Shown piece by piece: positions 1 through 64,000 of a DNA stretch of 64,000 bases (position 1 is the first letter of the stretch; each line of letters starts with the position of its first letter). The notes beneath the pieces were generated by a model, which did no database searches, was not told where the DNA came from, and saw only the letters and a program-made list of their open reading frames with translations. Location: positions 868,001-932,000 of the forward strand of contig NZ_VSLZ01000001.1 of NCBI RefSeq assembly GCF_010747475.1, given 5' to 3'. The DNA comes from Halorussus sp. MSC15.2 (GTDB lineage Archaea > Halobacteriota > Halobacteria > Halobacteriales > Haladaptataceae). Position numbers and translations under genes: made by a program.

Positions 1-493
1 CCGCGTCGGCGACGGACTCGCCGTCGCTGTCGCCGACGGTGGCGGTGGCGTTCCCGACGACACCGGCGGTTTCGGTTCCGTCCTTCCCGACAAGTTCGGC
101 GCAGACCTCGAACGTCTCCACGCCGTCGGGGTTCGCCCGCCGGAGGTCGTACACCGTGAACTCGCCGCCGGGAGAGACGCGCTCGGTCGTCTCGAAGACG
201 GTCTCGCCCGTCGCCCGCCGGACGACCGCGACCCGGAGCGTCCGGGACTCGGACGCTTCGTTCCGGAGCGAAATCGCGTGGTCGGGGTCGGGACTCTTCG
301 AAGCGCGCTCTATCCAGTCCCCGGTGGTGGTGTCCGTAGCCGTGGCCGTTTCGGTAGTCGTCGGTTCGGCGTCCGCCGGTTTCCCGGTCGTCGGTTCGGT
401 CCCATCTCCGCCGGGAGCGTCGGAAAGACAGCCTCCGAGTGCGAGGCTCCCGCCGACCGCTCCGAGGACCGAGCGTCGTGTCTTCTGAGTCAC
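1..493 (-). CDS. Tat-exported lipoprotein, 3' end outside window
   Basis: The N-terminal 164 residues are visible; the rest lies left of the window. I read the start as GTG at 493. The N-terminus has a twin-arginine pair (R6-R7) in the context TRRSVLG, a short hydrophobic stretch and a lipobox LGGC with Cys22, so it is a Tat lipoprotein of the usual haloarchaeal kind. A Thr/Pro/Glu-rich linker follows, then a beta-rich domain containing AISLRNEA and a segment resembling haloarchaeal surface beta-sandwich domains. Function unknown. It is divergent from the lipoprotein gene at 667. Confidence 0.75.
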   Translation of the reverse strand, partial: MTQKTRRSVLGAVGGSLALGGCLSDAPGGDGTEPTTGKPADAEPTTTETATATDTTTGDWIERASKSPDPDHAISLRNEASESRTLRVAVVRRATGETVFETTERVSPGGEFTVYDLRRANPDGVETFEVCAELVGKDGTETAGVVGNATATVGDSDGESVADA

Positions 494-666
494 ACGTCTG
501 ACTCCGGACCAGTCGGGGATAAAGCTTCCAGAGGGTGAAAGGCGTCTTTCAGTCTCGGGAGAGCGCGGTCGGACCCTCCAGACTGGGCGTGAGCGACTTC
601 GTGACCGGTCGAGACGTCTCCGGCCAGTGACAACGGTTTTCTCGAATCGAAGGGAATACCTCGCTG

Positions 667-1062
667 ATGAGACGGACCACACTGACCGTCGCCCTCCTCG
701 GACTGGTGTTGCTCTCCGGCTGTAACGCCCTCCCCCTCGATTCGGGACCTCGGTACGACGTGTCCGTCGAGACGGTCACGGCGAACGACTCGCAGATTCG
801 GGTGATAGCCGTCTCGCCCCACGACGGCGAGACGTTACCGAAGGGCGCGACGGTGACCGTCGATGGAGGCTACGTCACCTTCACCGAGATGGCGACGATG
901 CCCCACCGCGACGCGGCGTATCTCACCTACGTCCCCTCCCGGACCAAGTTCGACCTGACCGACCGCGTCCGCGCGGACGACCGCGGACTCGACGCCGCGA
1001 ACTTCAGCGTCCGCGCGGTCCGCATCTCGGCCGACGGTCGGTCGGAGACCCACGAGTTGTAA
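667..1062 (+). CDS. Small lipoprotein of unknown function
   Basis: 131 residues. The N-terminus MRRTTLTVALLG leads into a hydrophobic core and lipobox LSGC (Cys19), so the protein is lipid-anchored on the outer face of the membrane. The strongly hydrophobic core favours Sec, although the RR pair leaves Tat possible. The mature part is about 110 residues of alternating hydrophobic strands and acidic loops, with no motif I recognise. It stands alone between a divergent lipoprotein gene and a ZIP transporter with its own promoter. Confidence 0.72.
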   Translation: MRRTTLTVALLGLVLLSGCNALPLDSGPRYDVSVETVTANDSQIRVIAVSPHDGETLPKGATVTVDGGYVTFTEMATMPHRDAAYLTYVPSRTKFDLTDRVRADDRGLDAANFSVRAVRISADGRSETHEL

Positions 1063-1087
1063 CCGCCGGTCCCGCGAACCGACGGCC

Positions 1088-1096
1088 TTATTAATT
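1088..1096 (+). promoter_or_regulatory. TATA box of the ZIP transporter gene
   Basis: TTATTAATT lies 21-29 bases before the ATG at 1117, the haloarchaeal spacing for a leaderless or nearly leaderless transcript. A second A/T-rich stretch (TTTAGTTTTAAC) lies closer to the ATG. Confidence 0.5.
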
Positions 1097-1116
1097 CGGG
1101 CTTTAGTTTTAACAAC

Positions 1117-1947
1117 ATGCCCGTCTCCCGTCTCGGACTGGTCGGTCCGCTCGCACTCCTCGTCCTCACCCCGCTCGCACTCCGGGCGGGACTGACGAAG
1201 GTCCTCGCCATCGCGTGGATAGCGTTCGCCGCGATGGGCGGCGCGGCGTTCGTCGGCGAGCGCACCGGCGCCACGACCGACGCCGGGCGACTGGTCTGGG
1301 GGTACGGTCTCGCCAGCGGCGCGATGATAACCAGCGCGGCCGTGTTCATCGTCCCCGGAGCCATCGACCACCACCCGAAGTTCGGCGGGTTCGGCATCGC
1401 GTTCGGCGTACTGGTAGGGTTCTCGGCCCACACGCTGGGCCACCGCGCGATGCACGCCGACCTCCCCTTCGACCACACCGCGGTCGAACTCACCGCCCAC
1501 TCGCTAGCCGCGGGGTCCATCATCGGTCTGGTGTACGGCAACATGACGGACCTCGGTCTCCTGCTCGGACTGGCTATCGTCTCCCACAAGGGTCCGGCCG
1601 GGTACGCCGCGGCCGACCGACTCCGCCGGGCCGACAAGCCGGTCTCGGTCCTGCTGCTCCCGGCCGCGGGCGTCGGTCTCACCGCGATTCCGGCCGCGCT
1701 CCTGACGCTGCCCTCCAGCGCCCCCGTGAACGCCGTCGTCTTCGGGTTCGCCGCGGGTATCTTCCTCCATATCGCCATGGACTTCCTGCCGCGGTGCGAA
1801 CTCGGCGGCGAGGTGTACGAGGTCGCCCAGATAACCGACGACGCCCACGAACTGCTCGACCGCCTCCGCGCGCAGGCCGTCGTGAGTACGGGTCTCGGTG
1901 CAGTCGCGGTGTTCGTCGCGTGGATGATTCTACGACCAGGACCGTAG
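1117..1947 (+). CDS. ZIP-family divalent metal transporter
   Basis: 276 residues with about eight hydrophobic segments. The pair of metal-binding helices typical of ZIP (SLC39) proteins is visible: ELTAHSLAAGSIIGL (TM4-type, His-Ser) and AIVSHKGPAGYA (TM5-type). The second is degenerate compared with the usual HEIPEG, with Lys and Ala where acidic residues normally sit, so metal selectivity or transport may differ. A third His-rich stretch, GHRAMHADLPFDH, is a likely metal-sensing loop. Predicted to move Zn, Fe or a related ion into the cytoplasm. It has its own promoter. Confidence 0.75.
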   Translation: MPVSRLGLVGPLALLVLTPLALRAGLTKVLAIAWIAFAAMGGAAFVGERTGATTDAGRLVWGYGLASGAMITSAAVFIVPGAIDHHPKFGGFGIAFGVLVGFSAHTLGHRAMHADLPFDHTAVELTAHSLAAGSIIGLVYGNMTDLGLLLGLAIVSHKGPAGYAAADRLRRADKPVSVLLLPAAGVGLTAIPAALLTLPSSAPVNAVVFGFAAGIFLHIAMDFLPRCELGGEVYEVAQITDDAHELLDRLRAQAVVSTGLGAVAVFVAWMILRPGP

Positions 1948-2060
1948 ACCGGCCCAGACGCGAGACCGGTCTACCCGGACGATAGTCCGCCTCGATTGGG
2001 GTTTACCTCCGCTTCAGTCCGCCCCAACCGATAACTTGCTCTCGCTCGTCTACGAGATAG

Positions 2061-2819
2061 ATGTTCGCAGTCGATTTACACGCCCACACGCGGTTCTTCC
2101 ACGGATTCCCGAGTCTCGGGCGGGCGTACGACCCGCTCGGCGCGCGACTGCTCGCGCGGACCGCAAAGTACCGCGGTCTCGACGGGGTGGTCACGACCAA
2201 CCACGACTACTACCGCGAGTTCGACGTCGGCGGCGAGTCGTTCTCGCTCCTGCCCGGCATCGAGGTGACCACGACGAAGGGCCACGTCCTCGTGGTCGGA
2301 CCGGACCCGCCCGAGCGCACTCCGCAGGGCGAACTCACGCCCGAGCAGGTCGTCGAGATGGCCCACGAACGCGGCTGTGCGGCCATCGTCGCCCACCCGT
2401 TCCGCAACAGCACGGTCCGGGAGGCCGACGCCGACTTCGACGCCATCGAGGTCAACGGGAAGGGCACCGACCCCGCCGAGTGGGTCGAGCGGTTGGCCCG
2501 CGACCGGGGACTCCCGCTCGTCGGCGGGAGCGACGCCCACTACCCGGTCGAAGTCGGCCGGGCCTACACGCGGGTCGAGACCGACGAACTCACTCCCGAG
2601 GGCGTCGCGGCCGCGATTCGCGACGGACGGGTGGAACCGCACGTGGACCGGAGTCCGTCCCAACAGGTGCTTCGCCGGGCGTACAAAGCGATTCACGGGC
2701 AGAAGGGGTGGCTGGAACACCCCGCGCCCGAACCGCCGGGACTCGGTATGCCCCCGGGCGAGGACCAGAACGCGCCGCCGCCCCGCGGACCGGAGACCGG
2801 CGACTCCGGGCGGCCCTGA
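2061..2819 (+). CDS. PHP-domain metal-dependent phosphoesterase
   Basis: 252 residues. PHP-family metal ligands are in order: VDLHAHT (D5, H7, H9), VVTTNHDYY, PGIEVTTTKGH, IVAHPFR and GGSDAHYP. This is the TrpH/YciV-like type, which hydrolyses phosphoester bonds in small molecules or nucleotides. The C-terminal 50 residues form a Pro/Gly-rich tail after YKAIHGQKGW. The next gene (LtrA-like) starts 33 bases downstream on the same strand, so the two may be cotranscribed. The physiological substrate cannot be read from the sequence. Confidence 0.8.
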   Translation: MFAVDLHAHTRFFHGFPSLGRAYDPLGARLLARTAKYRGLDGVVTTNHDYYREFDVGGESFSLLPGIEVTTTKGHVLVVGPDPPERTPQGELTPEQVVEMAHERGCAAIVAHPFRNSTVREADADFDAIEVNGKGTDPAEWVERLARDRGLPLVGGSDAHYPVEVGRAYTRVETDELTPEGVAAAIRDGRVEPHVDRSPSQQVLRRAYKAIHGQKGWLEHPAPEPPGLGMPPGEDQNAPPPRGPETGDSGRP

Positions 2820-2852
2820 ATCGTGACCAGAATCGTCGTCACGGTCTAACGA

Positions 2853-4034
2853 ATGGGAGAGAGCGAGAGACAGTCGTCCGAGGTCGAGACCGAGACCGAG
2901 GGCGGCGAGGAGTCGGCCGACGTGGAGTCGGACCCCTTGGAACTGTTCTTCGACCTCGTGTTCGTCTTCGCGTTCACGCGGGTCACCGCCTTCGTCTCGC
3001 ACCACCACTCGTGGGCCGGACTGATTCGCGGCGTCGCGCTGCTCGCGGCGCTGTGGTGGGCGTGGGTCACCTACTCGTGGCTGATGGACACGGCCCCCAC
3101 CGAATCGGTGCTGTCCGAGCGAGTCGTCGTCCTGACCGCGACCGCGCTCATGTTCGTCGCCGCACTCGCCGTTCCGCAGGCGTTCGGGGACACCGCGGTC
3201 CTGTTCGGCGTCACGTACTTCGTGGTCCGGGCGCTCCACGTCGGTCTCTCGGTGCGCACGACCCACGGCCGAGCGCGGAGGCGATTTCTCGGTCTCGTCC
3301 CCGGGTTTCTGGGCGGTCCGGCGCTGCTCGCGGCCGCCGGGTTCGCGGGCGAACCGCTACGCTCGGGACTCTGGGTCGCCGGCATCGGGGTGGATTACGG
3401 CGCGCTGGCAATCGGCGGCGTCGCCAAGTTCGACGTCCACGTGGAGCACTTCGTGGAGCGATACCGCGGCATCGTCATCATCGCGCTGGGCGAGTCGATT
3501 CTGGCGATGGGGTTCACCGTGGCCGAGACCGACCCGCAACTCCCGCTCCGAATCGTCGTCGCCGCCTTTCTCGGCATCGTCTACGTCGCCGCGCTGGGGT
3601 GGCTCTACTTCGACTACGTCACGCTCGCCGCCGAGGAGTACTTCGTCGGTCTGGAGGAGTACGAGCGCGGCGTCGTCGCCCGAAACTCGTACGCTTACCT
3701 CCACCTGCCGATAATCGCGGGCATCATCTTCGTCGCGCTCGGTCTCGAAGAGACGGTCGCCCACGTCTCGGAACCGCTTGGCCCGATTTCCGCCGTGGCC
3801 CTCTACGGCGGGACCGCGCTCTACCTGCTCGGGCAGAACGCCTTCCGCGTGTTCGACGTGGGGAGCGTCAGCGTCCTGCGCCTGCTCGTCGCGGGCGCAG
3901 TCTGCCTGTCGATTCCCCTCGCGGCAGACGTCCCGGCGCTGCTCGCCCTCGTCGGTCTCGTGGTACTCGCGATTACACTCGTCGCCGTCGAGACGCTGTA
4001 CTCACCGCTCCGGCGGGCCGTCCTCGAAGACTGA
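2853..4034 (+). CDS. Low-temperature-requirement A (LtrA)-like membrane protein
   Basis: 393 residues. After an acidic N-terminal tail comes the LtrA signature PLELFFDLVFVFAFTRV, then about ten transmembrane helices. A second typical stretch, VERYRGIVIIALGESILA, lies mid-protein (about residue 205). The family was named from a Listeria cold-sensitive mutant; its biochemical role is unsettled. It sits 33 bases after the PHP gene with no separate promoter that I can see, so it is probably in the same transcript. Confidence 0.85.
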   Translation: MGESERQSSEVETETEGGEESADVESDPLELFFDLVFVFAFTRVTAFVSHHHSWAGLIRGVALLAALWWAWVTYSWLMDTAPTESVLSERVVVLTATALMFVAALAVPQAFGDTAVLFGVTYFVVRALHVGLSVRTTHGRARRRFLGLVPGFLGGPALLAAAGFAGEPLRSGLWVAGIGVDYGALAIGGVAKFDVHVEHFVERYRGIVIIALGESILAMGFTVAETDPQLPLRIVVAAFLGIVYVAALGWLYFDYVTLAAEEYFVGLEEYERGVVARNSYAYLHLPIIAGIIFVALGLEETVAHVSEPLGPISAVALYGGTALYLLGQNAFRVFDVGSVSVLRLLVAGAVCLSIPLAADVPALLALVGLVVLAITLVAVETLYSPLRRAVLED

Positions 4035-4039
4035 ATCGC

Positions 4040-4077
4040 CGTGCGTGGCGTGCGGGGGTGCAGGACGTGCGTGGCGT
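4040..4077 (+). repeat. Two copies of a 12-bp direct repeat
   Basis: CGTGCGTGGCGT occurs at 4040-4051 and again at 4066-4077, a 26-base period, in the spacer between the LtrA-like gene and the DUF1611 gene. No known function; it may be chance in GC-rich DNA. Confidence 0.4.
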
Positions 4078-4183
4078 ACAGGGCATGCCGGGCCGACGAG
4101 TCGTGCAGGGAGACAGGGTCGCGGAAGAATCGCGTCACGGCGTTACTGTCGGACCCCTCGACCGCGTTACCGACACACCGAGA

Positions 4184-4189
4184 TTTATA
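4184..4189 (+). promoter_or_regulatory. TATA box of the DUF1611/epimerase operon
   Basis: TTTATA lies 25-30 bases before the ATG at 4214, placing transcription initiation at or just before the start codon. Confidence 0.55.
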
Positions 4190-4213
4190 CCCCCGTATCG
4201 CCTCGCTCTATCC

Positions 4214-5226
4214 ATGAACGTCGCCGTACTCGCTCACGAGAAGTTCCCCGACCGCGCGAAGACCGCGGTCGGCCTGTTGCGCTACGCGGACTACGAGGTC
4301 GAGGCCGTGCTGGACCGCGACAACGCCGGGAAGCGCGTCTCTGACCTCGTGCCCGACGTGCAGGACGCCCCGATAGTCGCCGAGATGGCCGACGCGCCCG
4401 AGGTGGACGCCCTCGTCATCGGCATCGCGCCCATCGGCGGCGGGTTCGACGAGTCGTGGCGCTCGGACGTGACCACCGCCCTCGAACGCGGGTGCGACCT
4501 GATTTCGGGACTCCACTACTTCCTCGAGGACGACCAGGAGTTCGCCGAGCTCGCCGCCGAGAACGACGCCGACATCTGGGACGTGCGCAACCCGCCCGAG
4601 GACCTCACGGTCGCGCAGGGCGTCGCCGACGAGGTGGACGCCGAGGTGATTCTCACCGTGGGCACCGACTGCTCGGTCGGCAAGATGACCGCCACGCTCG
4701 AACTGCTGGAGGCGCCCGCGAGCGCGGTGCCGACGCCGGGTTCGTCCCCACGGGCCAGACCGGCATCATGATAGAGGGGTGGGGCAACCCCATCGACCGC
4801 GTCGTCTCGGACTTCACCGCCGGTGCGGTCGAGGAGATGATTCTGGAGCGAGGCGACGACTACGATTACCTGTTCGTTGAGGGGCAGGGAAGCATCGTCC
4901 ACCCCGCCTACTCCGCGGTGACCTGCGGCATCCTCCACGGGTCGATGGCCGACAAACTCGTGCTCTGTCACGAGGCTGGCCGCGAGGCGGTCCACGGCTA
5001 CGAGGAGTTCGACCTCCCGCCGGTCGCCGACTACGCGGCCCTCTACGAGGACCTCGCCCGGCCGGTCCACGAGACCGAAATCGTCGCCGGGGCGCTCAAC
5101 ACCAAACACGTCGAGGACGACGACGCCGCCCGCGACGCCGTGGCGACCTTCGCCGACGAACTCGACGCGCCGGCGACCGACCCGGTGCGCTTCGATGCCG
5201 ACGAGGTGGTGGACGAACTCCTATGA
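4214..5226 (+). pseudogene. DUF1611 (DgcN-like) P-loop protein, frameshifted
   Basis: The reading frame from ATG 4214 encodes about 167 good residues, including the P-loop GTDCSVGKMT, then goes out of frame. The C-terminal half (ARERGADAGFVPTGQTG onward to the TGA at 5224) lies in another frame. The join is restored by one extra base near 4712-4715, after ELLEA. DUF1611 proteins of the DgcN type N-acetylate D-glutamate, and their partner is the DgcA epimerase, which is the very next gene here (ATGA overlap). Whether the 1-base loss is real or a sequencing error cannot be told. If real, the protein ends early with a short wrong tail at 4771. Confidence 0.8.
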
Positions 5227-6263
5227 GTCTCGCGACCGACTTCGAGCGGGTCTCGCTCCCGCTGGAGAACGCCTTCACCATCGCGCGCGGGACCCAAGAG
5301 ACCGCCGAGAACGTCGTCGTCCGAATCGAGGACGAGGACGGCACCGAGGGTATCGGCGCGGCCGCGCCCTCCGCACACTACGGCGAGACCGCCGACACCG
5401 TCGAGGCCGTCCTGCCGGACCTGCTCGAAGCGGTCGAGGACGTGGGCGACCCCCACCAACTCGACCGCATCGAGCGCCGGATGGCCGAGACCGTCGAGCG
5501 CAACCCCGCCGCCAGATGCGCGGTCAGCGTCGCGCTCCACGACTTGGCGGCCAAGCGCGCCGACCTGCCGCTGTATCGCTACTGGGGACTGGACCCCGAA
5601 GCGGCGGTCTCGACCTCCTACACCATCGGCATCGACTCGACCGAGCGGATGGCCGAGAAGACCGAGACCGCGGTCGAACGCGGCTACTCCACGCTGAAGG
5701 TCAAGGTCGGCACCGACCGCGACGAGGAGATAATCTCGACGGTCCGCGACCGCGCGCCCGACGCTACCATCCGCGTGGACGCCAACGAAGCGTGGTCGCC
5801 CCGCGAGGCGGTTCGGAAGATAGACCGCCTCGCGGCGTACGACCTCGAATTCGTGGAGCAACCCGTCCCGGCCGCCGACCCGGAGGGCCTGAAGTTCGTC
5901 CGGGACCGGTCGGCGCTCCCCATCGCGGCCGACGAGTCGTGCGTGACCCTCCCCGACGTGCCCCGCATCGCGGACAAAGCCGACATCGCCAACCTGAAAC
6001 TGATGAAGTGCGGCGGCCTGCGCGAGGCCAAGCGGATGATTCACACCGCCCGCGCCCACGGACTTGAGGTCATGCTCGGGTGCATGATAGAGACGAACGC
6101 CGCCATCTCGGCGGCGGCCCACCTCGCGCCCCTGCTGGACTACGCCGACCTCGACGGGTCGCTGCTGCTCGCGGAGGACCCCTACGACGGCGTTCCGATG
6201 CCCGAGGGCGACATCGACCTCGCCGGACTCGACCGGGCCGGAACCGGCGCGCGACGCGAGTAG
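5223..6263 (+). CDS. Enolase-superfamily dipeptide/N-acyl-glutamate epimerase (DgcA-like)
   Basis: 346 residues, a full-length member of the muconate-lactonizing subgroup. Catalytic features are in place: the KxK motif (K159, K161 in LKVKVG), metal ligands D186 (IRVDANEAW), E212 (FVEQPVP) and D237 (AADESC), and the opposite-face base K262 (LMKCGG). These fit 1,1-proton transfer (racemisation/epimerisation) as in L-Ala-D/L-Glu epimerase or N-acetyl-D-glutamate racemase. Its start overlaps the stop of the DUF1611 gene by 4 bases, so the two are translationally coupled. The pairing favours the DgcN-DgcA reading over cell-wall peptide recycling, since haloarchaea lack murein. Confidence 0.85.
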   Translation: MSLATDFERVSLPLENAFTIARGTQETAENVVVRIEDEDGTEGIGAAAPSAHYGETADTVEAVLPDLLEAVEDVGDPHQLDRIERRMAETVERNPAARCAVSVALHDLAAKRADLPLYRYWGLDPEAAVSTSYTIGIDSTERMAEKTETAVERGYSTLKVKVGTDRDEEIISTVRDRAPDATIRVDANEAWSPREAVRKIDRLAAYDLEFVEQPVPAADPEGLKFVRDRSALPIAADESCVTLPDVPRIADKADIANLKLMKCGGLREAKRMIHTARAHGLEVMLGCMIETNAAISAAAHLAPLLDYADLDGSLLLAEDPYDGVPMPEGDIDLAGLDRAGTGARRE

Positions 6264-6327
6264 GCTCTCCTTACTCCGCGACTCCGCCGTAATCGCTTTT
6301 GCCAATCGCTGAGTCGTTGTAGTACAG

Positions 6328-7122
6328 ATGGGGCAAGGGGAGTCACCAGCGGGGGCGGCCCGCGATACCGGCGAATCGCTCTACGACGGACTGCTCAGCG
6401 TCGTCGTCACCGGAATCGCCGTCATCGTCCCGCTCGTCGTGACCGTCTGGGTACTGGCGACGGTGGTCGAGTTCATCGCGGGTGCGTTCGCGCCCCTCGT
6501 CGCGGTTCTGGAGTGGACCGGCGCGGTCGCGTTCCTCCGGTCGCTGTGGCTGGCAGAGTTCTTCGCCGGGTTGGGCATCTACAGCGCGGTGTTCGAGTAC
6601 GTCCCGGAACTGGTCGCCGGGACGATTCTGGTGGGGAGCATCGTGGCTATCGGGAGCCTCGCACACGTCAGATACGGCGAGCGCCTCGTGGTCGCGGTGG
6701 ACTCCGCGCTGGCCGAGATACCGGGAGTCGGAACGGTGTACAAGAGTTTCCGGCGGGTCGGCGACGCGATGCTCGGGAGCGAGGCCGAGAACTTCGAGGA
6801 CGTGAAGGTCGTCGAGTACCCCCGCGAGGGGTCGTACATCCTCGGCTTCGAGACGGCCGACTCCCCGGCGGCCATCTCCGAGGCGGTCGGCGAGGACGAC
6901 CTCGTGGCGATGTTCCTCCCGTTCGCGCCCAACCCGGTGATGGGCGGCTATCTCGCTCACATCCCGGAGGACCGGGTGTACGACGTGGACATGACCGTCG
7001 AGGAGGGCGTCCGGACAATCATCACCAGCGGCATCGCGACCGGGGAGGACGACGACGAATTCGCCGTGGGCAACATTCCGGGAGTGGAACACGAGAAGGA
7101 CAGTCCGGCGAAGGCCGACTGA
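6328..7122 (+). CDS. DUF502 family membrane protein
   Basis: 264 residues. Two long N-terminal hydrophobic hairpins (about residues 23-55 and 88-115) precede a soluble domain with the family hallmarks IPGVGTVYKSFRRVGDAM and LPFAPNPVMGGYLAHIP. The C-terminus is acidic. DUF502 proteins occur widely in archaea, bacteria and plants as membrane proteins without a settled activity. It has its own upstream region and is convergent with the NhaC gene. Confidence 0.85.
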   Translation: MGQGESPAGAARDTGESLYDGLLSVVVTGIAVIVPLVVTVWVLATVVEFIAGAFAPLVAVLEWTGAVAFLRSLWLAEFFAGLGIYSAVFEYVPELVAGTILVGSIVAIGSLAHVRYGERLVVAVDSALAEIPGVGTVYKSFRRVGDAMLGSEAENFEDVKVVEYPREGSYILGFETADSPAAISEAVGEDDLVAMFLPFAPNPVMGGYLAHIPEDRVYDVDMTVEEGVRTIITSGIATGEDDDEFAVGNIPGVEHEKDSPAKAD

Positions 7123-7144
7123 GGGAGTCGAATCCCGCGGACGC

Positions 7145-8596
7145 TCAGTCGTCGGCCGACGCGGCCGCCGACGATTCGGGGGTGTCCTTCGGTGTGGTGG
7201 CGCGTCCGGTAAGCGCCATGGCGAACAGGACGAGCGGCGAGAGGAAGGCGAAGAAGTAGTACGGGAAGTACGCCATCGTCGAGACGCCGAACACCGAGGC
7301 CATGTAGACCCCGCCGGCGTGCCACGGGATGAGCGCCCCCGTGGGCGTCCCCGAGGCCTCGACCGCTCGGGAGAGGTCGCTGCTTTCGAGGTCGTACTCG
7401 TCGTAGAGGTTCCGGAGCGTCATCCCCGGAATCACGATGGCCATGTACTGCTGGGCGCTGAACAGGTTGACCAGAATCGCGGAGACGCCGGAACTGACGA
7501 CCAGTCCGGTCCTGCTCCGGATTCCCTCCGCGAGGTGGTGGGCCAGCACCGCGAGGATGCCGAGTCCCTCTAACAGGCCGCCCAGCGAGAGCGCGGCGAC
7601 GACGACGGTGATGGTCCACGCCGACCCCGAGAGACCCCCGGCGGCCAGCAGGTCGTTGACCAGTTGGGTTCCGGTCTCGGGCGCGGTGCCGTTGAGGAAC
7701 ACGTCCCACGCGGCCGTGAAGCCGGCGCCCTGCACGACGATGGTGGTGAACACGCCCGCGAAGACCCCGGCGACCAGCGAGGGGAGCGCGGGGTAACCGT
7801 AGAGCGCGAGACCGAAGGTGACGACCAGCGGGAGGAACACGAGCGGCGAGAGGTTGTAGGTGCCCGCCAGCGCGCCCTGAATCTCGGCGACCCGCCCTTG
7901 GGGAATCGCGCCGCCCGCCCGGAGACCGAGCAGGGCGTAGAGGACCAACGCGATGCCGAGCGCGATGGCGGTTCCCGTGCGCATCGCTCGGATGTGGTCG
8001 TAGAGGTCGGTGTTCGTGACCGCGGCCGCGAGGTTCGTCGTGTCCGAGAGCGGCGACTGCTTGTCACCGGCGTACGCCCCGCTCAGAATCGCACCGGCGG
8101 TCATCGGTTCGGGGATGCCGAGACCCGACCCGATTCCGATGAACGCGACGCCGAGCGTCCCGGCAGTCGTCCACGACGACCCGATGGAGAACGCGACCAC
8201 CGCGGCGAGTATCGCGGTCACGGGCAGGAAGACCGTGGGCGTGAGAACCGACAGGCCGTAGTACATCAGGCCGGGAATCGTCCCCGCGCTGACCCACGTC
8301 GCGATGAGCGCGTAGATGGTGAATAGGATGAGCAACGCCTGCAGTCCCATCAGCAGACTGTTGGCCATGCCGTCGTACAGGTCGTCCCACGAGAGGTCCA
8401 TCCAGTAGTAGCCGACGAGTCCCGTCAGCACGATACTCCAGAGTAGCGGGCCGTGGGGCGCGAGTTTGAGATACCCCGACCCGATTCCGAGGAAGACGAT
8501 TACGCCGAGTACGGGCACGAGCGCCTGTGCGAGCGTCGGCCGTCGCTCCGGCGACAGTTCTCCGTACGTCAGCGGTTCGAAGTCGAGCGAAGCCAT
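7145..8596 (-). CDS. NhaC-family Na+/H+ antiporter
   Basis: 483 residues, about twelve transmembrane helices. The diagnostic NhaC loop AYAGDKQSPLSDTTNLAA is present around residue 180, with the conserved Gly-Asp and Ser-Pro-x-Ser-Asp-Thr-Thr core. Predicted to exchange cytoplasmic Na+ for external H+. A TTG lies 12 bases upstream, but I choose the ATG at 8596 because a TATA-like element sits 27-33 bases before it. It is convergent with DUF502 and divergent from nothing else; thrS lies beyond the intergenic region on the same strand. Confidence 0.82.
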   Translation of the reverse strand: MASLDFEPLTYGELSPERRPTLAQALVPVLGVIVFLGIGSGYLKLAPHGPLLWSIVLTGLVGYYWMDLSWDDLYDGMANSLLMGLQALLILFTIYALIATWVSAGTIPGLMYYGLSVLTPTVFLPVTAILAAVVAFSIGSSWTTAGTLGVAFIGIGSGLGIPEPMTAGAILSGAYAGDKQSPLSDTTNLAAAVTNTDLYDHIRAMRTGTAIALGIALVLYALLGLRAGGAIPQGRVAEIQGALAGTYNLSPLVFLPLVVTFGLALYGYPALPSLVAGVFAGVFTTIVVQGAGFTAAWDVFLNGTAPETGTQLVNDLLAAGGLSGSAWTITVVVAALSLGGLLEGLGILAVLAHHLAEGIRSRTGLVVSSGVSAILVNLFSAQQYMAIVIPGMTLRNLYDEYDLESSDLSRAVEASGTPTGALIPWHAGGVYMASVFGVSTMAYFPYYFFAFLSPLVLFAMALTGRATTPKDTPESSAAASADD

Positions 8597-8622
8597 TGAC
8601 GTCCCCAATTATTACCTCGAAG

Positions 8623-8629
8623 TATTAAA
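8623..8629 (-). promoter_or_regulatory. TATA box of the NhaC gene
   Basis: Read on the minus strand as TTTAATA, 27-33 bases before the ATG at 8596. This supports that start over the upstream TTG. Confidence 0.5.
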
Positions 8630-8767
8630 CTGGAGCGATTTTATTCGTGTAGAGAATATTCAAATTGCGGTTTGGTATCGGCAACCACGACTAGACGGCA
8701 TCGACAGCGCCTCAAACGGTGAATCGGAGAAACGGCCGGGAACTGAGTCGCGGTCGGGAGGCGGAGC

Positions 8768-8839
8768 CTATCAATCGGAGAAAGTGGGATGCCATCAGCC
8801 GGAGAAAGTCGGACGCTATCGCCCGGTGAAACGAGGGTG
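8768..8839 (-). repeat. Three tandem 24-bp repeats spanning the thrS stop codon
   Basis: Three contiguous 24-base units, 8816-8839, 8792-8815 and 8768-8791, read on the minus strand with the pattern CNYCCNNNTTTCNCCGN and ending TAG, TGG or TAG. The first unit is the last coding segment of thrS (HPRFTGR plus stop). The next two would encode RPTFSG-stop and HPTFSD-stop. A degenerate fourth core (TTTCTCCGAT) lies near 8723-8732. It looks like duplication of the gene's own tail; units 2 and 3 match each other best. Confidence 0.8.
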
Positions 8840-10696
8840 TTTGCTGACGTGTTTCGGCAGATAGCGTCGCTTCTTCGGCAGGTCGCCCACGTCTTCGAGG
8901 ACTGCCGCTCGCAACTCCTCGAACTCCATCTCCCGCTCCTCGCCCTCCCCGCGAACGCTGACCTTGAGACCTTCGGAGTCCCCCTCGGTCTCGCGGTCCC
9001 CGACGACCGCGTAGTAGGGCACCCAGTCGGTCTCGGCCCGGGCGATGCGCTTGCCGACCGACTCCTCGCGCTCGTCGACGTCGGCCCGGAGGCCCGCCGA
9101 TTCGAGGTCCTCGGCGAGGGCGTCGCAGTACTCGACGTGTTCCTCGCCGACCGGGACGAATCGGACCTGCGTGGGCGAGAGCCACGTCGGCAGTCGCGGC
9201 GTCTCGCGCCCGGCGGCCGTCTCCAGCAGGGCGGCCAGCACGCGCTCGATGCCGCCCGACGGCGAGTAGTGGAGAATCGGCGGGTAGTGGGACTCCTCGC
9301 CGGTGTCGTAGGTGATGTCGAATCGCTCGGCGCTCTCGACGTCTATCTGGACCGTGGGGTTCTCGATGGGGCGGCCCAGTCGGTCGATGGCCGCGAAGTC
9401 CACCTTGGCCGACCAGTAGTGGTGGCGCTCGGGCAGGATTTCGAGGAGTGCAGGGTTGCCGAGGTCCTCGACCAGCGACTCGACCCACGCCTCGTTGTCC
9501 TCGTAGAATCCGCGGGTCACTCGGACGACGGGTTCGTAGTTCACGTCGAGGTCCTCGCTCGTCCCGAGGGCGAGTTTCGCCTGCGCCCGGAGTTCCTCCT
9601 TGGCCTGCTCCACGTCTCTGGTCGCGGTGTGCATGTCGGGCATGGTGAACGCGCGCTGGCGCTTCAGGCCCATCACCTCGCCGCGCTGTTCGCGCCGGAA
9701 CGAGTAGGTGGACATCTCGTAGATGCGGAGCGGCAAGTCGTTCTCCGAGACGTGCATGTCGCGCATGATGGAGAACTGGCCGAAGCAGGCCGCGAACCGC
9801 AGCATCATCCGGCGGTCGCCCGACTCGAACCGGTACTGGCGCTCGCCGAACTCGTCGGCGTGTTCCCGGACCGCCCGGACCCCGAGGTCGTACATCACTG
9901 GCGTCTCGACCGGCATCCCGCCATACTCGACCGCGAGGTCGTTCACGTACTCCATTAGCGAGTCCCGGACCAGTTTTCCGCGGGGGTACCACCGCAGGTT
10001 GCCGACGTCGCTGAGTTCGTCGTAGCCGACCAGTTCCTTCTCACGCATGAGTTCGACGTGGGCCGGTTCGTCGCCCTCGCTGGCGGTCTTCCCCTCCACT
10101 TCGTCGGCGACGAGGGCGCGCATGTCGTCGCTCACGCGGTCGGCGTCCTCGGCGTCGAGCGTGTTCAATGCGTCCCGCTCGGGGAGGGCCGCGGTCCCGC
10201 CTTCGGGGAACAGGAGTTTCCACTCGCTGGGCGCGCGGTCGGCGGTCTCCGCGTCCGCGTCTCCCTCGCCGCGGTCGGGCGTGACGTGCCGGGAGAGTTC
10301 CGAGAGCGGGTGGCCCTTACACGAGACTTCGAAGGCCTTGTACCAGCCGAAGGGTGCGCGCAGAACGTCGTAGTCGGCGTCGAGTTCCGACTCGAGATTT
10401 TGGAGGGCGGTCTTGGCGCTGTCCGGCGACGCGAGGTCGTCGCTCAGGTGGGCGTACGGGTAGAGGACGACCTTCCGGGTGTTGAGTCGGCCGGTCACGT
10501 CCCGGAGTTCGTCGGCGGCGTTCTCGACCACCGCGTCGAGGTCGGTCTCGTCCTCGCGCTCGACGCTGACGAACGCGGTCACGCAGTCCTCCATCCGGCC
10601 CTCCATCGGGACGCCTTCGGTCTCGGCGAGTCCCGCTCCGGCCTCCGTGGTGGTTTCGAACTCGAGGTGGTCGGAGTGGACGAACAGGAGTCGCAT
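8816..10696 (-). CDS. thrS: Threonyl-tRNA synthetase, archaeal type
   Basis: 626 residues, the normal length. The N-terminal 140 residues are the archaeal editing domain (start MRLLFVHSDHLEF), which removes mischarged serine. The class II core follows: RFAACFGQFS (about 297-306, zinc Cys), FTMPDMHTATRDVEQA (zinc His), and HYSPSGGIERV (about 473-483, motif 3 with its His and Arg). The C-terminal about 110 residues are the anticodon-binding domain. Attaches Thr to tRNA-Thr in the cytoplasm. The last codons form unit 1 of a 24-bp tandem array that continues past the stop. Confidence 0.95.
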   Translation of the reverse strand: MRLLFVHSDHLEFETTTEAGAGLAETEGVPMEGRMEDCVTAFVSVEREDETDLDAVVENAADELRDVTGRLNTRKVVLYPYAHLSDDLASPDSAKTALQNLESELDADYDVLRAPFGWYKAFEVSCKGHPLSELSRHVTPDRGEGDADAETADRAPSEWKLLFPEGGTAALPERDALNTLDAEDADRVSDDMRALVADEVEGKTASEGDEPAHVELMREKELVGYDELSDVGNLRWYPRGKLVRDSLMEYVNDLAVEYGGMPVETPVMYDLGVRAVREHADEFGERQYRFESGDRRMMLRFAACFGQFSIMRDMHVSENDLPLRIYEMSTYSFRREQRGEVMGLKRQRAFTMPDMHTATRDVEQAKEELRAQAKLALGTSEDLDVNYEPVVRVTRGFYEDNEAWVESLVEDLGNPALLEILPERHHYWSAKVDFAAIDRLGRPIENPTVQIDVESAERFDITYDTGEESHYPPILHYSPSGGIERVLAALLETAAGRETPRLPTWLSPTQVRFVPVGEEHVEYCDALAEDLESAGLRADVDEREESVGKRIARAETDWVPYYAVVGDRETEGDSEGLKVSVRGEGEEREMEFEELRAAVLEDVGDLPKKRRYLPKHVSKHPRFTGR

Positions 10697-10846
10697 GGAC
10701 GGAGTGACCGCTCGGTCGGTGAAAAGTGTACGGGGGTCCGTGCGCGACGCGGTGTCGGTCGATTATCGGCCCGGGAGTATCCAGTCGCAAGGGGCACCTA
10801 AAGGGTTTTACCGCGTGAACGTCTATTCAAAGACAAGAACGAACCG

Positions 10847-11407
10847 ATGTCAAAACGCGTACTGATTGCACTCCTACTCATCCCGCTGCTAGACGCGTTG
10901 TTCCTCGTCGTCGTCGCGACGCAACTCGGGGCCGTGCTCACGGTCGCACTGGTCGTCCTGACCGCGTTGGTCGGCACACTGTTCGTCCGCGCGGAGGGCC
11001 GCCACACCATCCGGCGACTCCAAGAGGCCGTCGGAAACGGCGAGGTCCCGGCCGACGAACTCACCGACGGCGCGCTGCTCATCGCGGCGGGCGCGTTCCT
11101 GCTCACGCCCGGTCTGGTTACCGACGCGGTGGGCTTCCTGCTGGCGTTCCCGCCCACGCGCATCCTCGTGCGTGAGGCGGTCCAGAAGTGGGTCGTCACG
11201 CCTTATATCGAGAAGAAGACCGGCGGATTCGCCACCGGGAACATCTACACGTTCGGGTTCCCGAACGCGGAGGACGTGAGCGGAACCGGTACAGGCGCAA
11301 GTGGCGCTGGCGGGTCGGCGTCGCGGAGTCAGTCCGAATCCTCGGACGACACCTACCGCGTGGACGACGACTCATACGACATCGAGTTCGAAGACGACGA
11401 GAAGTAG
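10847..11407 (+). CDS. FxsA-family membrane protein
   Basis: 186 residues. Two N-terminal hydrophobic segments (about 4-22 and 26-46) are followed by RAEGRHTIRRLQEAVGNGE, the FxsA-type amphipathic region, and a further hydrophobic hairpin, LTPGLVTDAVGFLLAFPPTR. The C-terminal 60 residues are Gly/Ser then Asp-rich and hydrophilic. FxsA is named for suppressing F exclusion of phage T7 in E. coli when overproduced; its normal role is unclear. Divergent from thrS. Confidence 0.85.
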   Translation: MSKRVLIALLLIPLLDALFLVVVATQLGAVLTVALVVLTALVGTLFVRAEGRHTIRRLQEAVGNGEVPADELTDGALLIAAGAFLLTPGLVTDAVGFLLAFPPTRILVREAVQKWVVTPYIEKKTGGFATGNIYTFGFPNAEDVSGTGTGASGAGGSASRSQSESSDDTYRVDDDSYDIEFEDDEK

Positions 11408-11524
11408 CGAGCGACGACGCGCCTTGAACGGCCGGGCGTAGTGCCGCGCGACGGTGAGGCAGACCCGGACGATTCCGCCGCAAAACTCCGTGAGGGCGTC
11501 CCGAAGGAGAGTCGAAAGGAAACG

Positions 11525-11533
11525 CTTAAACAT
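11525..11533 (+). promoter_or_regulatory. Promoter element of tRNA-Ile
   Basis: CTTAAACAT ends 32 bases before the tRNA 5' end. It is flanked downstream by an inverted repeat, CATTCA (11531-11536) and TGAATG (11550-11555). Assignment rests on position and A/T content only. Confidence 0.4.
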
Positions 11534-11564
11534 TCATGGCCGCAAGCAGTGAATGCACTCACTC

Positions 11565-11638
11565 GGGCCAATAGCTCAATCAGGTTGAGCGCTCGGCTGA
11601 TAACCGGGAGGTTCGCGGTTCAAATCCGCGTTGGCCCA
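11565..11638 (+). tRNA. tRNA-Ile (GAU)
   Basis: 74 bases fold as a full cloverleaf. The 7-bp acceptor stem is GGGCCAA with TTGGCCC, discriminator A at 11638. The D-arm contains AGCTCAATCAGGTTGAGC. The anticodon stem CTCGG/CCGGG encloses the loop CTGATAA with anticodon GAT. The T-arm is CGCGG-TTCAAAT-CCGCG. The 3' CCA is not encoded, and no intron is present. I saw no second copy of its 3' end in the window that would mark an integration site. Confidence 0.96.
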
Positions 11639-11731
11639 CTTCCTCGTTTCTACGGGAACCGATAGTCGGGGACCGAGATACCTCTGAATCGCGGTGACTC
11701 GCAGTTGAAGAGAGACCGTCTCGATTCGTGC

Positions 11732-12043
11732 CTAGTTACCCTGCAGCTGACGGCCCATCCACTCTGCCCCCGCCCTCGATTTCATCTCCTCCCAGTCGCC
11801 GAAGTCGGTGTTGTTCGCGACGTGCTCGTCGAACTCGTCGGTCGGAACTGCGTCGAGGTCGTCTTCCGATTCGATATCCCACTCACTATCGTCGAAGAAC
11901 GCCTGTAACGAACCGTAGTTCGTGTACTCTTCCATGAACGCGGCGGGAAAGACGTCGTCTGCCGTGATTTTGTTCTCCTCCGACCGGCCGCCGTCTAACC
12001 CATCTAGGGAGTTCTCTAGTTCGTCGAGGTCGTCCGTACCCAT
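11732..12043 (-). CDS. Small acidic protein of unknown function
   Basis: 103 residues, very rich in Asp and Glu, with no membrane segment. It begins MGTDDLDELENSLDGLDGG and contains LQAFFDDSEWDIESEDDL. No family recognised. The start ATG (12041-12043) follows an A/T-rich stretch with TTTATG and TTATTATTAA that could serve as promoter. It is on the opposite strand just after tRNA-Ile, a place where mobile-element genes are often found, but nothing else here suggests an insertion. Confidence 0.6.
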   Translation of the reverse strand: MGTDDLDELENSLDGLDGGRSEENKITADDVFPAAFMEEYTNYGSLQAFFDDSEWDIESEDDLDAVPTDEFDEHVANNTDFGDWEEMKSRAGAEWMGRQLQGN

Positions 12044-12096
12044 ACCATATTTTATGTTCTATTTATTATTAATTCTTTGTGGTCGTCGGATAGAAC

Positions 12097-12366
12097 TCAA
12101 TCCTCGCTCAGCTCACGCACCGTCCACGAGATTCCGATGGCCGATACCAACAGCACCACCAAGTTGAACGCCATTCGGAACAGCGGCCGATACTCGTGAG
12201 CGACGAACGTATTGATGCTCGCGTTCGCGCTGGTGTACAGTTGGACCACCGCGACCACGGCTAGCAGGACGAACAGGCCCAGTGCGGCCCGGTAGAGGTT
12301 CGTCCGTATCTCGAAGTCAGTGGTCGATTCCTCGGGCATCTCGGTGTCGGTGTTTGCTTCACTCAT
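12097..12366 (-). CDS. Small two-helix membrane protein
   Basis: 89 residues. After an acidic N-tail (MSEANTDTEMPEES) come two transmembrane helices, about residues 26-46 and 64-84 (GLFVLLAVVAVVQLY and NLVVLLVSAIGISW), and a short acidic C-tail. Its ATG overlaps the stop of the preceding DUF7490-like surface protein gene (ATGA), so the two are coupled and probably act together at the membrane. No known activity. Confidence 0.72.
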   Translation of the reverse strand: MSEANTDTEMPEESTTDFEIRTNLYRAALGLFVLLAVVAVVQLYTSANASINTFVAHEYRPLFRMAFNLVVLLVSAIGISWTVRELSED

Positions 12367-13376
12367 GCGTGCCTCCGTGCGAGGAGTAGCGCGCCGACCA
12401 GTGCGAGGGCGGCCACGCTGGTTCCGAATCCGGGTACGCCACCGGCAGACGCCGCCTCCTCGACGGTCGTCTCGGGCGCTCCTCGGCCGCCCGTCGGGCC
12501 GTTCTCGAAGTCGCCGACCTCCAGTCCGACCTCTCGGACCGTCTCGTTCGCTCGGACGGTCTCGGTCGGGTTCAGGTTCGCCACGCTCCGGGCGGTGCCG
12601 ACGATGACGCCGTCCTTCCACAGCACCGCGTCGAGGTAGTAGTTGTAGCCGTCGGGGACCGCGAGTTCGACGTTCGGGGTGACGGTCCGCCCGGGTCGGA
12701 CGGTGCCGACCTCGACCGACGCGCGGTCGGCGACGATGTTCGAGTCGGCCTGCCTCGCGGTGAACACGACCCGTAACTCCTCGGACGGCGCGTCACCCTC
12801 GTTCGTCAGGAACGTCGAAACGTCGAGGGTCGTCCGGTTGCCCGTCGTCTTTCCGATGGTGTACTCAATCGGCGGCAGACCGTCGTCGCCCTGCCAGTGG
12901 AATCGAACGCTGGTCCGGGCGTACTCCGGCGTCAGGGTACCCACGCCCCGGACCTCTTTGCTGCCCTCGGCGATACGGACACCGTCGCGGAAGACGACGG
13001 TCTCGACTCGGTACCCGCCCGAGCGCTCGACCGAGAGGTTCTGGACGACCGACACCTCGCGCTCGCCCGAGATAGTCGGGACGGCCGTCCGCTTCGTCGT
13101 TTCGACCAGTCCGGATTCGAGGTGGACCGCCCGAACGAGGACGGTCACGTTCTCGGATTCGCCCCTCGAATGGGAGAGCCGGGAATCGACTCGGAGAGTC
13201 GCAGTGCCGCCGGATACCGTCCCGGGCGCGATGGACACCTCTTGGATGTCGAGGTGGCCGGGCCGGACCGGGTCCGACTCGGACTCGGCTATCGTCCCGG
13301 GGACCACGGCGACGGCGAGGACCGACACCGCGACGACGAGCGCGATTCCGCCCGCCAGTATCCGCTCACGGTTCAT
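12363..13376 (-). CDS. PGF-CTERM-type surface protein (DUF7490-like)
   Basis: 337 residues from ATG 13376. A hydrophobic signal segment (about 8-28) leads to an extracellular region made of two related beta-sandwich domains, each with a motif of the kind GTVSGGTATLRVDSRLS and EVRVVFTARQ. The C-terminus has GGVPGFGTSVAALALVGALL followed by RRHA, a tripartite sorting signal (PGF-like motif, hydrophobic helix, basic end) of the archaeosortase A type. So it is probably lipid-anchored after cleavage. It is the first gene of a two-gene unit and shares an unusual upstream leader with the gene starting at 15999. Confidence 0.75.
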   Translation of the reverse strand: MNRERILAGGIALVVAVSVLAVAVVPGTIAESESDPVRPGHLDIQEVSIAPGTVSGGTATLRVDSRLSHSRGESENVTVLVRAVHLESGLVETTKRTAVPTISGEREVSVVQNLSVERSGGYRVETVVFRDGVRIAEGSKEVRGVGTLTPEYARTSVRFHWQGDDGLPPIEYTIGKTTGNRTTLDVSTFLTNEGDAPSEELRVVFTARQADSNIVADRASVEVGTVRPGRTVTPNVELAVPDGYNYYLDAVLWKDGVIVGTARSVANLNPTETVRANETVREVGLEVGDFENGPTGGRGAPETTVEEAASAGGVPGFGTSVAALALVGALLLARRHA

Positions 13377-13416
13377 ATTCCGAAGCTCACAGGTGCGTAT
13401 AAAGTGTCTTGTGGTC
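13377..13416 (-). promoter_or_regulatory. Shared upstream leader, copy 1
   Basis: On the minus strand this stretch reads GACCACA, then ACTTTATA (TATA box), then CCTGTGAGCTTCGGAAT directly before ATG. The same blocks, same order and almost the same spacing (40 versus 39 bases) precede the gene starting at 15999. The conserved part downstream of the TATA box suggests an initiator or 5' leader with a common role. Confidence 0.5.
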
Positions 13417-13497
13417 GGTAGGTGGCGACCGGTCCTGCGAACCGACGGCACGGCGCTTCCGGCGGCGGACGGAAACACTGTCCGAGGGTAGACAGAA

Positions 13498-13505
13498 TCT
13501 TAATC
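13498..13505 (+). promoter_or_regulatory. TATA box of the HAD phosphatase gene
   Basis: TCTTAATC lies 23-30 bases before ATG 13528, consistent with a leaderless mRNA. Confidence 0.45.
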
Positions 13506-13527
13506 CTCCGGACCGAACGGTCGGCGA

Positions 13528-14307
13528 ATGCCCATCAGAAGCGTCGTCCTCGACGTAGACGGCACCCTCGTTCGCGGCGACGAACCCGTTCCCGGCGCTA
13601 TCGAGGCGGTGGACCGACTCCGCGAGCGCGGTCTCGACCTCCTCCTGCTGTCGAACAACCCGACGCGGCCACCGGCCGACTACGCCGACTGGCTTGCGGG
13701 TCTCGGCTTCGCGGTCGGTCCCGGCGACGTGGTCACCTGCGGGTCGCTCACGGCGGACTACGTGGCCGCCGAGTACCCCGATAGCCCGACCTACCTGCTC
13801 GGCGAAGCGGGTCTGCGCGAGATGTTGACGGCGCGGGGCGTTCCGCTGGTCGCTGACCCAGACGCCGCCGAGGTGGTCGTCGCCTCCATCGACCGGGATT
13901 TCACGTACGACCGCCTCCGAGACGCGCTCTGGGCGCTCGACGGCGCGGCGTTCGTGGCGACCGACCCCGACCGGACGATTCCGGCGGCCGACCGTCCGGT
14001 TCCGGGGTCGGGTCCCATCGTCGCCGCCGTCGCGGAGGCCGCGAACCGCGACCCCGACGCGATGCTCGGCAAACCCGGTCGGACCGCGGCAGAGGCGGTC
14101 GAGTCGCGAGTCGCGGGCCGGGGACCGGAGTGTCTGGTCGTCGGCGACCGACTCGACACGGACATCGCGCTGGGCGAACGCGCGGGGCTGACGACCGCAC
14201 TCGTTCTCTCGGGCGTGAGCACCCGCGCGGACGCGGAGCGTTCGGACGTAGCCCCGGACCACGTCCTCGATTCGGTCGCCGACGTGGAGTCGCTCCTCCG
14301 AGCCTGA
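13528..14307 (+). CDS. HAD-IIA family phosphatase (NagD-like)
   Basis: 259 residues. Motif I VLDVDGTLVRG (nucleophile D9, acid D11), motif II LLLSNNPTRPP, a C2A-type cap domain of about 110 residues, then LGKPGRTAAEA (Lys of motif III) and VVGDRLDTDIALGERAG (motif IV). Hydrolyses phosphate from small phosphoesters in the cytoplasm. The family includes 4-nitrophenyl phosphatases and nucleotide or sugar phosphatases, so the natural substrate is unknown. Confidence 0.88.
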   Translation: MPIRSVVLDVDGTLVRGDEPVPGAIEAVDRLRERGLDLLLLSNNPTRPPADYADWLAGLGFAVGPGDVVTCGSLTADYVAAEYPDSPTYLLGEAGLREMLTARGVPLVADPDAAEVVVASIDRDFTYDRLRDALWALDGAAFVATDPDRTIPAADRPVPGSGPIVAAVAEAANRDPDAMLGKPGRTAAEAVESRVAGRGPECLVVGDRLDTDIALGERAGLTTALVLSGVSTRADAERSDVAPDHVLDSVADVESLLRA

Positions 14308-14320
14308 GACGCTTCGACAG

Positions 14321-14671
14321 CTACACGTCGTCCGTCGGATGCAGGAACGTCTGGAACTCCACGGTTCGCCCGTCAGGGTCCGTCGCGAAGAACTGGTAAA
14401 TCTCGTACGTCTCGTTCTCGTGGGGTTCGTCGCGGGCGCGGTCGGCCAACGTCTCGTACATCGCGTCCACGCTCTCCCGGTCGGGGTAGACGAAGGTCAC
14501 GATTCCCTCGGTGTCGGCCTCCTCTCGCTCGCAGAAGCCGAGCAGTTGGTTGTCGTACTTCAGAATCGTGCAGTCGGGTTGTTCGAGCCACACGTCCGCG
14601 CCCACGGTGTCGGTGTAGAACTCGACGACGCGCTCCGAGTCGGTCGTTGCGAAGAACGTAATCGCGCTCAC
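14321..14671 (-). CDS. VOC-fold protein (glyoxalase/dioxygenase superfamily)
   Basis: 116 residues. The start is GTG at 14671; the upstream in-frame region has no better start. The fold signature is seen in FATTDSERVVEFYTDTVGADVW at the start and IYQFFATDPDGRTVEFQTF at the end (beta-alpha-beta-beta-beta units with terminal Glu as metal ligand). Such proteins bind metal or small ligands; function cannot be narrowed. It is convergent with the HAD gene (13 bases between the ends). Confidence 0.75.
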   Translation of the reverse strand: MSAITFFATTDSERVVEFYTDTVGADVWLEQPDCTILKYDNQLLGFCEREEADTEGIVTFVYPDRESVDAMYETLADRARDEPHENETYEIYQFFATDPDGRTVEFQTFLHPTDDV

Positions 14672-14696
14672 GAACGCTCCATCGCGGAGCGACGGC

Positions 14697-14702
14697 AAAA
14701 AA
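14697..14702 (-). terminator. T6 tract with hairpin after the membrane protein gene
   Basis: On the minus strand GGCGG is followed by TTTTTT and GCCG just after the stop codon at 14710-14712. A U-rich run in this place fits archaeal transcription termination. The neighbouring VOC gene starts 26 bases further on, so the element isolates it. Confidence 0.5.
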
Positions 14703-14709
14703 CCGCCGC

Positions 14710-15999
14710 TCAGACGAGGTGTCCCGCGACCACGGCGACGACCCACAGCACCGCACCCGCCCGGAGCGCCGGTGTCCACTTGTCCCCTGACGAAGCAGTG
14801 ATTTCCGAGTCGTCCGACCCCGCCCCGGCCGCGATGAGTCCGACGGCGACCACCACGACCGCCCGGTGCGCGGCGACCGGAATCGGCAGGACCGCGACCC
14901 CGAGGGAGGCGTAGTCGAGGACGAGACCCGCGCCGAATCCGAGCGACGCGAGCGCGCCTGCTTCCATCTCGGGGAGACGCCGACCGAGGGCCACGGCCGC
15001 CAGCGGGACGCCCGCGACCAGCACCGGATACCACAGCGCGACCACTGCGTCGGGCGACAGCCACGGGAGGTGTCGCTCGCAGAGGACGCCGCCGAACCGA
15101 ACGACGAGCGGGAGCGCCGCGAGCGTCCCCGTCAGAGCGACCCGTCGGCGGTTCCGTCGGTCGGTGAGCCGTGCCAGATAGCGCCGGGACTTCCGACCGA
15201 GCAGGGGTGCCAGCGCCACCGCGACCACCGTGGACCACCCGTCGGCGTCGTAGGTGTCGTCGTTGGCGTGGTACACTCGGCGGACCGTGAACCCCGGCTT
15301 GCCGAGGAACGCCGACTCGACCCGCCGCTGGGCGACCTCCACGCTATCGACGGTGTGCGTGATGGTGAACCAGTCCCAGTGTTCGGCGTGGGCCTGCACC
15401 GCGGTCCAGTTCCCGTCTCGCGGACCGTAGGCCCGGAGGTGGTGGCGAGCGCCGAAGTACTCCCCGCGGTGGAGTTGGTATCGCTCGGTGACCCAACCCC
15501 GGTCGGCGACGTAGACGTAGCGGGCCGCGCCGGGGGCGTCGCGCCACGGGACGCGCTCGTCGCCGACGACCCCGGTCTCGTCGGGCGGGTCGCCGACCCA
15601 CTCGTCGTCGCTGTGGTTCCACTCGCGGCGACCTGTGAGATACCGCTCCACACGTCGAGGGTCGTCGCGGACGACGACGTTGATGGAACTCGCCCGCCGG
15701 TCGAACGTCCGGCCGGGGGCGACGTACGGCCAGATTCGGGTGTCGCCGACGCTGACCAGCGTCGCTCCGGCGTCGTCGGCGGTTCCGTTCGCCGTCGGTC
15801 CGGTTTCGTCCGCTCGGGCCGCCCCGAGACCGACTGCGTCCGCTCCGACCGCACTCGGTCCGACTGCGTCCGCTCCGACGCTGCGCTGCTCGACCGCGAG
15901 GGCCGACGTTACGACCGCTGGATTCACTACCGCGGACCCCACGACTGCGGACCCGACGAGCGCAAGCACGACGAGACCGACGGTCGTGACACGTCGCAT
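14710..15999 (-). CDS. Multi-pass membrane protein with extracellular domain and AVG repeats
   Basis: 429 residues from ATG 15999. A signal-type helix (5-25) is followed by a low-complexity segment of Ala-Val-Gly repeats (for example AVGADAVGPSAVGADAVG). Then comes an extracellular domain of about 180 residues rich in Trp, Tyr and Arg with Asn-x-Thr sites. Five transmembrane helices fill the C-terminal 150 residues. Function unknown. It shares its upstream leader with the DUF7490-like gene (start 13376). Confidence 0.7.
   Translation of the reverse strand: MRRVTTVGLVVLALVGSAVVGSAVVNPAVVTSALAVEQRSVGADAVGPSAVGADAVGLGAARADETGPTANGTADDAGATLVSVGDTRIWPYVAPGRTFDRRASSINVVVRDDPRRVERYLTGRREWNHSDDEWVGDPPDETGVVGDERVPWRDAPGAARYVYVADRGWVTERYQLHRGEYFGARHHLRAYGPRDGNWTAVQAHAEHWDWFTITHTVDSVEVAQRRVESAFLGKPGFTVRRVYHANDDTYDADGWSTVVAVALAPLLGRKSRRYLARLTDRRNRRRVALTGTLAALPLVVRFGGVLCERHLPWLSPDAVVALWYPVLVAGVPLAAVALGRRLPEMEAGALASLGFGAGLVLDYASLGVAVLPIPVAAHRAVVVVAVGLIAAGAGSDDSEITASSGDKWTPALRAGAVLWVVAVVAGHLV
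15830..15879. repeat. 20-bp direct repeat inside the AVG segment
   Basis: CCGACTGCGTCCGCTCCGAC occurs at 15830-15849 and 15860-15879 with a 30-base period, that is a ten-residue repeat in the encoded protein. Identity at the DNA level suggests recent duplication. Confidence 0.75.
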
Positions 16000-16038
16000 A
16001 TTCCGGGGTTCACAGGGACCGACCAAGTAACTGTGGTC
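16000..16038 (-). promoter_or_regulatory. Shared upstream leader, copy 2
   Basis: On the minus strand: GACCACA, then TTACTT, then CCTGTGAACCCCGGAAT directly before ATG 15999. It matches the leader of the gene starting at 13376 in order and spacing. Unlike copy 1 it lacks a clear TATA box. Confidence 0.45.
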
Positions 16039-16409
16039 CGACCGCCGTAACTTCGACGCGGCGGTGAACGACCATCCGATAGTTCCTGAAGTGAGTCCGC
16101 TGCTGACTACGTGTTGATTCGACCGCAGTCGGCGAGTCGCCGTCCGAAACCGCCGAGGTCGGGAGCCGAGTATAGCAGTACGGAGAGCTATAATCGTCAA
16201 TTAGCGAGCCTTTTCACTCTCGGATGGGTCGCTCCCGACGTGGCGTGCACAACAAGTTGCGCCGCACCCCGACGCTAGGCACCTGTCATCTCGCCACCGC
16301 ACGCCACACCCAGTCAGCCAACAGTCGTGCGACGTCGTCTCATCCCCTTCCCCCATCTGCGTTTTTCGATGCTGTCGAGGGAGAGCAACTCGTTACGGTG
16401 ACTCGGTGA
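16039..16409. other. Intergenic region without a recognisable gene
   Basis: About 370 bases between the divergent-facing end of the nuclease gene and the leader of the 15999 gene. The + strand frame from 16224 (61 codons) has no family signature and codon use unlike its neighbours. An A/T patch, CTATAATCGTCAATTA near 16190, looks promoter-like, but no gene follows it. No RNA fold stood out by eye. Confidence 0.5.
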
Positions 16410-16438
16410 AGAACGGAAAGACCCGACGAAGTGCGGGT
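16410..16438 (-). terminator. Hairpin plus T-rich tract after the nuclease gene
   Basis: Immediately past the stop codon the minus strand reads ACCCG, an 8-base loop, CGGGT, then CTTTCCGTTCTT. This is a stem-loop followed by a pyrimidine/T-rich stretch. Confidence 0.5.
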
Positions 16439-16439
16439 T

Positions 16440-19160
16440 TCAGTAACTATACTCGGTGTGCAGAGTTCCGCCCGCGTCGTAGAGCGACACCGTGTCGCCG
16501 CCGTCGTTCCAGACGTACGACCCGCCCCAGTAGAGGTCCGTCGCGGAGTCGGTGCCGTCGCCCGAGTGGAGTCGCACCGTCTCGCCCGCCCCCAGCGAGA
16601 AACCGTCGGGGAACCCGTAGGTGTGGTCCGCCTCGTCTTCGACGGTCCACCCGGTCAGGTCCTGCGCGCTCGACCCGGTGTTCTCGAAGTCCACGTACTC
16701 GTCGTTGAGCGTGGAACCGGCCTCGCTGACCGTCTTCACGGCGATTTTGCTGTCGGAGTCGTTGGTCGGGTACGTCTTCTCGGCGGCCAGATTCCCGGCG
16801 TCGTCGTAGACGGACGCCGTGTCGCCGCCGTCGTTCCAGACCGCCGACCCGCGGTCCCAGTAGAGGTCGGTCGAGGAGTCGGTGCCGCTCCCGGTGTGGA
16901 CGCGCACGGTGTCGCCCGCCCCCAGCGAGAAGCCATCGGGGAAGCCGTAGGTGTGGCCCGCTTCGTCTTCGAGAGTCCATCCGGTCAGGTCCTGCGCGCT
17001 CGACCCGTCGTTTTTCACGTCCACGTACTCGTCGTCGAGCGTCGAACCGTCTTCGCTTATTGTCGGAATCGACACCGAGTAGTCCGACGACGTGCCGGGC
17101 GTGTAGGCGTCGAACAGCGGGAAGGAGCCGTCGAAGACGGTCGTCTCGGGCACTTCCGGACTGGTGGCGACGCTGTTGGTGTCGTCCAGCACTCGGTCGG
17201 CGTTGACTTGGAGGTCGGTGCCGAGTCCGTCGGCGAGGTCGTTGACGTTCGCGCGGGCCGCCGCCGTGGTCTTGCCACTCCCCACTAGAACCACCGCGCC
17301 GCCGTCGGCGACGAAGTCGTTCAGGGCGTCGATTTCGCTCTGTGTGAACGACTCGGGCGGCGTCGTGACGACGACCGCTCGCGCGCCGTCGAGGTTCGCA
17401 CCGGTGAACTCGTTGACGCCCTCCAGCGCGACGTCCTGTCCTTCGAGGTAACGCATGTAGTAGGCGGTGTCCTCGGCCGAGAGACCGTAACTCGCGCCGA
17501 ACTGACCGTGGCCGCCGTCGACGAGAACGTCGCCAGAAGTGTCGGCGAGGTAGTCCACGAGGTTCGTCAGGAAGGCGAAGTTGCCGTAACTCGACGTATC
17601 GGTGCTGTACCCCTCCGACTTCTCGTAGCTCTCGTCGATGAAGGGACCGCCGACTACGCCGACGTTGGCGTCCTCGTCCACCGCTACCAACGGAATGTCC
17701 CCGCTGTAGGCGTAGCCGCCGTCGAGGTCCTGCGTGGCCGTGGACTCGGCGTAGACCGGGACCCGGGAGTCCGGAACGCCGCCGGACGCCGTCCGGACGC
17801 TCGCGGTCTGGGGGAAGAAGAGGTCGTCCACGGGGTTGTCGCGAATCTCGGTGGAGTTCCCGGGGTCGCTCTCGGCCCAGACCTGCGTCCCGTCGGCTCT
17901 CGCGGTCGTCTCGGAGTCGACGAACGCGTCGTGCTTAGCGAACGACGAGTCGTAGACGCGGGCGTGACCGTTCTTCACGAGTCGGTGGTTGTAGTTGGCG
18001 TCCCGGTTCCCGTCGCCCGACGCGTCGTAGTAGATGTAGCCGAGGACGCGGTCGAACGCGTCCCGGACCGGTTCGTTGTCGTCGAACGCGAGGTCCACGG
18101 ACTTCCCGCCGAGTTCGCTCTTGCCGAAGTTAGTGGCGTCGTCCGCCCGGGCTTCGAGGTAGGTGTTGGACTCGATTCCCTCCCACTCCTCTACGCGCTC
18201 GTACTGACTGTTCGAGGACTTCTCGGGGGTGTCCGTGCCGAGGATGCGGATGTTCTCGGTCGTCCCGTCGTCGAACGTGACCTTCACCGTGTCGCCGTCG
18301 ATGACCTCCGTGACAGACACCGTGTAGGTCTTCTCGGGGTCGAGTCCGAGTCCGTCCCGGTCGCCGAAGTAGGAGAACGCGGTGTTGAACTGCGTCGTGA
18401 CCGGTTGGTACGGTTCGCCGCCGTTGCGAATCTCGTCGGTCACTTGGTCGTCGTTGAACCGAAACGCGAGTTCGAGGTGGCTCGCCACGTCGTTGAGATT
18501 CGCGGTCTCGTCGTAGTTACTGTGGTCCGACTGGTCGTGGAGGAACAGCCACCCGCCGTTCGACACGAAGTCCCCGAGAGCACTCAGTTCCGACTGAGTG
18601 AACGCGGTACTCGGCGACGTGATGACCGCCGCGTCCGCAGCCGAGAGGTCGGCGGTCAGCGAGGTGGTCGCGCTCACCGCGTACCCGTTGTTCTCGGCGT
18701 AGCCGTCGAACTCCGCGAACTTCGAGAGAGTGTAGTACTGGCCGTGACCCTCGTCCCAGAGGACGGTGCCCGAACCGCCGAGCGCGTCGTCCCAGACGTT
18801 GAGGACGAACTCTTCGTTCCCCGTCTGCCAGTCGGTGTCGGCGTCCGTGACCAGCATCGACCCGAAGCCGACGACGTTCCAGTCGCTCGCCACGACCGGA
18901 ATCGGGGTATCCTCGCCGTAGGAGACGGCGTCGGCGCTGGTGTCACCGTCGCCGTTCGTCGCGGTGTCCTCGGCCCAGACCGCGACGTGGGCGTCGTCCG
19001 TGAGCGGTGCGTAGTCGTAGGTCACCAGACTCGACGTGGAGTACGCTTCGAGTTCCGGTATCCGACCGGACGCCGCCCGACTCCGACCGGTGAGTTCGAT
19101 ACCCGCGGCCGAACTGCCGGCCGCGGTCGCGAGCGCCGAGAGGAACGTACGTCGGTTCAT
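16440..19160 (-). CDS. Tat-exported multidomain nuclease with DUF4350-like, SNase and lamin-tail domains
   Basis: 906 residues from ATG 19160. Order: Tat signal (RRTFLSAL, R3-R4); a first DUF4350/IFT52-like segment (about 55-265, with DEGHGQYYTLSKF and GGWLFLHDQ); a thermonuclease domain (about 278-430); a second DUF4350-like segment (about 470-690, with DGGHGQFGASYGL and GGAVVLVGSG); two lamin-tail domains (about 705-800 and 815-906, each with DLTGWTxEDEA and YGFPDGFSLGAG). The SNase catalytic set is intact: VIDGDTVKV (D288, D290), R305, DTPE (D310, E313) and R371. Predicted to cut extracellular DNA or RNA, perhaps held to the cell surface or matrix by the lamin-tail domains. Confidence 0.85.
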   Translation of the reverse strand: MNRRTFLSALATAAGSSAAGIELTGRSRAASGRIPELEAYSTSSLVTYDYAPLTDDAHVAVWAEDTATNGDGDTSADAVSYGEDTPIPVVASDWNVVGFGSMLVTDADTDWQTGNEEFVLNVWDDALGGSGTVLWDEGHGQYYTLSKFAEFDGYAENNGYAVSATTSLTADLSAADAAVITSPSTAFTQSELSALGDFVSNGGWLFLHDQSDHSNYDETANLNDVASHLELAFRFNDDQVTDEIRNGGEPYQPVTTQFNTAFSYFGDRDGLGLDPEKTYTVSVTEVIDGDTVKVTFDDGTTENIRILGTDTPEKSSNSQYERVEEWEGIESNTYLEARADDATNFGKSELGGKSVDLAFDDNEPVRDAFDRVLGYIYYDASGDGNRDANYNHRLVKNGHARVYDSSFAKHDAFVDSETTARADGTQVWAESDPGNSTEIRDNPVDDLFFPQTASVRTASGGVPDSRVPVYAESTATQDLDGGYAYSGDIPLVAVDEDANVGVVGGPFIDESYEKSEGYSTDTSSYGNFAFLTNLVDYLADTSGDVLVDGGHGQFGASYGLSAEDTAYYMRYLEGQDVALEGVNEFTGANLDGARAVVVTTPPESFTQSEIDALNDFVADGGAVVLVGSGKTTAAARANVNDLADGLGTDLQVNADRVLDDTNSVATSPEVPETTVFDGSFPLFDAYTPGTSSDYSVSIPTISEDGSTLDDEYVDVKNDGSSAQDLTGWTLEDEAGHTYGFPDGFSLGAGDTVRVHTGSGTDSSTDLYWDRGSAVWNDGGDTASVYDDAGNLAAEKTYPTNDSDSKIAVKTVSEAGSTLNDEYVDFENTGSSAQDLTGWTVEDEADHTYGFPDGFSLGAGETVRLHSGDGTDSATDLYWGGSYVWNDGGDTVSLYDAGGTLHTEYSY

Positions 19161-19346
19161 GCGTGAAAAAAACAGAAACTCTAACCACATAAATCAACGT
19201 ATTTCTAATATATTGTAACTATATATCTATAAAATGTAATCTCGCGTGAAGTTCTTCCGGATGCGTCCGCCGAACGGAACCGAGGATTTGACTGTCTTGG
19301 AGTTCCAACTCGCGGGCATGACCAGACGAAACGACGGTGGTCGCTG

Positions 19347-19547
19347 ATGGGCCGCGGCGAGAAGGTCCGGTTCGGACTGGCACTCGCGTTCGGAGTCGTA
19401 GTACCCGGACTGCTCAAGTACGCGTTGACCACCGCGGGCTACGACGCGCTCGGCACCGCGGTCTGGGTCAGCGGCTATCTCACGGCGATACTGGCCATCT
19501 GGTACGTCTGGGTTCGTCCGCTGAACCTCGAAGGCACCGCCGGATGA
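19347..19547 (+). CDS. Small two-helix membrane protein
   Basis: 66 residues with two transmembrane helices (about 9-27 and 37-56), beginning MGRGEKVRFGLALAFG and ending WVRPLNLEGTAG. Its ATG overlaps the stop of a preceding nine-codon frame (TGATG at 19345-19349). No known function. The next gene is another small membrane protein with its own promoter. Confidence 0.65.
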   Translation: MGRGEKVRFGLALAFGVVVPGLLKYALTTAGYDALGTAVWVSGYLTAILAIWYVWVRPLNLEGTAG

Positions 19548-19563
19548 CTGCCGGATAGCGGAA

Positions 19564-19571
19564 CTTTAAAG
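19564..19571 (+). promoter_or_regulatory. TATA-like box of the 86-residue membrane protein gene
   Basis: CTTTAAAG lies 29-36 bases before ATG 19600. Confidence 0.4.
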
Positions 19572-19599
19572 GGTATTTCGGGCCGAGTTTCCAGTAAAG

Positions 19600-19860
19600 A
19601 TGCTAGAGTTCGTGCCAATGCCGCTCATCGACGACTTCCTGCTCCAGTACAACGTCGGGCAGGTACTGCTGTTGGCGTTCGTCCTGTCGGTGGTGGCGGC
19701 CATCCCGCTCGGCTCCCGGAAAGTGCTGTCACTGAACGCTATCACGTTCGGCCTGCTGTTCGTCGTAGTCCCGTCGAGTCTCGCGCCGCTCCACTACAAG
19801 TTCCTCGGCATCGCGCTGCTGGTGGTCGCGCCGGTGCTCTACGTCACGGCGCGAAAGTAA
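19600..19860 (+). CDS. Small three-helix membrane protein
   Basis: 86 residues with three hydrophobic helices (about 20-36, 42-58, 65-82), the last ending VLYVTARK. An internal ATG at 19618 (MPLIDDF) is an alternative start, but the promoter spacing favours 19600. No function known; length and layout suggest a conserved haloarchaeal membrane protein. Confidence 0.65.
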   Translation: MLEFVPMPLIDDFLLQYNVGQVLLLAFVLSVVAAIPLGSRKVLSLNAITFGLLFVVVPSSLAPLHYKFLGIALLVVAPVLYVTARK

Positions 19861-19981
19861 CGCCGCGCGAGTACCCGGCACTCTTCCTCACGTCGTCACG
19901 CGACACGGACTCCACTCCCGAACGGTACCCTCCTCTCCGTCGTGGAACCGCTCTGCCAGTCCCGTCGGCGAGCTCCACCTT

Positions 19982-20950
19982 TCACTCTTCGCGGACGAGC
20001 GCGACGCTCAGCAGTTTCTCACCGGCGGTTACGGTCGCCTCCTGCGTGAGCGAGTAGAGGATTCCTCCACGGTCGGTCTCGACGCGCTGTAGCACCTCGT
20101 AGCTCGTCGGGTCGTAGAGCGTGCCGACGCGTTCGCCCGCCTCGACGCGCTCGCCCACCTCGCGGTCGGGGTCGACCCGGAACAGTCCGGAGTCGTCGGC
20201 CGTGACTCGGCCGAGGTGGTTGCGCGCCACCGTCGGGTCGTCGGCGGTCGGGTCGCCCGCGAGCAGGCCGAGGTGTCGGAGGACGTTCAGCGTGCCCGAC
20301 ACGCCCGCCTCGACGGCGTCCTCAACGAGGTGTTTGTTGTGGGCGAGTTCCGGCGTGACGGTCGGGATGCCCTCCCGGGACGCCACGACCCGGAGTTTCC
20401 CGCCGAAGTCGCGGGCGTCCCACTCGGCGTCGGCGTCCTCGCCCGCCTCCTCCGAGAGCAGGAGGTCGGTGCCGAACGCCTCCGCGAGCGCGCGGGACTC
20501 CGCGTCGCCCTCCATGAACACGACGTGGGTGAGCATGTCCGCGCTCCCGGTGTGGAGGTCGAGGACCGCGTCGGCGTCCGCGACGTACTCCCAGAGCGTC
20601 GCGGCCATGCGTTCGTGGAGGGTCCCGTCGGCGTCGCCCGGCCAGACCCGGTTCATGTTCCGGTTGACGCTGTCCAACTGCTCCGGGGTCGTGTACGAGA
20701 CCCGGTCGAAGGTGAGCGGGTCGGCGACCGGGACGGCGACCACTCGACCTGCGAGTTCGGTCCCGTCGGCGGTGAGGCGGTCGTGGACCCGCCGGAGGGT
20801 CTCGGTGCCGTTTATCTCGTGGCCGTGCTGTGCGGCCTGTGCGTAGACCGTCGGGCCGTCCGCAGACCCCTCGTAGGTATGAACCGTCGTTTTGACCTTC
20901 CCGCCCGAGGGTAGTCGAGCGAGCGTGATGCGCTCGGAATCGTGTCGCAT
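19982..20950 (-). CDS. Succinylglutamate desuccinylase/aspartoacylase-family zinc hydrolase
   Basis: 322 residues from ATG 20950; a GTG 21 bases upstream is less likely because the palindromic operator lies there. The M14-type zinc motif is visible in AAQHGHEINGTE (His and Glu ligands), with DLHTGSADM as the third site region, and NRNMNRVWPG as the substrate-binding arginine segment typical of the AstE/AspA family. The C-terminal domain (from LGRVTADDSG) is the small beta domain that partly covers the active site. Predicted to deacylate N-acyl amino acids or similar amides. Substrate unknown. Confidence 0.85.
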   Translation of the reverse strand: MRHDSERITLARLPSGGKVKTTVHTYEGSADGPTVYAQAAQHGHEINGTETLRRVHDRLTADGTELAGRVVAVPVADPLTFDRVSYTTPEQLDSVNRNMNRVWPGDADGTLHERMAATLWEYVADADAVLDLHTGSADMLTHVVFMEGDAESRALAEAFGTDLLLSEEAGEDADAEWDARDFGGKLRVVASREGIPTVTPELAHNKHLVEDAVEAGVSGTLNVLRHLGLLAGDPTADDPTVARNHLGRVTADDSGLFRVDPDREVGERVEAGERVGTLYDPTSYEVLQRVETDRGGILYSLTQEATVTAGEKLLSVALVREE

Positions 20951-20958
20951 GGGTCGCT

Positions 20959-20978
20959 CAATTGCGTGCACACAATTG
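20959..20978. promoter_or_regulatory. 20-bp near-perfect palindrome before the aspartoacylase-like gene
   Basis: CAATTGCGTGCACACAATTG reads almost the same on both strands (one mismatched pair, at positions 8 and 13) and lies 9-28 bases before ATG 20950. In a leaderless haloarchaeal promoter this covers the TATA position, so a dimeric regulator bound here would block transcription. Confidence 0.55.
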
Positions 20979-21016
20979 AATGCTTCTCTCGGAGACCCCT
21001 GACGGGGCGTGGCAGT

Positions 21017-21949
21017 TCAGAGGGTCGACTTGCTCCTGTAGAATATCACCAGTGCCCAGACGACGCCCGCGAACAGGAAGAGGAGCAGTTGATAGTCCTC
21101 GTTGTCCACGCGCAACGCCGCGCCGACCAGCACCAGCGTCAGCGGTGCGGTGAAATCGTACAGGTGTCGCTCGAAGAGGTGGACCGAGTCCCTGTACACC
21201 CTGACGGGTTGGCACACGCCGTTGCCCTTTCGACTGATTTCGTGAAGCTTCAGTTCCTGACGAACGTCGTGGTCGAGGAAGATTTCGGGGATGTCCTCCC
21301 CGGTCTTGCGGATGTCCTCCAAGTGGAGTCGTTCCCGACAGTCCAGATATCGTTGCGAGTCCCTGTTTTTCTGCCGCCGTTTGCGTGCCCGCGTCTCGTC
21401 GTCGAGCGGGAGCGCCTTGACGCCTCTCGCGATACCCCGAGTCGATTCGACCACAACCCTATCGCCCTCCTCGATGCCCAGCAGTTCTATCGTGTTCGCC
21501 GGAATCCGACAGACCCTGTTCTCTAAGTCCGGAAAGACTGCCATGCGGACGCGACACGCCGCCGGACGAACGCCGAGAACCGAGTTCAGGACCCGCCTGT
21601 GCCAGCGTTGCTCCCGGTTCGATATCGGCTTCACCCACACCCGTCCCGCTTCCGTCGCGGTGCCGTAGTTAGTATCGTCGGCCGAGGGAACGCCGAGCGC
21701 CGTGCGAATCGTGAAATCGAGTCCGATTCGCTGGGCCGGCCCGTCGGTCGAACCACGCCGGGGACGTGTCTGGACTCTCGAGTGTATCTCGGTCTCCTTG
21801 TCCGGATTCCTGAGCTTCAGGAACTCCCGCTGGGACGGCCCTCCCCATCCGTCGAGAATCTCGGGGTCTATCTGAACGATATATTCGGTCTCGGCCTCCC
21901 TATCGTTCGTTCTCGTTACCGTGAACGTACTCGGGTGATTCCTTCCCAT
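21017..21949 (-). CDS. AbrB-like protein with C-terminal transmembrane hairpin
   Basis: 310 residues from ATG 21949, overlapping the end of the upstream GGCT-like gene by 50 bases. An N-terminal region of strand-rich sequence is followed by a SpoVT/AbrB-like swapped-hairpin segment (about 150-180, LENRVCRIPANTIELLGIEE). A basic linker follows (RARKRRQKNRD), then two C-terminal transmembrane helices (about 258-274 and 288-306). Such a mix of DNA-binding-like fold and membrane anchor is unusual. Codon use and base composition look less GC-rich than the surroundings. No described function; it is paired with the GGCT-like gene. Confidence 0.65.
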   Translation of the reverse strand: MGRNHPSTFTVTRTNDREAETEYIVQIDPEILDGWGGPSQREFLKLRNPDKETEIHSRVQTRPRRGSTDGPAQRIGLDFTIRTALGVPSADDTNYGTATEAGRVWVKPISNREQRWHRRVLNSVLGVRPAACRVRMAVFPDLENRVCRIPANTIELLGIEEGDRVVVESTRGIARGVKALPLDDETRARKRRQKNRDSQRYLDCRERLHLEDIRKTGEDIPEIFLDHDVRQELKLHEISRKGNGVCQPVRVYRDSVHLFERHLYDFTAPLTLVLVGAALRVDNEDYQLLLFLFAGVVWALVIFYRSKSTL

Positions 21950-22499
21950 TGCCCCACTCCTGAAGGTAGCGTTCGAGGGTCTCCCCGGTCGCCACCTCCG
22001 TAGAGTGTACAAAATCGTCGTAGAAATCAGTGCCCCAATATCTCGCCCCTTTCAGGCAAATTTTTAGGTACCCTGGAATGGGGAGGATGTCGTCGCGTTG
22101 CTTCTCGCCGACGGCGATTTTGACCGGGACCGACAGTGCGTCCTCCCGCGCCGAATCGTAGAACTCGATATCGTCGCTATCGACTTCCTCCATCGTGTAC
22201 CCGCTCTCCCTGTCTATCAGTTCCCCCTTCTCGTCGTCGTAGAGGCGCGGCACGAGTATCCCGTTTATCCACGCGTCCGGGTCCGGGACGACGTTGAGCA
22301 CCGCTCGACGCATCCCGGTGTACGACCGGAAGTCGGCTTCGTTGTTCAGTATCCGCTTGTATCCCCGGACTCGGACCCTGATACCCCGTTCGTAAGAGGG
22401 ATGGGGAAGGTCGTCCCACTCGTCCGGATAGAGCAGACTGCCGTAAACGATAATCCCGACGTCACTGAAATCGCGTTCGGTAGACTGGTCGGCGTCCAT
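21900..22499 (-). CDS. Gamma-glutamylcyclotransferase-like (AIG2/GGCT fold) protein
   Basis: 199 residues. The GGCT-fold entry loop is at IIVYGSLLYPDEW (about 16-28), and the second conserved region ELIDRESGYTMEEVD holds the acidic residue expected at the active site. The rest, from RYWGTDFYDDFV on, is less typical, so the fold is inferred from these two motifs. GGCT enzymes release 5-oxoproline from gamma-glutamyl peptides; related folds occur in antitoxin-like and other roles. The gene overlaps the AbrB-like/TM gene. Confidence 0.65.
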   Translation of the reverse strand: MDADQSTERDFSDVGIIVYGSLLYPDEWDDLPHPSYERGIRVRVRGYKRILNNEADFRSYTGMRRAVLNVVPDPDAWINGILVPRLYDDEKGELIDRESGYTMEEVDSDDIEFYDSAREDALSVPVKIAVGEKQRDDILPIPGYLKICLKGARYWGTDFYDDFVHSTEVATGETLERYLQEWGNGKESPEYVHGNENER

Positions 22500-22523
22500 C
22501 CGTGTCCCCCTTACGAGGGTAGA

Positions 22524-22535
22524 CCTTTAATTAGT
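22524..22535 (-). promoter_or_regulatory. TATA box of the GGCT/AbrB-TM pair
   Basis: On the minus strand ACTAATTAAAGG lies about 25-36 bases before ATG 22499. It supports one transcript for both genes. Confidence 0.5.
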
Positions 22536-22609
22536 AGGCGGTCGGTTGCACCCTGATTCCCGGCGACCGCGACCGACGCTGCGAGAAAACGACATCGTCC
22601 CGGGAACCG

Positions 22610-22625
22610 CCGACGGCGCCGTCGG
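22610..22625. repeat. 16-bp perfect palindrome
   Basis: CCGACGGCGCCGTCGG lies in the 232-base gap between the promoter of the 22499 gene and the end of the DUF7521 gene. It has no T tract, so I do not call it a terminator. In GC-rich DNA such palindromes can arise by chance. Confidence 0.5.
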
Positions 22626-22731
22626 GACTGTTCGTCGGTGGACGACCGAGGTGTCTTCACCTCCAGCAGTCAGGCACGGTCGGCTACGGGCTATCGGTGG
22701 GCGACGGCCGCCTCGCGCGACCCGCTTCGAG

Positions 22732-23055
22732 TCACGTCGGCATCCTGAGCGCGTAGAGGATACAGCCGAGTCCCACCAGCGTACTGCCGTTGGAGAGTAT
22801 GACGTACGCCGACGCCGCGGTGGGGCTGTTTCCGAGGAGGAGCATGGGAACTACCAGCACGAACGGGAGACCGACGGTGAGGGTGAATCCGACCGCGATG
22901 AACAGCATCGGTCTGCTGTCGTTGCGCCGGTAGCCGCGGAAGGCCTGATACGCGACGAGGAGACCGACGAGCGCCGCGACGAAGTTCATCCCCTGCGACA
23001 GCAGTCGCACCCAACTCGGGATGTCCGGCGGCGCGGTTTGGAGCGGTCCCAGCAC
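22732..23055 (-). CDS. DUF7521-like small membrane protein
   Basis: 107 residues, start GTG 23055, one base after the stop of the HTH gene. It has three hydrophobic helices (about 21-42, 48-70 and 80-104). The layout HTH gene followed by a short three-helix protein is common in haloarchaea for DUF7521 proteins. The role is not known; it may sense or relay a signal with its regulator. Confidence 0.72.
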   Translation of the reverse strand: MLGPLQTAPPDIPSWVRLLSQGMNFVAALVGLLVAYQAFRGYRRNDSRPMLFIAVGFTLTVGLPFVLVVPMLLLGNSPTAASAYVILSNGSTLVGLGCILYALRMPT

Positions 23056-23056
23056 G

Positions 23057-23401
23057 TCACATCCCCTCGACGAGGTCGGTGAACCTGTCGGCCACGTCCT
23101 CGCGGCGACTGACTTCGACGGTGAGCGACCCCTCGACGAGTTCGACGGTCACGCGTTCGAGGCGAGGCGAGTACACTTTGTGGTGGTGGCCCGCCGCGGT
23201 GTCGAGGCGGGTCTGAGACTCCACGAGGTCGTACGCTCGCAGGTCCTCCAGTCGCCGGTAAATCGTCGGCTCCGATGCGCCGCACCGTTCGCTCAATGCG
23301 TTGGCTGACATGGGTTCGATGCTGGTTGCTGTGAGGATTGTGCGCACCGTCTCGTCTTCGAGGAGGGCGGCGATGTCCTCCACGTCGCAGTCCTCACTCA
23401 C
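23057..23401 (-). CDS. Winged-helix transcriptional regulator (ArsR-like)
   Basis: 114 residues from GTG 23401, chosen because a strong TATA box lies 27-34 bases upstream. Helices of a winged HTH are visible in DETVRTILTATSIEPMSAN and ALSERCGASEPTIYRRLEDL (recognition helix around TIYRRLE). The C-terminal half is beta-rich. It is the first gene of a two-gene unit with DUF7521 and is divergent from the DUF1648-like gene, which it may also control. Confidence 0.8.
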   Translation of the reverse strand: MSEDCDVEDIAALLEDETVRTILTATSIEPMSANALSERCGASEPTIYRRLEDLRAYDLVESQTRLDTAAGHHHKVYSPRLERVTVELVEGSLTVEVSRREDVADRFTDLVEGM

Positions 23402-23427
23402 TGTTATCGAGTAACTTTCCGAATCGG

Positions 23428-23435
23428 TATAAAAA
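23428..23435 (-). promoter_or_regulatory. TATA box of the HTH-DUF7521 unit
   Basis: Read on the minus strand as TTTTTATA, 27-34 bases before the GTG start at 23401. Confidence 0.6.
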
Positions 23436-23507
23436 CCTGACGACAACTTCAGTGCGTGAAGTCGCGTCCACCCCGCTAACACGACGGGGGGCGTAGCGGA
23501 ACCCGAG

Positions 23508-23867
23508 ATGACGATTTCGCTCACCGCGCACGACGTTCGCCTGCCCGACCTGACCGCGCTCGCGCTCCTCGCGCTCACGCTCGCGGTCGGAATCGCCTTC
23601 TACGGAGACCTCCCGGCGGAGATGGTCGTGGGGTGGCACGTGGGACTCGACGAGGGCGTGCGACTCACGCGCGCCCCGCGACCTGTGGCGACTTTCGCGG
23701 TTCCCGCCGTGGCGACCGGCGCGTACGTCGTCGTCAGAGCCGTCGCGTTGCTTCCCGGCGTCCGCGACGAAGTGCGAGCGGCCCGCTTCGTCTACGACCT
23801 CGCCGCCAATCTCCTGCTCGTCGCGTTCTGCGCCTCGCAGATGGCGGTCGTCACCGCGAACCTGTGA
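23508..23867 (+). CDS. DUF1648-like membrane protein
   Basis: 119 residues. The motif GDLPAEMVVGWHVGLDEGV (about 32-50) resembles the DUF1648 signature found in SdpI-type immunity proteins, flanked by three hydrophobic helices. It is shorter than SdpI and lacks the second half. Function is uncertain. Divergent from the HTH/DUF7521 genes. Confidence 0.65.
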   Translation: MTISLTAHDVRLPDLTALALLALTLAVGIAFYGDLPAEMVVGWHVGLDEGVRLTRAPRPVATFAVPAVATGAYVVVRAVALLPGVRDEVRAARFVYDLAANLLLVAFCASQMAVVTANL

Positions 23868-23895
23868 GGAAGAAACGGGGCGTGAAAGTGAGGTC

Positions 23896-26154
<2,259 letters not shown>

Positions 26155-26177
26155 AGACCGAAGAATCGTACCCGCCG

Positions 26178-26186
26178 ATATAAAAG
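26178..26186 (-). promoter_or_regulatory. TATA box of maeB
   Basis: Minus-strand CTTTTATAT, 24-32 bases before ATG 26154. Confidence 0.55.
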
Positions 26187-26237
26187 TATCCGAAGCCGTC
26201 GAATCGCGGTTCGACAGATGACGAACTCCGTCCGGGG

Positions 26238-27356
26238 TCACTCCCCCTCGTCTTCCTGCACGAGCACGTCGGGACACTCTATCACGGCGTCGTAGTCGTA
26301 GGCGTCCACGGCGGTCGTGGGCCACCGCCCGGTGTCGGTCAGCACCTCGAACCCATCTTCGGTTACCAGCACGGTGTCCTCGCTCTTCGCGCCCTGCACG
26401 GTCGGGTTCCACGCGTAGGCCATGGGCGTCGTGACTTCGGCCGACTCGGCCATCTCGGGCGCGGCTATCCACTCTCGGCCCGCGAACCCGGCCGCGCCGC
26501 CCTGATGGTGGCGCTCCCACTCGTCGGCGTGACCGAGGTGTTCGTAGGCGGCCTGAATCGCCTGAAAGACGCCGGTCGGGTCGCCCGACAGGCCGGATAT
26601 CGCCTGTGTCGCGCCGAGCGCGGTCACCGCCACGATGCGGGCGGCGTGGTGGCGCTCGCCGAGTTCGTTGAGGTCGGCGTCGTCCATCTCCGACTCGAAC
26701 GCGACGGTCCGGGTCGTGCTGGCGTGGAGTCCGTGGCGCTCGGCCGTGACCGAGACCAGCGCGTACTCGCCAAGTTCGGCGTCGGTCGGCGTGTAGTGGC
26801 GGTACTTTCCGGCGCGTTCGGAACCGCCGACCAGCGCCACGGGGGCCTCGATGCCGCGGGCCGAGAGCGCGACCCGGAGCGCGGAGGCCACCTCCGACTC
26901 CGTGTCGCCGGGTTGGAGTTCCCGGCAGACCGCTTCGACCGCCTCGGCGGTCTCCCGACCGAGTTCCCGGTAGTTCTCGACGTCCTCGTCGGTGAGCGGT
27001 TGCCGAAGCGGCGAGGCGTCAACCGACTGCAGGCCGGGCGCGTCGAAGTCCGCCGCGGCGGGGTCGGGACTGCGGTCCGCGACCGCTTCGCCCAGCGACT
27101 GGCGGTACCAGTCGAACTCGGTGACCGGAACGTCCTCGGGGAGTTCCTCGTCGCGGAGGCGGTCGGCCTCGATGTTGTTCGTCACGACTTCGAGTCCGTC
27201 GCCGTCGTAGCCCACCGCGGCGACTCCCGCGTCGCCCTCGCGGTCCACGACGTTGCTCCCGCCGGTCAACCACGCGAACGAGTTCGGCCGGGCGAACCAG
27301 ACTGCTTCGAGGTCGTTCTCCGCGAGGTAGGCGTCGAGGCGCTCCTGTTTGGTCAT
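26238..27356 (-). CDS. M24-fold (creatinase/aminopeptidase P-like) protein with degenerate metal site
   Basis: 372 residues from ATG 27356. The N-terminal about 150 residues are a creatinase-type domain ([13 protein letters not shown]), and the C-terminal half is pita-bread fold. The five metal ligands of M24 peptidases are mostly lost: the usual D-x-G...SD-x-TRT is ASTTRTVAF, the usual HGxGH is HHQGGAAGF, and the first Glu region reads AWNPTVQGA. Only the last acidic site ([11 protein letters not shown]) looks normal. So it may bind a ligand without hydrolysing peptides. It is divergent from ctaA. Confidence 0.8.
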
Positions 27357-27567
27357 GTCTGGTCGGTCGTCGCCGACGGCCTTGAAGCAGGTGGATTCGG
27401 TAGTTCGCGGGACGGTCCGTTCTCGCGTCGCCGACTGCCTCTCGGGGTCGAACGCCGTCTCGCGTCGAATCGCCGAGGCGCAGTCGAACAGACCTAAGTG
27501 CGACCGGCCGAAAGCACCGCTAAGGGGAGTTCCAACCGTGCAAACCCACACACTCAGACGCTCGTCG

Positions 27568-27574
27568 GGAGGTG
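27568..27574 (+). promoter_or_regulatory. Shine-Dalgarno site of the CtaA-like gene
   Basis: GGAGGTG, complementary to the 3' end of haloarchaeal 16S rRNA, 7 bases before ATG 27582. It marks this ATG as the start and implies a leadered transcript. Confidence 0.65.
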
Positions 27575-27581
27575 CCCGCTG

Positions 27582-28058
27582 ATGGTCCGGTTCCGACACC
27601 TCGCGGCCGTCACGACCGGTCTGACGTTCGCGCTCATCCTGCTCGGCGTCTACACCGCCGCGATGGGCGCGGGATTGTCCTGTTCGGCCCAGTGGCCGTT
27701 CTGTGACGGCGGCCTGATTCCGCAGACGTTCCCGAGTTTCGTCGAGTGGTTCCACCGCCTGATAGCGATGATAACCGGGTTCTTCATCCTCGGCACCGCC
27801 GTCGGGTCGTGGAAGTACACCGGCGAGAAGCGCATCCGCGGCGCGGCGACCCTCGCGCTGGCGGTCACGCCGATTCAGGTCGTCCTCGGCGGTGCGACGG
27901 TCTTCGTCTACACGCCGCTCGTGCAGGTCGCTCACCACACGGCCGCGCTGATAATCTTCGGTGCGCTTCTGGCGACGACGCTGTGGTCCTACGAGGCCGA
28001 GCGCGCGCCCGACGCTCGCGGGGCCGACTCGACGACCGGTTATCCGACCGACGACTGA
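27582..28058 (+). CDS. ctaA: Half-size heme A synthase-like protein (CtaA/COX15)
   Basis: 158 residues with four transmembrane helices, half the eight-helix length of bacterial CtaA. The conserved histidines are present in VEWFHRLIAM and VQVAHHTAAL, and a Cys pair, GLSCSAQWPFCDGG, lies in the first extracellular loop as in CtaA. Heme A synthase oxidises heme O to heme A for terminal oxidases. Archaeal half-size CtaA is thought to work as a dimer. The start is fixed by a Shine-Dalgarno sequence. Confidence 0.82.
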   Translation: MVRFRHLAAVTTGLTFALILLGVYTAAMGAGLSCSAQWPFCDGGLIPQTFPSFVEWFHRLIAMITGFFILGTAVGSWKYTGEKRIRGAATLALAVTPIQVVLGGATVFVYTPLVQVAHHTAALIIFGALLATTLWSYEAERAPDARGADSTTGYPTDD

Positions 28059-28148
28059 CGCTCATTTTAGCGGCTCTGTTCTCCGAATTCGGACGTTTCG
28101 AGCCAACGTTATGTAGTATCGTGTAGTCGTGAACTTGGGGGAAAACAC

Positions 28149-29060
28149 ATGGACATCGACAGGCGGTCGTTTGTCAAGGGGAGTGCAGGAATCGTCGGCG
28201 GTCTCTCTCTGGGAGGACTCGCCGGAGCGCAGGACGAGGGAGTCGTTCGCATCGGGTCGGACATCCCGTACAAACCGTTCGAGTATCGGACGCAGAGCGG
28301 CGATTTGACGGGCTTCGACGTGGACCTCGCGGAGGCCATCTTTCAGGGGCAGATGGACCGGGACTACGAGTTCGTCCAGACCGGATTCGACACCATCATC
28401 CCGAGTCTGAACAACGGGAACTTCCGCATCATCATGTCGGCGATGACTATCAACGAGCAGCGCGACCAGCAGGTCGATTTCTCGGAGCCGTACTTCATCG
28501 CCTACCAGACGGTGGCGATACTGAAGGGGAGCGACATCCAGAGCGTCGAGGACCTGAAGGGGAAGACGGTGGCCGTCCAGAAGGGCACCACCGGCGAGGC
28601 GGCCGCCCAGCAACTCAAGAAGCGGTTCGGCGGCGACCTCAACATCGACAGCTACGACCAGATACCCGGGGCGTTCAACGCGCTCCTGAACAACCAGGCC
28701 GTCGCGGTCATCAACGACAACGCCGTGAATCTGCAGTACGCGGACGAGCGCGACAGCATCGTGATGCTCGAAGGGGAGGGACAGGCGGCCCAGGAGTTCG
28801 AGAACGCGCCGCCCTACCTCACGCTGACGGTCGAACGGTACGGCATCGCGTTCCGGGAGGACGACGACGAGTTCCGCCAGCGGGTCAACGAAGCACTGAA
28901 CGCGGTCATCGGGAGCGGTCAGTACGCGGAGATTTACAAGGAGTACTTCACCGGCGAACCGCCGCAGGCGATACTCTCGCGTGCACGCCCGGCACCGGGG
29001 ACGACCACGGCCGACGGGACCGCCGGTAACGCGACCGACACGACCACCAACGGCGGGTAA
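28149..29060 (+). CDS. Polar amino-acid ABC transporter substrate-binding protein
   Basis: 303 residues with a Tat signal (IDRRSFVKGSAG, R5-R6) and a soluble periplasmic-binding type II fold (family 3): IPYKPFEYR near the start, GFDVDLAEAIF, and LKGKTVAVQKGTTGEAAA. The Thr-rich C-terminal tail may be a linker. It delivers amino acids such as glutamate or glutamine-like polar substrates. First gene of an operon with the permease (6-base gap) and ATPase genes. Confidence 0.85.
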   Translation: MDIDRRSFVKGSAGIVGGLSLGGLAGAQDEGVVRIGSDIPYKPFEYRTQSGDLTGFDVDLAEAIFQGQMDRDYEFVQTGFDTIIPSLNNGNFRIIMSAMTINEQRDQQVDFSEPYFIAYQTVAILKGSDIQSVEDLKGKTVAVQKGTTGEAAAQQLKKRFGGDLNIDSYDQIPGAFNALLNNQAVAVINDNAVNLQYADERDSIVMLEGEGQAAQEFENAPPYLTLTVERYGIAFREDDDEFRQRVNEALNAVIGSGQYAEIYKEYFTGEPPQAILSRARPAPGTTTADGTAGNATDTTTNGG

Positions 29061-29066
29061 TCCCAG

Positions 29067-29984
29067 ATGGCGGAGACGTACGCCGAGGAGCGCAGTGGCG
29101 AAGCCGCGGCCGACGAGGGACTCCTGACCGACGAGCGCGTCAAGTTGGCCGGGATGGCGGTGGCGCTCGTGTTCACCGCGGTCATCCTCGGATTCATCGC
29201 GCTCATCCTGTTGGAGTACGTGAACTACGACCTGCTGTTCTCGGTGGTGCCCCGGTTCGTCGTCGCGTTCGTCCGCGTGGTGATAGTGGTCGTCATCTCC
29301 AGCGTCCTCGCGGTTACCGCCGGGGTGTTCGTGGGACTGGGCCGGGTGTCACGCACCTCGATTACGCACTCCATCGCCACCGCGTACGTCCAGTTCTTCA
29401 GGGGGACGCCGCTCCTCTTCCAGTTGTTCATCATCTACCTCGGCATCCCGTCGCTGTGGCCGCCGGGGGAGTTCCCGATTTCGGAGGGGTACGTCGTGGC
29501 TCCGGCGGTCTTCGTCGTGGACTGGACGTTCATCACGGCGGTCGTCGCGCTGACGCTGAACCACGCCGCGTACGTCGGCGAGGCGGTGAAGGGCGGCATC
29601 AACGCGGTCCCGGAGGGGCAGATGGAGGCCGCCCGGTCGCTCGGGATGTCGTACGTCGATTCGATGCGGGAGATAATCCTGCCACAGGCGTGGCGCAACG
29701 CGCTGGCGGCTATCGGTAACGACCAAGTCATTCTGGTCAAGGACACGTCGCTGCTGACAGTCATCGCGTTCCCCGAGATAATCACCGTGTTCCGGGAGAT
29801 AAACTCGAACCAGTTCGACGCGTGGACGCCCATCGTCCTCGTCGCGGTGACGTACCTCGCCATCACGCTCCCGCTGATGCGGACCGTCCAGTACCTCGAA
29901 GACCGCGCCGAGTGGGGGACCGGCGACGACGACGAGGCGTCCGGCGGACTGCGCGAGCGGTTCGGGTGGGGTGAGCGCCGATGA
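29067..29984 (+). CDS. Polar amino-acid ABC transporter permease
   Basis: 305 residues with about five transmembrane helices. The HisM/GlnP-type motif [20 protein letters not shown], which contacts the ATPase, is near residue 185, and [15 protein letters not shown] follows. The N- and C-terminal tails are acidic. Its stop overlaps the next ATG (ATGA). Confidence 0.88.
29968..29974 (+). promoter_or_regulatory. Shine-Dalgarno site of the first ABC ATPase
   Basis: GGGGTGA lies 6 bases before ATG 29981, inside the end of the permease gene. Confidence 0.45.
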
Positions 29985-30754
29985 GCGACACGGACGAGGT
30001 GACGACCGACGACCTCGCGGCCGGTCAACCGATGGTCGAGTTCGACGGCGTGGACAAGTTCTTCGGGAGCGCCCACGTCCTCAAGGACATCGACCTCGCG
30101 GTCGAGGAACAGGAGGTCGTGGTCATCGTCGGCCCGAGCGGGAGCGGGAAGTCCACGCTCCTGCGCTGTGTCAACCGACTCGAAGAGATTCAGGACGGCG
30201 AGGTTCGCATCGCGGGGGAGGCCATCACCGCGCCCGGCGTGGACGTGAATCGGCTCCGTCAGAAGGTCGGGATGGTGTTCCAGCACTTCAACCTCTTCCC
30301 GCACAAGACGTCGCTGCAGAACGTCACGCTCGCACCGGTTCGGGTCCGCGGTCTCTCGAAGGCCGACGCCCGCCAACGCGGCGAGGACCTGCTCGGGGAG
30401 GTCGGTCTCGGCGACCAACTGGACTCGTTCCCCGCCGAGTTGTCGGGCGGCCAGAAGCAGCGCGTCGCCATCGCCCGTGCGCTGGCGATGGACCCCGACG
30501 TGATGCTGTTCGACGAGGTGACGAGCGCGCTCGACCCCGAACTCGTCGGCGAGGTGTTGGGCGTCATGCGGGGTCTCGCCGAGGAGGGGATGACGATGCT
30601 GGTCGTGACCCACGAGATGGGGTTCGCCCGGGAGGTCGGCGACCGGGTGGTGCTGATGTCGGAGGGCCGCATCGTCGAGGAGGGGCCTCCCGACGAGTTC
30701 TTCGACCATCCCGAGACCGACCGAGCCAAGCGGTTTCTCCAGCGAGTGCTGTAG
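29981..30754 (+). CDS. Polar amino-acid ABC transporter ATP-binding protein
   Basis: 257 residues. Walker [10 protein letters not shown] (51-59), signature [15 protein letters not shown] (about 155), Walker [13 protein letters not shown], and the switch His in [12 protein letters not shown]. The Val in DEVTSALD is common in the GlnQ/OccP branch. It powers the importer formed with the preceding permease and binding protein. Confidence 0.9.
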
Positions 30755-30999
30755 CGGTCGCTCCCGCCGATTTAGGTCGGCACTCCGGCGACCCGCCGGT
30801 CCTCACCGGCAACTGGCCGCGTCGCCCGTGGCCGTAACTCGTCGCCCGCCGCGTCGAGTTCTTCGACCGAGGCGTTGAAAATAGTGACAAATAACCTACT
30901 TTTATCGGGGAAATTACGGGACGGGAGCCGTTTTTTGCAAGTTCGAGTGGTAAAATGGGTGGGAAAGGTTCAAAAGAGTAGTCTCCCTCCTATGGCAGT

Positions 31000-31810
31000 A
31001 TGGAACGCAGAACTTCCGTCGACATGGACCGTCGTACCTACGTGAAGGTCGTCGGTGCGAGCAGTGTCGCAGGCCTGACTGGAACCGCGGGATGTATCGG
31101 TAGCATCACCGGTTCCAGCGGCGGCAAGAAACTGACCGCCGGTACCGCGCCCGGGTTCCCCCCCGTTCGAGATGAAGCAGGGCGGCGAACTCGTCGGCTT
31201 CGACATCGACCTTCTCGAAGCCGTCGTCTCCGAGAGCGAGTACACGCTGTCGGGATGGGAGGAGTTCGAGTTCAAGGGACTCATGCCCGCACTCAGTAGC
31301 GAGAAAATCGACGTCATCGCGGGCGCGATGACCATCAACGAGAAGCGCGACAAGAAAATCGACTTCTCGAACCCCTACTACAGCGCCGACCAGTCGATTC
31401 TCGTGCGCAAGGGCGGCGACTTCTCGCCCTCGAAACTCGACGACTTCTCGGGTCATCCCATCGGTGCCCAGAAGGGAACCACGGGCGAGGGCATCATCAA
31501 GGACGAACTCATCGCGAAGGGCAAACTGAACGAGTCGAACTACAACTCCTACGGAAGCTACGTGCTCGCGGTCGAGGACCTCGTGAACGGCAACATCGAC
31601 GCCATCGTCATCGACAAGCCGGTCGCCAAGACGTTCCAGAGTGAACGCGACGTCTCCATCGCGTTCACCTACGAGACCGGCGAACAGTACGGCTTCGGCG
31701 TGCGTCAGGGCGACAGCGAGGTTCAGAAGGCCCTCAACACCGGTCTCAAGGCCGTTCGCGATAGCGGCAAGTACGCCGAAATCCGTAACAAGTGGTTCAG
31801 CGACTCGTAG
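31000..31810 (+). pseudogene. Substrate-binding protein of a second amino-acid transporter, frameshifted
   Basis: The N-terminal part begins at ATG 31000 or 31024. It has a Tat lipoprotein signal (DRRTYVKVVG with lipobox TAGC) and runs to PGFPP. The rest (FEMKQGGELVGFDIDL onward, ending at the TAG at 31808) is in a different frame. A run of seven C at 31158-31164 holds one C too many; with six, the two parts join as APGFPPFEMKQGG. Homopolymer sequencing error and true phase-off mutation are both possible. The family 3 solute-binding signatures FDIDLLEAVV and GAQKGTTGEG are present. Confidence 0.82.
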
Positions 31811-31814
31811 AGCC

Positions 31815-32489
31815 GTGTTGACTCCGCTACTGTCGGCCGACTGGACGTTCGTCGTCGAGAACCTGCCGTACCTGTTCGGCGGGATAGTGCTGACTATCGC
31901 GCTGACGGCCGCCAGTATCCTGCTCGGCTTCCTCGCCGGATTCCCGGCGGGGACCGTCGAGGTGTACGGCGGCCGGTACGCCAGCGGCGCGGTCGAGAAC
32001 GTCGGCGTCGTCCTCCGGGGCACGCCCATCGTCGTCATCCTGCTGTTCGCCTACTTCGGCACGCCCATCGAGAGCGCCTTCGTCGCGGCCGTCCTCGGTC
32101 TCGGACTGCGGAGCGGGGCCTACCAGTCCCAGATATTCCGGGGTGCGATTCAGAGCATCGACGAGGGCCAGATGGAGGCCGCTCGCGCCGTCGGGATGTC
32201 CCGATTCGAGGCGATTCGTCACGTCGTCGTCCCGCAGGCGCTCCGCCGGTCGATTCCGGGGTTCCAGAACGAGTTCACTATCGTTCTCAAGGACACGAGC
32301 GTCGCGTTCGCTATCGGTCTCTCCGAACTGCTGACCCGAAGTAACGACCTGTTCGTTCAGAACACGAACGCCGTGCTGGAGGTCATCCTGTTCGCCAGCG
32401 CGGTGTACTTCGTGCTGACGTTCGCCACGAACCGGACGTTGGATTACGTCGGCAACGTCTTCGCGATTCCCACTGGTGATTCCACATGA
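31815..32489 (+). CDS. Amino-acid ABC transporter permease
   Basis: 224 residues. The start is GTG at 31815, four bases after the binding-protein stop; TTG at 31818 is an alternative. Helices and the motif [20 protein letters not shown] identify it as a HisQ/M-type permease. It overlaps the following ATPase gene by 4 bases. It is the first of two permeases in this operon, likely forming a heterodimer. Confidence 0.82.
   Translation: MLTPLLSADWTFVVENLPYLFGGIVLTIALTAASILLGFLAGFPAGTVEVYGGRYASGAVENVGVVLRGTPIVVILLFAYFGTPIESAFVAAVLGLGLRSGAYQSQIFRGAIQSIDEGQMEAARAVGMSRFEAIRHVVVPQALRRSIPGFQNEFTIVLKDTSVAFAIGLSELLTRSNDLFVQNTNAVLEVILFASAVYFVLTFATNRTLDYVGNVFAIPTGDST
32475..32480 (+). promoter_or_regulatory. 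Shine-Dalgarno site of the second ABC ATPase
   Basis: GGTGAT lies 5 bases before ATG 32486, in the end of the permease gene. Confidence 0.45.
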
Positions 32490-33235
32490 GTCTGCTACGC
32501 GTCGAGAATCTCTCGAAGAGTTACGGTGACGAACGCGTCCTCCGAGACGTGAGCTTCGAAATGGACCGGGGCGACGTCGAAGTCGTCGTCGGCCCGAGCG
32601 GGAGCGGGAAGTCCACGCTCTTGCGGTGCGTCAATCGCCTCACGGAGTACGACTCCGGCGACATCTACCTCGACGGGGACAGTACGACGGGTCCCGACGC
32701 GGACGTGAACGAACTTCGGCGAGACGTCGGGATGGTGTTTCAGGACTTCAACCTGTTCGCGCACCTGACCGCCCGCAAGAACATCACGCTCGGTCTCCGG
32801 CGAGTCAAGGGTCTCTCCAAGGAGGAAGCGCGGAGCGTTGCCGACGAACACCTCGATATGGTCGGACTCGCACCGCAGGCCGACTCCTACCCGGCCGAAC
32901 TCTCGGGCGGCCAGAAACAGCGGGTCGGCATCGCCCGTGCGCTGGCGATGGACCCCAAACTGATGCTGTTCGACGAACCGACCAGCGCGCTCGACCCCGA
33001 ACTCATCGGCGAGGTGGTCGGCGTGATGCGCGAACTGGTCGAGCGCGGGATGACGATGCTGGTCGTGACCCACGAGATGGGGTTCGCTCGGTCGGCGGCC
33101 AGCACCGTCACCTTCCTCGAAGAGGGTAATATCGTCGAGCGCGGTCCGCCGGAACAGTTGTTCGAGAACCCCGAGAAGGCGCGGACCGAGGAGTTCCTCG
33201 GTCGCCTCGACGAGGTCCACGGCGACCATGAGTGA
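32486..33235 (+). CDS. Amino-acid ABC transporter ATP-binding protein
   Basis: 249 residues. Walker [10 protein letters not shown] (36-44), [27 protein letters not shown] and [11 protein letters not shown]. Highly similar to the ATPase of the first operon (the stretch around Walker A is almost the same), which points to duplication of the whole transporter cassette. It overlaps the next permease by 8 bases. Confidence 0.9.
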   Translation: MSLLRVENLSKSYGDERVLRDVSFEMDRGDVEVVVGPSGSGKSTLLRCVNRLTEYDSGDIYLDGDSTTGPDADVNELRRDVGMVFQDFNLFAHLTARKNITLGLRRVKGLSKEEARSVADEHLDMVGLAPQADSYPAELSGGQKQRVGIARALAMDPKLMLFDEPTSALDPELIGEVVGVMRELVERGMTMLVVTHEMGFARSAASTVTFLEEGNIVERGPPEQLFENPEKARTEEFLGRLDEVHGDHE

Positions 33236-34208
33236 CGTCACTCGCCGCGCGACGGCGGCCCCGCGCTGGCGCTCGTACGGACTCCGCCAGTGGCTCGGCG
33301 TCGCGGCCGCGGCGCTGTTCTGGGGATGGCTCGTCTTCCGGTGGGTCAACGACCTGCTGCTCGGCGGGACCGTCGTTCCGCGCGGCCAGTCGCTAATTCC
33401 CGCCGAGACGTTCGCCGGAGTCGCCAGTTCGCTGTCGGCGACGGCCGACGCGCTCGGCGTCCTCGGCTGGCCGCTCTCGCAGGTCGCTGGGTTGTTCTCG
33501 TTCGTCGCGACCGGCGCGTCGGCGCTGCCCGCGTTGGCGGAGGGAGCGTGGCTGACCGTCGTACTGACCGTCACCACCATCGCGTTGGGGTTCGTCATCG
33601 CCGTTCCGCTCGCGGTCGCGCGTGTCTACGGCGAGAAGACGGCGTGGCTCTCGCTCGGGTACACCGAACTCATCCGCGGGACGCCGCTGCTGGCCCAACT
33701 GTTCGTCCTCTACTACGGTATGGGGCTGTCGGCGTGGATACGCGAACTCCCCCTCGTCGGCGTCGGCATCGTCCCCGGGCAGGCCGTCTGGGTCGCCATC
33801 ATCGGCTTCACCATCAACGGCTCGGCCTACCAGTCGGAGTACATCCGGGCGGCCATCGAGGGCGTCGATTCCGGACAGTTGACCGCGGCCCGCGCCGTCG
33901 GGATGTCGAAACTCGCGGGAATTCGATACGTCGTTCTGCCGCAGGGGCTTCGCTACGCCATCCCGGGCTGGTCGAACGAACTGGTCTACCTCATCAAGTA
34001 CTCGTCGCTGGCGGCGTTCATCACCGTGCCCGAACTGTTCGAGCGCGCCGACGCCATCGCGTCGGAGACGTTCGAGTTCACCACGATGTACGCGTTCGCC
34101 GCGCTGCTCTACCTCGGTCTCGTCCTCTCGGCGTCGAAGGTGATGTCGGCGGTGGAACGGCGGTTCGCCATCCCCGGCATCGGCAACGTCGAGGGCCGGG
34201 ACCGGTAA
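33228..34208 (+). CDS. Amino-acid ABC transporter permease (second subunit)
   Basis: 326 residues, longer than the first permease, with an extended N-terminus containing an extra hydrophobic helix (about 20-40). The permease core has ELIRGTPLLAQLFVLYYG and the cytoplasmic motif SGQLTAARAVGMSKLAG. Last gene of the operon SBP-permease-ATPase-permease. Confidence 0.86.
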   Translation: MSDVTRRATAAPRWRSYGLRQWLGVAAAALFWGWLVFRWVNDLLLGGTVVPRGQSLIPAETFAGVASSLSATADALGVLGWPLSQVAGLFSFVATGASALPALAEGAWLTVVLTVTTIALGFVIAVPLAVARVYGEKTAWLSLGYTELIRGTPLLAQLFVLYYGMGLSAWIRELPLVGVGIVPGQAVWVAIIGFTINGSAYQSEYIRAAIEGVDSGQLTAARAVGMSKLAGIRYVVLPQGLRYAIPGWSNELVYLIKYSSLAAFITVPELFERADAIASETFEFTTMYAFAALLYLGLVLSASKVMSAVERRFAIPGIGNVEGRDR

Positions 34209-34376
34209 CGACTCGGTCCGGTGGACCCTGTTTCCGTAACCGGACCGACCGACGAGATTCCGATTGCCGATTTTCAATTTCCCGTTTCCGGCCGGTCAAC
34301 GAGCGTGAAATTACCCGTCGATGAAGAATGGCGAGGACGGAACTTCTAATAGACAGTAATAATCACGGGGTAACGC

Positions 34377-36062
34377 ATGGCACTCGAAAGTATCGACGCT
34401 GGTGTGTGGTCGCTCGTCCCCGCCATCCTCGCAATCTCGTTGGCGTGGACGACCCGAGACGCCCTCATCGGGCTGTTCGTCGGCGTAGCGAGTACCGGGC
34501 CGATTTACGGCGCGTTACGGCCTGGCGCGGACGCGGTCGGGGTTCCCCCCGACCTCGTCGGGACGCCCGTAGGCAACGCGCTCGGTGCGCTGTTCGGTCT
34601 CAAGTTGATTCCGACGCTCGTGGCGACCGCGCCGCTGTTCAGCGACGCGTGGTACGTCGAGAACGTCCTGCTCGCCATCTTCGCCATCGGCGGGATGATT
34701 GGCCTGATGATTCGGGCCGGGGCGATTCAGGGCGTGCTGGAGGCCCTCGCCGAACGGGCCGATTCCCCGGCGGACGCCGAGAAGGCGGCCTACATCGCCG
34801 GAGTCGCCGTCCACATCGACGACTACTTCAACTGCTTGGTGGTCGGGTCGATGATGCGCCCGCTGACGGACAAGTACGACGTCTCGCGGGCGAAGTTGGC
34901 CTACTACGTGGACTCGGCGGGGAGTCCGGCCGCCCGCCTCGCGTTCTACTCGACGTGGGGCGCGGCGCTCATCGGCTTCATCGGCGGCGGTCTCACCGAG
35001 GCCCAGCGTCAGAACGTCCTCCCCGAGAACATGGGCGGGTTCGTGCAGGGGACCGGCGAGAGCGCCAGCGCCGTGACCGCCGAAATCTGGCCGCTGTTCT
35101 TCAACAGCCTCTTCTTCGGCTTCTACTCGTGGATAGCGCTCGTCCTCGCGGGTCTCGTCGCGTGGCAGGTCTTCCCCAACATCTTCGGCATGGGGCGCGA
35201 GGAGTCGCGCGCCCGGTCTGGCGGCGGCGTCGTCGGCCCGGACCAAGACCCCATGATATCCGAGGAGATAGACGAGTACGAGATGTCGCCGGCCGCCGAC
35301 CCCGACTGGCGCAACTTCGCCGTCCCGGTCGCTACCATGATTCTGGTCGGTCTCGGCGCGATGTTCTGGCGCGGCAGTCCCGTCGTCACCGTTCCCGGCG
35401 AGACCTCGAACCTCCTGTTCGCGCTCGGCGACTACCAGTTGTTGATTCCGCCCGCGGGACCGTGGGCGTTCAACATCGGCGGCGTCAAACTCGGTCTGGC
35501 GGCCACCGCGGCGCTCGTGGTCGCGGCGGTCCTCTACCGCCTGCGCGGGGACATCCCGAGCAACGACGAGGCGACCGACGCGATGGTCCGCGGGTTCAAG
35601 GGTATCTTCCTCGCGGCGCTCATCCTGACGCTGGCGTCGTCCATCCAGAACAGCGTCACCGTCCTCGGCATCTCCGGGTTCGTCACCGACTGGTTCCGGG
35701 GCGTCCCGGCCGGACTCGTCCCCGTGTTGCTGTTCTTCGCCACCGCGGGCATCAGTTTCGCCGACGGGAGTTCGTGGTCCACCTACGGCATCATGTTCCC
35801 CATCGCCATCCCCGTGGCGTTCACGACCGGCGCGAACCTGCCGCTCGTCCTCGGGGCGGTGTTCAGCGGCGGTATCTTCGGCGACCACTCCTCGCCCATC
35901 AGTGACACCACCGTCCTCGCGTCCTCGACCAGCGGGAGCGACCACCTCGTCCACGTCCGGACCCAGATTCCGTACGCGGTCATCACCGCGACCATCGCGG
36001 CGGTGCTGTTCGTCCTGTTCGGGTACGTCCTCCCGCAGGGCTTCGAGGTCATCCCGTACTGA
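34377..36062 (+). CDS. NhaC-family Na+/H+ antiporter
   Basis: 561 residues, about twelve helices. The family motif GGIFGDHSSPISDTTVLAS is near residue 500, and HIDDYFNCLVVGSMMRP mid-protein. It belongs to a different NhaC branch from the protein encoded at 7145-8596. It has its own promoter region (A/T-rich TTCTAATA about 30 bases upstream of ATG 34377). Confidence 0.85.
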   Translation: MALESIDAGVWSLVPAILAISLAWTTRDALIGLFVGVASTGPIYGALRPGADAVGVPPDLVGTPVGNALGALFGLKLIPTLVATAPLFSDAWYVENVLLAIFAIGGMIGLMIRAGAIQGVLEALAERADSPADAEKAAYIAGVAVHIDDYFNCLVVGSMMRPLTDKYDVSRAKLAYYVDSAGSPAARLAFYSTWGAALIGFIGGGLTEAQRQNVLPENMGGFVQGTGESASAVTAEIWPLFFNSLFFGFYSWIALVLAGLVAWQVFPNIFGMGREESRARSGGGVVGPDQDPMISEEIDEYEMSPAADPDWRNFAVPVATMILVGLGAMFWRGSPVVTVPGETSNLLFALGDYQLLIPPAGPWAFNIGGVKLGLAATAALVVAAVLYRLRGDIPSNDEATDAMVRGFKGIFLAALILTLASSIQNSVTVLGISGFVTDWFRGVPAGLVPVLLFFATAGISFADGSSWSTYGIMFPIAIPVAFTTGANLPLVLGAVFSGGIFGDHSSPISDTTVLASSTSGSDHLVHVRTQIPYAVITATIAAVLFVLFGYVLPQGFEVIPY

Positions 36063-36119
36063 GACCTCGCGCCGTCTCTTTTCGGGACGGCTACGGGACC
36101 GAACCGGCGCTACTGCGGC

Positions 36120-36755
36120 CTACGCCGAACGCTCGCCGAGTTTCGGCATCGGACTCCGCACGCTCTCGTTTGTCAGGGTCTCGTTGACGACTTCCCTGCC
36201 GATGGGACCCTCGAACTGGTAGAGTTCGTGGGCCTGCTCGCTCACGTTCCGGACGTGGGTCACGTTGACGCCGTTCCGTTCGCGCACCGCCACCGAGAGG
36301 TTCGTCGCCGCCCGCGCGGTCTGGTTAGCACGGAGTTCGACGATTCGCGCCCGAACGACGAACTCCGCCAGCGAGGTCCGGTACTCGCCTTCGGAGAGTT
36401 CGCCGTCGGCCCACGCGTCGGTGAGGTTCCCCCGGACGCCGGTGAGCGCGTCCAGATACGATTTGAGCGTCTCGGTCTCGTCGGCGACGACCGCCGCTCG
36501 CTCGGCGGGGGTGGTCGCGTTCGCCAGTCGGTCCGCGAGCGTTCGGTTCCAGAGTTCGCCTTGGAGGGCCGCTCCCTGTGCGCCGACAGCGCCGGCGAGT
36601 TGCTGGCCCGGCGAGACCGTAGTGGCGTTGCTCTCGTTGGTCGTCGTGTCGTCGTGGGGCCACGTCGACTGGCTCCCGCCGGCGTCGGCCGCGACCGCTC
36701 CCGTCGCACCGAGCAGGGCGACGCCGGCGAGTAGCAGGACGAAGGTGGGTTTCAT
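36120..36755 (-). CDS. Secreted helical protein of unknown function (DUF7096-like)
   Basis: 211 residues. The N-terminus is a Sec signal (LLLAGVALLGATGAVA, cleavage around 23), then a Thr/Asn/Ser region and a helical domain with repeated Asn-x-Thr/Ser sites (NLTDAWADGELSEGEYRTS). Probably secreted or surface-located. It lies 72 bases after the DUF7345-like membrane protein gene on the same strand and is likely cotranscribed. Confidence 0.72.
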   Translation of the reverse strand: MKPTFVLLLAGVALLGATGAVAADAGGSQSTWPHDDTTTNESNATTVSPGQQLAGAVGAQGAALQGELWNRTLADRLANATTPAERAAVVADETETLKSYLDALTGVRGNLTDAWADGELSEGEYRTSLAEFVVRARIVELRANQTARAATNLSVAVRERNGVNVTHVRNVSEQAHELYQFEGPIGREVVNETLTNESVRSPMPKLGERSA

Positions 36756-36827
36756 CGGTCGTTTCCACGGGCCAGACGACCAATAAGCCGCCGTTACTGA
36801 ACCCGAATTTACCCGAATTAAGGCGTA

Positions 36828-37886
36828 TCAGGACTTGTGTTGCTCTTGGGCCAGCGCGAGTACGTTCTCCCTACCGAGCCTGAAGCTCTCTATCTTGCCC
36901 TGCTCGCGGAGGCTCCCGACGACCTGACTCGTCTTCGCCTCGGTCCAGCCGAGTTCGTCCACGACCGCCTTCTGCTTGACGCGGCCGCCCCGGCGTTCGA
37001 GCAGGCGGAGGACGCGCTCCTCGTTGCTTAGCAGGTCTTCCGGGGGTTCGTCGGCGGGTTCGTCGGCGCGCTCGTCGCGGTTCCGGTAGAACCACCAGCC
37101 GACCCCGGCGAGCGCGGCGAGGACCGCCACTGCGCCAGCCACCGCCGCCACGGTCGTCCACGGGACGTCCGGTCCGCCCGCGCCGGGCGCGGCGAGGACG
37201 ATTCGGGGTTCGTTGCCCGCGAACTCGATGGGACCGCTCCAGACGACCGCTCGCTCGCGCTTCTCGTACCCGGTCTCGGGCTTGGGTTGAATCGTCGTGG
37301 CCTCGTAGCCTTCGGGCCACTTGACGAGCAGTCGCGTCTTCTCGTTGAGGATGAGTCCAGACAGCGAGTCGCCGACGCGGAGGCGGTCGTCCGAGACGGC
37401 GGCGAACCCGTGCCACCGGAACGAGTAGACCACCACGCCGTATCGCTGGGGGAACTCCCGGATTTCGGCCCGGACCGAGTAGTTCGTTCCCGTCATCTCC
37501 CGACCGGTGGACTGCTCGGCGCTGTGAATCGTGCTGTTCATCCGGGCGACGAACTGCTGGCTGTACTTGGTCGAGTTCTCCTCGATGTCGGCTTTGTACC
37601 CCCGGAACGCCGACGCCGTCTCGGGGTCGTCGAGGCGGGTGCGGTAGACGACCTGCCACGTCGCGGTCCCGTTCTCGGCCACCCGGACGTCGAGGACGAC
37701 GGTGTCGGGGGTGACCTGTTGCACCTGTGACTGGGGCGACGCGTCCGCAGTCGCCCTCGCGTCGGCCGCGCTCGCCGTCTCACCCGCGGACGTGCCGACT
37801 GCGGACGTACCGACGGCGGGTGTGCCGACTGCGGTCGAGAGACAGAGAACCGCGACGAGCAGCGCTACGAACTGTCGTGCCCCCAT
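36828..37886 (-). CDS. Membrane-anchored protein with C-terminal winged helix (DUF7345/DUF7343-like)
   Basis: 352 residues. Signal peptide (7-25), an Ala-Val-Gly/Ser-Thr-rich linker, an extracellular beta domain (about 60-230), one transmembrane helix (about 242-263), a short basic stretch and a cytoplasmic winged-helix domain (about 285-345, with RVLRLLERRGGRVKQKAVVD and TSQVVGSLREQGKIE). An outside sensor joined to an inside DNA-binding domain suggests a one-component transmembrane regulator. The secreted gene at 36120 follows, perhaps encoding the signal partner. Confidence 0.78.
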   Translation of the reverse strand: MGARQFVALLVAVLCLSTAVGTPAVGTSAVGTSAGETASAADARATADASPQSQVQQVTPDTVVLDVRVAENGTATWQVVYRTRLDDPETASAFRGYKADIEENSTKYSQQFVARMNSTIHSAEQSTGREMTGTNYSVRAEIREFPQRYGVVVYSFRWHGFAAVSDDRLRVGDSLSGLILNEKTRLLVKWPEGYEATTIQPKPETGYEKRERAVVWSGPIEFAGNEPRIVLAAPGAGGPDVPWTTVAAVAGAVAVLAALAGVGWWFYRNRDERADEPADEPPEDLLSNEERVLRLLERRGGRVKQKAVVDELGWTEAKTSQVVGSLREQGKIESFRLGRENVLALAQEQHKS

Positions 37887-38120
37887 TCGTCACGTACGTC
37901 CGACGCGCAAGGAAAAAGGGGTTGCGTCGTTTTTAGGGCGACGAGGGTGGTTCCACGGCCGATTTCTTTCCGGTACGGGCTGGTTACTCGGGTTAGGGCC
38001 GAGTTGCGGCGTTTAACTCGGATTAACTCGACCACAACCCGTCCTCAGGCCCAGTAATCGGCTTTCAGCGTTTGGGGGCTTGAAGCACCTGTCCGCCCTC
38101 CTACGAATCGGCGAGATAGC

Positions 38121-38429
38121 ATGTCGAAGACGGAAACGCACACGGTCGATGCGGTGGAGTACGAGAGCGAGACACCCCTGCGCGTGCAGGCCGACTGGTC
38201 GGGTACCGAGACACTGGACTCGGCGATAACCTGCGCGATTTCGCGGGCGACCGACGCCTCGGTGACCGAACTCGCGCCCCTCTACGAGTACATGGACCCC
38301 GACGCGCTCCACGAGTTCGTCGCCTCGATGCGCGACCGGGAGACGGAGACGAGTATCACGTTCCAGTACGAGGGACACGACGTGACCGTCCGGGGCGACG
38401 GCGAGATACTGGTGTGGCCGCCCCGGTAG
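38121..38429 (+). CDS. HalOD1 output-domain protein
   Basis: 102 residues. The haloarchaeal output domain 1 pattern is seen in APLYEYMDPDALHEFV (middle) and ITFQYEGHDVTVRGDGEI (end). HalOD1 domains occur as single-domain proteins or fused to receiver and HTH regions and probably bind partner proteins in signalling. It stands alone, convergent with rfcL (16 bases between the stops). Confidence 0.85.
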   Translation: MSKTETHTVDAVEYESETPLRVQADWSGTETLDSAITCAISRATDASVTELAPLYEYMDPDALHEFVASMRDRETETSITFQYEGHDVTVRGDGEILVWPPR

Positions 38430-38445
38430 TCGTTCGGAATCAGTT

Positions 38446-39885
38446 TCAGAAGTCGGTCAGTCCGGCCTGACCGTCGTCGCCGTCGTCCCCGCTGGCTTCG
38501 GCCGCCGAGTCGTCGGCCTGCCCGCCCGAGTCCTCGTTCGCGTCGGCGTCGTCGCCGCGCTGGGACCCGAAACTGCCCTCGAACGCGCCCCCGGAGTGTT
38601 CCACGGCCGCCTTCTCGCGGAGGGTCTGGGCCTCCTCCACGATGTTCTGGACCTTGTTCGTGTCCTTGCCCGACCCGGTGACGAACGCGACGTGTTCGGC
38701 GTCGAGGTCGTACTTCGCGGTCATCGCGACGGTCATCTCGCGGTTCTTGCAGTGGTGGGTCATCGCCGCGAGGAACGGCATCATCTCCCGGCGAGCGGTG
38801 GACATGCTCACGCCCTCGGTCTCGGCTATCTTCCGGGCGACGTAGTCGCGCTTGCGCCGGTTGGCCTTCGAACTCCCGAGCTTTCGCCAGTAACTCGGCG
38901 GGCCGTACCGGGTTCGGCCGCCCTTCTCGCCGTCGCGAGACGCCGCGACCCCGGCCGCGATGTTGTCGGTGGCGTAGCGCCACATCGAGTAGTCCTGCGT
39001 GGCCCGGACCCGGCCGAGCCACTTGTCGGCGTTCGAGAGGAAGTCGTAGGCGGTGGCGAGTTCCGCCCCCTCGTAGTCTTTCGGCACGTTGTCCTCGACC
39101 CAGTTCAGCAGGTCGTCGGGGGTCTCGTCCACGTCGTAGGACTCCTGCAGCGCGCTCTGGGGGTCCTCCTCTTTGAACACCGCGTCGAGGAACTCGAAGA
39201 TACCGCTGGTCCGGTCGCGCTCGCCGGTGACGTTCACGTCCTCCTCGGTGAGTCGCTCGCTGGTCTCGGCGATTGCCTGCAGGTCGTTGACCGCCGACCG
39301 GAGGTCGCCGTCGTTCTTATCCGCGATGGCCCGGAGCGCCGCCTTCTCGTACTCGATGCCCTCCTCCTTGCAGATGTGGCGGAGCGCGGGCACGATGGAG
39401 CGGGCGTAGACGTCCCGGAACTCGATGGTCTCGCAGTTGTTCCGGAGCGTCTTCGACATGTCGTAGAACTCGTTGGCGATGAGCACCATCGGCTGTCCGG
39501 CGTCCTTGACGACGTCGGTGATGGCCTTCGACCCGCCCCTATCGACGTTGCCGTGGAGGTTGTCGGCTTCGTCCATGATGACGAGTTGCCGCCCGTCGGC
39601 GCTCCCGGTGAGCGCCTGATTTTGGGCGGCCCCGCCCGCCAACTTCTCGACGACGTCCGCGGTCCGGGTGTCGCTGGCGTTCAACTCGATGGTCGGCCAG
39701 CCCATGTCGTTGGCCAGCGCGTGGGCGGCGGAGGTCTTGCCCACGCCCGGACTGCCGTGGACGATGACGGTGTCGCGGTGGTCGTCCCACGTCTCGGCCC
39801 ACTCGCGCAACTGGTCGCGGGCCTTGTTGTTCCCGCGAATCTCGGAGAGGGAGGAGGGCCGATACTTCTCGGTCCAGTCGGTCAT
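38446..39885 (-). CDS. rfcL: Replication factor C large subunit
   Basis: 479 residues from ATG 39885. Walker A GSPGVGKTSAA (44-51), Walker B DEADNL (105-108), a clamp-loader AAA+ fold, and a low-complexity acidic tail. The last residues, QAGLTDF, match a PCNA-interacting (PIP) motif of the Q-x-x-L-x-x-F kind, as expected for archaeal RFC-L. Together with RFC-S it loads PCNA on DNA. The small-subunit gene is not in the window. Confidence 0.93.
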   Translation of the reverse strand: MTDWTEKYRPSSLSEIRGNNKARDQLREWAETWDDHRDTVIVHGSPGVGKTSAAHALANDMGWPTIELNASDTRTADVVEKLAGGAAQNQALTGSADGRQLVIMDEADNLHGNVDRGGSKAITDVVKDAGQPMVLIANEFYDMSKTLRNNCETIEFRDVYARSIVPALRHICKEEGIEYEKAALRAIADKNDGDLRSAVNDLQAIAETSERLTEEDVNVTGERDRTSGIFEFLDAVFKEEDPQSALQESYDVDETPDDLLNWVEDNVPKDYEGAELATAYDFLSNADKWLGRVRATQDYSMWRYATDNIAAGVAASRDGEKGGRTRYGPPSYWRKLGSSKANRRKRDYVARKIAETEGVSMSTARREMMPFLAAMTHHCKNREMTVAMTAKYDLDAEHVAFVTGSGKDTNKVQNIVEEAQTLREKAAVEHSGGAFEGSFGSQRGDDADANEDSGGQADDSAAEASGDDGDDGQAGLTDF

Positions 39886-39993
39886 TGGAGGGAGGTAGGT
39901 GCGAGCGGTGTTTAGTGGTTGCGGAGAGCCACTCCGTTCGGTCGCCGGGGCCACGCCGACACGGATAAGTTCACCACGGCCCACCACTCCGGC

Positions 39994-40749
39994 ATGGAAA
40001 TCGCCGTCCTGTCGGTCGGGGACGAGATACTCGCGGGGGACACCGTGAACACGAACGCGTCGTGGCTGGCCGACCGCATCGACGAGCGCGGCGGGAGCGT
40101 CCGCCGGATTCTGACGGTCCCGGACGACCGCGCGGTCATCGCCGAGACCGTCCGGGAGTGGGCCGCGGCGTTCGACGCGGTCGTCGTCACCGGAGGCATC
40201 GGCGGGACGCCCGACGACGTGACGATGGAGGGGGTCGCCGACGGTCTCGACCGGGACCTCGCCGTGGACCGCGACGAGCGCGCCCGCCTCGAGGAGAAGG
40301 CCCGGCAGTTCCGCGAGGAGAACCCCGAGATGACCGAGGAGTACGACCTCGAACTGGACCTCGACGCCGCGGCGTCGCTCCCCGATGGGTGTCGGGCGCT
40401 GGCCACCGACGCCGGGTGGGCACCCGGTTGCGTCGTCGAGAACGTCTACGTCCTTCCGGGCATCCCCGAGGAGATGAAAGCGATGTTCGAACTGGTGGCC
40501 GAGGAGTTCGGCGGCGACGTGGTCTCCCGGACGCTCTACACCCCCGAACCGGAGGGCGCGCTCGGCGACCGCCTGAGCGAGGTCCGCGAGCGCTTCGACG
40601 CGTCGGTCGGGAGCTATCCCGGCGTCGGTTCGACGCCCGGCCGACTGAAGGTGACCGGAACCGACGCCGAGACGGTCGCGGCCGCGACGGACTGGCTTCG
40701 GGACCACGTCGAGACCACCGACCCGCCCGAGTCCGACGCCGACGATTGA
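39994..40749 (+). CDS. CinA-like/molybdopterin-binding domain protein
   Basis: 251 residues. MoCF-type fold from SVGDEILAGDTVNTNASWL, with VVVTGGIGGTPDDVTMEGVA and the characteristic VENVYVLPGIPEEMKAMFEL. It has only the N-terminal domain of CinA, without the C-terminal amidohydrolase domain. In bacteria CinA acts on pyridine nucleotides; here the activity is open. Divergent from rfcL. Confidence 0.85.
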   Translation: MEIAVLSVGDEILAGDTVNTNASWLADRIDERGGSVRRILTVPDDRAVIAETVREWAAAFDAVVVTGGIGGTPDDVTMEGVADGLDRDLAVDRDERARLEEKARQFREENPEMTEEYDLELDLDAAASLPDGCRALATDAGWAPGCVVENVYVLPGIPEEMKAMFELVAEEFGGDVVSRTLYTPEPEGALGDRLSEVRERFDASVGSYPGVGSTPGRLKVTGTDAETVAAATDWLRDHVETTDPPESDADD

Positions 40750-40861
40750 GGTGTCAATCCTGACCGACGACCGAGGCGACCGTCCCGACCGACGGCCCGG
40801 GAGTGTCACCGGGTACCACTCTCGGACAACGCTTTTCATCGAGGCCTCCGACGATTCCGGC

Positions 40862-41467
40862 ATGTTCCCGGAGCGCATCGAGACCGACCGACTGGAACTG
40901 ACCGCGCTGACGGCTGAGACCGTGGACGTGCTGGCGTACTACGACGTTTGCTCCGGAAACTCCGGCGACGACATCGAGACCGTGACCGAGTACCTGCCGT
41001 GGGACCCTCACGAGACGCCGAAGGAGACCGCGGAGTTCCTCGACCGTCTCGGAGAGCAACGTGAGGCGGGCGAGAACGCCGAGTTCGTGGTTCGGCCCGA
41101 ATCGGACAACCGCATCGCTGGTGCGGTCGGTCTCTGCCCGGACTGGGACCGCCGCACGGCCGAACTCGGCATCTGGCTCCGCGAACCCTACTGGGGCCGG
41201 GGGTACTACGGCGAGGCGTTCGCCGAACTCGCCGGAGTCGCGTTCGACCGCCTCGACCTCGAAGCGGTCGAAATCGTCCACCGTCACGGCAACCGCAACT
41301 CCCGGCGCGCGACCGAGAAGTTCGTCGAGCGGTTCGGCGGCAGACACGAGGGTCGCCTCCGGAACTACTGGGTCGGTCCCGGCGGTCCGGCCGACGCCCA
41401 CCGCTACACCGTCACGCGCGCGGAGTACGATGCGGCGGGCGAACCTGACGAGGGGGTCCGAGCGTGA
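40862..41467 (+). CDS. GNAT-family N-acetyltransferase (RimJ/RimL-like), copy 1
   Basis: 201 residues from ATG 40862. It begins MFPERIETDRLELTAL, has the acetyl-CoA loop WGRGYYGEAFAELA (about 116-130) and the distal motif NRNSRRATEKFVERFGG. It overlaps its paralogue (GTGA), so the two are translated together. Acceptor unknown (protein N-terminus, antibiotic or amino acid). Confidence 0.82.
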   Translation: MFPERIETDRLELTALTAETVDVLAYYDVCSGNSGDDIETVTEYLPWDPHETPKETAEFLDRLGEQREAGENAEFVVRPESDNRIAGAVGLCPDWDRRTAELGIWLREPYWGRGYYGEAFAELAGVAFDRLDLEAVEIVHRHGNRNSRRATEKFVERFGGRHEGRLRNYWVGPGGPADAHRYTVTRAEYDAAGEPDEGVRA

Positions 41468-42075
41468 GCGAGAGCGGCCTGTTCCCGGAGCGAATCGAGA
41501 CCGACCGCCTACTGTTAGAGCGACTCTGCCACGAGAACGTCGATACCCTCGCGTTCTACGACTGCTTCGCGGCGGGCGTCGCCGACGAGCAGGTGTTCGA
41601 GTACGTTCCGCAGGACCCGTGGCACACGCCGAAGGAGGCCCACGACCGCATCGACGACGCCGAGGAACGCTGGCGGGAGGGCACCGCCGCGGAGTACGCG
41701 GTGCGACCGACGGAGGCCGAACCCCGTGCGGGGGAAATCGCGGGTACCGCGCATCTCCACTGCGAGTGGGAGCGCCGAACCGGACGACTCGGACTCGTCC
41801 TGCGCAGACCGTTCTGGGGCCGGGGTTACTCCGGTGAGCGAGCAGATGCCCTGATGGAACTGACCTTCGACCGCCTCGGTCTCGAACTCGCCACGGCGGG
41901 GTTCAACGAGGGCAACGAGCGGTCCGAGCGCGCCATCGAGAAGTACGTCGAGCGATTCGGCGGGCAGTACGACGGCGTCCTTCGAAACTGGGTCCCTATG
42001 GGCGACGAGGTGGACGACCTGCACCGCTACACGGTCACCCGCGAGCAGTGGAACGAAGCGACGAAGGGGGATTGA
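41464..42075 (+). CDS. GNAT-family N-acetyltransferase (RimJ/RimL-like), copy 2
   Basis: 203 residues, start GTG 41464. Clearly a paralogue of the preceding gene: both begin with (F/L)FPERIETDRL, share a HETPKE/HTPKEA element, the loop WGRGYxGE and the RxxEKxVERFGG motif, and end YTVTR. This is a tandem duplication with divergence. Substrate unknown. Confidence 0.82.
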   Translation: MSESGLFPERIETDRLLLERLCHENVDTLAFYDCFAAGVADEQVFEYVPQDPWHTPKEAHDRIDDAEERWREGTAAEYAVRPTEAEPRAGEIAGTAHLHCEWERRTGRLGLVLRRPFWGRGYSGERADALMELTFDRLGLELATAGFNEGNERSERAIEKYVERFGGQYDGVLRNWVPMGDEVDDLHRYTVTREQWNEATKGD

Positions 42076-42091
42076 CGAGAACCGACCGCAC

Positions 42092-42322
42092 ATGACCGAC
42101 GAACGCTTCGACGTTCACGACCACCGGCACGCGCTGAAACTCCGCAAGGACACCGGCGACACCCAGTTCTGGGAGAACCGGAAGGCTCTCGACTGCCCGG
42201 CCTGCGGCGACGCCTTCTCGGACCTGCTGATATCCGAGAAACGCAACAACAGTTTCAACTCGCCCGACGGTCGGTTCTGCGTCGTGCGCGAGTCCGACCG
42301 GATTCTCCTCTTCACCCACTGA
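42092..42322 (+). CDS. Small zinc-finger-like protein (DUF7385-like)
   Basis: 76 residues. A single CPACG motif (LDCPACGDAFSDLLISE) with no second Cys pair, His near the N-terminus (HDHRHALKLRKDTG), and a conserved-looking tail ending RILLFTH. It follows the GNAT pair by 16 bases and overlaps the convergent amidohydrolase gene by 11 bases. Function unknown. Confidence 0.7.
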   Translation: MTDERFDVHDHRHALKLRKDTGDTQFWENRKALDCPACGDAFSDLLISEKRNNSFNSPDGRFCVVRESDRILLFTH

Positions 42323-43511
42323 GTTCGCCGACGCCGCCGACGCCGAACGCGTCGCCCGCGACGACGTCGCCGCCCTTGACGACCGTCCTCGGGTCGCGAA
42401 CCGCGCCGATGTCTTCGAGCGGGTCGTCGTCGAGCACGAGGAAGTCCGCGAAGGCTCCGGGTTCGAGGACACCGGCGTCTTCCAGTCCGACGACTTCCGC
42501 CGCCCTGCCGGTCATGGCGACGAGCGCGTCGTGGGGGTCCATCCCGTACTCCACCATGAACGAGAGTTCGGTCGCGTTCGTGCCGTGGTAGTTGAACGGC
42601 GTCCCGGCGTCGGTCCCGCCGACGATATCGACGCCCGCCTCGACGGCGGCCGCGAACGATTCGAGGTGGCGCTCGTACACGTCGTTGGTCTTCTGGAGCG
42701 CGTCGTCGGTCGCGTGGTCGGCGTTCCGGACGATGTGGTAGGGGGCCGAGAGGGTCGGTACCAGCACCACGTCCTCGGCCACGAGCAGGTCGATGGTCTC
42801 CTCGTCGAGGAACGTCCCGTGTTCGATAGTGTCCACGCCCGCCTCGACGGCGGCCCGCGCGCCCGCCGCGCCGTGGGCGTGGGCCGCCACGTGGACGCCG
42901 CGGCGGTGGGCCTCGTCCACCAGCGCCGCCATCTCCTCGTCGGTGAACGCCGGAGTGCCGGGGTCCGTGCCGGGGGTCGTCACCCCGCCGGTCGCCATGA
43001 ACTTGATGAACTCCGCGCCGCGCTTGACCTGCTTGCGGACCGCTCGCCTGCACTCGGTCGGTCCGTCCACCTCTTGCCCGAGGTGGTGGCCGTGTCCGCC
43101 CGTGATGGTGATGGACCGGCAGTTGGCGGTCATGCGTGGACCGGCCACCTCGCCGTTGGCGACGTACTCGGCGAGGACGACGTCGAGGTCGCGTGCGCCC
43201 ATCGCGCGGACGCCAGTGACGCCGGATTCGAGGGTCTTCCGGGCGTTGCCGACCTCGGTCAGCAGCAGTTCGGCGTCGTTCATCGCCACTACGTCGGCGA
43301 CGGTGGCCTCGCCGGACAGCGAGAAGTGGACGTGCGCGTCCACCAGTCCCGGCACGACGGTCTTCCCGGAGAGGTCGTAGACCGGTTCGTCGCCTCCGGG
43401 GTCGGCCTCGCCCACCGCACCGACTCGGCCGGACTCGGGGTCGAACCGGAGCGACGCTTCCTCGAAGCGTTCGCCCCTCCCGTCTAGCACGCGGACGTTG
43501 CGAAGAATCAT
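42312..43511 (-). CDS. Amidohydrolase-family metallohydrolase
   Basis: 399 residues. TIM-barrel metal motif DAHVHFS (H60, H62), the possibly carboxylated Lys in IKFMATGGV, VAAHAHGAAGARAA and IEHGTFLDEE (His ligands), and the Asp in GGTDAGTPFNYHG. Sequence flow resembles the imidazolonepropionase/prolidase-like branch that acts on cyclic amides or Xaa-Pro dipeptides. Substrate not known. Confidence 0.85.
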   Translation of the reverse strand: MILRNVRVLDGRGERFEEASLRFDPESGRVGAVGEADPGGDEPVYDLSGKTVVPGLVDAHVHFSLSGEATVADVVAMNDAELLLTEVGNARKTLESGVTGVRAMGARDLDVVLAEYVANGEVAGPRMTANCRSITITGGHGHHLGQEVDGPTECRRAVRKQVKRGAEFIKFMATGGVTTPGTDPGTPAFTDEEMAALVDEAHRRGVHVAAHAHGAAGARAAVEAGVDTIEHGTFLDEETIDLLVAEDVVLVPTLSAPYHIVRNADHATDDALQKTNDVYERHLESFAAAVEAGVDIVGGTDAGTPFNYHGTNATELSFMVEYGMDPHDALVAMTGRAAEVVGLEDAGVLEPGAFADFLVLDDDPLEDIGAVRDPRTVVKGGDVVAGDAFGVGGVGELSG

Positions 43512-43667
43512 TTGTAGGACGTTTCCGACCCTCTCTCTTGAATCCCGCGAATAGTGGTTTCACGTGGCACGTTTCTGTCCGTCCACGTCCTGACTCCGTA
43601 GTATCTGAATGTAACCGCGCCGGCGCGGGCCACAAGATACTCCCGTCGGCGGTGGGACGCCGAGGAT

Positions 43668-44261
43668 ATGTCCACGGCAGAGCGGACGACACGGAAGACC
43701 GACGGACTCGTCGGGCGCGCCACGCTGGCCCGCGGTACGACTGCGGGCGTCGGAGCGTGGTTGCTCGGCTATCTGGTCGTCTACGTCTCGAAGTCGGCGG
43801 CCGTCTCGGAGGCACTGCGGGGCGTCGGGTTCGTCTCCCGACTGCTCGGCGGCGAGGGCGTTCCGGCGTGGAAGGGCGTGACGTGGCTCTTCCTGAACGC
43901 CCACTTCGTCGCCACGCGGTTCCCGACCATCGCCGGCGGGACCCGCACGGCGAACTTCGTGACCCGGGAAGGCGGGTCGGCGCTGACGCTTGCGCTCCCG
44001 GTCGTGTTGTTGCTCGCCGCGGGCGTCGTCGCGACGTACGGTCGTCGCGGCGGACTCGCCGAAGGGGCCGCGGCGGGTGCCACCGTCGCGCTCGGGTACC
44101 TCCCGCTCTCGGCGGTGGCGGCGTTCGCGACCACTCACGCCATCGGGACCACCGAGGCGACTATCTCGGCCGACCCGGTGACCGGTGTTCTGCTCGCGGG
44201 CACGGTCTACCCCATGGTCCTCGGCGCAGTCGGTGGAATCGCTGTCGGGTTACTGGATTGA
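43668..44261 (+). CDS. Membrane protein of unknown function, five helices
   Basis: 197 residues with about five hydrophobic segments: near 23-45, 67-85, 107-127, 132-158 and 172-196. The middle has WKGVTWLFLNAHFVATRFP. No family recognised; haloarchaeal membrane proteins of this length are numerous. Divergent from the amidohydrolase gene. Confidence 0.65.
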   Translation: MSTAERTTRKTDGLVGRATLARGTTAGVGAWLLGYLVVYVSKSAAVSEALRGVGFVSRLLGGEGVPAWKGVTWLFLNAHFVATRFPTIAGGTRTANFVTREGGSALTLALPVVLLLAAGVVATYGRRGGLAEGAAAGATVALGYLPLSAVAAFATTHAIGTTEATISADPVTGVLLAGTVYPMVLGAVGGIAVGLLD

Positions 44262-44505
44262 ACGCGACGCTCGAACGGGCGTCGGAACCGCCGCTCCGAG
44301 TGGCGTCGTTTCGACGGACACGGCCGCCGACGGGTCGGCCGAGTACAGTTCTCGGTTAGCGAGTACTTCCGCGGAGCTAATCGACTACTACCTCTCGGAA
44401 AGCAGAGCAGGAACATCGCTGGCCGCCGATTACGGGGCGCGAGAGGACGAGTAAGGGCAGACGAAGAATGGACGCTTGGGAATAATATGAAAAACGTTCA
44501 CACAT

Positions 44506-44513
44506 CACTAAAG
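44506..44513 (+). promoter_or_regulatory. TATA-like box of the zinc-ribbon microprotein gene
   Basis: ACTAAAGG, about 24-31 bases before ATG 44537, suggests the small gene has its own leaderless promoter. Confidence 0.4.
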
Positions 44514-44536
44514 GCCGGGCGTGTAACTGGTTTTCG

Positions 44537-44644
44537 ATGCAGAAGTTGTGCAAGTACTGCGGACAGGAACAGCCAGTCGTGGAGACAGTCTCGTGGCAAC
44601 TGAACCTGTGTAGCGAGTGCGGGAACTCGATAGAGAGCCAGTAA
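44537..44644 (+). CDS. 35-residue zinc-ribbon microprotein
   Basis: The frame is MQKLCKYCGQEQPVVETV followed by SWQLNLCSECGNSIESQ. Two CxxC knuckles (Cys5/Cys8 and Cys25/Cys28) 16 residues apart form a textbook zinc ribbon in only 35 residues. It has a promoter-like element and a stop just before the convergent GNAT gene. Many such microproteins of haloarchaea are expressed; this one was not found by length-based ORF calls. It may bind RNA, DNA or a protein partner. Confidence 0.75.
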   Translation: MQKLCKYCGQEQPVVETVSWQLNLCSECGNSIESQ

Positions 44645-44663
44645 CCCCGATTCGTGGTCGCGG

Positions 44664-45260
44664 CTACTCCAATTTCCGGGCCACCATTTCTCCCCAGTGC
44701 TCGAAGCCGTGTCGCTCGTAGAACGCCGCGGCGCGGTCGTTCTCGCGGTCCACGTCGAGGACGAGACGGTCCAGCGGCAGGTCCTGTTCGGCCGCGAACT
44801 CCACGGCGGCGTCCATCAGGTCGTCCGCGACGCCGGTGCCGCGGTACTCCGGCCGGACGTAAATCTCGTTCAGGACGGCGGCGTCCCATATCATCGCCAG
44901 TTGCTGGGGGAGGACGAAGACGTAGCCGGCGAGCGCCGGTGTCCCCTCTTCCGAAGCGCGGTCTCCGGTGGCTTCGTCGGCGTTCGCCTCGTCGGGTGTC
45001 GCTCCGTCGGCGGTCGTCCGGTCGGGTTCCACCGCCGCGACGGTCACGCACCGCGGGTCGTGTTTCGTACACCAGAACACCCAATCGAGGTATCGCTCGC
45101 CGTACTCCTCGGTGAGTTTCGCCTCGTACGTCTCCCGCTTGTCGTCGTCGCCCGTGCCGGTTCCGAGACCTAACTCGAACCCTCGCTTGAGGTCCCACAG
45201 GTCGCGGGGGTCGCGGTCGGGGTCGTACTCGCGGAGTCGAACGTTCTCGGCGTCGGTCAT
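44664..45260 (-). CDS. GNAT-family N-acetyltransferase with low-complexity insert
   Basis: 198 residues from ATG 45260. The acetyl-CoA motif VRPEYRGTGVADDLMDAA is near 130-147, and NDRAAAFYERHGFE near the end. Between the second and third core strands (about 80-105) lies a low-complexity insert made of Ala, Asp, Glu, Thr and Gly (DGATPDEANADEATGDRA). The insert is absent from usual family members and is likely a surface loop. Acceptor unknown. Confidence 0.78.
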   Translation of the reverse strand: MTDAENVRLREYDPDRDPRDLWDLKRGFELGLGTGTGDDDKRETYEAKLTEEYGERYLDWVFWCTKHDPRCVTVAAVEPDRTTADGATPDEANADEATGDRASEEGTPALAGYVFVLPQQLAMIWDAAVLNEIYVRPEYRGTGVADDLMDAAVEFAAEQDLPLDRLVLDVDRENDRAAAFYERHGFEHWGEMVARKLE

Positions 45261-45339
45261 ACTCCGCGGTTGGCGGACGAGGTTGTTAGCAGTTGTGAGT
45301 CGGGACCGTGTGATTTTCCTCCGGTGGGACTCCTCTGAC

Positions 45340-46080
45340 TCAGTCACGTCGCTCCATCCACACTCGGAGACCGACCACCGTGTATCCGGTCAGTGCGAGG
45401 AGTGCGCGCTCGCCGGTGTAGGCGACGGGAAAGAGGCGCTCGACGGTGCCCGATTCGGACCCCTTCTTCGGGTCGATGCCCGTGCTGTAGTGGGTGTTCT
45501 CGGTCGTCCGCACTGGGTCGGAGTTACCGCCTCCGCCACCGCCGGAACCGCCTCCGCCCGAACCGCCACCGCCGGCCCCCGCTTCGCCTCCCGCGCTGGC
45601 CGACGTTTCGGGGGCGAACGCCTCGACCAGCGCCTCGAAGTCCACGTTCACGAGCGTCTGGACGAACCCCTCCTCGGTCGAGTAGTACAGTTTCCCCGAG
45701 AAGGTGTAGAAGCGGTCGTGGACCGGGTAGAACAGGTTCACGCCGTTGAAGAACGCGTCGAGGCCGATACCCGCGAACGTGACCGCGACGATGGTGACCC
45801 ACGCGACTCGGACGCCGCGCGCGCCCCACCGCGAACGGACGACGGACCGTTCCCGTCGTCGCAGGTCCGCCCAGAGCAGGACCCCCCCGAGCAGTGGTAC
45901 CAGCAGCGTGTGGAACGCCGCCCGGTGCGCGCCCGGTATCCAGAACCCCAGAAACACGTCGAAGTCCACGAGCGCGGTGGCCGCCATCACCACCGCCACG
46001 GCCTTTCCGTCGAACTGTTCTGCGAGCAGGGCGGTCCCGACCAGACCGGCGAGCGCGACGTGGACGACCGTCGATGGCAT
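45340..46080 (-). CDS. YdjM-like membrane-bound metal-dependent hydrolase with Gly-rich linker
   Basis: 246 residues. It begins MPSTVVHVALAGLVGTALLAE with the early His and Asp pattern of the YdjM/LexA-regulated DUF457 family (membrane-bound metal-dependent hydrolases), followed by helices and a further His at AAFHTLLVPLLGG. The C-terminal third has a long extracellular-looking domain and a Gly/Ser run of the pattern GGGGSGGGGSGGGG, then a final helix. The His and Asp residues and the helix layout match the family; the linker does not. Confidence 0.72.
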   Translation of the reverse strand: MPSTVVHVALAGLVGTALLAEQFDGKAVAVVMAATALVDFDVFLGFWIPGAHRAAFHTLLVPLLGGVLLWADLRRRERSVVRSRWGARGVRVAWVTIVAVTFAGIGLDAFFNGVNLFYPVHDRFYTFSGKLYYSTEEGFVQTLVNVDFEALVEAFAPETSASAGGEAGAGGGGSGGGGSGGGGGGNSDPVRTTENTHYSTGIDPKKGSESGTVERLFPVAYTGERALLALTGYTVVGLRVWMERRD

Positions 46081-46187
46081 TCGTGGTAATCGTGAACGTG
46101 ACCCGTTATCAGTGTCCCGGTGCGTTCGTCGCCCGTCGAACCCGAACTTCGACACGTTTTTTGCTCCGGAGCGTCGCAGTCGAACCC

Positions 46188-46901
46188 ATGACCGAAGCCA
46201 CCGACCCCCGCGAGGACCTCGCCGAGCGAATCGCGGGCGAGATAACGCTCAGCGACGACCCCGGCGCGACCCTCCGCAAGTGGCGGACCGACTTCGGGGT
46301 CTCCCAGACCGACCTCGCCGACCAACTCGACGTCTCCTCGTCGGTCGTCAGCGACTACGAGAGCGGTCGCCGGGCGAGTCCGGGCATCGGCGTCGTCGAG
46401 CGGGTCGTGACCGGCCTGCTCGACATCGACGAGCGCCGGGGCGGCGACCGCATCCGCCAGTACGCCCGGGTCCTGTCGGCCGGGTTCGAGAGCGACATCG
46501 TCAACGACCTCCGGGAGTACCCCACCACGGTGCCGCTCGACCGGTTCTACGACGCGGTGGGCGCGACCGAACTCGCGGGCGGCGACCAGCAACACGTCAC
46601 CGGCCACACCGTCATCGACAGCATTCAGGCCATCACCCGACTCTCCAGCGAGGAGTTCTACCGGCTCTACGGCCAAAGCACCAGTCGGGCGCTGATGTTC
46701 ACCAACGTCACCCGCGGCGAGTCGCCGCTGGTCGCCATGCGCGTGGTGAACCCCACGCCCAACGCGGTGGTCCTCCACGGACTCGACCGCGAGGACCTCT
46801 GGGAACACGCGCCGAAGATGGCCCGCCTCGACGGGTTCTCGCTGGCGATTACGAACGAACCGATAGACGACGTGTTGCACTCGCTCCGCGAACTCCCCTG
46901 A
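46188..46901 (+). CDS. XRE-type HTH regulator of the archaeal conserved kind
   Basis: 237 residues. The N-terminal HTH_3 region (about 28-85) is clear: LRKWRTDFGVSQTDLADQL and VSSSVVSDYESGRRASPG. A C-terminal ligand-type domain of about 120 residues follows (PLDRFYDAVGATELAG, SLAITNEPIDDV). This is the widely conserved archaeal HTH/ligand-binding family. Its target is unknown. The proteasome operon follows about 230 bases downstream on the same strand. Confidence 0.85.
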   Translation: MTEATDPREDLAERIAGEITLSDDPGATLRKWRTDFGVSQTDLADQLDVSSSVVSDYESGRRASPGIGVVERVVTGLLDIDERRGGDRIRQYARVLSAGFESDIVNDLREYPTTVPLDRFYDAVGATELAGGDQQHVTGHTVIDSIQAITRLSSEEFYRLYGQSTSRALMFTNVTRGESPLVAMRVVNPTPNAVVLHGLDREDLWEHAPKMARLDGFSLAITNEPIDDVLHSLRELP

Positions 46902-46907
46902 ACGCCG

Positions 46908-46985
46908 CCTCCGTCTTCCGTGTCCTGCCCTCCGCCGTTCATTTCTTTTCTTCTCCGCTTTCCCTCCCACCTCCTATCCTCCGTC
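46908..46985 (+). terminator. Pyrimidine tract after the HTH gene
   Basis: From the stop at 46901 to about 46985 the + strand is almost all C and T, including TTTCTTTTCTTCTCC around 46943-46957. A run of this kind can end archaeal transcripts. It separates the HTH gene from the proteasome promoter. Confidence 0.4.
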
Positions 46986-47075
46986 TTCGGGGGCCGTCCC
47001 GCCGCCGTCCGGACGTACCGCTGTTCGGACCTGCCGCCGTCGGACGCCCGTCGGACCTTCGGTTCTGACCTCCGG

Positions 47076-47091
47076 CTAAAATATATTTTAG
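47076..47091. promoter_or_regulatory. 16-bp perfect palindrome at the proteasome promoter
   Basis: CTAAAATATATTTTAG is identical on both strands. It contains the TATA box and lies 38-53 bases before ATG 47129, implying a leader of about 15-20 bases. A dimeric regulator could bind this symmetric site. Confidence 0.55.
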
Positions 47092-47128
47092 ATAACACTT
47101 TTCGGTGGGTAGCTCCAATCCCGTTTGT

Positions 47129-47917
47129 ATGCCAGACGCCAACCCCCGACCGACGTTCGGCACCCCGCACGAGTTCGATAGCGGCCAAGGGTTCAGTAGC
47201 GGACGCGAATCCGGTAGCGGACACGAACACGGGTCGTCGCCAGAGGCCGACCCGGAACTGACTAAAACCGGTACGACGACCGTCGCCGTGGCGGCCGACG
47301 ACGCGGTGGTCGTGATGGCCGACCGGCGCGCCAGCGCGGGCGGCCGGTTCGTCACGAGCAAGGACACCCAGAAGGTAGAGCGAGTCCACCCCACTGCCGC
47401 CGTCGCGCTCTCGGGCGCGGTCGGAAGCATTCAGGACTACACCCGGCGACTTCGCTCCCACGCCGACCAGTACGAAATCCGGCGCGGCGACCCGCCGAGC
47501 GTGGACGCCTTCGCCACCTACGCGGGGAACCTCCTCCGCAACGGTCCCTACCGTATGGTCCGCCCGGTGCTGGGCGGCGTCGATAGCGAGGGGCCGCACG
47601 TCTACGACCTCGACGGCGGCGGCGCGGTCCTCGAAGCGCCCTACGCCGCCAAGGGGAGCGGAACCCAGTTCGCGCTCGGCGTCCTCGAACGCGAGTTCAG
47701 ACCCGGATTCGGCGTCGAGCAAGCGACCGACGCCGCGGCCCGCGCCGTGGCGAGCGCCATCGAGCGCGACACCGCGAGCGGAAACGGCGTGACCGTGGCC
47801 GAAATCACCGCGGACGGCGCGACCATCGAGGCCCACGACGACCCCGCCGCACTGTACGAGGGCGAACGGAACTCCGCCGCGCCGGAATCGACGGACGACG
47901 CCGAGGAGGTGGCCTGA
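47129..47917 (+). CDS. psmB: 20S proteasome beta subunit
   Basis: 262 residues from ATG 47129. An unusually Ser/Gly/His-rich propeptide of 48 residues ends in LTKTG; cleavage exposes Thr49 (TTTVAVAADD). Catalytic Asp65 (MADRRAS) and Lys82 (DTQKVERVHP) are in place, and ALSGAVGSIQD matches the Gly turn. It degrades unfolded proteins within the 20S core. The gene is the first of a beta-alpha operon; the following alpha gene overlaps it by 1 base. It looks more divergent than the usual haloarchaeal beta subunit, so it may be a second copy. Confidence 0.88.
   Translation: MPDANPRPTFGTPHEFDSGQGFSSGRESGSGHEHGSSPEADPELTKTGTTTVAVAADDAVVVMADRRASAGGRFVTSKDTQKVERVHPTAAVALSGAVGSIQDYTRRLRSHADQYEIRRGDPPSVDAFATYAGNLLRNGPYRMVRPVLGGVDSEGPHVYDLDGGGAVLEAPYAAKGSGTQFALGVLEREFRPGFGVEQATDAAARAVASAIERDTASGNGVTVAEITADGATIEAHDDPAALYEGERNSAAPESTDDAEEVA
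47905..47911 (+). promoter_or_regulatory. Shine-Dalgarno site of psmA
   Basis: GGAGGTG lies 5 bases before ATG 47917, inside the end of psmB. It shows coupled translation. Confidence 0.6.
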
Positions 47918-48663
47918 TGCAGGGCGACCAGCAGGGCTACGACCGCGGGACGAGCATCTTCTCGCCGGACGGTCGGCTGTATCAGGTCGAGTACGCCCGC
48001 GAGGCGGTCAAGCGCGGCAGTTCGAGCGTCGGCGTCCGGACCGACGGAGGTGTCGTCCTCGCCGCCAGACGACGAGTGCGCTCGCCGCTGATGGACGCCG
48101 AGAGCGTGGAGAAACTCCATCAGGTGGACGACCACCTCGGCGTCACCTCCGCGGGCAACGCGGCCGACGCCCGCCGACTCGTGGAGTTCGCCCGACAGAC
48201 CGCCCAGCGCGACCGCCTGGCCTACGACGAACCGATGCCGGTCGAACCGCTCGCGAAGGAGGTCGCCGACCGCGTGCAGGAGTACACGCAGTCCGGCGGC
48301 GCGCGCCCGTACGGGACCGCCCTTCTCGTCGGCGGCGTCACGGACGGGCGGCCCGCGCTGTACGAGACCGACCCCTCGGGGACCCCCTCGGCGTGGGACG
48401 CCGCGGCCATCGGCGGGGAGAGCGAGGAGATTCGGCAGTTCCTCGAAGCCGAGTACGTCGCGGACGCGGACCTCGACTCGGGCGTGGACCTCGCACTGGA
48501 AGCGCTCGCGGCCCCCGACGACGCGACGTTCTCGCCCGCCGAGGTTGCGGTCGGTACCGTGACGGCGGAGTCGGGGTACCGAACGCTCCCGACCGGGGAA
48601 CGCCGAAACGCGCTCGACGCGCTCGGACTGCTCGACGAGGACGGCGGTCCGCAGGCGTCCTGA
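47917..48663 (+). CDS. psmA: 20S proteasome alpha subunit
   Basis: 248 residues. The alpha-subunit N-terminal signature IFSPDGRLYQVEYAREAVKRG is present, with the RGSSSVGVRTDGG strand and an ntn-hydrolase fold. Alpha subunits form the outer rings and the gate; they are not proteolytic. The N-terminal gate segment DQQGYDRGTS retains Tyr and Asp typical of the YDR gate. It is translated with psmB from an overlapping start. Confidence 0.9.
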   Translation: MQGDQQGYDRGTSIFSPDGRLYQVEYAREAVKRGSSSVGVRTDGGVVLAARRRVRSPLMDAESVEKLHQVDDHLGVTSAGNAADARRLVEFARQTAQRDRLAYDEPMPVEPLAKEVADRVQEYTQSGGARPYGTALLVGGVTDGRPALYETDPSGTPSAWDAAAIGGESEEIRQFLEAEYVADADLDSGVDLALEALAAPDDATFSPAEVAVGTVTAESGYRTLPTGERRNALDALGLLDEDGGPQAS

Positions 48664-48731
48664 AACGCGCTCACCCCGACACGTCAATTCGATAACCGCA
48701 TGCTTATCTTACGCCCGGATAGAGTCGAACT

Positions 48732-49685
48732 ATGCGCCGCCGCGCCCTCCTCGCGACCCTCGGAACCGCCCTGTTCGCTGGCTGTGAGTCGAAGACCACC
48801 GACCGCGTCGCCGAACCCGACGACACGGCGACGGAGACGTACGCCGGGACGACGCTCTCTGAACCGAAACCGACCCCGAAACCGCCGGAGTCTGTCTCGC
48901 CCGAGTCGGCCGAACGGTTCGTCCGGGAGTACGAGCGCGCCACCGTCTACAACCAACTGCTCCCGGGCAACCCCGACGAGAGTGGAGGCGTCGAGGTAGA
49001 CCCCGGCGGGTGCGGCGGTGCGAAGTCCATCGACGTCGAAGAGCCGACGACTCGCGTCCTGTTGACCGACGACGTCGGCGTCTACGTCGCGTCCGCTATC
49101 AGCGGTCACGTCCAGCACGTCTGTCCGGGGAGCCGGTCTTCGAGCGGGACCCGGAACCACAACTTCGTCACGCACTACGTCGGTCCGGACCGCCACGTGG
49201 CGATTCCCTACAACTTCTACCAGTGCGCCGGTCCGGAGGAACCCTACGTCAGTTCTCGGGCGACCGAGAACGCCACCCTCGACACGGACGACGACGGGTA
49301 CCGGGAGGCGGCACCGCTGAAGATTCAGTTGTACGACTTCCACCCCGACGACCCCGCCGTGGCGGTCTGGCTCACTCACGTCGGGAGCGGCGACCGCGTG
49401 CTCGCAGACACGTACTCGACTGACCTCTTGTTGACGGTCGTCGCCAACCTCGCGGTGCGCACGGGAACGTACCGACTGGTGGCGCGCCTCGCGGACGGAA
49501 CGAGCGTCACCCGCGAGTTCGACGCGGCCGGTCCGTCGGCCCCCGGGTGGAACGGGACCTGTGTCTACGTGACCCCCCAGAAGGACCTCCGGGCGCTCGT
49601 GGTCGAACCCGAGGACGGACTCGGAATCCCGACGTCGAGGTGTCACGAGTCGCTGGCGCGTGCGGAAACGACCACCGAGGAGTAG
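48732..49685 (+). CDS. Tat lipoprotein of unknown function
   Basis: 317 residues. N-terminus RRRALLATLGTALFAGC: twin Arg and lipobox FAGC with Cys18. A Pro/Thr/Lys linker precedes a domain of about 250 residues with several Cys and aromatic residues and AIPYNFYQCAGPEEPYV. No known family. Likely a surface lipoprotein of the same general class as the gene at 1-493. Confidence 0.7.
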   Translation: MRRRALLATLGTALFAGCESKTTDRVAEPDDTATETYAGTTLSEPKPTPKPPESVSPESAERFVREYERATVYNQLLPGNPDESGGVEVDPGGCGGAKSIDVEEPTTRVLLTDDVGVYVASAISGHVQHVCPGSRSSSGTRNHNFVTHYVGPDRHVAIPYNFYQCAGPEEPYVSSRATENATLDTDDDGYREAAPLKIQLYDFHPDDPAVAVWLTHVGSGDRVLADTYSTDLLLTVVANLAVRTGTYRLVARLADGTSVTREFDAAGPSAPGWNGTCVYVTPQKDLRALVVEPEDGLGIPTSRCHESLARAETTTEE

Positions 49686-49753
49686 CCCCGCGTCCGCCGA
49701 GTCGCGTTCTCGAACGACGTCGCGCAGTTCGCCCACTGCGACCCCGTGCTGTC

Positions 49754-50074
49754 CTACGCAGGTGGGTCTGCGTCGTCACCGAACCCACTCCCGTAGGCCT
49801 CGACGACTTCCGTGACGGTGACTTCGTACGCGTCGTACCACTCCGTCCACCGCTGTTTCGCCCGTTCGTGGTCGGAGTCTGCTCCGAACGATTCGAGCGC
49901 GTCCAGCGACTCCCAGTAGTACACGACGAGAACCTCCTCGCTCTCCGGGGCGTGCCACGTCCGCTTGCCCAGATAGCCCTCCGTGTCCTCGGCGGCCGCT
50001 TGTATCGCGTCGTTCAACTCGTGGAACTCCGCATCGTACTCTCCCGGGTCGAGGCGGAACGTAACGAGATACAT
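49754..50074 (-). CDS. Antibiotic biosynthesis monooxygenase-fold protein
   Basis: 106 residues from ATG 50074. The dimeric ferredoxin-like alpha/beta fold is suggested by MYLVTFRLDPGEYDAEF at the start and the strand-helix VLVVYYWESLDALESF with a final helix ending AYGSGFGDDADP. Members include monooxygenases and simple stress proteins, so function is open. It is convergent with the lipoprotein gene. Confidence 0.72.
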   Translation of the reverse strand: MYLVTFRLDPGEYDAEFHELNDAIQAAAEDTEGYLGKRTWHAPESEEVLVVYYWESLDALESFGADSDHERAKQRWTEWYDAYEVTVTEVVEAYGSGFGDDADPPA

Positions 50075-50313
50075 CAGTACGTTTTCTCCCTCTCTATTTC
50101 GAGCGTGTATACCTACTGGATTGTACCAAAACCGTTCGAAGGAGGACGAAACCGGCGCTCCCCCGACCCCGTGTCCCGGCACGCACGTCGGTATTTCATA
50201 TAGCGAGAAATAATTTACAGGAACCGAGCGCGACGGACGCTCCGCTCTCGAACTCGGAGGTGACAGCGCTCAGTCGTCGAAGAGAGCGGAAAGAAGGGAA
50301 GCAGCGACGGAAC

Positions 50314-51339
50314 TTACGACGCCTGCCGAATCTCCTCGACGTCCCGGCGGCGCGTCCCGGCGACCGACAGGTCGCCGGTGACGAACAGGTCCAACACCTC
50401 GTCGTCCAATTCCGCGCTGACGCGGACGCACCACGGGTCGTCGGAGACGACGGTCTCGCGCCACTCCTCGCCGACGTTCCAGATGGGCCGGTCGCGCACG
50501 TTCAGCGCGTGGTCGTGAAACAGCGAGACGACCGCGGGGTGTTCGAGGACCGCGAGGGTCACCGGGGCGCGGAGTCGGCACCCGCACTGCCGGCAGTCGA
50601 GGCGGACCTGCGCCCGGTCGCCGCCGGTCTCGGGCAACTGCTCGGTCACCGACTCCGGGGGCGCGGCCAGCACGGCGTCCATCGTGGCGGCGCACTCGGG
50701 ACACACCCCGTCGGACATCACCGAGAGGCGGTGGCGGTGGTGGCGGTCGAACGCGTCGAGCAGGCGCTCGGGGTCGCGGTCCCGGCGCGCGCTCGGCGGA
50801 AACGGCAGCGTCAGGACCGCGCGCTCGCAGTCCTCGCAGGCCACGGTGACGTAGTTGGCCTCGCAGACCGCCGCGAGTTCGCCCGACTCGCAGAGCGGGC
50901 AGGGGTCGCCGGTCGCCACAGGGCCGAACGAGACGCGGTCGGTGTAGGTCCCGGCGCTGATGGCGCGGGCGACCTGTAGTCCGGCGTAGGTCAGCGCGTA
51001 CTCGTCGTCCTCGGCTTCGAGGAACAGGTCGGTCAACTGCCGGAGGTGGTAAGCGAACCCCGCAGTGGTGTCGGCGGGACTCGCCTCGAACAGTTCCGAG
51101 AACGTCATGGTCCGGCCGGAGACGAGTTCGTCACCCTCACCGGAGTCGCCAACCAGCGTACGGAGGACCGACATCCGCACCTCGTTGCCCAGCGCCTCGA
51201 ACGCGTCGCTGGCCTCGGCCGATTCGACTTCGGGTCCGGACGAGTCTGCGCCGCGCTCGGACTCGGCGATTCGTGCCCCTTCCGACTCGGGGTCGGCACG
51301 CGTCGCGCCACCCGTGCCCTCCGTGCCAACGTCGCTCAT
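50314..51339 (-). CDS. ArsR-type HTH protein with zinc-binding domain
   Basis: 341 residues. An N-terminal disordered acidic stretch (1-45) precedes a winged HTH (about 45-120, ALGNEVRMSVLRTLVG and AGFAYHLRQLTDLFL). The C-terminal half has many Cys and His in pairs (CPLCESGELA, CEDCERAV, CPECAAT, CRQCGCRL), which form two or more zinc ribbons. A zinc-ribbon HTH regulator; target unknown. The promoter is a clear TATA box. Confidence 0.8.
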   Translation of the reverse strand: MSDVGTEGTGGATRADPESEGARIAESERGADSSGPEVESAEASDAFEALGNEVRMSVLRTLVGDSGEGDELVSGRTMTFSELFEASPADTTAGFAYHLRQLTDLFLEAEDDEYALTYAGLQVARAISAGTYTDRVSFGPVATGDPCPLCESGELAAVCEANYVTVACEDCERAVLTLPFPPSARRDRDPERLLDAFDRHHRHRLSVMSDGVCPECAATMDAVLAAPPESVTEQLPETGGDRAQVRLDCRQCGCRLRAPVTLAVLEHPAVVSLFHDHALNVRDRPIWNVGEEWRETVVSDDPWCVRVSAELDDEVLDLFVTGDLSVAGTRRRDVEEIRQAS

Positions 51340-51362
51340 GCAGAGACACTCGGGGGCCCTCG

Positions 51363-51370
51363 TTTATAAG
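51363..51370 (-). promoter_or_regulatory. TATA box of the zinc-ribbon HTH gene
   Basis: Minus-strand CTTATAAA, 24-31 bases before ATG 51339. Confidence 0.55.
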
Positions 51371-51600
51371 GACTCTGACGGCGGCGGTTTCGGCTTCGAA
51401 CGCCGAACCGAGTTCTCGGGGCTTAGAGCCGCGGTTCAGGCGCGGAGGGTCCGCCGTGACGGTAGCGGGCGTTCGCGCTCCTCGTCGACGTTAACGCGCC
51501 GGTCTCGACGACTGGAATCGGTGGGCGGAGCGGGAGGAACAGAGCCTGAGGAAAGTCGGGAATCGGAGAGGGAAGAAGCGAAGACGGACGCTCTAACTCG

Positions 51601-52938
51601 CTACTCCACGAAGTCGTAGAGACGCTCGTTCATCCGACCGCGGCCCGTGAACACGAACTCGCCGTCCGGCACCGTGAAGTCCTCCATCTCGATGGTCTTG
51701 TCGTGGTTGTGGCGGTCGTGGACGTTCTCGTACTCCTCGAACGAGAGGTCGTAGCGACTCTCGATTTGCTCGTCCACGTTGAGCTGTTCGATTTCGTCCT
51801 TCCAGCCGTCTCGGACGGTCTCGGCGTGGATTTCGGCCTGCGCGCCGGAGCCGTACGAACCGACGAGCAGGCGTTCGCCCGCGAGGTCGAGTCCGGCCTC
51901 TGCCGCGCTCTTGAGCGCGGAGGCACGGGCGATGTGGACCGACCCGGTGTACCAGTTGCCGACCTGCCGCGCGATGGAGAGGGTCGGTTCGATGACCTCG
52001 CCGTACCACTCCTGATACTCGGCGGTCGATTTGAGGTCGTCCATGTGGTTCCGGATGGCCTCCTCGTAGGTCTCCCGGTCCTCGTAGTCCTCTTCGCGAG
52101 GCTGGAGACCGATATCCTCGGCGAGTTCCTCCTCGACGGACGTGTTCCGAATCATGTGGCGGTAGCCCAGCAGGCCCGCCTTCCGGACCATTCCGGGGAA
52201 CGGCGTGTGGAACGGGATGTACGCGAAGTCTTCGGGGTGGGACGCGCCGGCGACCGACTCGTAGTCCTCCAGCGCCTCGCGCATCCGGGCCAGATACACC
52301 TGCATCGAGCGCTTGCCGTCCACGCTCGGGAACTGCTGGTTGGGCTTGAGGAAGTCGGTCTCGTCGGCGCTGCCGTACCCTTGGTCGGTCGAGAGTTCGA
52401 CCAGACTGGGGTCCTCGGTGATGAGCATCGCGACCGCGCCCGCGCCCTGCGTGGCCTCGCCAGGGTCCCCGCGGGCGTAGAGCGCGGTGTCGGTGGCGAC
52501 GACCAGCGCGGCCCGGCCGCGGTTCCGGCCCGCCTTAATCCAGTTGTAGGCGTCGTCCAGACTCTGGGTCCCCGCGATGCAGGCGAACTTGCGCTCGCCC
52601 TTGTTGGCGTGGTGGAAGTCTTCGTCGTAGACTTGTTCGAGGCACCCTGCGATGTACGTCGATACCGGCTTGGAGTTGTCGAACGCCGACTCGGTCGCCA
52701 CGTCGATGCGGCCGATGTCGTCGGGGGTCAGTCCCTTGCGGTCCATCAGGCGATGGGCGGCGTTCGCGCCCATCGTCACGATGTCCTCGTGGGCGTCCGG
52801 GAACGAACTCGCGTGCAGACCGAGTCCCTTGGTGTACTTCTCGGGGTCCTCGCCCTTCTCGGGCGCGAACGTCTCCGCGAGGTCGAGTTTGAGCTTCCCC
52901 GTCCAGATTTCGATGGCGTCGATACCGACGGCTGTCAT
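51601..52938 (-). CDS. hmgB: Hydroxymethylglutaryl-CoA synthase
   Basis: 445 residues. The catalytic triad is clear: Glu83 (VATESAFDN), Cys120 (KFACIAGTQSLDDA) and His244 (YIPFHTPFPGM). It condenses acetyl-CoA with acetoacetyl-CoA to HMG-CoA, the second step of the mevalonate pathway that builds archaeal isoprenoid lipids and carotenoids. A strong TATA box precedes the ATG. Length is normal for the archaeal/eukaryote-like HMGS. Confidence 0.95.
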   Translation of the reverse strand: MTAVGIDAIEIWTGKLKLDLAETFAPEKGEDPEKYTKGLGLHASSFPDAHEDIVTMGANAAHRLMDRKGLTPDDIGRIDVATESAFDNSKPVSTYIAGCLEQVYDEDFHHANKGERKFACIAGTQSLDDAYNWIKAGRNRGRAALVVATDTALYARGDPGEATQGAGAVAMLITEDPSLVELSTDQGYGSADETDFLKPNQQFPSVDGKRSMQVYLARMREALEDYESVAGASHPEDFAYIPFHTPFPGMVRKAGLLGYRHMIRNTSVEEELAEDIGLQPREEDYEDRETYEEAIRNHMDDLKSTAEYQEWYGEVIEPTLSIARQVGNWYTGSVHIARASALKSAAEAGLDLAGERLLVGSYGSGAQAEIHAETVRDGWKDEIEQLNVDEQIESRYDLSFEEYENVHDRHNHDKTIEMEDFTVPDGEFVFTGRGRMNERLYDFVE

Positions 52939-52960
52939 GTCTCTGTCTCCGGTGACCGGC

Positions 52961-52970
52961 TATATGATTT
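52961..52970 (-). promoter_or_regulatory. TATA box of the HMG-CoA synthase gene
   Basis: Minus-strand AAATCATATA, 23-32 bases before ATG 52938. Confidence 0.55.
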
Positions 52971-53027
52971 TGTCGATACCCGTTTCGACGAACGTCGAAT
53001 ATCGTGCCCGAACCATCGGGCGTCGAG

Positions 53028-55058
53028 TTACGCGTTGACCGTGAACGTCGTCGTCTTCGTCTCGCCGTCCGCGGTCTCGTAGTAGACCGTGACGGTAGCA
53101 CGCCGACCCTGCATATCGACCGGGTCGCCGTTGTTCTTCCGGAACTCGAAGAACTGGACGACGGCCGTGTCGCCGCTGCCGACGGTCGCCCGACTGGCGA
53201 GCGATATCCGTTCACCCACGGCCCACCCCTCGCGCCTGTCGGTCGTCGAGTCGGAGTTCCCGTCCCCGTCGACGTCGATTTCGACCTCGCCGACGCCGCT
53301 CTCCGTCTCGCGAATCCGTTTGCCCGGACCCTGAGTACTGTTGACCTTCACGGCGGTCAGGTCGGCGGCGTCCGACAGTTCGTTGCGTAGTTCGACTTGC
53401 AACACGGACCTGACGCCGGACTGGGTCCCTTCGACCGTCCTGGACTCGCCCGTGTACGTGACACCGGCGGTACCGCCGCCGCCGTCGCCGAAGTTACGTA
53501 CGTCGATAGTCAACGCGTCGCCACTTCCGCCGCTCGAACCGTAGACGCGCACCTCTCCGTTCCCTTCCGCGCGAACTGTCACCGTCGTCGTTCCGTCGGG
53601 ACCGGTCGTGCCGATTGCACTTCCCGAGACGCTCGCGACCGAGGTGTCGCTCACGGAGAACGCGACGTCCGCGTTCTGGGCGGTCGGGTCCGTCCCGACG
53701 GTGAGCGTCACCGTCTCCGAGGCACTGGCGTCCCACGTGCAGGTCTCGTCGCTGTCGCAGGTGAGGGCGTTCCCGTTGTCCGCGTCGCTCTCGGCCTCAC
53801 GCCAGTCCACTCGATACGCGTGGTCGCCCCCGCCTGTATCGGACTGACCGCGCACGTGAACCTCGTAGGGCACTGTTTCGGCGGCGGTGGACCCCTCCGT
53901 GTCGTCGTCGTCCGGTCCGTCGAACCCGAGCGCGAACGTGTCTGTCCCCGTTCCGCCCGCGTCGGCGGTCGGGTCGTAGGTGAACACCGCTCGCCCTCGG
54001 TCGTCCGTCGTCACCGTCGTGTCGGACGGGTCGCCGGTCTCGGCGTCGTAGAGGTCACCGCCGCTCGGACTGTCCGTGACCGTCACGCTGACGCCGCTGA
54101 CCGGATTGTTGAACTCGTCTCGGACCTCGGCGACGACGCGCTGGGTCCCGTCCGCTCGAACGGTGGCCCCGTTCCCCTCCACGTCGACCGCGTACGTGGC
54201 TGTCGGTTCGTTCACGTCGGACCCGACGCCGACCTTCGCCAGTCGTAGTTCGTAGACGCCGGGTTCCAGCGAGATGCGGACGCGGTCCGAACCGGCGTCC
54301 TCGACGGCCGTCACGTGCTTGCCGGGGTCGTCTTCCTCGGGGTCGCGCTCGCCTTCGAGCAGTTCACGCCACTCGGTGACGCTCAGTTTCGTCGGGACGA
54401 CCACTGCGAGTTCCTCGCCGTCTTCGTTGCGGACCGTCACGGTCCGGGTCGCCGAACTGACCGGCCGGATGTTCACGCTCGCGGTCCCGCTGCTCGACTT
54501 CGAGAGACTCCCGCCCAGCGCCACCAGCGAGACGGTGTTACCGCGGACGAGTCGCTGGCCCGCCTCGATTCGGTTCGCGTCGTCGAACCGGTTGTAGAGG
54601 ACGCCGTTTCGGTAGACGGTCGTCGGCGGGTCCTGATAGACGTGGTAGAGCGGTTCGTAGGTCACTCCGCGGGTCCGAAAGCTCCGGTCGTCTCCGTTCC
54701 AGTAATCGCCGGTCTCGCCCGCCGCCTTCGCGTTCACGAGGCGGACATCGGCGGGTGACGTGGTGGCCAGCGTCCCCGAGGGCGGTGCGGGATTGACGAA
54801 GAACGCCCGCACGGGGTACCGGGTGCCGAGGGCGACCGACGCCGACCCGCCGCTTCCCGTGACGGCGGTCCGGAGGAGTTCGTCCCTGAAGTCCTGTAGC
54901 TGGCTCTGAACCTGCTGGTTGTGGTTGAACTCCACCTGCTCGTTCTGCTGGGGGACGACCGAGGCCTGATACGTCGAGAGCAGGACGATGAGTACCGCGA
55001 ACAGCAGCACCGTCCCTATCTGGACCGTGACGCCGCGGTCGTCGGTTCGCAGTCGCAC
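53028..55058 (-). CDS. Pilin-like surface protein with Ig-like (Big) domains
   Basis: 676 residues. The N-terminus has a class III (PibD-type) signal: DDRG followed by VTVQIGTVLLFAVLIVLL, one hydrophobic helix and a long extracellular region. Two Ig-like domains are recognisable: one of the Big_1/invasin kind (about 295-380, AEVRDEFNNPVSGVSVTVTD) and one of the Big_2 kind (about 455-510, AFSVSDTSVASVSGSAIGTT). The middle part is beta-rich with low-complexity linkers. Likely a pilus- or surface-associated adhesin. Confidence 0.8.
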   Translation of the reverse strand: MRLRTDDRGVTVQIGTVLLFAVLIVLLSTYQASVVPQQNEQVEFNHNQQVQSQLQDFRDELLRTAVTGSGGSASVALGTRYPVRAFFVNPAPPSGTLATTSPADVRLVNAKAAGETGDYWNGDDRSFRTRGVTYEPLYHVYQDPPTTVYRNGVLYNRFDDANRIEAGQRLVRGNTVSLVALGGSLSKSSSGTASVNIRPVSSATRTVTVRNEDGEELAVVVPTKLSVTEWRELLEGERDPEEDDPGKHVTAVEDAGSDRVRISLEPGVYELRLAKVGVGSDVNEPTATYAVDVEGNGATVRADGTQRVVAEVRDEFNNPVSGVSVTVTDSPSGGDLYDAETGDPSDTTVTTDDRGRAVFTYDPTADAGGTGTDTFALGFDGPDDDDTEGSTAAETVPYEVHVRGQSDTGGGDHAYRVDWREAESDADNGNALTCDSDETCTWDASASETVTLTVGTDPTAQNADVAFSVSDTSVASVSGSAIGTTGPDGTTTVTVRAEGNGEVRVYGSSGGSGDALTIDVRNFGDGGGGTAGVTYTGESRTVEGTQSGVRSVLQVELRNELSDAADLTAVKVNSTQGPGKRIRETESGVGEVEIDVDGDGNSDSTTDRREGWAVGERISLASRATVGSGDTAVVQFFEFRKNNGDPVDMQGRRATVTVYYETADGETKTTTFTVNA

Positions 55059-55083
55059 TACTCGGTTGGTTTCAGGGTGGACA

Positions 55084-55094
55084 GATAAAAATAG
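55084..55094 (-). promoter_or_regulatory. TATA box of the pilin-like gene
   Basis: Minus-strand CTATTTTTATC, 26-36 bases before ATG 55058. Confidence 0.5.
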
Positions 55095-55107
55095 CGCCTG
55101 CGCGGTC

Positions 55108-55698
55108 CTACTCGTCTTCCTCGTCTTCCTCTTCGACGACTTCGGGGTCGCTCATGGCGCTCTGGAGGCTGTCGAGACCGTTGACCCACTCGGTGACGAG
55201 TCCGTATTCGAGTTCCTCGGTGACCGACATGTCGAGTTCCTCGCCGTCGATGATGCGCGTCCCGGCCGCCGCGACCAGTCCGAGCGCGGAGTCGAGGTCC
55301 TCGCCCTCCTCGGCGCGGCCCGCTTCCACGACGTACTCCTCGACGGTGCCCTCGTCGGCGGGACCGTCGGCGACGTACTGCTCGGCCGCGTAGAAGACGC
55401 AGACGAGACTCGTCTGGACGCCGTCGATGAGCATCGCTTTCTCGTCGCTCTCGAACTCCACTTCGTCGAGGACGACCTCGCGGATGTCCGTGAGTTCGTC
55501 CAGCGCCTCCTCTTCGTCGATGTCGCCGTCGTCGTACGCGATGACTATCTTCGCGACGGCGATAGCGACGTCGTCTTGGAGGTTGAGGAGAAGACGTGCG
55601 GAGTCCTCGTCCTCGGGGTCGATTTCCTCCTCCCGAATTCGGTCGAGCCAGTTCTGCCAGCGTTCGTCGGAGTAGAATTCCTCCGGAGGCGCGCTCAT
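55108..55698 (-). CDS. DUF2150 family protein
   Basis: 196 residues when started at MSAPPEEFYSDE (ATG 55698); an upstream ATG at 55725 would add nine residues, but the family usually begins near EFYSxERWQNW. The strongly acidic helical body has LQDDVAIAVAKIVIAYDDG and ends in an Asp/Glu tail. DUF2150 is a haloarchaeal family without a known function. It precedes the pilin-like gene on the same strand, whose own TATA box lies in the gap between them. Confidence 0.85.
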   Translation of the reverse strand: MSAPPEEFYSDERWQNWLDRIREEEIDPEDEDSARLLLNLQDDVAIAVAKIVIAYDDGDIDEEEALDELTDIREVVLDEVEFESDEKAMLIDGVQTSLVCVFYAAEQYVADGPADEGTVEEYVVEAGRAEEGEDLDSALGLVAAAGTRIIDGEELDMSVTEELEYGLVTEWVNGLDSLQSAMSDPEVVEEEDEEDE

Positions 55699-55747
55699 AT
55701 CCTTTCCGAGTGTTGCGCGCTTCATATGCCTTTCTGCTTTGGCCGCG

Positions 55748-56617
55748 CTAACTGTCGAACGTTTCTTCCGTGCTAACGCCGTACACCCGCCTCGGCGTTT
55801 CGACGTGGGCGTTTCGGACGGCGTCGTCGTAGCCCTCCTCCTGCATCCACCTGACCCGTCTGGGGACGGTCCGGGGTCCCATGACCGCGCCGGGCCGGTC
55901 GGGGTCGTCCACGAAGTCGGTCTCCATCAGGAACGGGTCGCCGCGCTCGACGGCGACTTCGAGGCGGTCCTTCTCGCTCATCACGCTCGGCGTCGGTCCC
56001 GCGAGTTCCCCGCCCGCGTAGTGCTTGACGACCCGCTCGGGGTCGAGTCCGGCGTCCTCGGCCCACCGCGCGATGTCCGTCAGGTCGTCGCTGGCCTCGG
56101 TGTGGAGTTGGACCGCGCAGTCGTTGTCCGCGCCCAGCGACAGTCCGTGCCGGAGGACTTCGTTCGAGGCCTCCCACACCGCGTCGGTCGTGTCGTAGTG
56201 CGGGCGACCGGTCTTGAGTGCGACCGCCTCGCCGGGTTCGACGCGCTCGCCGTCCGCGACGTACTCCGCCGCGAGGTCCAGTCCGGCCCGCATCAGGTCG
56301 CGGGCCTCCTCCGGCGAGTAGCCACGGTCGTCCACCAGTTTCGATATCAGGCCGGGGTGAACCCCGAGGACGGGCCACGCTCGACCCGGAAGCACCTCGT
56401 TCGCCCGCGAGACTACGTCGAGGGTCGTCTCGAAGACCGGCCGGAACTCCTCGCCGGTCTCGGGTTCGACCCCGAGCAGCCACGAGGGCTTGTTGACCAC
56501 GAGCAGGTGCGTGCCGCCGCTCCGGGCGAAGTCCTTCACGGCCTCGATTCCCCGGCCGTGGTCGGGGTCCAGATGCAGGTGATTGTCGAGTACCGGCGTT
56601 CCGAGGTCCTCGCTCAT
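55748..56617 (-). CDS. TatD-like metal-dependent hydrolase
   Basis: 289 residues from ATG 56617. Metal motif VLDNHLHLDPDHG (H13, H15), further His in VQLHTEASDD and VVKHYAGGEL, and the acidic METDFVDDP site. TIM-barrel phosphodiesterase fold of the TatD-related branch found in archaea; TatD proteins are often DNases, but the substrate here is inferred only from the family. Confidence 0.8.
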   Translation of the reverse strand: MSEDLGTPVLDNHLHLDPDHGRGIEAVKDFARSGGTHLLVVNKPSWLLGVEPETGEEFRPVFETTLDVVSRANEVLPGRAWPVLGVHPGLISKLVDDRGYSPEEARDLMRAGLDLAAEYVADGERVEPGEAVALKTGRPHYDTTDAVWEASNEVLRHGLSLGADNDCAVQLHTEASDDLTDIARWAEDAGLDPERVVKHYAGGELAGPTPSVMSEKDRLEVAVERGDPFLMETDFVDDPDRPGAVMGPRTVPRRVRWMQEEGYDDAVRNAHVETPRRVYGVSTEETFDS

Positions 56618-56890
56618 GGTCGTGGCTTCGCGCGAGAACGAAAAAAACGTCGGCGGTTCGCCACCGGTCGGCGGTCGCTGACTAACCGCGCGCGAGTCGT
56701 GCGCTCGCGGAATCGAGTCGATTCTGCGTCGCGCGTTCGTCTCGCGGGTCGCGCGCACCGTTCACATCGCGAGGCTCGCCCGCGTAACACGCACGTGCAG
56801 GAGACAAGATAAAACAAGCTCGCCGGACGGGATGCATCGAACGCTCGCCCCGGCGCGGACTTGAAGGTCGCTCGGACCCGAGACTCCGCC

Positions 56891-57358
56891 ATGACGGAGG
56901 ACGACCCGCGGAACGTCCGGTCGCTCGCCGTCGCGGTCGGCGACGTCGTGACGGCCTACGAGGCGCGACGGCGGAGCGAGCGCAGACCGGTCCTCAGAGT
57001 GACGCCGCCGTTCTCGGGCCGGATGCGCGCGCGACTCCACGACCCCGGGCCGGCCGCGCAGGCGGCGACCGAGGACGACGACAGGGATACCGAGACGGGG
57101 GCGCTCCACGTCCCGCCGGCGCGGTTCCTCGCCGAGGAAGGTGTCCCGCAGTATCCGACGCCCGACAGCACCGAGGACGCGCTCCGCTCGGACCCCGACA
57201 CCGAATTCTCGGTCGAGCGCCACCGCGAGCGTCACGTCGAGGCGGTCGAAGCGTGGCGTACCGCCGTCGGCGAAGCCATCGTGTCGTCGCTGAACCTCCG
57301 ACTCGGCGAGGGGACGCACAGCGTCGAGGTCAAGACCCTCGGCGACTCGTCGGTGTAG
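56891..57358 (+). CDS. Conserved haloarchaeal protein of unknown function
   Basis: 155 residues from MTEDDPRNV; an in-frame upstream start at 56861 would add ten residues. It is mixed alpha/beta with many Arg and Glu (PVLRVTPPFSGRMRARLHDP) and a helical end. No membrane segment, no known motif. It is divergent from the TatD-like gene. Confidence 0.6.
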   Translation: MTEDDPRNVRSLAVAVGDVVTAYEARRRSERRPVLRVTPPFSGRMRARLHDPGPAAQAATEDDDRDTETGALHVPPARFLAEEGVPQYPTPDSTEDALRSDPDTEFSVERHRERHVEAVEAWRTAVGEAIVSSLNLRLGEGTHSVEVKTLGDSSV

Positions 57359-57467
57359 TTGATGACTCGTTCCGGGGGTGGAAGGGCGACGACAGAGAGA
57401 GTGATACCGGAACCCGCCGACGAGAGAACGTATCGCCGAGCGCCGCTCCCCGAACGGAGACGGCCTT

Positions 57468-57929
57468 TCAGTTCGTTTCCGTCGCGCTCTCTTCCACGAC
57501 GAAGGCCTCGTGGGCCGCGTTCTGGAGCGCGTCCGACCGGCCGTGTTCGCCCGGCGCGATGGCGACGGTCCGGACGCCGTTCCGGGCGGCTTTCTCCAAT
57601 ACGGGCTTGAAATCGGTATCTCGCGAGGCGATTGCCAGTACGTCGAGTCCGTCGGTCAGCGCGAACTCCGTGGCGTCCACGGCGAGTTTCACGTCCACGT
57701 CGCCGCTGGTGACGGTGACCTCGAAGCCGCGGGCCTCGGCGGCCTGAATCAGCGCCGGGGTGGCGTGTTCGTCGAGGTAGAGTCGGGTCACGGAGAGTTG
57801 ACCGAGGTCCTCGGCTACCGAACGGACGTCGTCTAAGTCCACGTCGAACTCCTCGCGCAGCACGTTGGGACCGTCTACGAACAGCGCGACGGTCGTCTCC
57901 CCGTCGAGGAGCGAGCGCAGCGGTTGCAT
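57468..57929 (-). CDS. NYN-domain protein (PIN-like nuclease fold)
   Basis: 153 residues from ATG 57929. The acidic NYN active-site residues are seen in ALFVDGPNVLREEF (D19, N22) and in IASRDTDFKPVLEKAA; KLAVDATEF supplies the third region. The LabA/DUF88 group is thought to be RNase-like and acts in RNA turnover. The start follows a stretch with no clear TATA box. Confidence 0.82.
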   Translation of the reverse strand: MQPLRSLLDGETTVALFVDGPNVLREEFDVDLDDVRSVAEDLGQLSVTRLYLDEHATPALIQAAEARGFEVTVTSGDVDVKLAVDATEFALTDGLDVLAIASRDTDFKPVLEKAARNGVRTVAIAPGEHGRSDALQNAAHEAFVVEESATETN

Positions 57930-58069
57930 GTCCTGCCGTAGCGGCCGTTCCGGTTTAGCCGTGCCGGTCCGGACCGCATTCTGAAAGTTCCACAGTTGCA
58001 AACGGTTCAATAGTTTGTGATACGAGTTACTATAACCAGATAACAATTTATTACAGGTCAAAATCAAGA

Positions 58070-58077
58070 TTTAAATA
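58070..58077 (+). promoter_or_regulatory. TATA box of the halolysin gene
   Basis: TTTAAATA lies 28-35 bases before ATG 58105, at the end of an AT-rich stretch of about 70 bases. Confidence 0.6.
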
Positions 58078-58104
58078 ACTCCGTTCCATGGGGTAGAATG
58101 TAGC

Positions 58105-59679
58105 ATGTCAGACGACAGCACGCAGCGATTCAATCGCCGTACGTTCCTCAAGGCCACCGGCGCGGCCGGTGCAGCAGCCGCAGTGAGCGGTGTCACAGCA
58201 GCGACCCCCGGGCGCGAACCCGGTCCCAAGAAGGACGAGATTCTCGTCGGCGTCTCCGCAGGAAACGGTGACGTCGAAGCAGCAGTCACCACGCACGTTC
58301 CCGGCAACGCGGAGGTCGTTCACACGAACGACAACCTCCGCTACGCCGCGGTGAAGTTCCCGAGTCAGGTCCCCGACAAGGCCAGACAGAACTTCATCGA
58401 CGCCATCACGAAGAAGGACGGCATCAAGTACGCCGAGCGAAACAAGACGCACAAGGCGCTCGCTACGCCGAACGACCCGCGGTTCAGCGACCAGTACGCG
58501 CCCCAGCAGGTCGAGTCCCCCGCCGCGTGGGACGAGGTCAGCGGCTTCGGAGACTCCGGCGTCACCATCGCCGTCGTGGACACGGGTGCCCAGTACAACC
58601 ACCCCGACCTCCAAGCGAACTACGAGTCCAACCCCGGGAAGGACTTCGTGGACGACGACTCGGACCCGTATCCGCCGGACCCGTCGAGCGAGCAGCACGC
58701 CACGCACGTCTCCGGCTGTGCGGCCGCGGTCGTCGACGACGGCACGGGCGTCGCCGGACAGGGTAACTCCTCGCTCATCAACGGTCGGGCGCTCGGCCCG
58801 AACGGCGGTTCGACGGCCGACATCGCGGACGCCGTCGAGTGGGCGACCGACCAAGGCGCGGACATCATCAACATGTCCCTCGGTGGCGGCGGCTACACCT
58901 CCACGATGAAGAACGCGGTCCAGTACGCGGTCAACAACGGCGCGCTCCCCATCTGTGCGGCCGGTAACGACGGCTCCAGTTCCGTCTCCTACCCCGCGGC
59001 CTACAGCGAGTGTATGGCCATCTCCGCGGTGAACTCCAACGAGGAACTCGCCTCCTTCTCGCAGTACGGCGACGTGGACCTCGCCGCGCCCGGCGTGGAC
59101 GTCCTCTCGACGATTCCGACCGACAGCTACGCGAAGTTCAGCGGAACCTCGATGGCGACCCCCGTCACGTCCGGCGTCGCCGGTCTGACCCTCGCCAAGT
59201 GGGACCTCAGCACCTCCGGCCTCCGCAGTCACCTCAAGGCCACCGCGAAGGACATCGGTCTCTCCTCGGACAAGCAGGGCGCGGGTCAGGTCAACGCCTA
59301 CAACGCGGTCACGACCCAGCCCGGCGACGGTGGCGGTGGCGGCGGCGGTGGCGGCGGCGACTCCTCGACCACCACGAAGTCCGGTTCGCTCAGTAGTTCC
59401 TCCGACTACGACGACTACTCCTACGCGTGGCAGTACAGCAGTCCGAGCCAAGTCGTCGTGGAACTCTCCGGCCCGTCGGACGCCGACTTCGACCTCTACG
59501 TCAACACCGGCACCACGGCGGCGCCGACCCCCAGCAGTTACGACTACCGCTCGTACACCACGAACAGTCAGGAGTCCATCACCATCGACAACCCGGACGA
59601 CTCGACGGAGCTGCAGATTGACGTCGATTCCTACAGCGGTTCCGGCAGCTACGACCTGACCATCACCGAGAAGCAGTAA
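58105..59679 (+). CDS. Halolysin-type subtilisin-like serine protease with PPC domain
   Basis: 524 residues. Tat signal (NRRTFLKATGA, R11-R12), an inhibitor/propeptide (about 40-120), S8 catalytic core: Asp159 (AVVDTGAQ), His198 (QHATHVSG), Asn288 (AAGND) and Ser349 (GTSMATPV). A Gly-rich linker (about 411-422) joins a C-terminal PPC-like domain (about 425-524, SDYDDYSYAWQY). It is exported folded and cleaves extracellular protein. Stop followed by a T-rich terminator. Confidence 0.93.
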   Translation: MSDDSTQRFNRRTFLKATGAAGAAAAVSGVTAATPGREPGPKKDEILVGVSAGNGDVEAAVTTHVPGNAEVVHTNDNLRYAAVKFPSQVPDKARQNFIDAITKKDGIKYAERNKTHKALATPNDPRFSDQYAPQQVESPAAWDEVSGFGDSGVTIAVVDTGAQYNHPDLQANYESNPGKDFVDDDSDPYPPDPSSEQHATHVSGCAAAVVDDGTGVAGQGNSSLINGRALGPNGGSTADIADAVEWATDQGADIINMSLGGGGYTSTMKNAVQYAVNNGALPICAAGNDGSSSVSYPAAYSECMAISAVNSNEELASFSQYGDVDLAAPGVDVLSTIPTDSYAKFSGTSMATPVTSGVAGLTLAKWDLSTSGLRSHLKATAKDIGLSSDKQGAGQVNAYNAVTTQPGDGGGGGGGGGGDSSTTTKSGSLSSSSDYDDYSYAWQYSSPSQVVVELSGPSDADFDLYVNTGTTAAPTPSSYDYRSYTTNSQESITIDNPDDSTELQIDVDSYSGSGSYDLTITEKQ

Positions 59680-59702
59680 CTCGGCGAGTAACAGCGACTA
59701 CA

Positions 59703-59711
59703 TTTCTTTTT
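59703..59711 (+). terminator. T-rich terminator after the halolysin gene
   Basis: TTTCTTTTT starts 24 bases past the stop, the kind of oligo-T tract at which archaeal RNA polymerase stops. Confidence 0.5.
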
Positions 59712-59796
59712 CGCGCGACGTGACGACCGACATCCGACCGCAATCGCGGTCGCGTTCTCGCAGTACGAGTCCTCAAAGTGCGACTCGGTAATTGAG

Positions 59797-59804
59797 CTTT
59801 TACG
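59797..59804 (+). promoter_or_regulatory. TATA-like box of the CPA1 antiporter gene
   Basis: CTTTTACG lies 23-30 bases before ATG 59827. Confidence 0.4.
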
Positions 59805-59826
59805 TTTCGCCGGGGTAGCCACTGAC

Positions 59827-61557
59827 ATGGTTGCCGAAACCGGAATCGCGGCCGAACTCATCGACCTGCTCTCGGTGTTCGTCATCGCCGCGGGCGTCGG
59901 CGTCTTCGTCGCCAAAATAGGTCGGTTCCCCTACACGATTGCGCTCCTGCTCGCCGGACTCGCAGTGTCGATTCTGGGTATCACCATCGACATCGAACTC
60001 TCCCACGACCTCATCCTGCTCGTGTTCCTCCCGCCGCTGCTGTTCGAAGGCGCGGCGACCACCGACCTCGAACGCTTCCGGGAGAACCTCTCGCACGTCC
60101 TCGTCCTCGCCGTCGTGGGGTTGATAACCGCGATTCTCCTCCTCGGAATCGTCGGTCACTTCGCCTTCGGGTTCCCCCTACTGGTCTCGCTGCTGTTCGC
60201 GGCGATGATTCTGCCGACCGACCCCGTATCGGTGCTGGCGCTGTTCGAGGAACTGGGCGCGCCCGAGCGCCTGTCGGTCTTGGTCGAGGGCGAGAGTCTC
60301 ATCAACGACGGCGTCGGCGTCGTCATCTTCTCGACGCTGTTCGCGCTGGTACTCGACTCCACCGCGGCCGGGACCGACCTCGCGGACCTCGTCACGACCA
60401 GCACCATCGTGGACGCATCGGCCGACATCGTCGTGGCCAGCGCGGGCGGTGCGGTCGTCGGGCTGGTCGCCGGACTCGCGGTGTACCAAGTCATGTACCG
60501 CCTCGACGAACACACGACCGAAATCGTGCTGACGCTCGTACTCGCGTACGGGAGCTTCCTGCTGGCCGAGCACACCCTGAGCGGCGTCATCAGCGATTAC
60601 TACTTCAGCGGCGTCATCGCCACCGTCACGGCGGGACTCCTCATCGGGAACCGCGGCGCGGAGTACGCGATGAGCGCCCAGACCAAGATTTCGGTGTTCA
60701 ACACGTGGGACACCGCGGCCTTCCTCGTCAACACGCTCATCTTCCTGCTCATCGGCGCGAAGACCCCTATCAACCAGATGCTCGCACACGGCCGACTCAT
60801 CCTGCTCGCCATCCCGCTGGTCCTGCTCGCGCGTGCGGCGGTGGTCTACCCCATCACGAACATCGTCAATCGGTTCGTGCCGAACTCGGTCCCGCTCGAC
60901 TACCAGCACGTCATGGTCTGGGGCGGGCTTCACGCCTCGATTCCCATCGCGCTGGTGCTCGGTCTGCCGCCGGACTTCCCGTTCCGGGAGCGACTCCGGG
61001 CGATGGTGTTCGGCGTCGCGGCGTTCAGCCTCGTCGTGCAGGGACTCACGATGGGCCGCGTGATGAACGCGCTCGACATCGTGACTCGCTCGGAGACCGA
61101 GGCACTGTACGAACTGCTCGTGGGACGCGCCCGCGCGGTGGACGCCGCGCTCGAATCGGCCGAGCGCCTCCACGACGCCGGCGACCTCTCGGAGTCGGTC
61201 TACGAGGACTTCCGCGGGGAGTACGAGCGCGAGAAGCGCGACCTGAACGAGACCATCTCCGAACTCCTCGAAGACAACCCGGAACTCCGTCGCGAGGAAC
61301 TGCTCATCGGCGAGCGGCAGGTACTCAAACAGGAGAAGAGCGCGCTGATGGACGCGATGCGAACCGGCACGGTCAGCGACGACGTGGGTCGCCGCCTGAT
61401 GGAGGAGGTGGACCTCAAACTCGACCGCGTGCAGTCTGGCGAGAGCACGGTCAGCGACCGCCCGGAGGAGGAGCGCTACGAGGAGTTCTGGCGCTCGCGC
61501 GCCGCGGAGTTGGGTCTGGAGACGCAACTCGAAGCGCGGGAAGCCAGCGACGACTGA
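59827..61557 (+). CDS. CPA1-family Na+/H+ antiporter (NhaP type)
   Basis: 576 residues: twelve or thirteen helices and a C-terminal cytoplasmic domain of about 150 residues with a charged coiled-coil-like region. The CPA1 sequence ILPTDPVSVLALFEE and the transport site LINDGVGVVIFS are present around residues 130-180. It expels Na+ in exchange for protons or works in the opposite direction for K+. The helical C-tail may sense pH or nucleotide. Confidence 0.88.
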   Translation: MVAETGIAAELIDLLSVFVIAAGVGVFVAKIGRFPYTIALLLAGLAVSILGITIDIELSHDLILLVFLPPLLFEGAATTDLERFRENLSHVLVLAVVGLITAILLLGIVGHFAFGFPLLVSLLFAAMILPTDPVSVLALFEELGAPERLSVLVEGESLINDGVGVVIFSTLFALVLDSTAAGTDLADLVTTSTIVDASADIVVASAGGAVVGLVAGLAVYQVMYRLDEHTTEIVLTLVLAYGSFLLAEHTLSGVISDYYFSGVIATVTAGLLIGNRGAEYAMSAQTKISVFNTWDTAAFLVNTLIFLLIGAKTPINQMLAHGRLILLAIPLVLLARAAVVYPITNIVNRFVPNSVPLDYQHVMVWGGLHASIPIALVLGLPPDFPFRERLRAMVFGVAAFSLVVQGLTMGRVMNALDIVTRSETEALYELLVGRARAVDAALESAERLHDAGDLSESVYEDFRGEYEREKRDLNETISELLEDNPELRREELLIGERQVLKQEKSALMDAMRTGTVSDDVGRRLMEEVDLKLDRVQSGESTVSDRPEEERYEEFWRSRAAELGLETQLEAREASDD

Positions 61558-61647
61558 CCGCGGACTCTGTCGGGCGTCCGTCCCGTGAGTTCTCCGACTC
61601 GTCGGACCGCGGGCCGACCGTGCCGTGGAGTCGTTTACTCCCAATTC

Positions 61648-61678
61648 AGGTGAGACTGACTTCTCACAGCAGTCACCT
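61648..61678 (+). repeat. Overlapping inverted repeats, two alternative hairpins
   Basis: AGGTGA (61648-61653) pairs with TCACCT (61673-61678); the overlapping GTGAGA (61650-61655) pairs with TCTCAC (61662-61667). Both 6-bp stems cannot form together. It lies about 90 bases after the antiporter stop and 120 before the next start. Possible structured end or leader, function unknown. Confidence 0.45.
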
Positions 61679-61800
61679 CGGGGATAGCTGACTTCGCTTC
61701 GGCGTTCGACTCCGGAGAGTCTGCGCACGAACGTTCAAATACGATACCGCACCAGTTCGCCCCGACCGGCGCGCAGAACGCACCTGCCGGTCCGATAGCC

Positions 61801-62178
61801 ATGACGCACTGCCACAACTGCGGTCACACCGGTACGTTCGTACTGCTCGTCCAATGCACGCTCGCAGTTCGCGGTCCCGACGTGGACCACGACGCCGCGT
61901 CTATCGCGGACTGTCCCCGCTGCACGCCGACCGGAAATTACGGTGTCGCTCCGTCCACGGCCGACCGAGATGCCGCGGACCGCGGTGCCGCCAGAGATAC
62001 CGCGGGCCGTGACGCCGACGCTCGCGCCGACTGTCGTCCGGACCGCGCCGAACGCGAGATGCTCCCGTCGTCGGGTGACTGCTCGCTGGCGGTCCAGTGT
62101 CCGGCCTGCGACAGCACCGACGTCGGCGTCGCGGCCAGCGACCTGCTGGTGTGCTACGGACCGACCACTACGTCGTAG
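61801..62178 (+). CDS. Zinc-ribbon protein with low-complexity insert
   Basis: 125 residues. A first CxxC/CxxC pair (HCHNCGHTG and ADCPRCTPT) and a last one (VQCPACDSTD) suggest a zinc ribbon. Between them lies a stretch of Asp, Arg and Ala (ADRDAADRGAARDTAGRDAD) of low complexity. Function unknown. Its 3' end overlaps the opposite-strand gene at 62154. Confidence 0.65.
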   Translation: MTHCHNCGHTGTFVLLVQCTLAVRGPDVDHDAASIADCPRCTPTGNYGVAPSTADRDAADRGAARDTAGRDADARADCRPDRAEREMLPSSGDCSLAVQCPACDSTDVGVAASDLLVCYGPTTTS

Positions 62179-62633
62179 CGGTCCTCGACCGCCTCGTCGT
62201 CTTCGACCGCCGCGACCGATTCGTCGCCGTCGTCAGTCCAGACGACCAGTCGCGCGTCCGCGCGCCGCGCAGCAGTGGCGAGACGGCGTTCGAGCAGGTC
62301 GGCGATGCCGACGCCCCACCACGAGCGAATCTGTCCGCGCTCGCAGAGCCACACCGCTCGCGGGTCGCGCTCGGCAGCTAACTCCGCCGCACGGTCGGCG
62401 GCCGCTCCGGCGTTCCGTCCGTCGTACCGCCGAATCGTCCGGCCGCTCGTGGCTTCGGCGGTAACGTACAGCGGTGCAGACCGCCCGGCGGGACCGACCG
62501 TCGCGACGACGCCCGGTTCGACCGTCACGGTTTCGGGCGGACGCGGCGGTGCGTAGGTGCCCCGGACGAGTGCGGTCTGCGCGCCACTTTGGTCCAACTC
62601 CGAACGGAGTTGGTTCATCTCGCGCGTAGCCAT
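62154..62633 (-). CDS. Haloarchaeal protein of unknown function
   Basis: 159 residues, start ATG 62633. N-terminal helix MATREMNQLRSELDQSGAQ, then beta-rich parts with TVEPGVVATVGPAG and the central WLCERGQIRSWWGVGIADLL with three Trp. Arg/Ala/Asp rich. No known motif. It is convergent with the preceding gene (25-base overlap) and divergent from the AbrB gene across 324 bases. Confidence 0.6.
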   Translation of the reverse strand: MATREMNQLRSELDQSGAQTALVRGTYAPPRPPETVTVEPGVVATVGPAGRSAPLYVTAEATSGRTIRRYDGRNAGAAADRAAELAAERDPRAVWLCERGQIRSWWGVGIADLLERRLATAARRADARLVVWTDDGDESVAAVEDDEAVEDRYDVVVGP

Positions 62634-62637
62634 TATA

Positions 62638-62649
62638 GACTATTTAGTC
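62638..62649. promoter_or_regulatory. Dyad element next to the 62633 start
   Basis: GACTATTTAGTC: arms GACTA and TAGTC around a two-base centre, 5-16 bases upstream of ATG 62633. It overlaps TTTAGTCGAAAATA (62643-62656). Confidence 0.4.
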
Positions 62650-62894
62650 GAAAATACGCAGCAATCATAAGTGTGTCGATACGTGTCGTTCGTGGACGAG
62701 TGACTCCGGGTCCACCTCGTCCCGTGGAGGTTCGCGAAGGCCAGTAAAGTCATTGGAGACGGGTTGAAATCGGTGGATTCGGAGAAGTGACTCACCGCTA
62801 CCCACGTGGAAAGTTCCTCTATTTCGATACGGCTGTTGGAAAAATCATCGTCGATTCGTCCAACACGTCGAAAAACAATCAGTCGTTCCACCAT

Positions 62895-62920
62895 TTAGCC
62901 GATATAGTCGAAATAGCTAA
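62895..62920. promoter_or_regulatory. Dyad element before the AbrB gene
   Basis: TTAGC at 62895-62899 pairs with GCTAA at 62916-62920, with an inner arm pair CGA and TCG around TATAG. It carries the core TAGTCGAAATA. It lies 38-63 bases before ATG 62958. Confidence 0.4.
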
Positions 62921-62957
62921 GAGTCCATAACAACACCGATACCAAAGACGGCCGTAG

Positions 62958-63137
62958 ATGAGTTCAGACGACACCGAGGAGAAGATACTCGGCACGACGA
63001 CAGTGACCCAGCGATGGCGCATCAGTCTGATAAAGGCAGTCCGCGAGGAGTTCGCCGAAGACGGTCTCGACGTCGAAGAGGGCGACCGCCTCGTCTACAA
63101 ACTCCGTGACGGTCAAATCGTCATCGAACCCGCGTGA
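62958..63137 (+). CDS. Short AbrB/SpoVT-type DNA-binding protein
   Basis: 59 residues. Pattern EEKILGTTTVTQRWRISLI, then a turn and GDRLVYKLRDGQIVIEPA, the swapped-hairpin AbrB fold with an acidic linker. Small antitoxin-like regulator; its gene has no toxin neighbour on either side in this window. It may bind the dyad before it and regulate itself. The stop is followed by a gap before gcvT. Confidence 0.78.
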   Translation: MSSDDTEEKILGTTTVTQRWRISLIKAVREEFAEDGLDVEEGDRLVYKLRDGQIVIEPA

Positions 63138-63288
63138 AGTCTCGACCTCGCCGATTCGAGCGTTCGCCCGTTCGACCTCCACCCGGCCGTTCGACGTACG
63201 CGCTTCGACGCTCGCTAACTCGGACGCGAGTACCTGTCGAGCGTCCGGAAGACAAAGCATTACGTGCCGGGCGTCCAACCGTCCTACC

Positions 63289-64000
63289 ATGACCCTTCGG
63301 AAGCCGCCACTGCGCGACGTTCACGCCGGCGAAGGAGCGACGTTCACCGAGTTCGGCGGATGGGACATGCCCGTGGAGTTCGAATCCATCAAGGTCGAAC
63401 ACGCCGCGGTCCGCGAGGACGCGGGCATCTTCGACGTGTCCCACATGGGGCAAATCGAGGTGGCCGGGCCGGACGCCGAGGAACTCATGCAGCGACTCAC
63501 CTCGAACGACGTGACGCAACTCGGCCACGGCGACTCCCACTACTCGATGATAACCGACGAGGAGGGCGCGATTCTGGACGACACCGTGGTCTACCGACTC
63601 CCCGACGACCGCGACGCGACGTTCCTGTTCGTTCCCAACGCGGGCCACGACGAGCAGATGTACCAGCGGTGGACCGACTACCGAGAGCAGTGGGAGTTGG
63701 ACGCCAGCGTCGAGAACGTCACCGACGAGTACGCGATGTACGCGGTACAGGGTCCGGAGGCCCCGGACCTCGTGGCGGACGCGACCGACGACGACGTGAC
63801 TGACCTCTCGAAGTTCGAGGGCGCATACGCGTCGTTCGCGGGTGCCGACTGCTGGACCGCCCGAACCGGCTACACCGGCGAGGACGGCTTCGAGGTCATC
63901 GTCCCCGTGGACGCGGCCGAAGCGGTCTGGGAACTGTTCGACTGCCAACCGTGCGGTCTCGGCGCGCGCGACACACTCCGAATGGAGATGGGGTTCCTGC
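63289..64000 (+). CDS. gcvT: Glycine cleavage T protein (aminomethyltransferase), 5' part
   Basis: The first 237 residues; the gene runs off the right end. It begins MTLRKPPLRDVHAGEGA and has the folate-site elements GGWDMPVEFESIKVEH, REDAGIFDVSHMGQIEV, AVQGPEAPDLV and TARTGYTGEDGFEV, which fit GcvT. It transfers the methylene of glycine to tetrahydrofolate in the glycine cleavage system. Confidence 0.93.
   Translation, partial: MTLRKPPLRDVHAGEGATFTEFGGWDMPVEFESIKVEHAAVREDAGIFDVSHMGQIEVAGPDAEELMQRLTSNDVTQLGHGDSHYSMITDEEGAILDDTVVYRLPDDRDATFLFVPNAGHDEQMYQRWTDYREQWELDASVENVTDEYAMYAVQGPEAPDLVADATDDDVTDLSKFEGAYASFAGADCWTARTGYTGEDGFEVIVPVDAAEAVWELFDCQPCGLGARDTLRMEMGFL

What the first reader, a model, noticed from the sequence alone, without database searches (positions are those of the whole stretch)
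16440..19160. Exported nuclease with two DUF4350-like segments, an SNase domain and two lamin-tail domains
The protein combines a folded Tat export signal, an SNase domain with all catalytic residues (D288, D290, R305, D310, E313, R371), two DUF4350-like segments on either side of it and twin C-terminal lamin-tail repeats. I know of bacterial secreted nucleases joined to lamin-tail domains, but not this order in an archaeon. The DUF4350 segments look like degraded glutamine-amidotransferase-like folds and may hold a ligand. It could free phosphate and nucleotides from environmental or biofilm DNA.
Basis: partly seen in the sequence, partly recalled or inferred. Interest (0 to 1): 0.65.

Follow-up and report, generated by a model that had tools for sequence, protein, structure and literature searches.

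The report
Secreted nuclease clasped by GIFT domains
A salt-loving archaeon exports a DNA/RNA-cutting enzyme of the staphylococcal-nuclease type that sits between two matching, possibly sugar-binding 'GIFT' domains; about a quarter of related genomes carry this undescribed family, and in some members another GIFT domain is inserted right inside the nuclease.

Summary
Window 16440-19160 (-) encodes 906 aa: twin-arginine leader, DUF4350/GIFT, SNase, DUF4350/GIFT, two lamin-tail domains (Pfam). The SNase model superposes on staphylococcal nuclease at Z 19, 1.9 Å, and D288, D290, R305, D310, E313 and R371 are invariant in all 106 family SNase rows. The flanks are one duplicated domain (profile-profile E 6e-38), homologous to IFT52's GIFT domain (E 7e-9).
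The gene is not unusual: 77 of 292 sampled genomes of its class carry the GIFT-SNase-GIFT core (my count), with 0, 1, 2 or 4 lamin tails. No such core was found in non-halobacterial genomes of the phylum or in viral contigs. It is a clade distinct from the HVO_1477-type SNase-lamin nucleases, which are known in haloarchaea to support growth on DNA (PMC3929857).
Best reading: secreted Ca2+-dependent nuclease with GIFT domains as ligand (perhaps glycan) binders. GIFT function is inferred.

The parts
19068..19160 (-). Twin-arginine (Tat) leader, residues 1-31: MNRRTFLSALATAAGSSAAGIELTGRSRAAS; no cysteine anywhere in the protein, so not a lipoprotein
   Evidence: sequence; R3, R4 invariant in 28 full-length homologues; no Cys
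18345..19067 (-). GIFT1 (DUF4350-like), residues 32-272
   Evidence: Pfam DUF4350 / ABC_transp_aux / IFT52_GIFT, two stretches each; hhalign to GIFT2 E 6e-38; IFT52 chain E 0.0034
18738..18755 (-). D136-E-G-H139-G-Q141 motif, at the end of the first parallel strand of GIFT1 (putative ligand site); repeated as D548-G-G-H551-G-Q553 in GIFT2
   Evidence: invariant/nearly invariant columns; strand 131-136 in the model
17871..18335 (-). SNase domain, residues 276-430; catalytic D288, D290, R305, D310, T311, E313, R371
   Evidence: Pfam SNase; Z 19, rmsd 1.9, 131 residues against staphylococcal nuclease; residues invariant in 93 + 13 relatives
18159..18176 (-). SNase loop (residues about 329-334) at which relatives carry one or two inserted GIFT domains; no insertion in the window protein
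   Evidence: SNase split at segment positions 57/62 in at least 13 relatives
17085..17840 (-). GIFT2 (DUF4350-like), residues 441-692
   Evidence: Pfam; IFT52 chain E 6.9e-9 with the family profile
16770..17084 (-). Lamin-tail domain 1, residues 693-797
   Evidence: Pfam LTD; lamin A/C and B matches in sequence and fold
16443..16763 (-). Lamin-tail domain 2, residues 800-906; recent tandem copy of LTD1 (209 bp at 85% DNA identity)
   Evidence: Pfam LTD; direct repeat

Best explanation
A Tat-exported, cell-surface or matrix-associated, Ca2+-dependent non-specific nuclease of the staphylococcal-nuclease fold. Folded in the cytoplasm as haloarchaeal Tat substrates are, it is released outside, where the SNase domain cuts DNA and RNA. 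Two flanking GIFT domains, copies of one module, hold a polar ligand (most likely glycan or extracellular polymer) and so place the nuclease on its substrate or on the cell coat; the lamin tails add a second, dispensable adhesion or spacer module. The products feed phosphate and nucleoside scavenging. Shown by sequence or model: export motif, fold, intact active site, duplicated GIFT flanks, LTDs, family distribution. Inferred: nuclease activity, metal, location, GIFT ligand, nutritional role.
For: Domain hits (EcnA model 9e-30, though below that model's own cut-off); SNase fold Z 19; all catalytic residues invariant in 106 diverged relatives, so the activity is under selection; RR motif invariant; the SNase domain is the only part rich in K/R (10% against 2-4% elsewhere), fitting nucleic-acid contact; the related haloarchaeal SNase-LTD protein HVO_1477 is needed for growth on DNA (PMC3929857); GIFT1 of a relative superposes on residues 73-298 of the O-glycopeptidase IMPa at Z 12.5, an enzyme reported to bind a ligand at an exosite in its N-terminal domain (PMC10550946); GIFT domains were proposed to bind sugars (PMC7226087); invariant polar residues of GIFT1 (D136, H139, D212, D217) lie after the parallel strands, where GATase-like folds bind ligands.
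Against: No biochemical data for any GIFT-SNase-GIFT protein was found. The IMPa match comes from a low-confidence model (mean pLDDT 68.5, though most of its GIFT1 part is 70-93), and I did not show that the IMPa exosite lies in the matching region. The gene stands alone, with no phosphate or nucleotide genes beside it.
Confidence: 0.68

Rival explanations
1. The GIFT domains are not ligand binders but gates: they pack against the SNase active-site face and restrict substrate (for example to single strands or short ends) or keep the enzyme latent until it meets its site.
For: GIFT flanks both sides of SNase and in at least 13 relatives is also inserted at the loop after the catalytic DTPE motif; in site-one protease a GIFT-subdomain loop is proposed to control active-site access (PMC11231238).
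Against: The polar invariant residues of GIFT1 look like a ligand site rather than a mere interface; no inter-domain geometry was available.
Confidence: 0.25
2. The protein serves antagonism or defence outside the cell (destroying incoming DNA, viral genomes or competitor DNA) rather than nutrition.
For: PADLOC lists a candidate model named 'SNc+LTD' that matches at 8.7e-22; several copies sit on haloarchaeal plasmids.
Against: The PADLOC entry is only named by its domains here and covers SNase+LTD; 41 of 110 distinct family ORFs are plain G-S-G without LTD; no defence neighbours among the genes read.
Confidence: 0.1
3. It tunes the eDNA matrix of haloarchaeal biofilms, with GIFT/LTD as matrix anchors; feeding is secondary.
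For: Extracellular DNA is abundant in Halorubrum lacusprofundi biofilms and an MBL-LTD protein is more abundant in them (PMC5118699).
Against: No expression data for this family; not separable from nutrition by sequence.
Confidence: 0.2

Closest known systems
HVO_1477-type haloarchaeal SNase-LTD nuclease (Haloferax volcanii; also L001 in this genome)
   Same: Exported SNase plus C-terminal lamin tail in a haloarchaeon; same catalytic residues
   Different: One LTD, no GIFT domains, about 310-350 aa, reported lipobox in HVO_1477; SNase domain falls in a separate clade (branch support 100/100, length 0.74)
Staphylococcal nuclease / EcnA-type calcium-activated nucleases
   Same: SNase fold Z 19, 28% identity over 131 residues, full active site; EcnA model E 9e-30
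   Different: Single-domain enzymes; the window protein is below the curated cut-off of both NCBIfam equivalog models
IFT52 / GldG / OST48 (Wbp1) GIFT domains; IMPa N-terminal region; site-one protease GIFT subdomain
   Same: Flanks are homologous to the IFT52 GIFT domain (E 7e-9); fold similarity to IMPa (Z 12.5) and S1P (Z 8) in a relative
   Different: None of those is joined to a nuclease domain (general knowledge of these proteins)
Haloarchaeal 'ComA'-like MBL-LTD lipoprotein (Halobacterium ComA, Hlac_1867; L164 here)
   Same: Exported, LTD, linked to eDNA in the literature (PMC5118699)
   Different: Metallo-beta-lactamase in place of SNase; no GIFT

Membership tests
Staphylococcal nuclease (SNase, PF00565) superfamily | OB-fold SNase domain over the curated cut-off | tested here: met
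   43.5 bits against a cut-off of 21; fold Z 19
Staphylococcal nuclease (SNase, PF00565) superfamily | Catalytic Asp/Asp/Arg/Asp/Glu/Arg set | tested here: met
   D288, D290, R305, D310, E313, R371; invariant in 106 relatives
Staphylococcal nuclease (SNase, PF00565) superfamily | Ca2+-dependent DNase/RNase activity | not testable with these tools
   needs purified protein
EcnA calcium-activated nuclease (NF047969) | Score over the equivalog cut-off of 180 bits | tested here: not met
   103.6 bits
HVO_1477-type SNase-LTD nuclease | SNase domain in the same clade | tested here: not met
   separated by a 100/100 branch of length 0.74 in the SNase tree; the type is represented by L001 and relatives, HVO_1477 itself was not in the tree
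HVO_1477-type SNase-LTD nuclease | N-terminal lipobox | tested here: not met
   no cysteine in the whole protein
HVO_1477-type SNase-LTD nuclease | C-terminal lamin-tail domain | tested here: met
   two LTDs; but 0-4 across the family
GIFT domain (IFT52/GldG/DUF4350) | Significant profile match to a solved or curated GIFT domain | tested here: met
   IFT52_GIFT 41.3 bits, cut-off 27.2; IFT52 chain 6.9e-9 for GIFT2 and 0.0034 for GIFT1
GIFT domain (IFT52/GldG/DUF4350) | Sugar binding | not testable with these tools
   proposed in the literature only (PMC7226087)
Class I glutamine amidotransferase | Cys-His-Glu triad | tested here: not met
   no cysteine in the protein
Tat substrate | Twin-arginine leader before a hydrophobic stretch | tested here: met
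   MNRRTFL..., RR invariant in 28 homologues; export itself not tested

The most novel reading that the evidence does not exclude
GIFT is a mobile, regulatory module of a haloarchaea-specific nuclease family: it flanks the SNase domain and has been duplicated, repeatedly, into the loop next to the SNase active site (one or two nested copies) without loss of any catalytic residue, so that a GIFT ligand switches or aims nuclease activity. A nuclease controlled by nested GIFT domains would be a new kind of enzyme design.
Probability: 0.25. Interest if true: 0.7.

Novelty: new variant of a known kind. Interest (0 to 1): 0.48.

Why it matters
In the literature found here, the exported nuclease HVO_1477 is the one gene shown to be needed for DNA feeding in a haloarchaeon, and only that short type has been studied. 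Here is a second, larger family in about a quarter of sampled genomes, joined to a domain otherwise known from cilia (IFT52), gliding motility (GldG) and N-glycosylation (OST48/Wbp1), whose ligand is still unproven. A soluble, cysteine-free, secreted protein with two to five natural GIFT copies is a good system for settling what GIFT domains bind, and the nested insertions test how much an enzyme fold tolerates at its active-site loop.

Tried and rejected
Operon or phosphate-regulon context: the gene stands alone between an AstE/AspA-like gene and an unnamed membrane protein, with no phosphate genes. Viral origin: none of 116 pattern matches in viral contigs encodes a relative. Wider archaeal spread: in a 393-genome phylum sample, non-halobacterial genomes gave only lone SNase or lone LTD matches among the listed rows. 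Structure of a split-SNase relative (L129): mean pLDDT 68.5, much of the SNase halves under 50, so whether the two halves close into one domain is unresolved; SNase did not appear among the 50 best VIA rows, which is not evidence against it. Other DUF4350 hits in the genome (C2, C4, C6 and the GH42-like one on C1) are membrane or unrelated enzymes, not paralogues. EcnA literature search found nothing relevant; no paper in the library holds both DUF4350 and nuclease.

Full report
OBSERVATION. The minus-strand ORF 16440-19160 encodes 906 aa, starting MNRRTFLSALATAAGSSAAG. Pfam gives LTD twice, DUF4350 twice, SNase once; the flanks also score over cut-off for ABC_transp_aux and IFT52_GIFT. The mature protein has pI 4.05, 18.6% D+E, no cysteine; the SNase domain alone is rich in K+R (10%).

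FOLD. AlphaFold2 with 42 homologues gives mean pLDDT 86, pTM 0.64. Residues 276-429 superpose on staphylococcal nuclease at Z 19, rmsd 1.9 over 131 residues, 28% identity, including the Ca2+/pdTp complex 1SNC. Foldseek also finds lamin A/C tails and IFT52 N-terminal domains.

THE FLANKS ARE ONE DOUBLED DOMAIN. Profiles of GIFT1 (A4) and GIFT2 (A5) align over 223 columns, 36% identity, E 6.1e-38. The GIFT2 profile finds IFT52 at 6.9e-9, GIFT1 at 0.0034. In the model the motif D136-E-G-H-G-Q141 follows the first parallel strand (131-136), and D212/D217/T219 follow the strand 204-208; these are invariant or nearly so. That is where GATase-like folds place their ligand (general knowledge of the fold). 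GIFT2 keeps G549, G550, Q553, F554 but fewer polar invariants. So GIFT1 probably binds something; 'degraded' is not what the conservation says. There is no amidotransferase cysteine.

FAMILY AND SPREAD. A search of 292 genomes of the class with the window protein gives 77 genomes with a match at E below 1e-75, that is GIFT-SNase-GIFT proteins (my count). A scan of 84,980 species genomes gave 95 relatives; the 75 loci kept are all from Halobacteria (one record is titled only 'uncultured archaeon'), though the patterns were drawn from haloarchaeal sequences. In a 393-genome sample of the phylum the listed non-halobacterial matches cover only SNase (about 270-435) or LTD (about 685-793). Viral contigs: none. 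Plasmid-borne copies exist in Halostagnicola, Haladaptatus, Natronosalvus and Natronococcus, annotated only as PKD, lamin tail or thermonuclease proteins.

ARCHITECTURES. Among 110 distinct SNase+GIFT ORF records read: G-S-G 41, G-S-G-L 30, G-S-G-L-L 12 (the window's type), G-Sn-G-Sc-G 12, G-Sn-G-G-Sc-G 1, forms with three to five GIFT matches before SNase 4, forms lacking GIFT1 6, and a few fragments or odd forms (G GIFT, S SNase, L LTD; Sn and Sc the two halves of a split SNase). LTD is thus optional and GIFT-SNase-GIFT is the core; some tails carry PKD-like repeats instead. These counts come from the loci fetched, not from an even sample.

NESTED GIFT. In at least 13 loci the SNase matches fall into two pieces, segment 1-57 and 62-168, with a full GIFT between them. 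The break is at window residue about 330, in the loop after the catalytic DTPE and a conserved ERxxEWEG stretch and before the first long helix. All catalytic residues are retained across the two halves. L140 has two GIFT domains there. On the SNase tree the split form needs 4 changes, although well-supported branches force only one; on a quick GIFT tree several inserted copies lie beside the N-terminal GIFT of the same protein or lineage, which suggests more than one duplication event. That tree is small, so the number of events is open.

RELATION TO HVO_1477. Chimileski et al. 2014 showed that HVO_1477 (lipobox, SNase, lamin tail) is needed for growth of Haloferax volcanii on DNA (PMC3929857). 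The present genome carries one SNase-LTD protein of that type (L001) and an MBL-LTD lipoprotein (L164). The GIFT family is another clade: the 19 SNase and SNase-LTD rows are cut off by a 100/100 branch of length 0.74. Four divergent GIFT rows sit on the same side of the midpoint root as these, so monophyly of all GIFT-SNase rows is likely but not proven.

MECHANISM. Exported folded by Tat (inferred from the RR motif), free of a lipid anchor (no Cys), the SNase domain should cut DNA and RNA with Ca2+. GIFT as ligand binder rests on the proposed sugar binding of GIFT domains (PMC7226087), conservation at the fold's ligand edge, and resemblance of a relative's GIFT1 to IMPa residues 73-298 (Z 12.5), an O-glycopeptidase with a ligand-binding exosite in its N-terminal domain (PMC10550946). 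GIFT as gate is the main rival; S1P offers a precedent (PMC11231238).

VERDICT. It is not a one-off: it belongs to a widespread haloarchaeal nuclease family for which I found no description, whose most unusual trait, nested GIFT domains in the nuclease loop, occurs in relatives and not in the window. I file it as a new variant of a known kind.

Noticed in passing
L077, L113, L115, L118, L125, L126, L129, L130, L132, L134, L140, L146, L154: SNase domain interrupted by one (L140: two) full GIFT domains at the same loop, catalytic residues intact across both halves.
   Followed up: yes
L075 (1323-5867 -), L078 (1717-5607 -): Single ORFs of about 1300-1500 aa with about five GIFT matches before the SNase domain; some matches are partial.
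   Followed up: partly
L122, L124, L128, L136, L147, L153: In Halorubrum a gene with one GIFT domain (plus a DUF1102 match in L128) ends within a few bases of, or overlaps, the start of the GIFT-SNase-GIFT ORF: a likely operon of a nuclease and a stand-alone GIFT protein.
   Followed up: partly
L068 (1100-3769 -): A relative in the same genus lacks GIFT1 and carries four lamin tails.
   Followed up: no
L053, L054, L075: Lamin tails replaced by C-terminal PKD-like repeats.
   Followed up: no
window 16443-17084: The two lamin-tail domains are a recent tandem duplication: 209 bp at 85% and 83 bp at 78% DNA identity.
   Followed up: yes
L164 (own genome C2:378205): Lipoprotein with metallo-beta-lactamase and lamin tail, the ComA/Hlac_1867 type linked to eDNA in the literature.
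   Followed up: partly
window 14710-16200 (-) and 21017-22012 (-): Neighbouring ORFs, 14710-16200 with no Pfam match at all and 21017-22012 with only sub-threshold ones.
   Followed up: no
window 17709-18326 (residues 279-484 of the protein): PADLOC holds a candidate defence model called 'SNc+LTD' that matches this protein at 8.7e-22; its basis was not examined.
   Followed up: no
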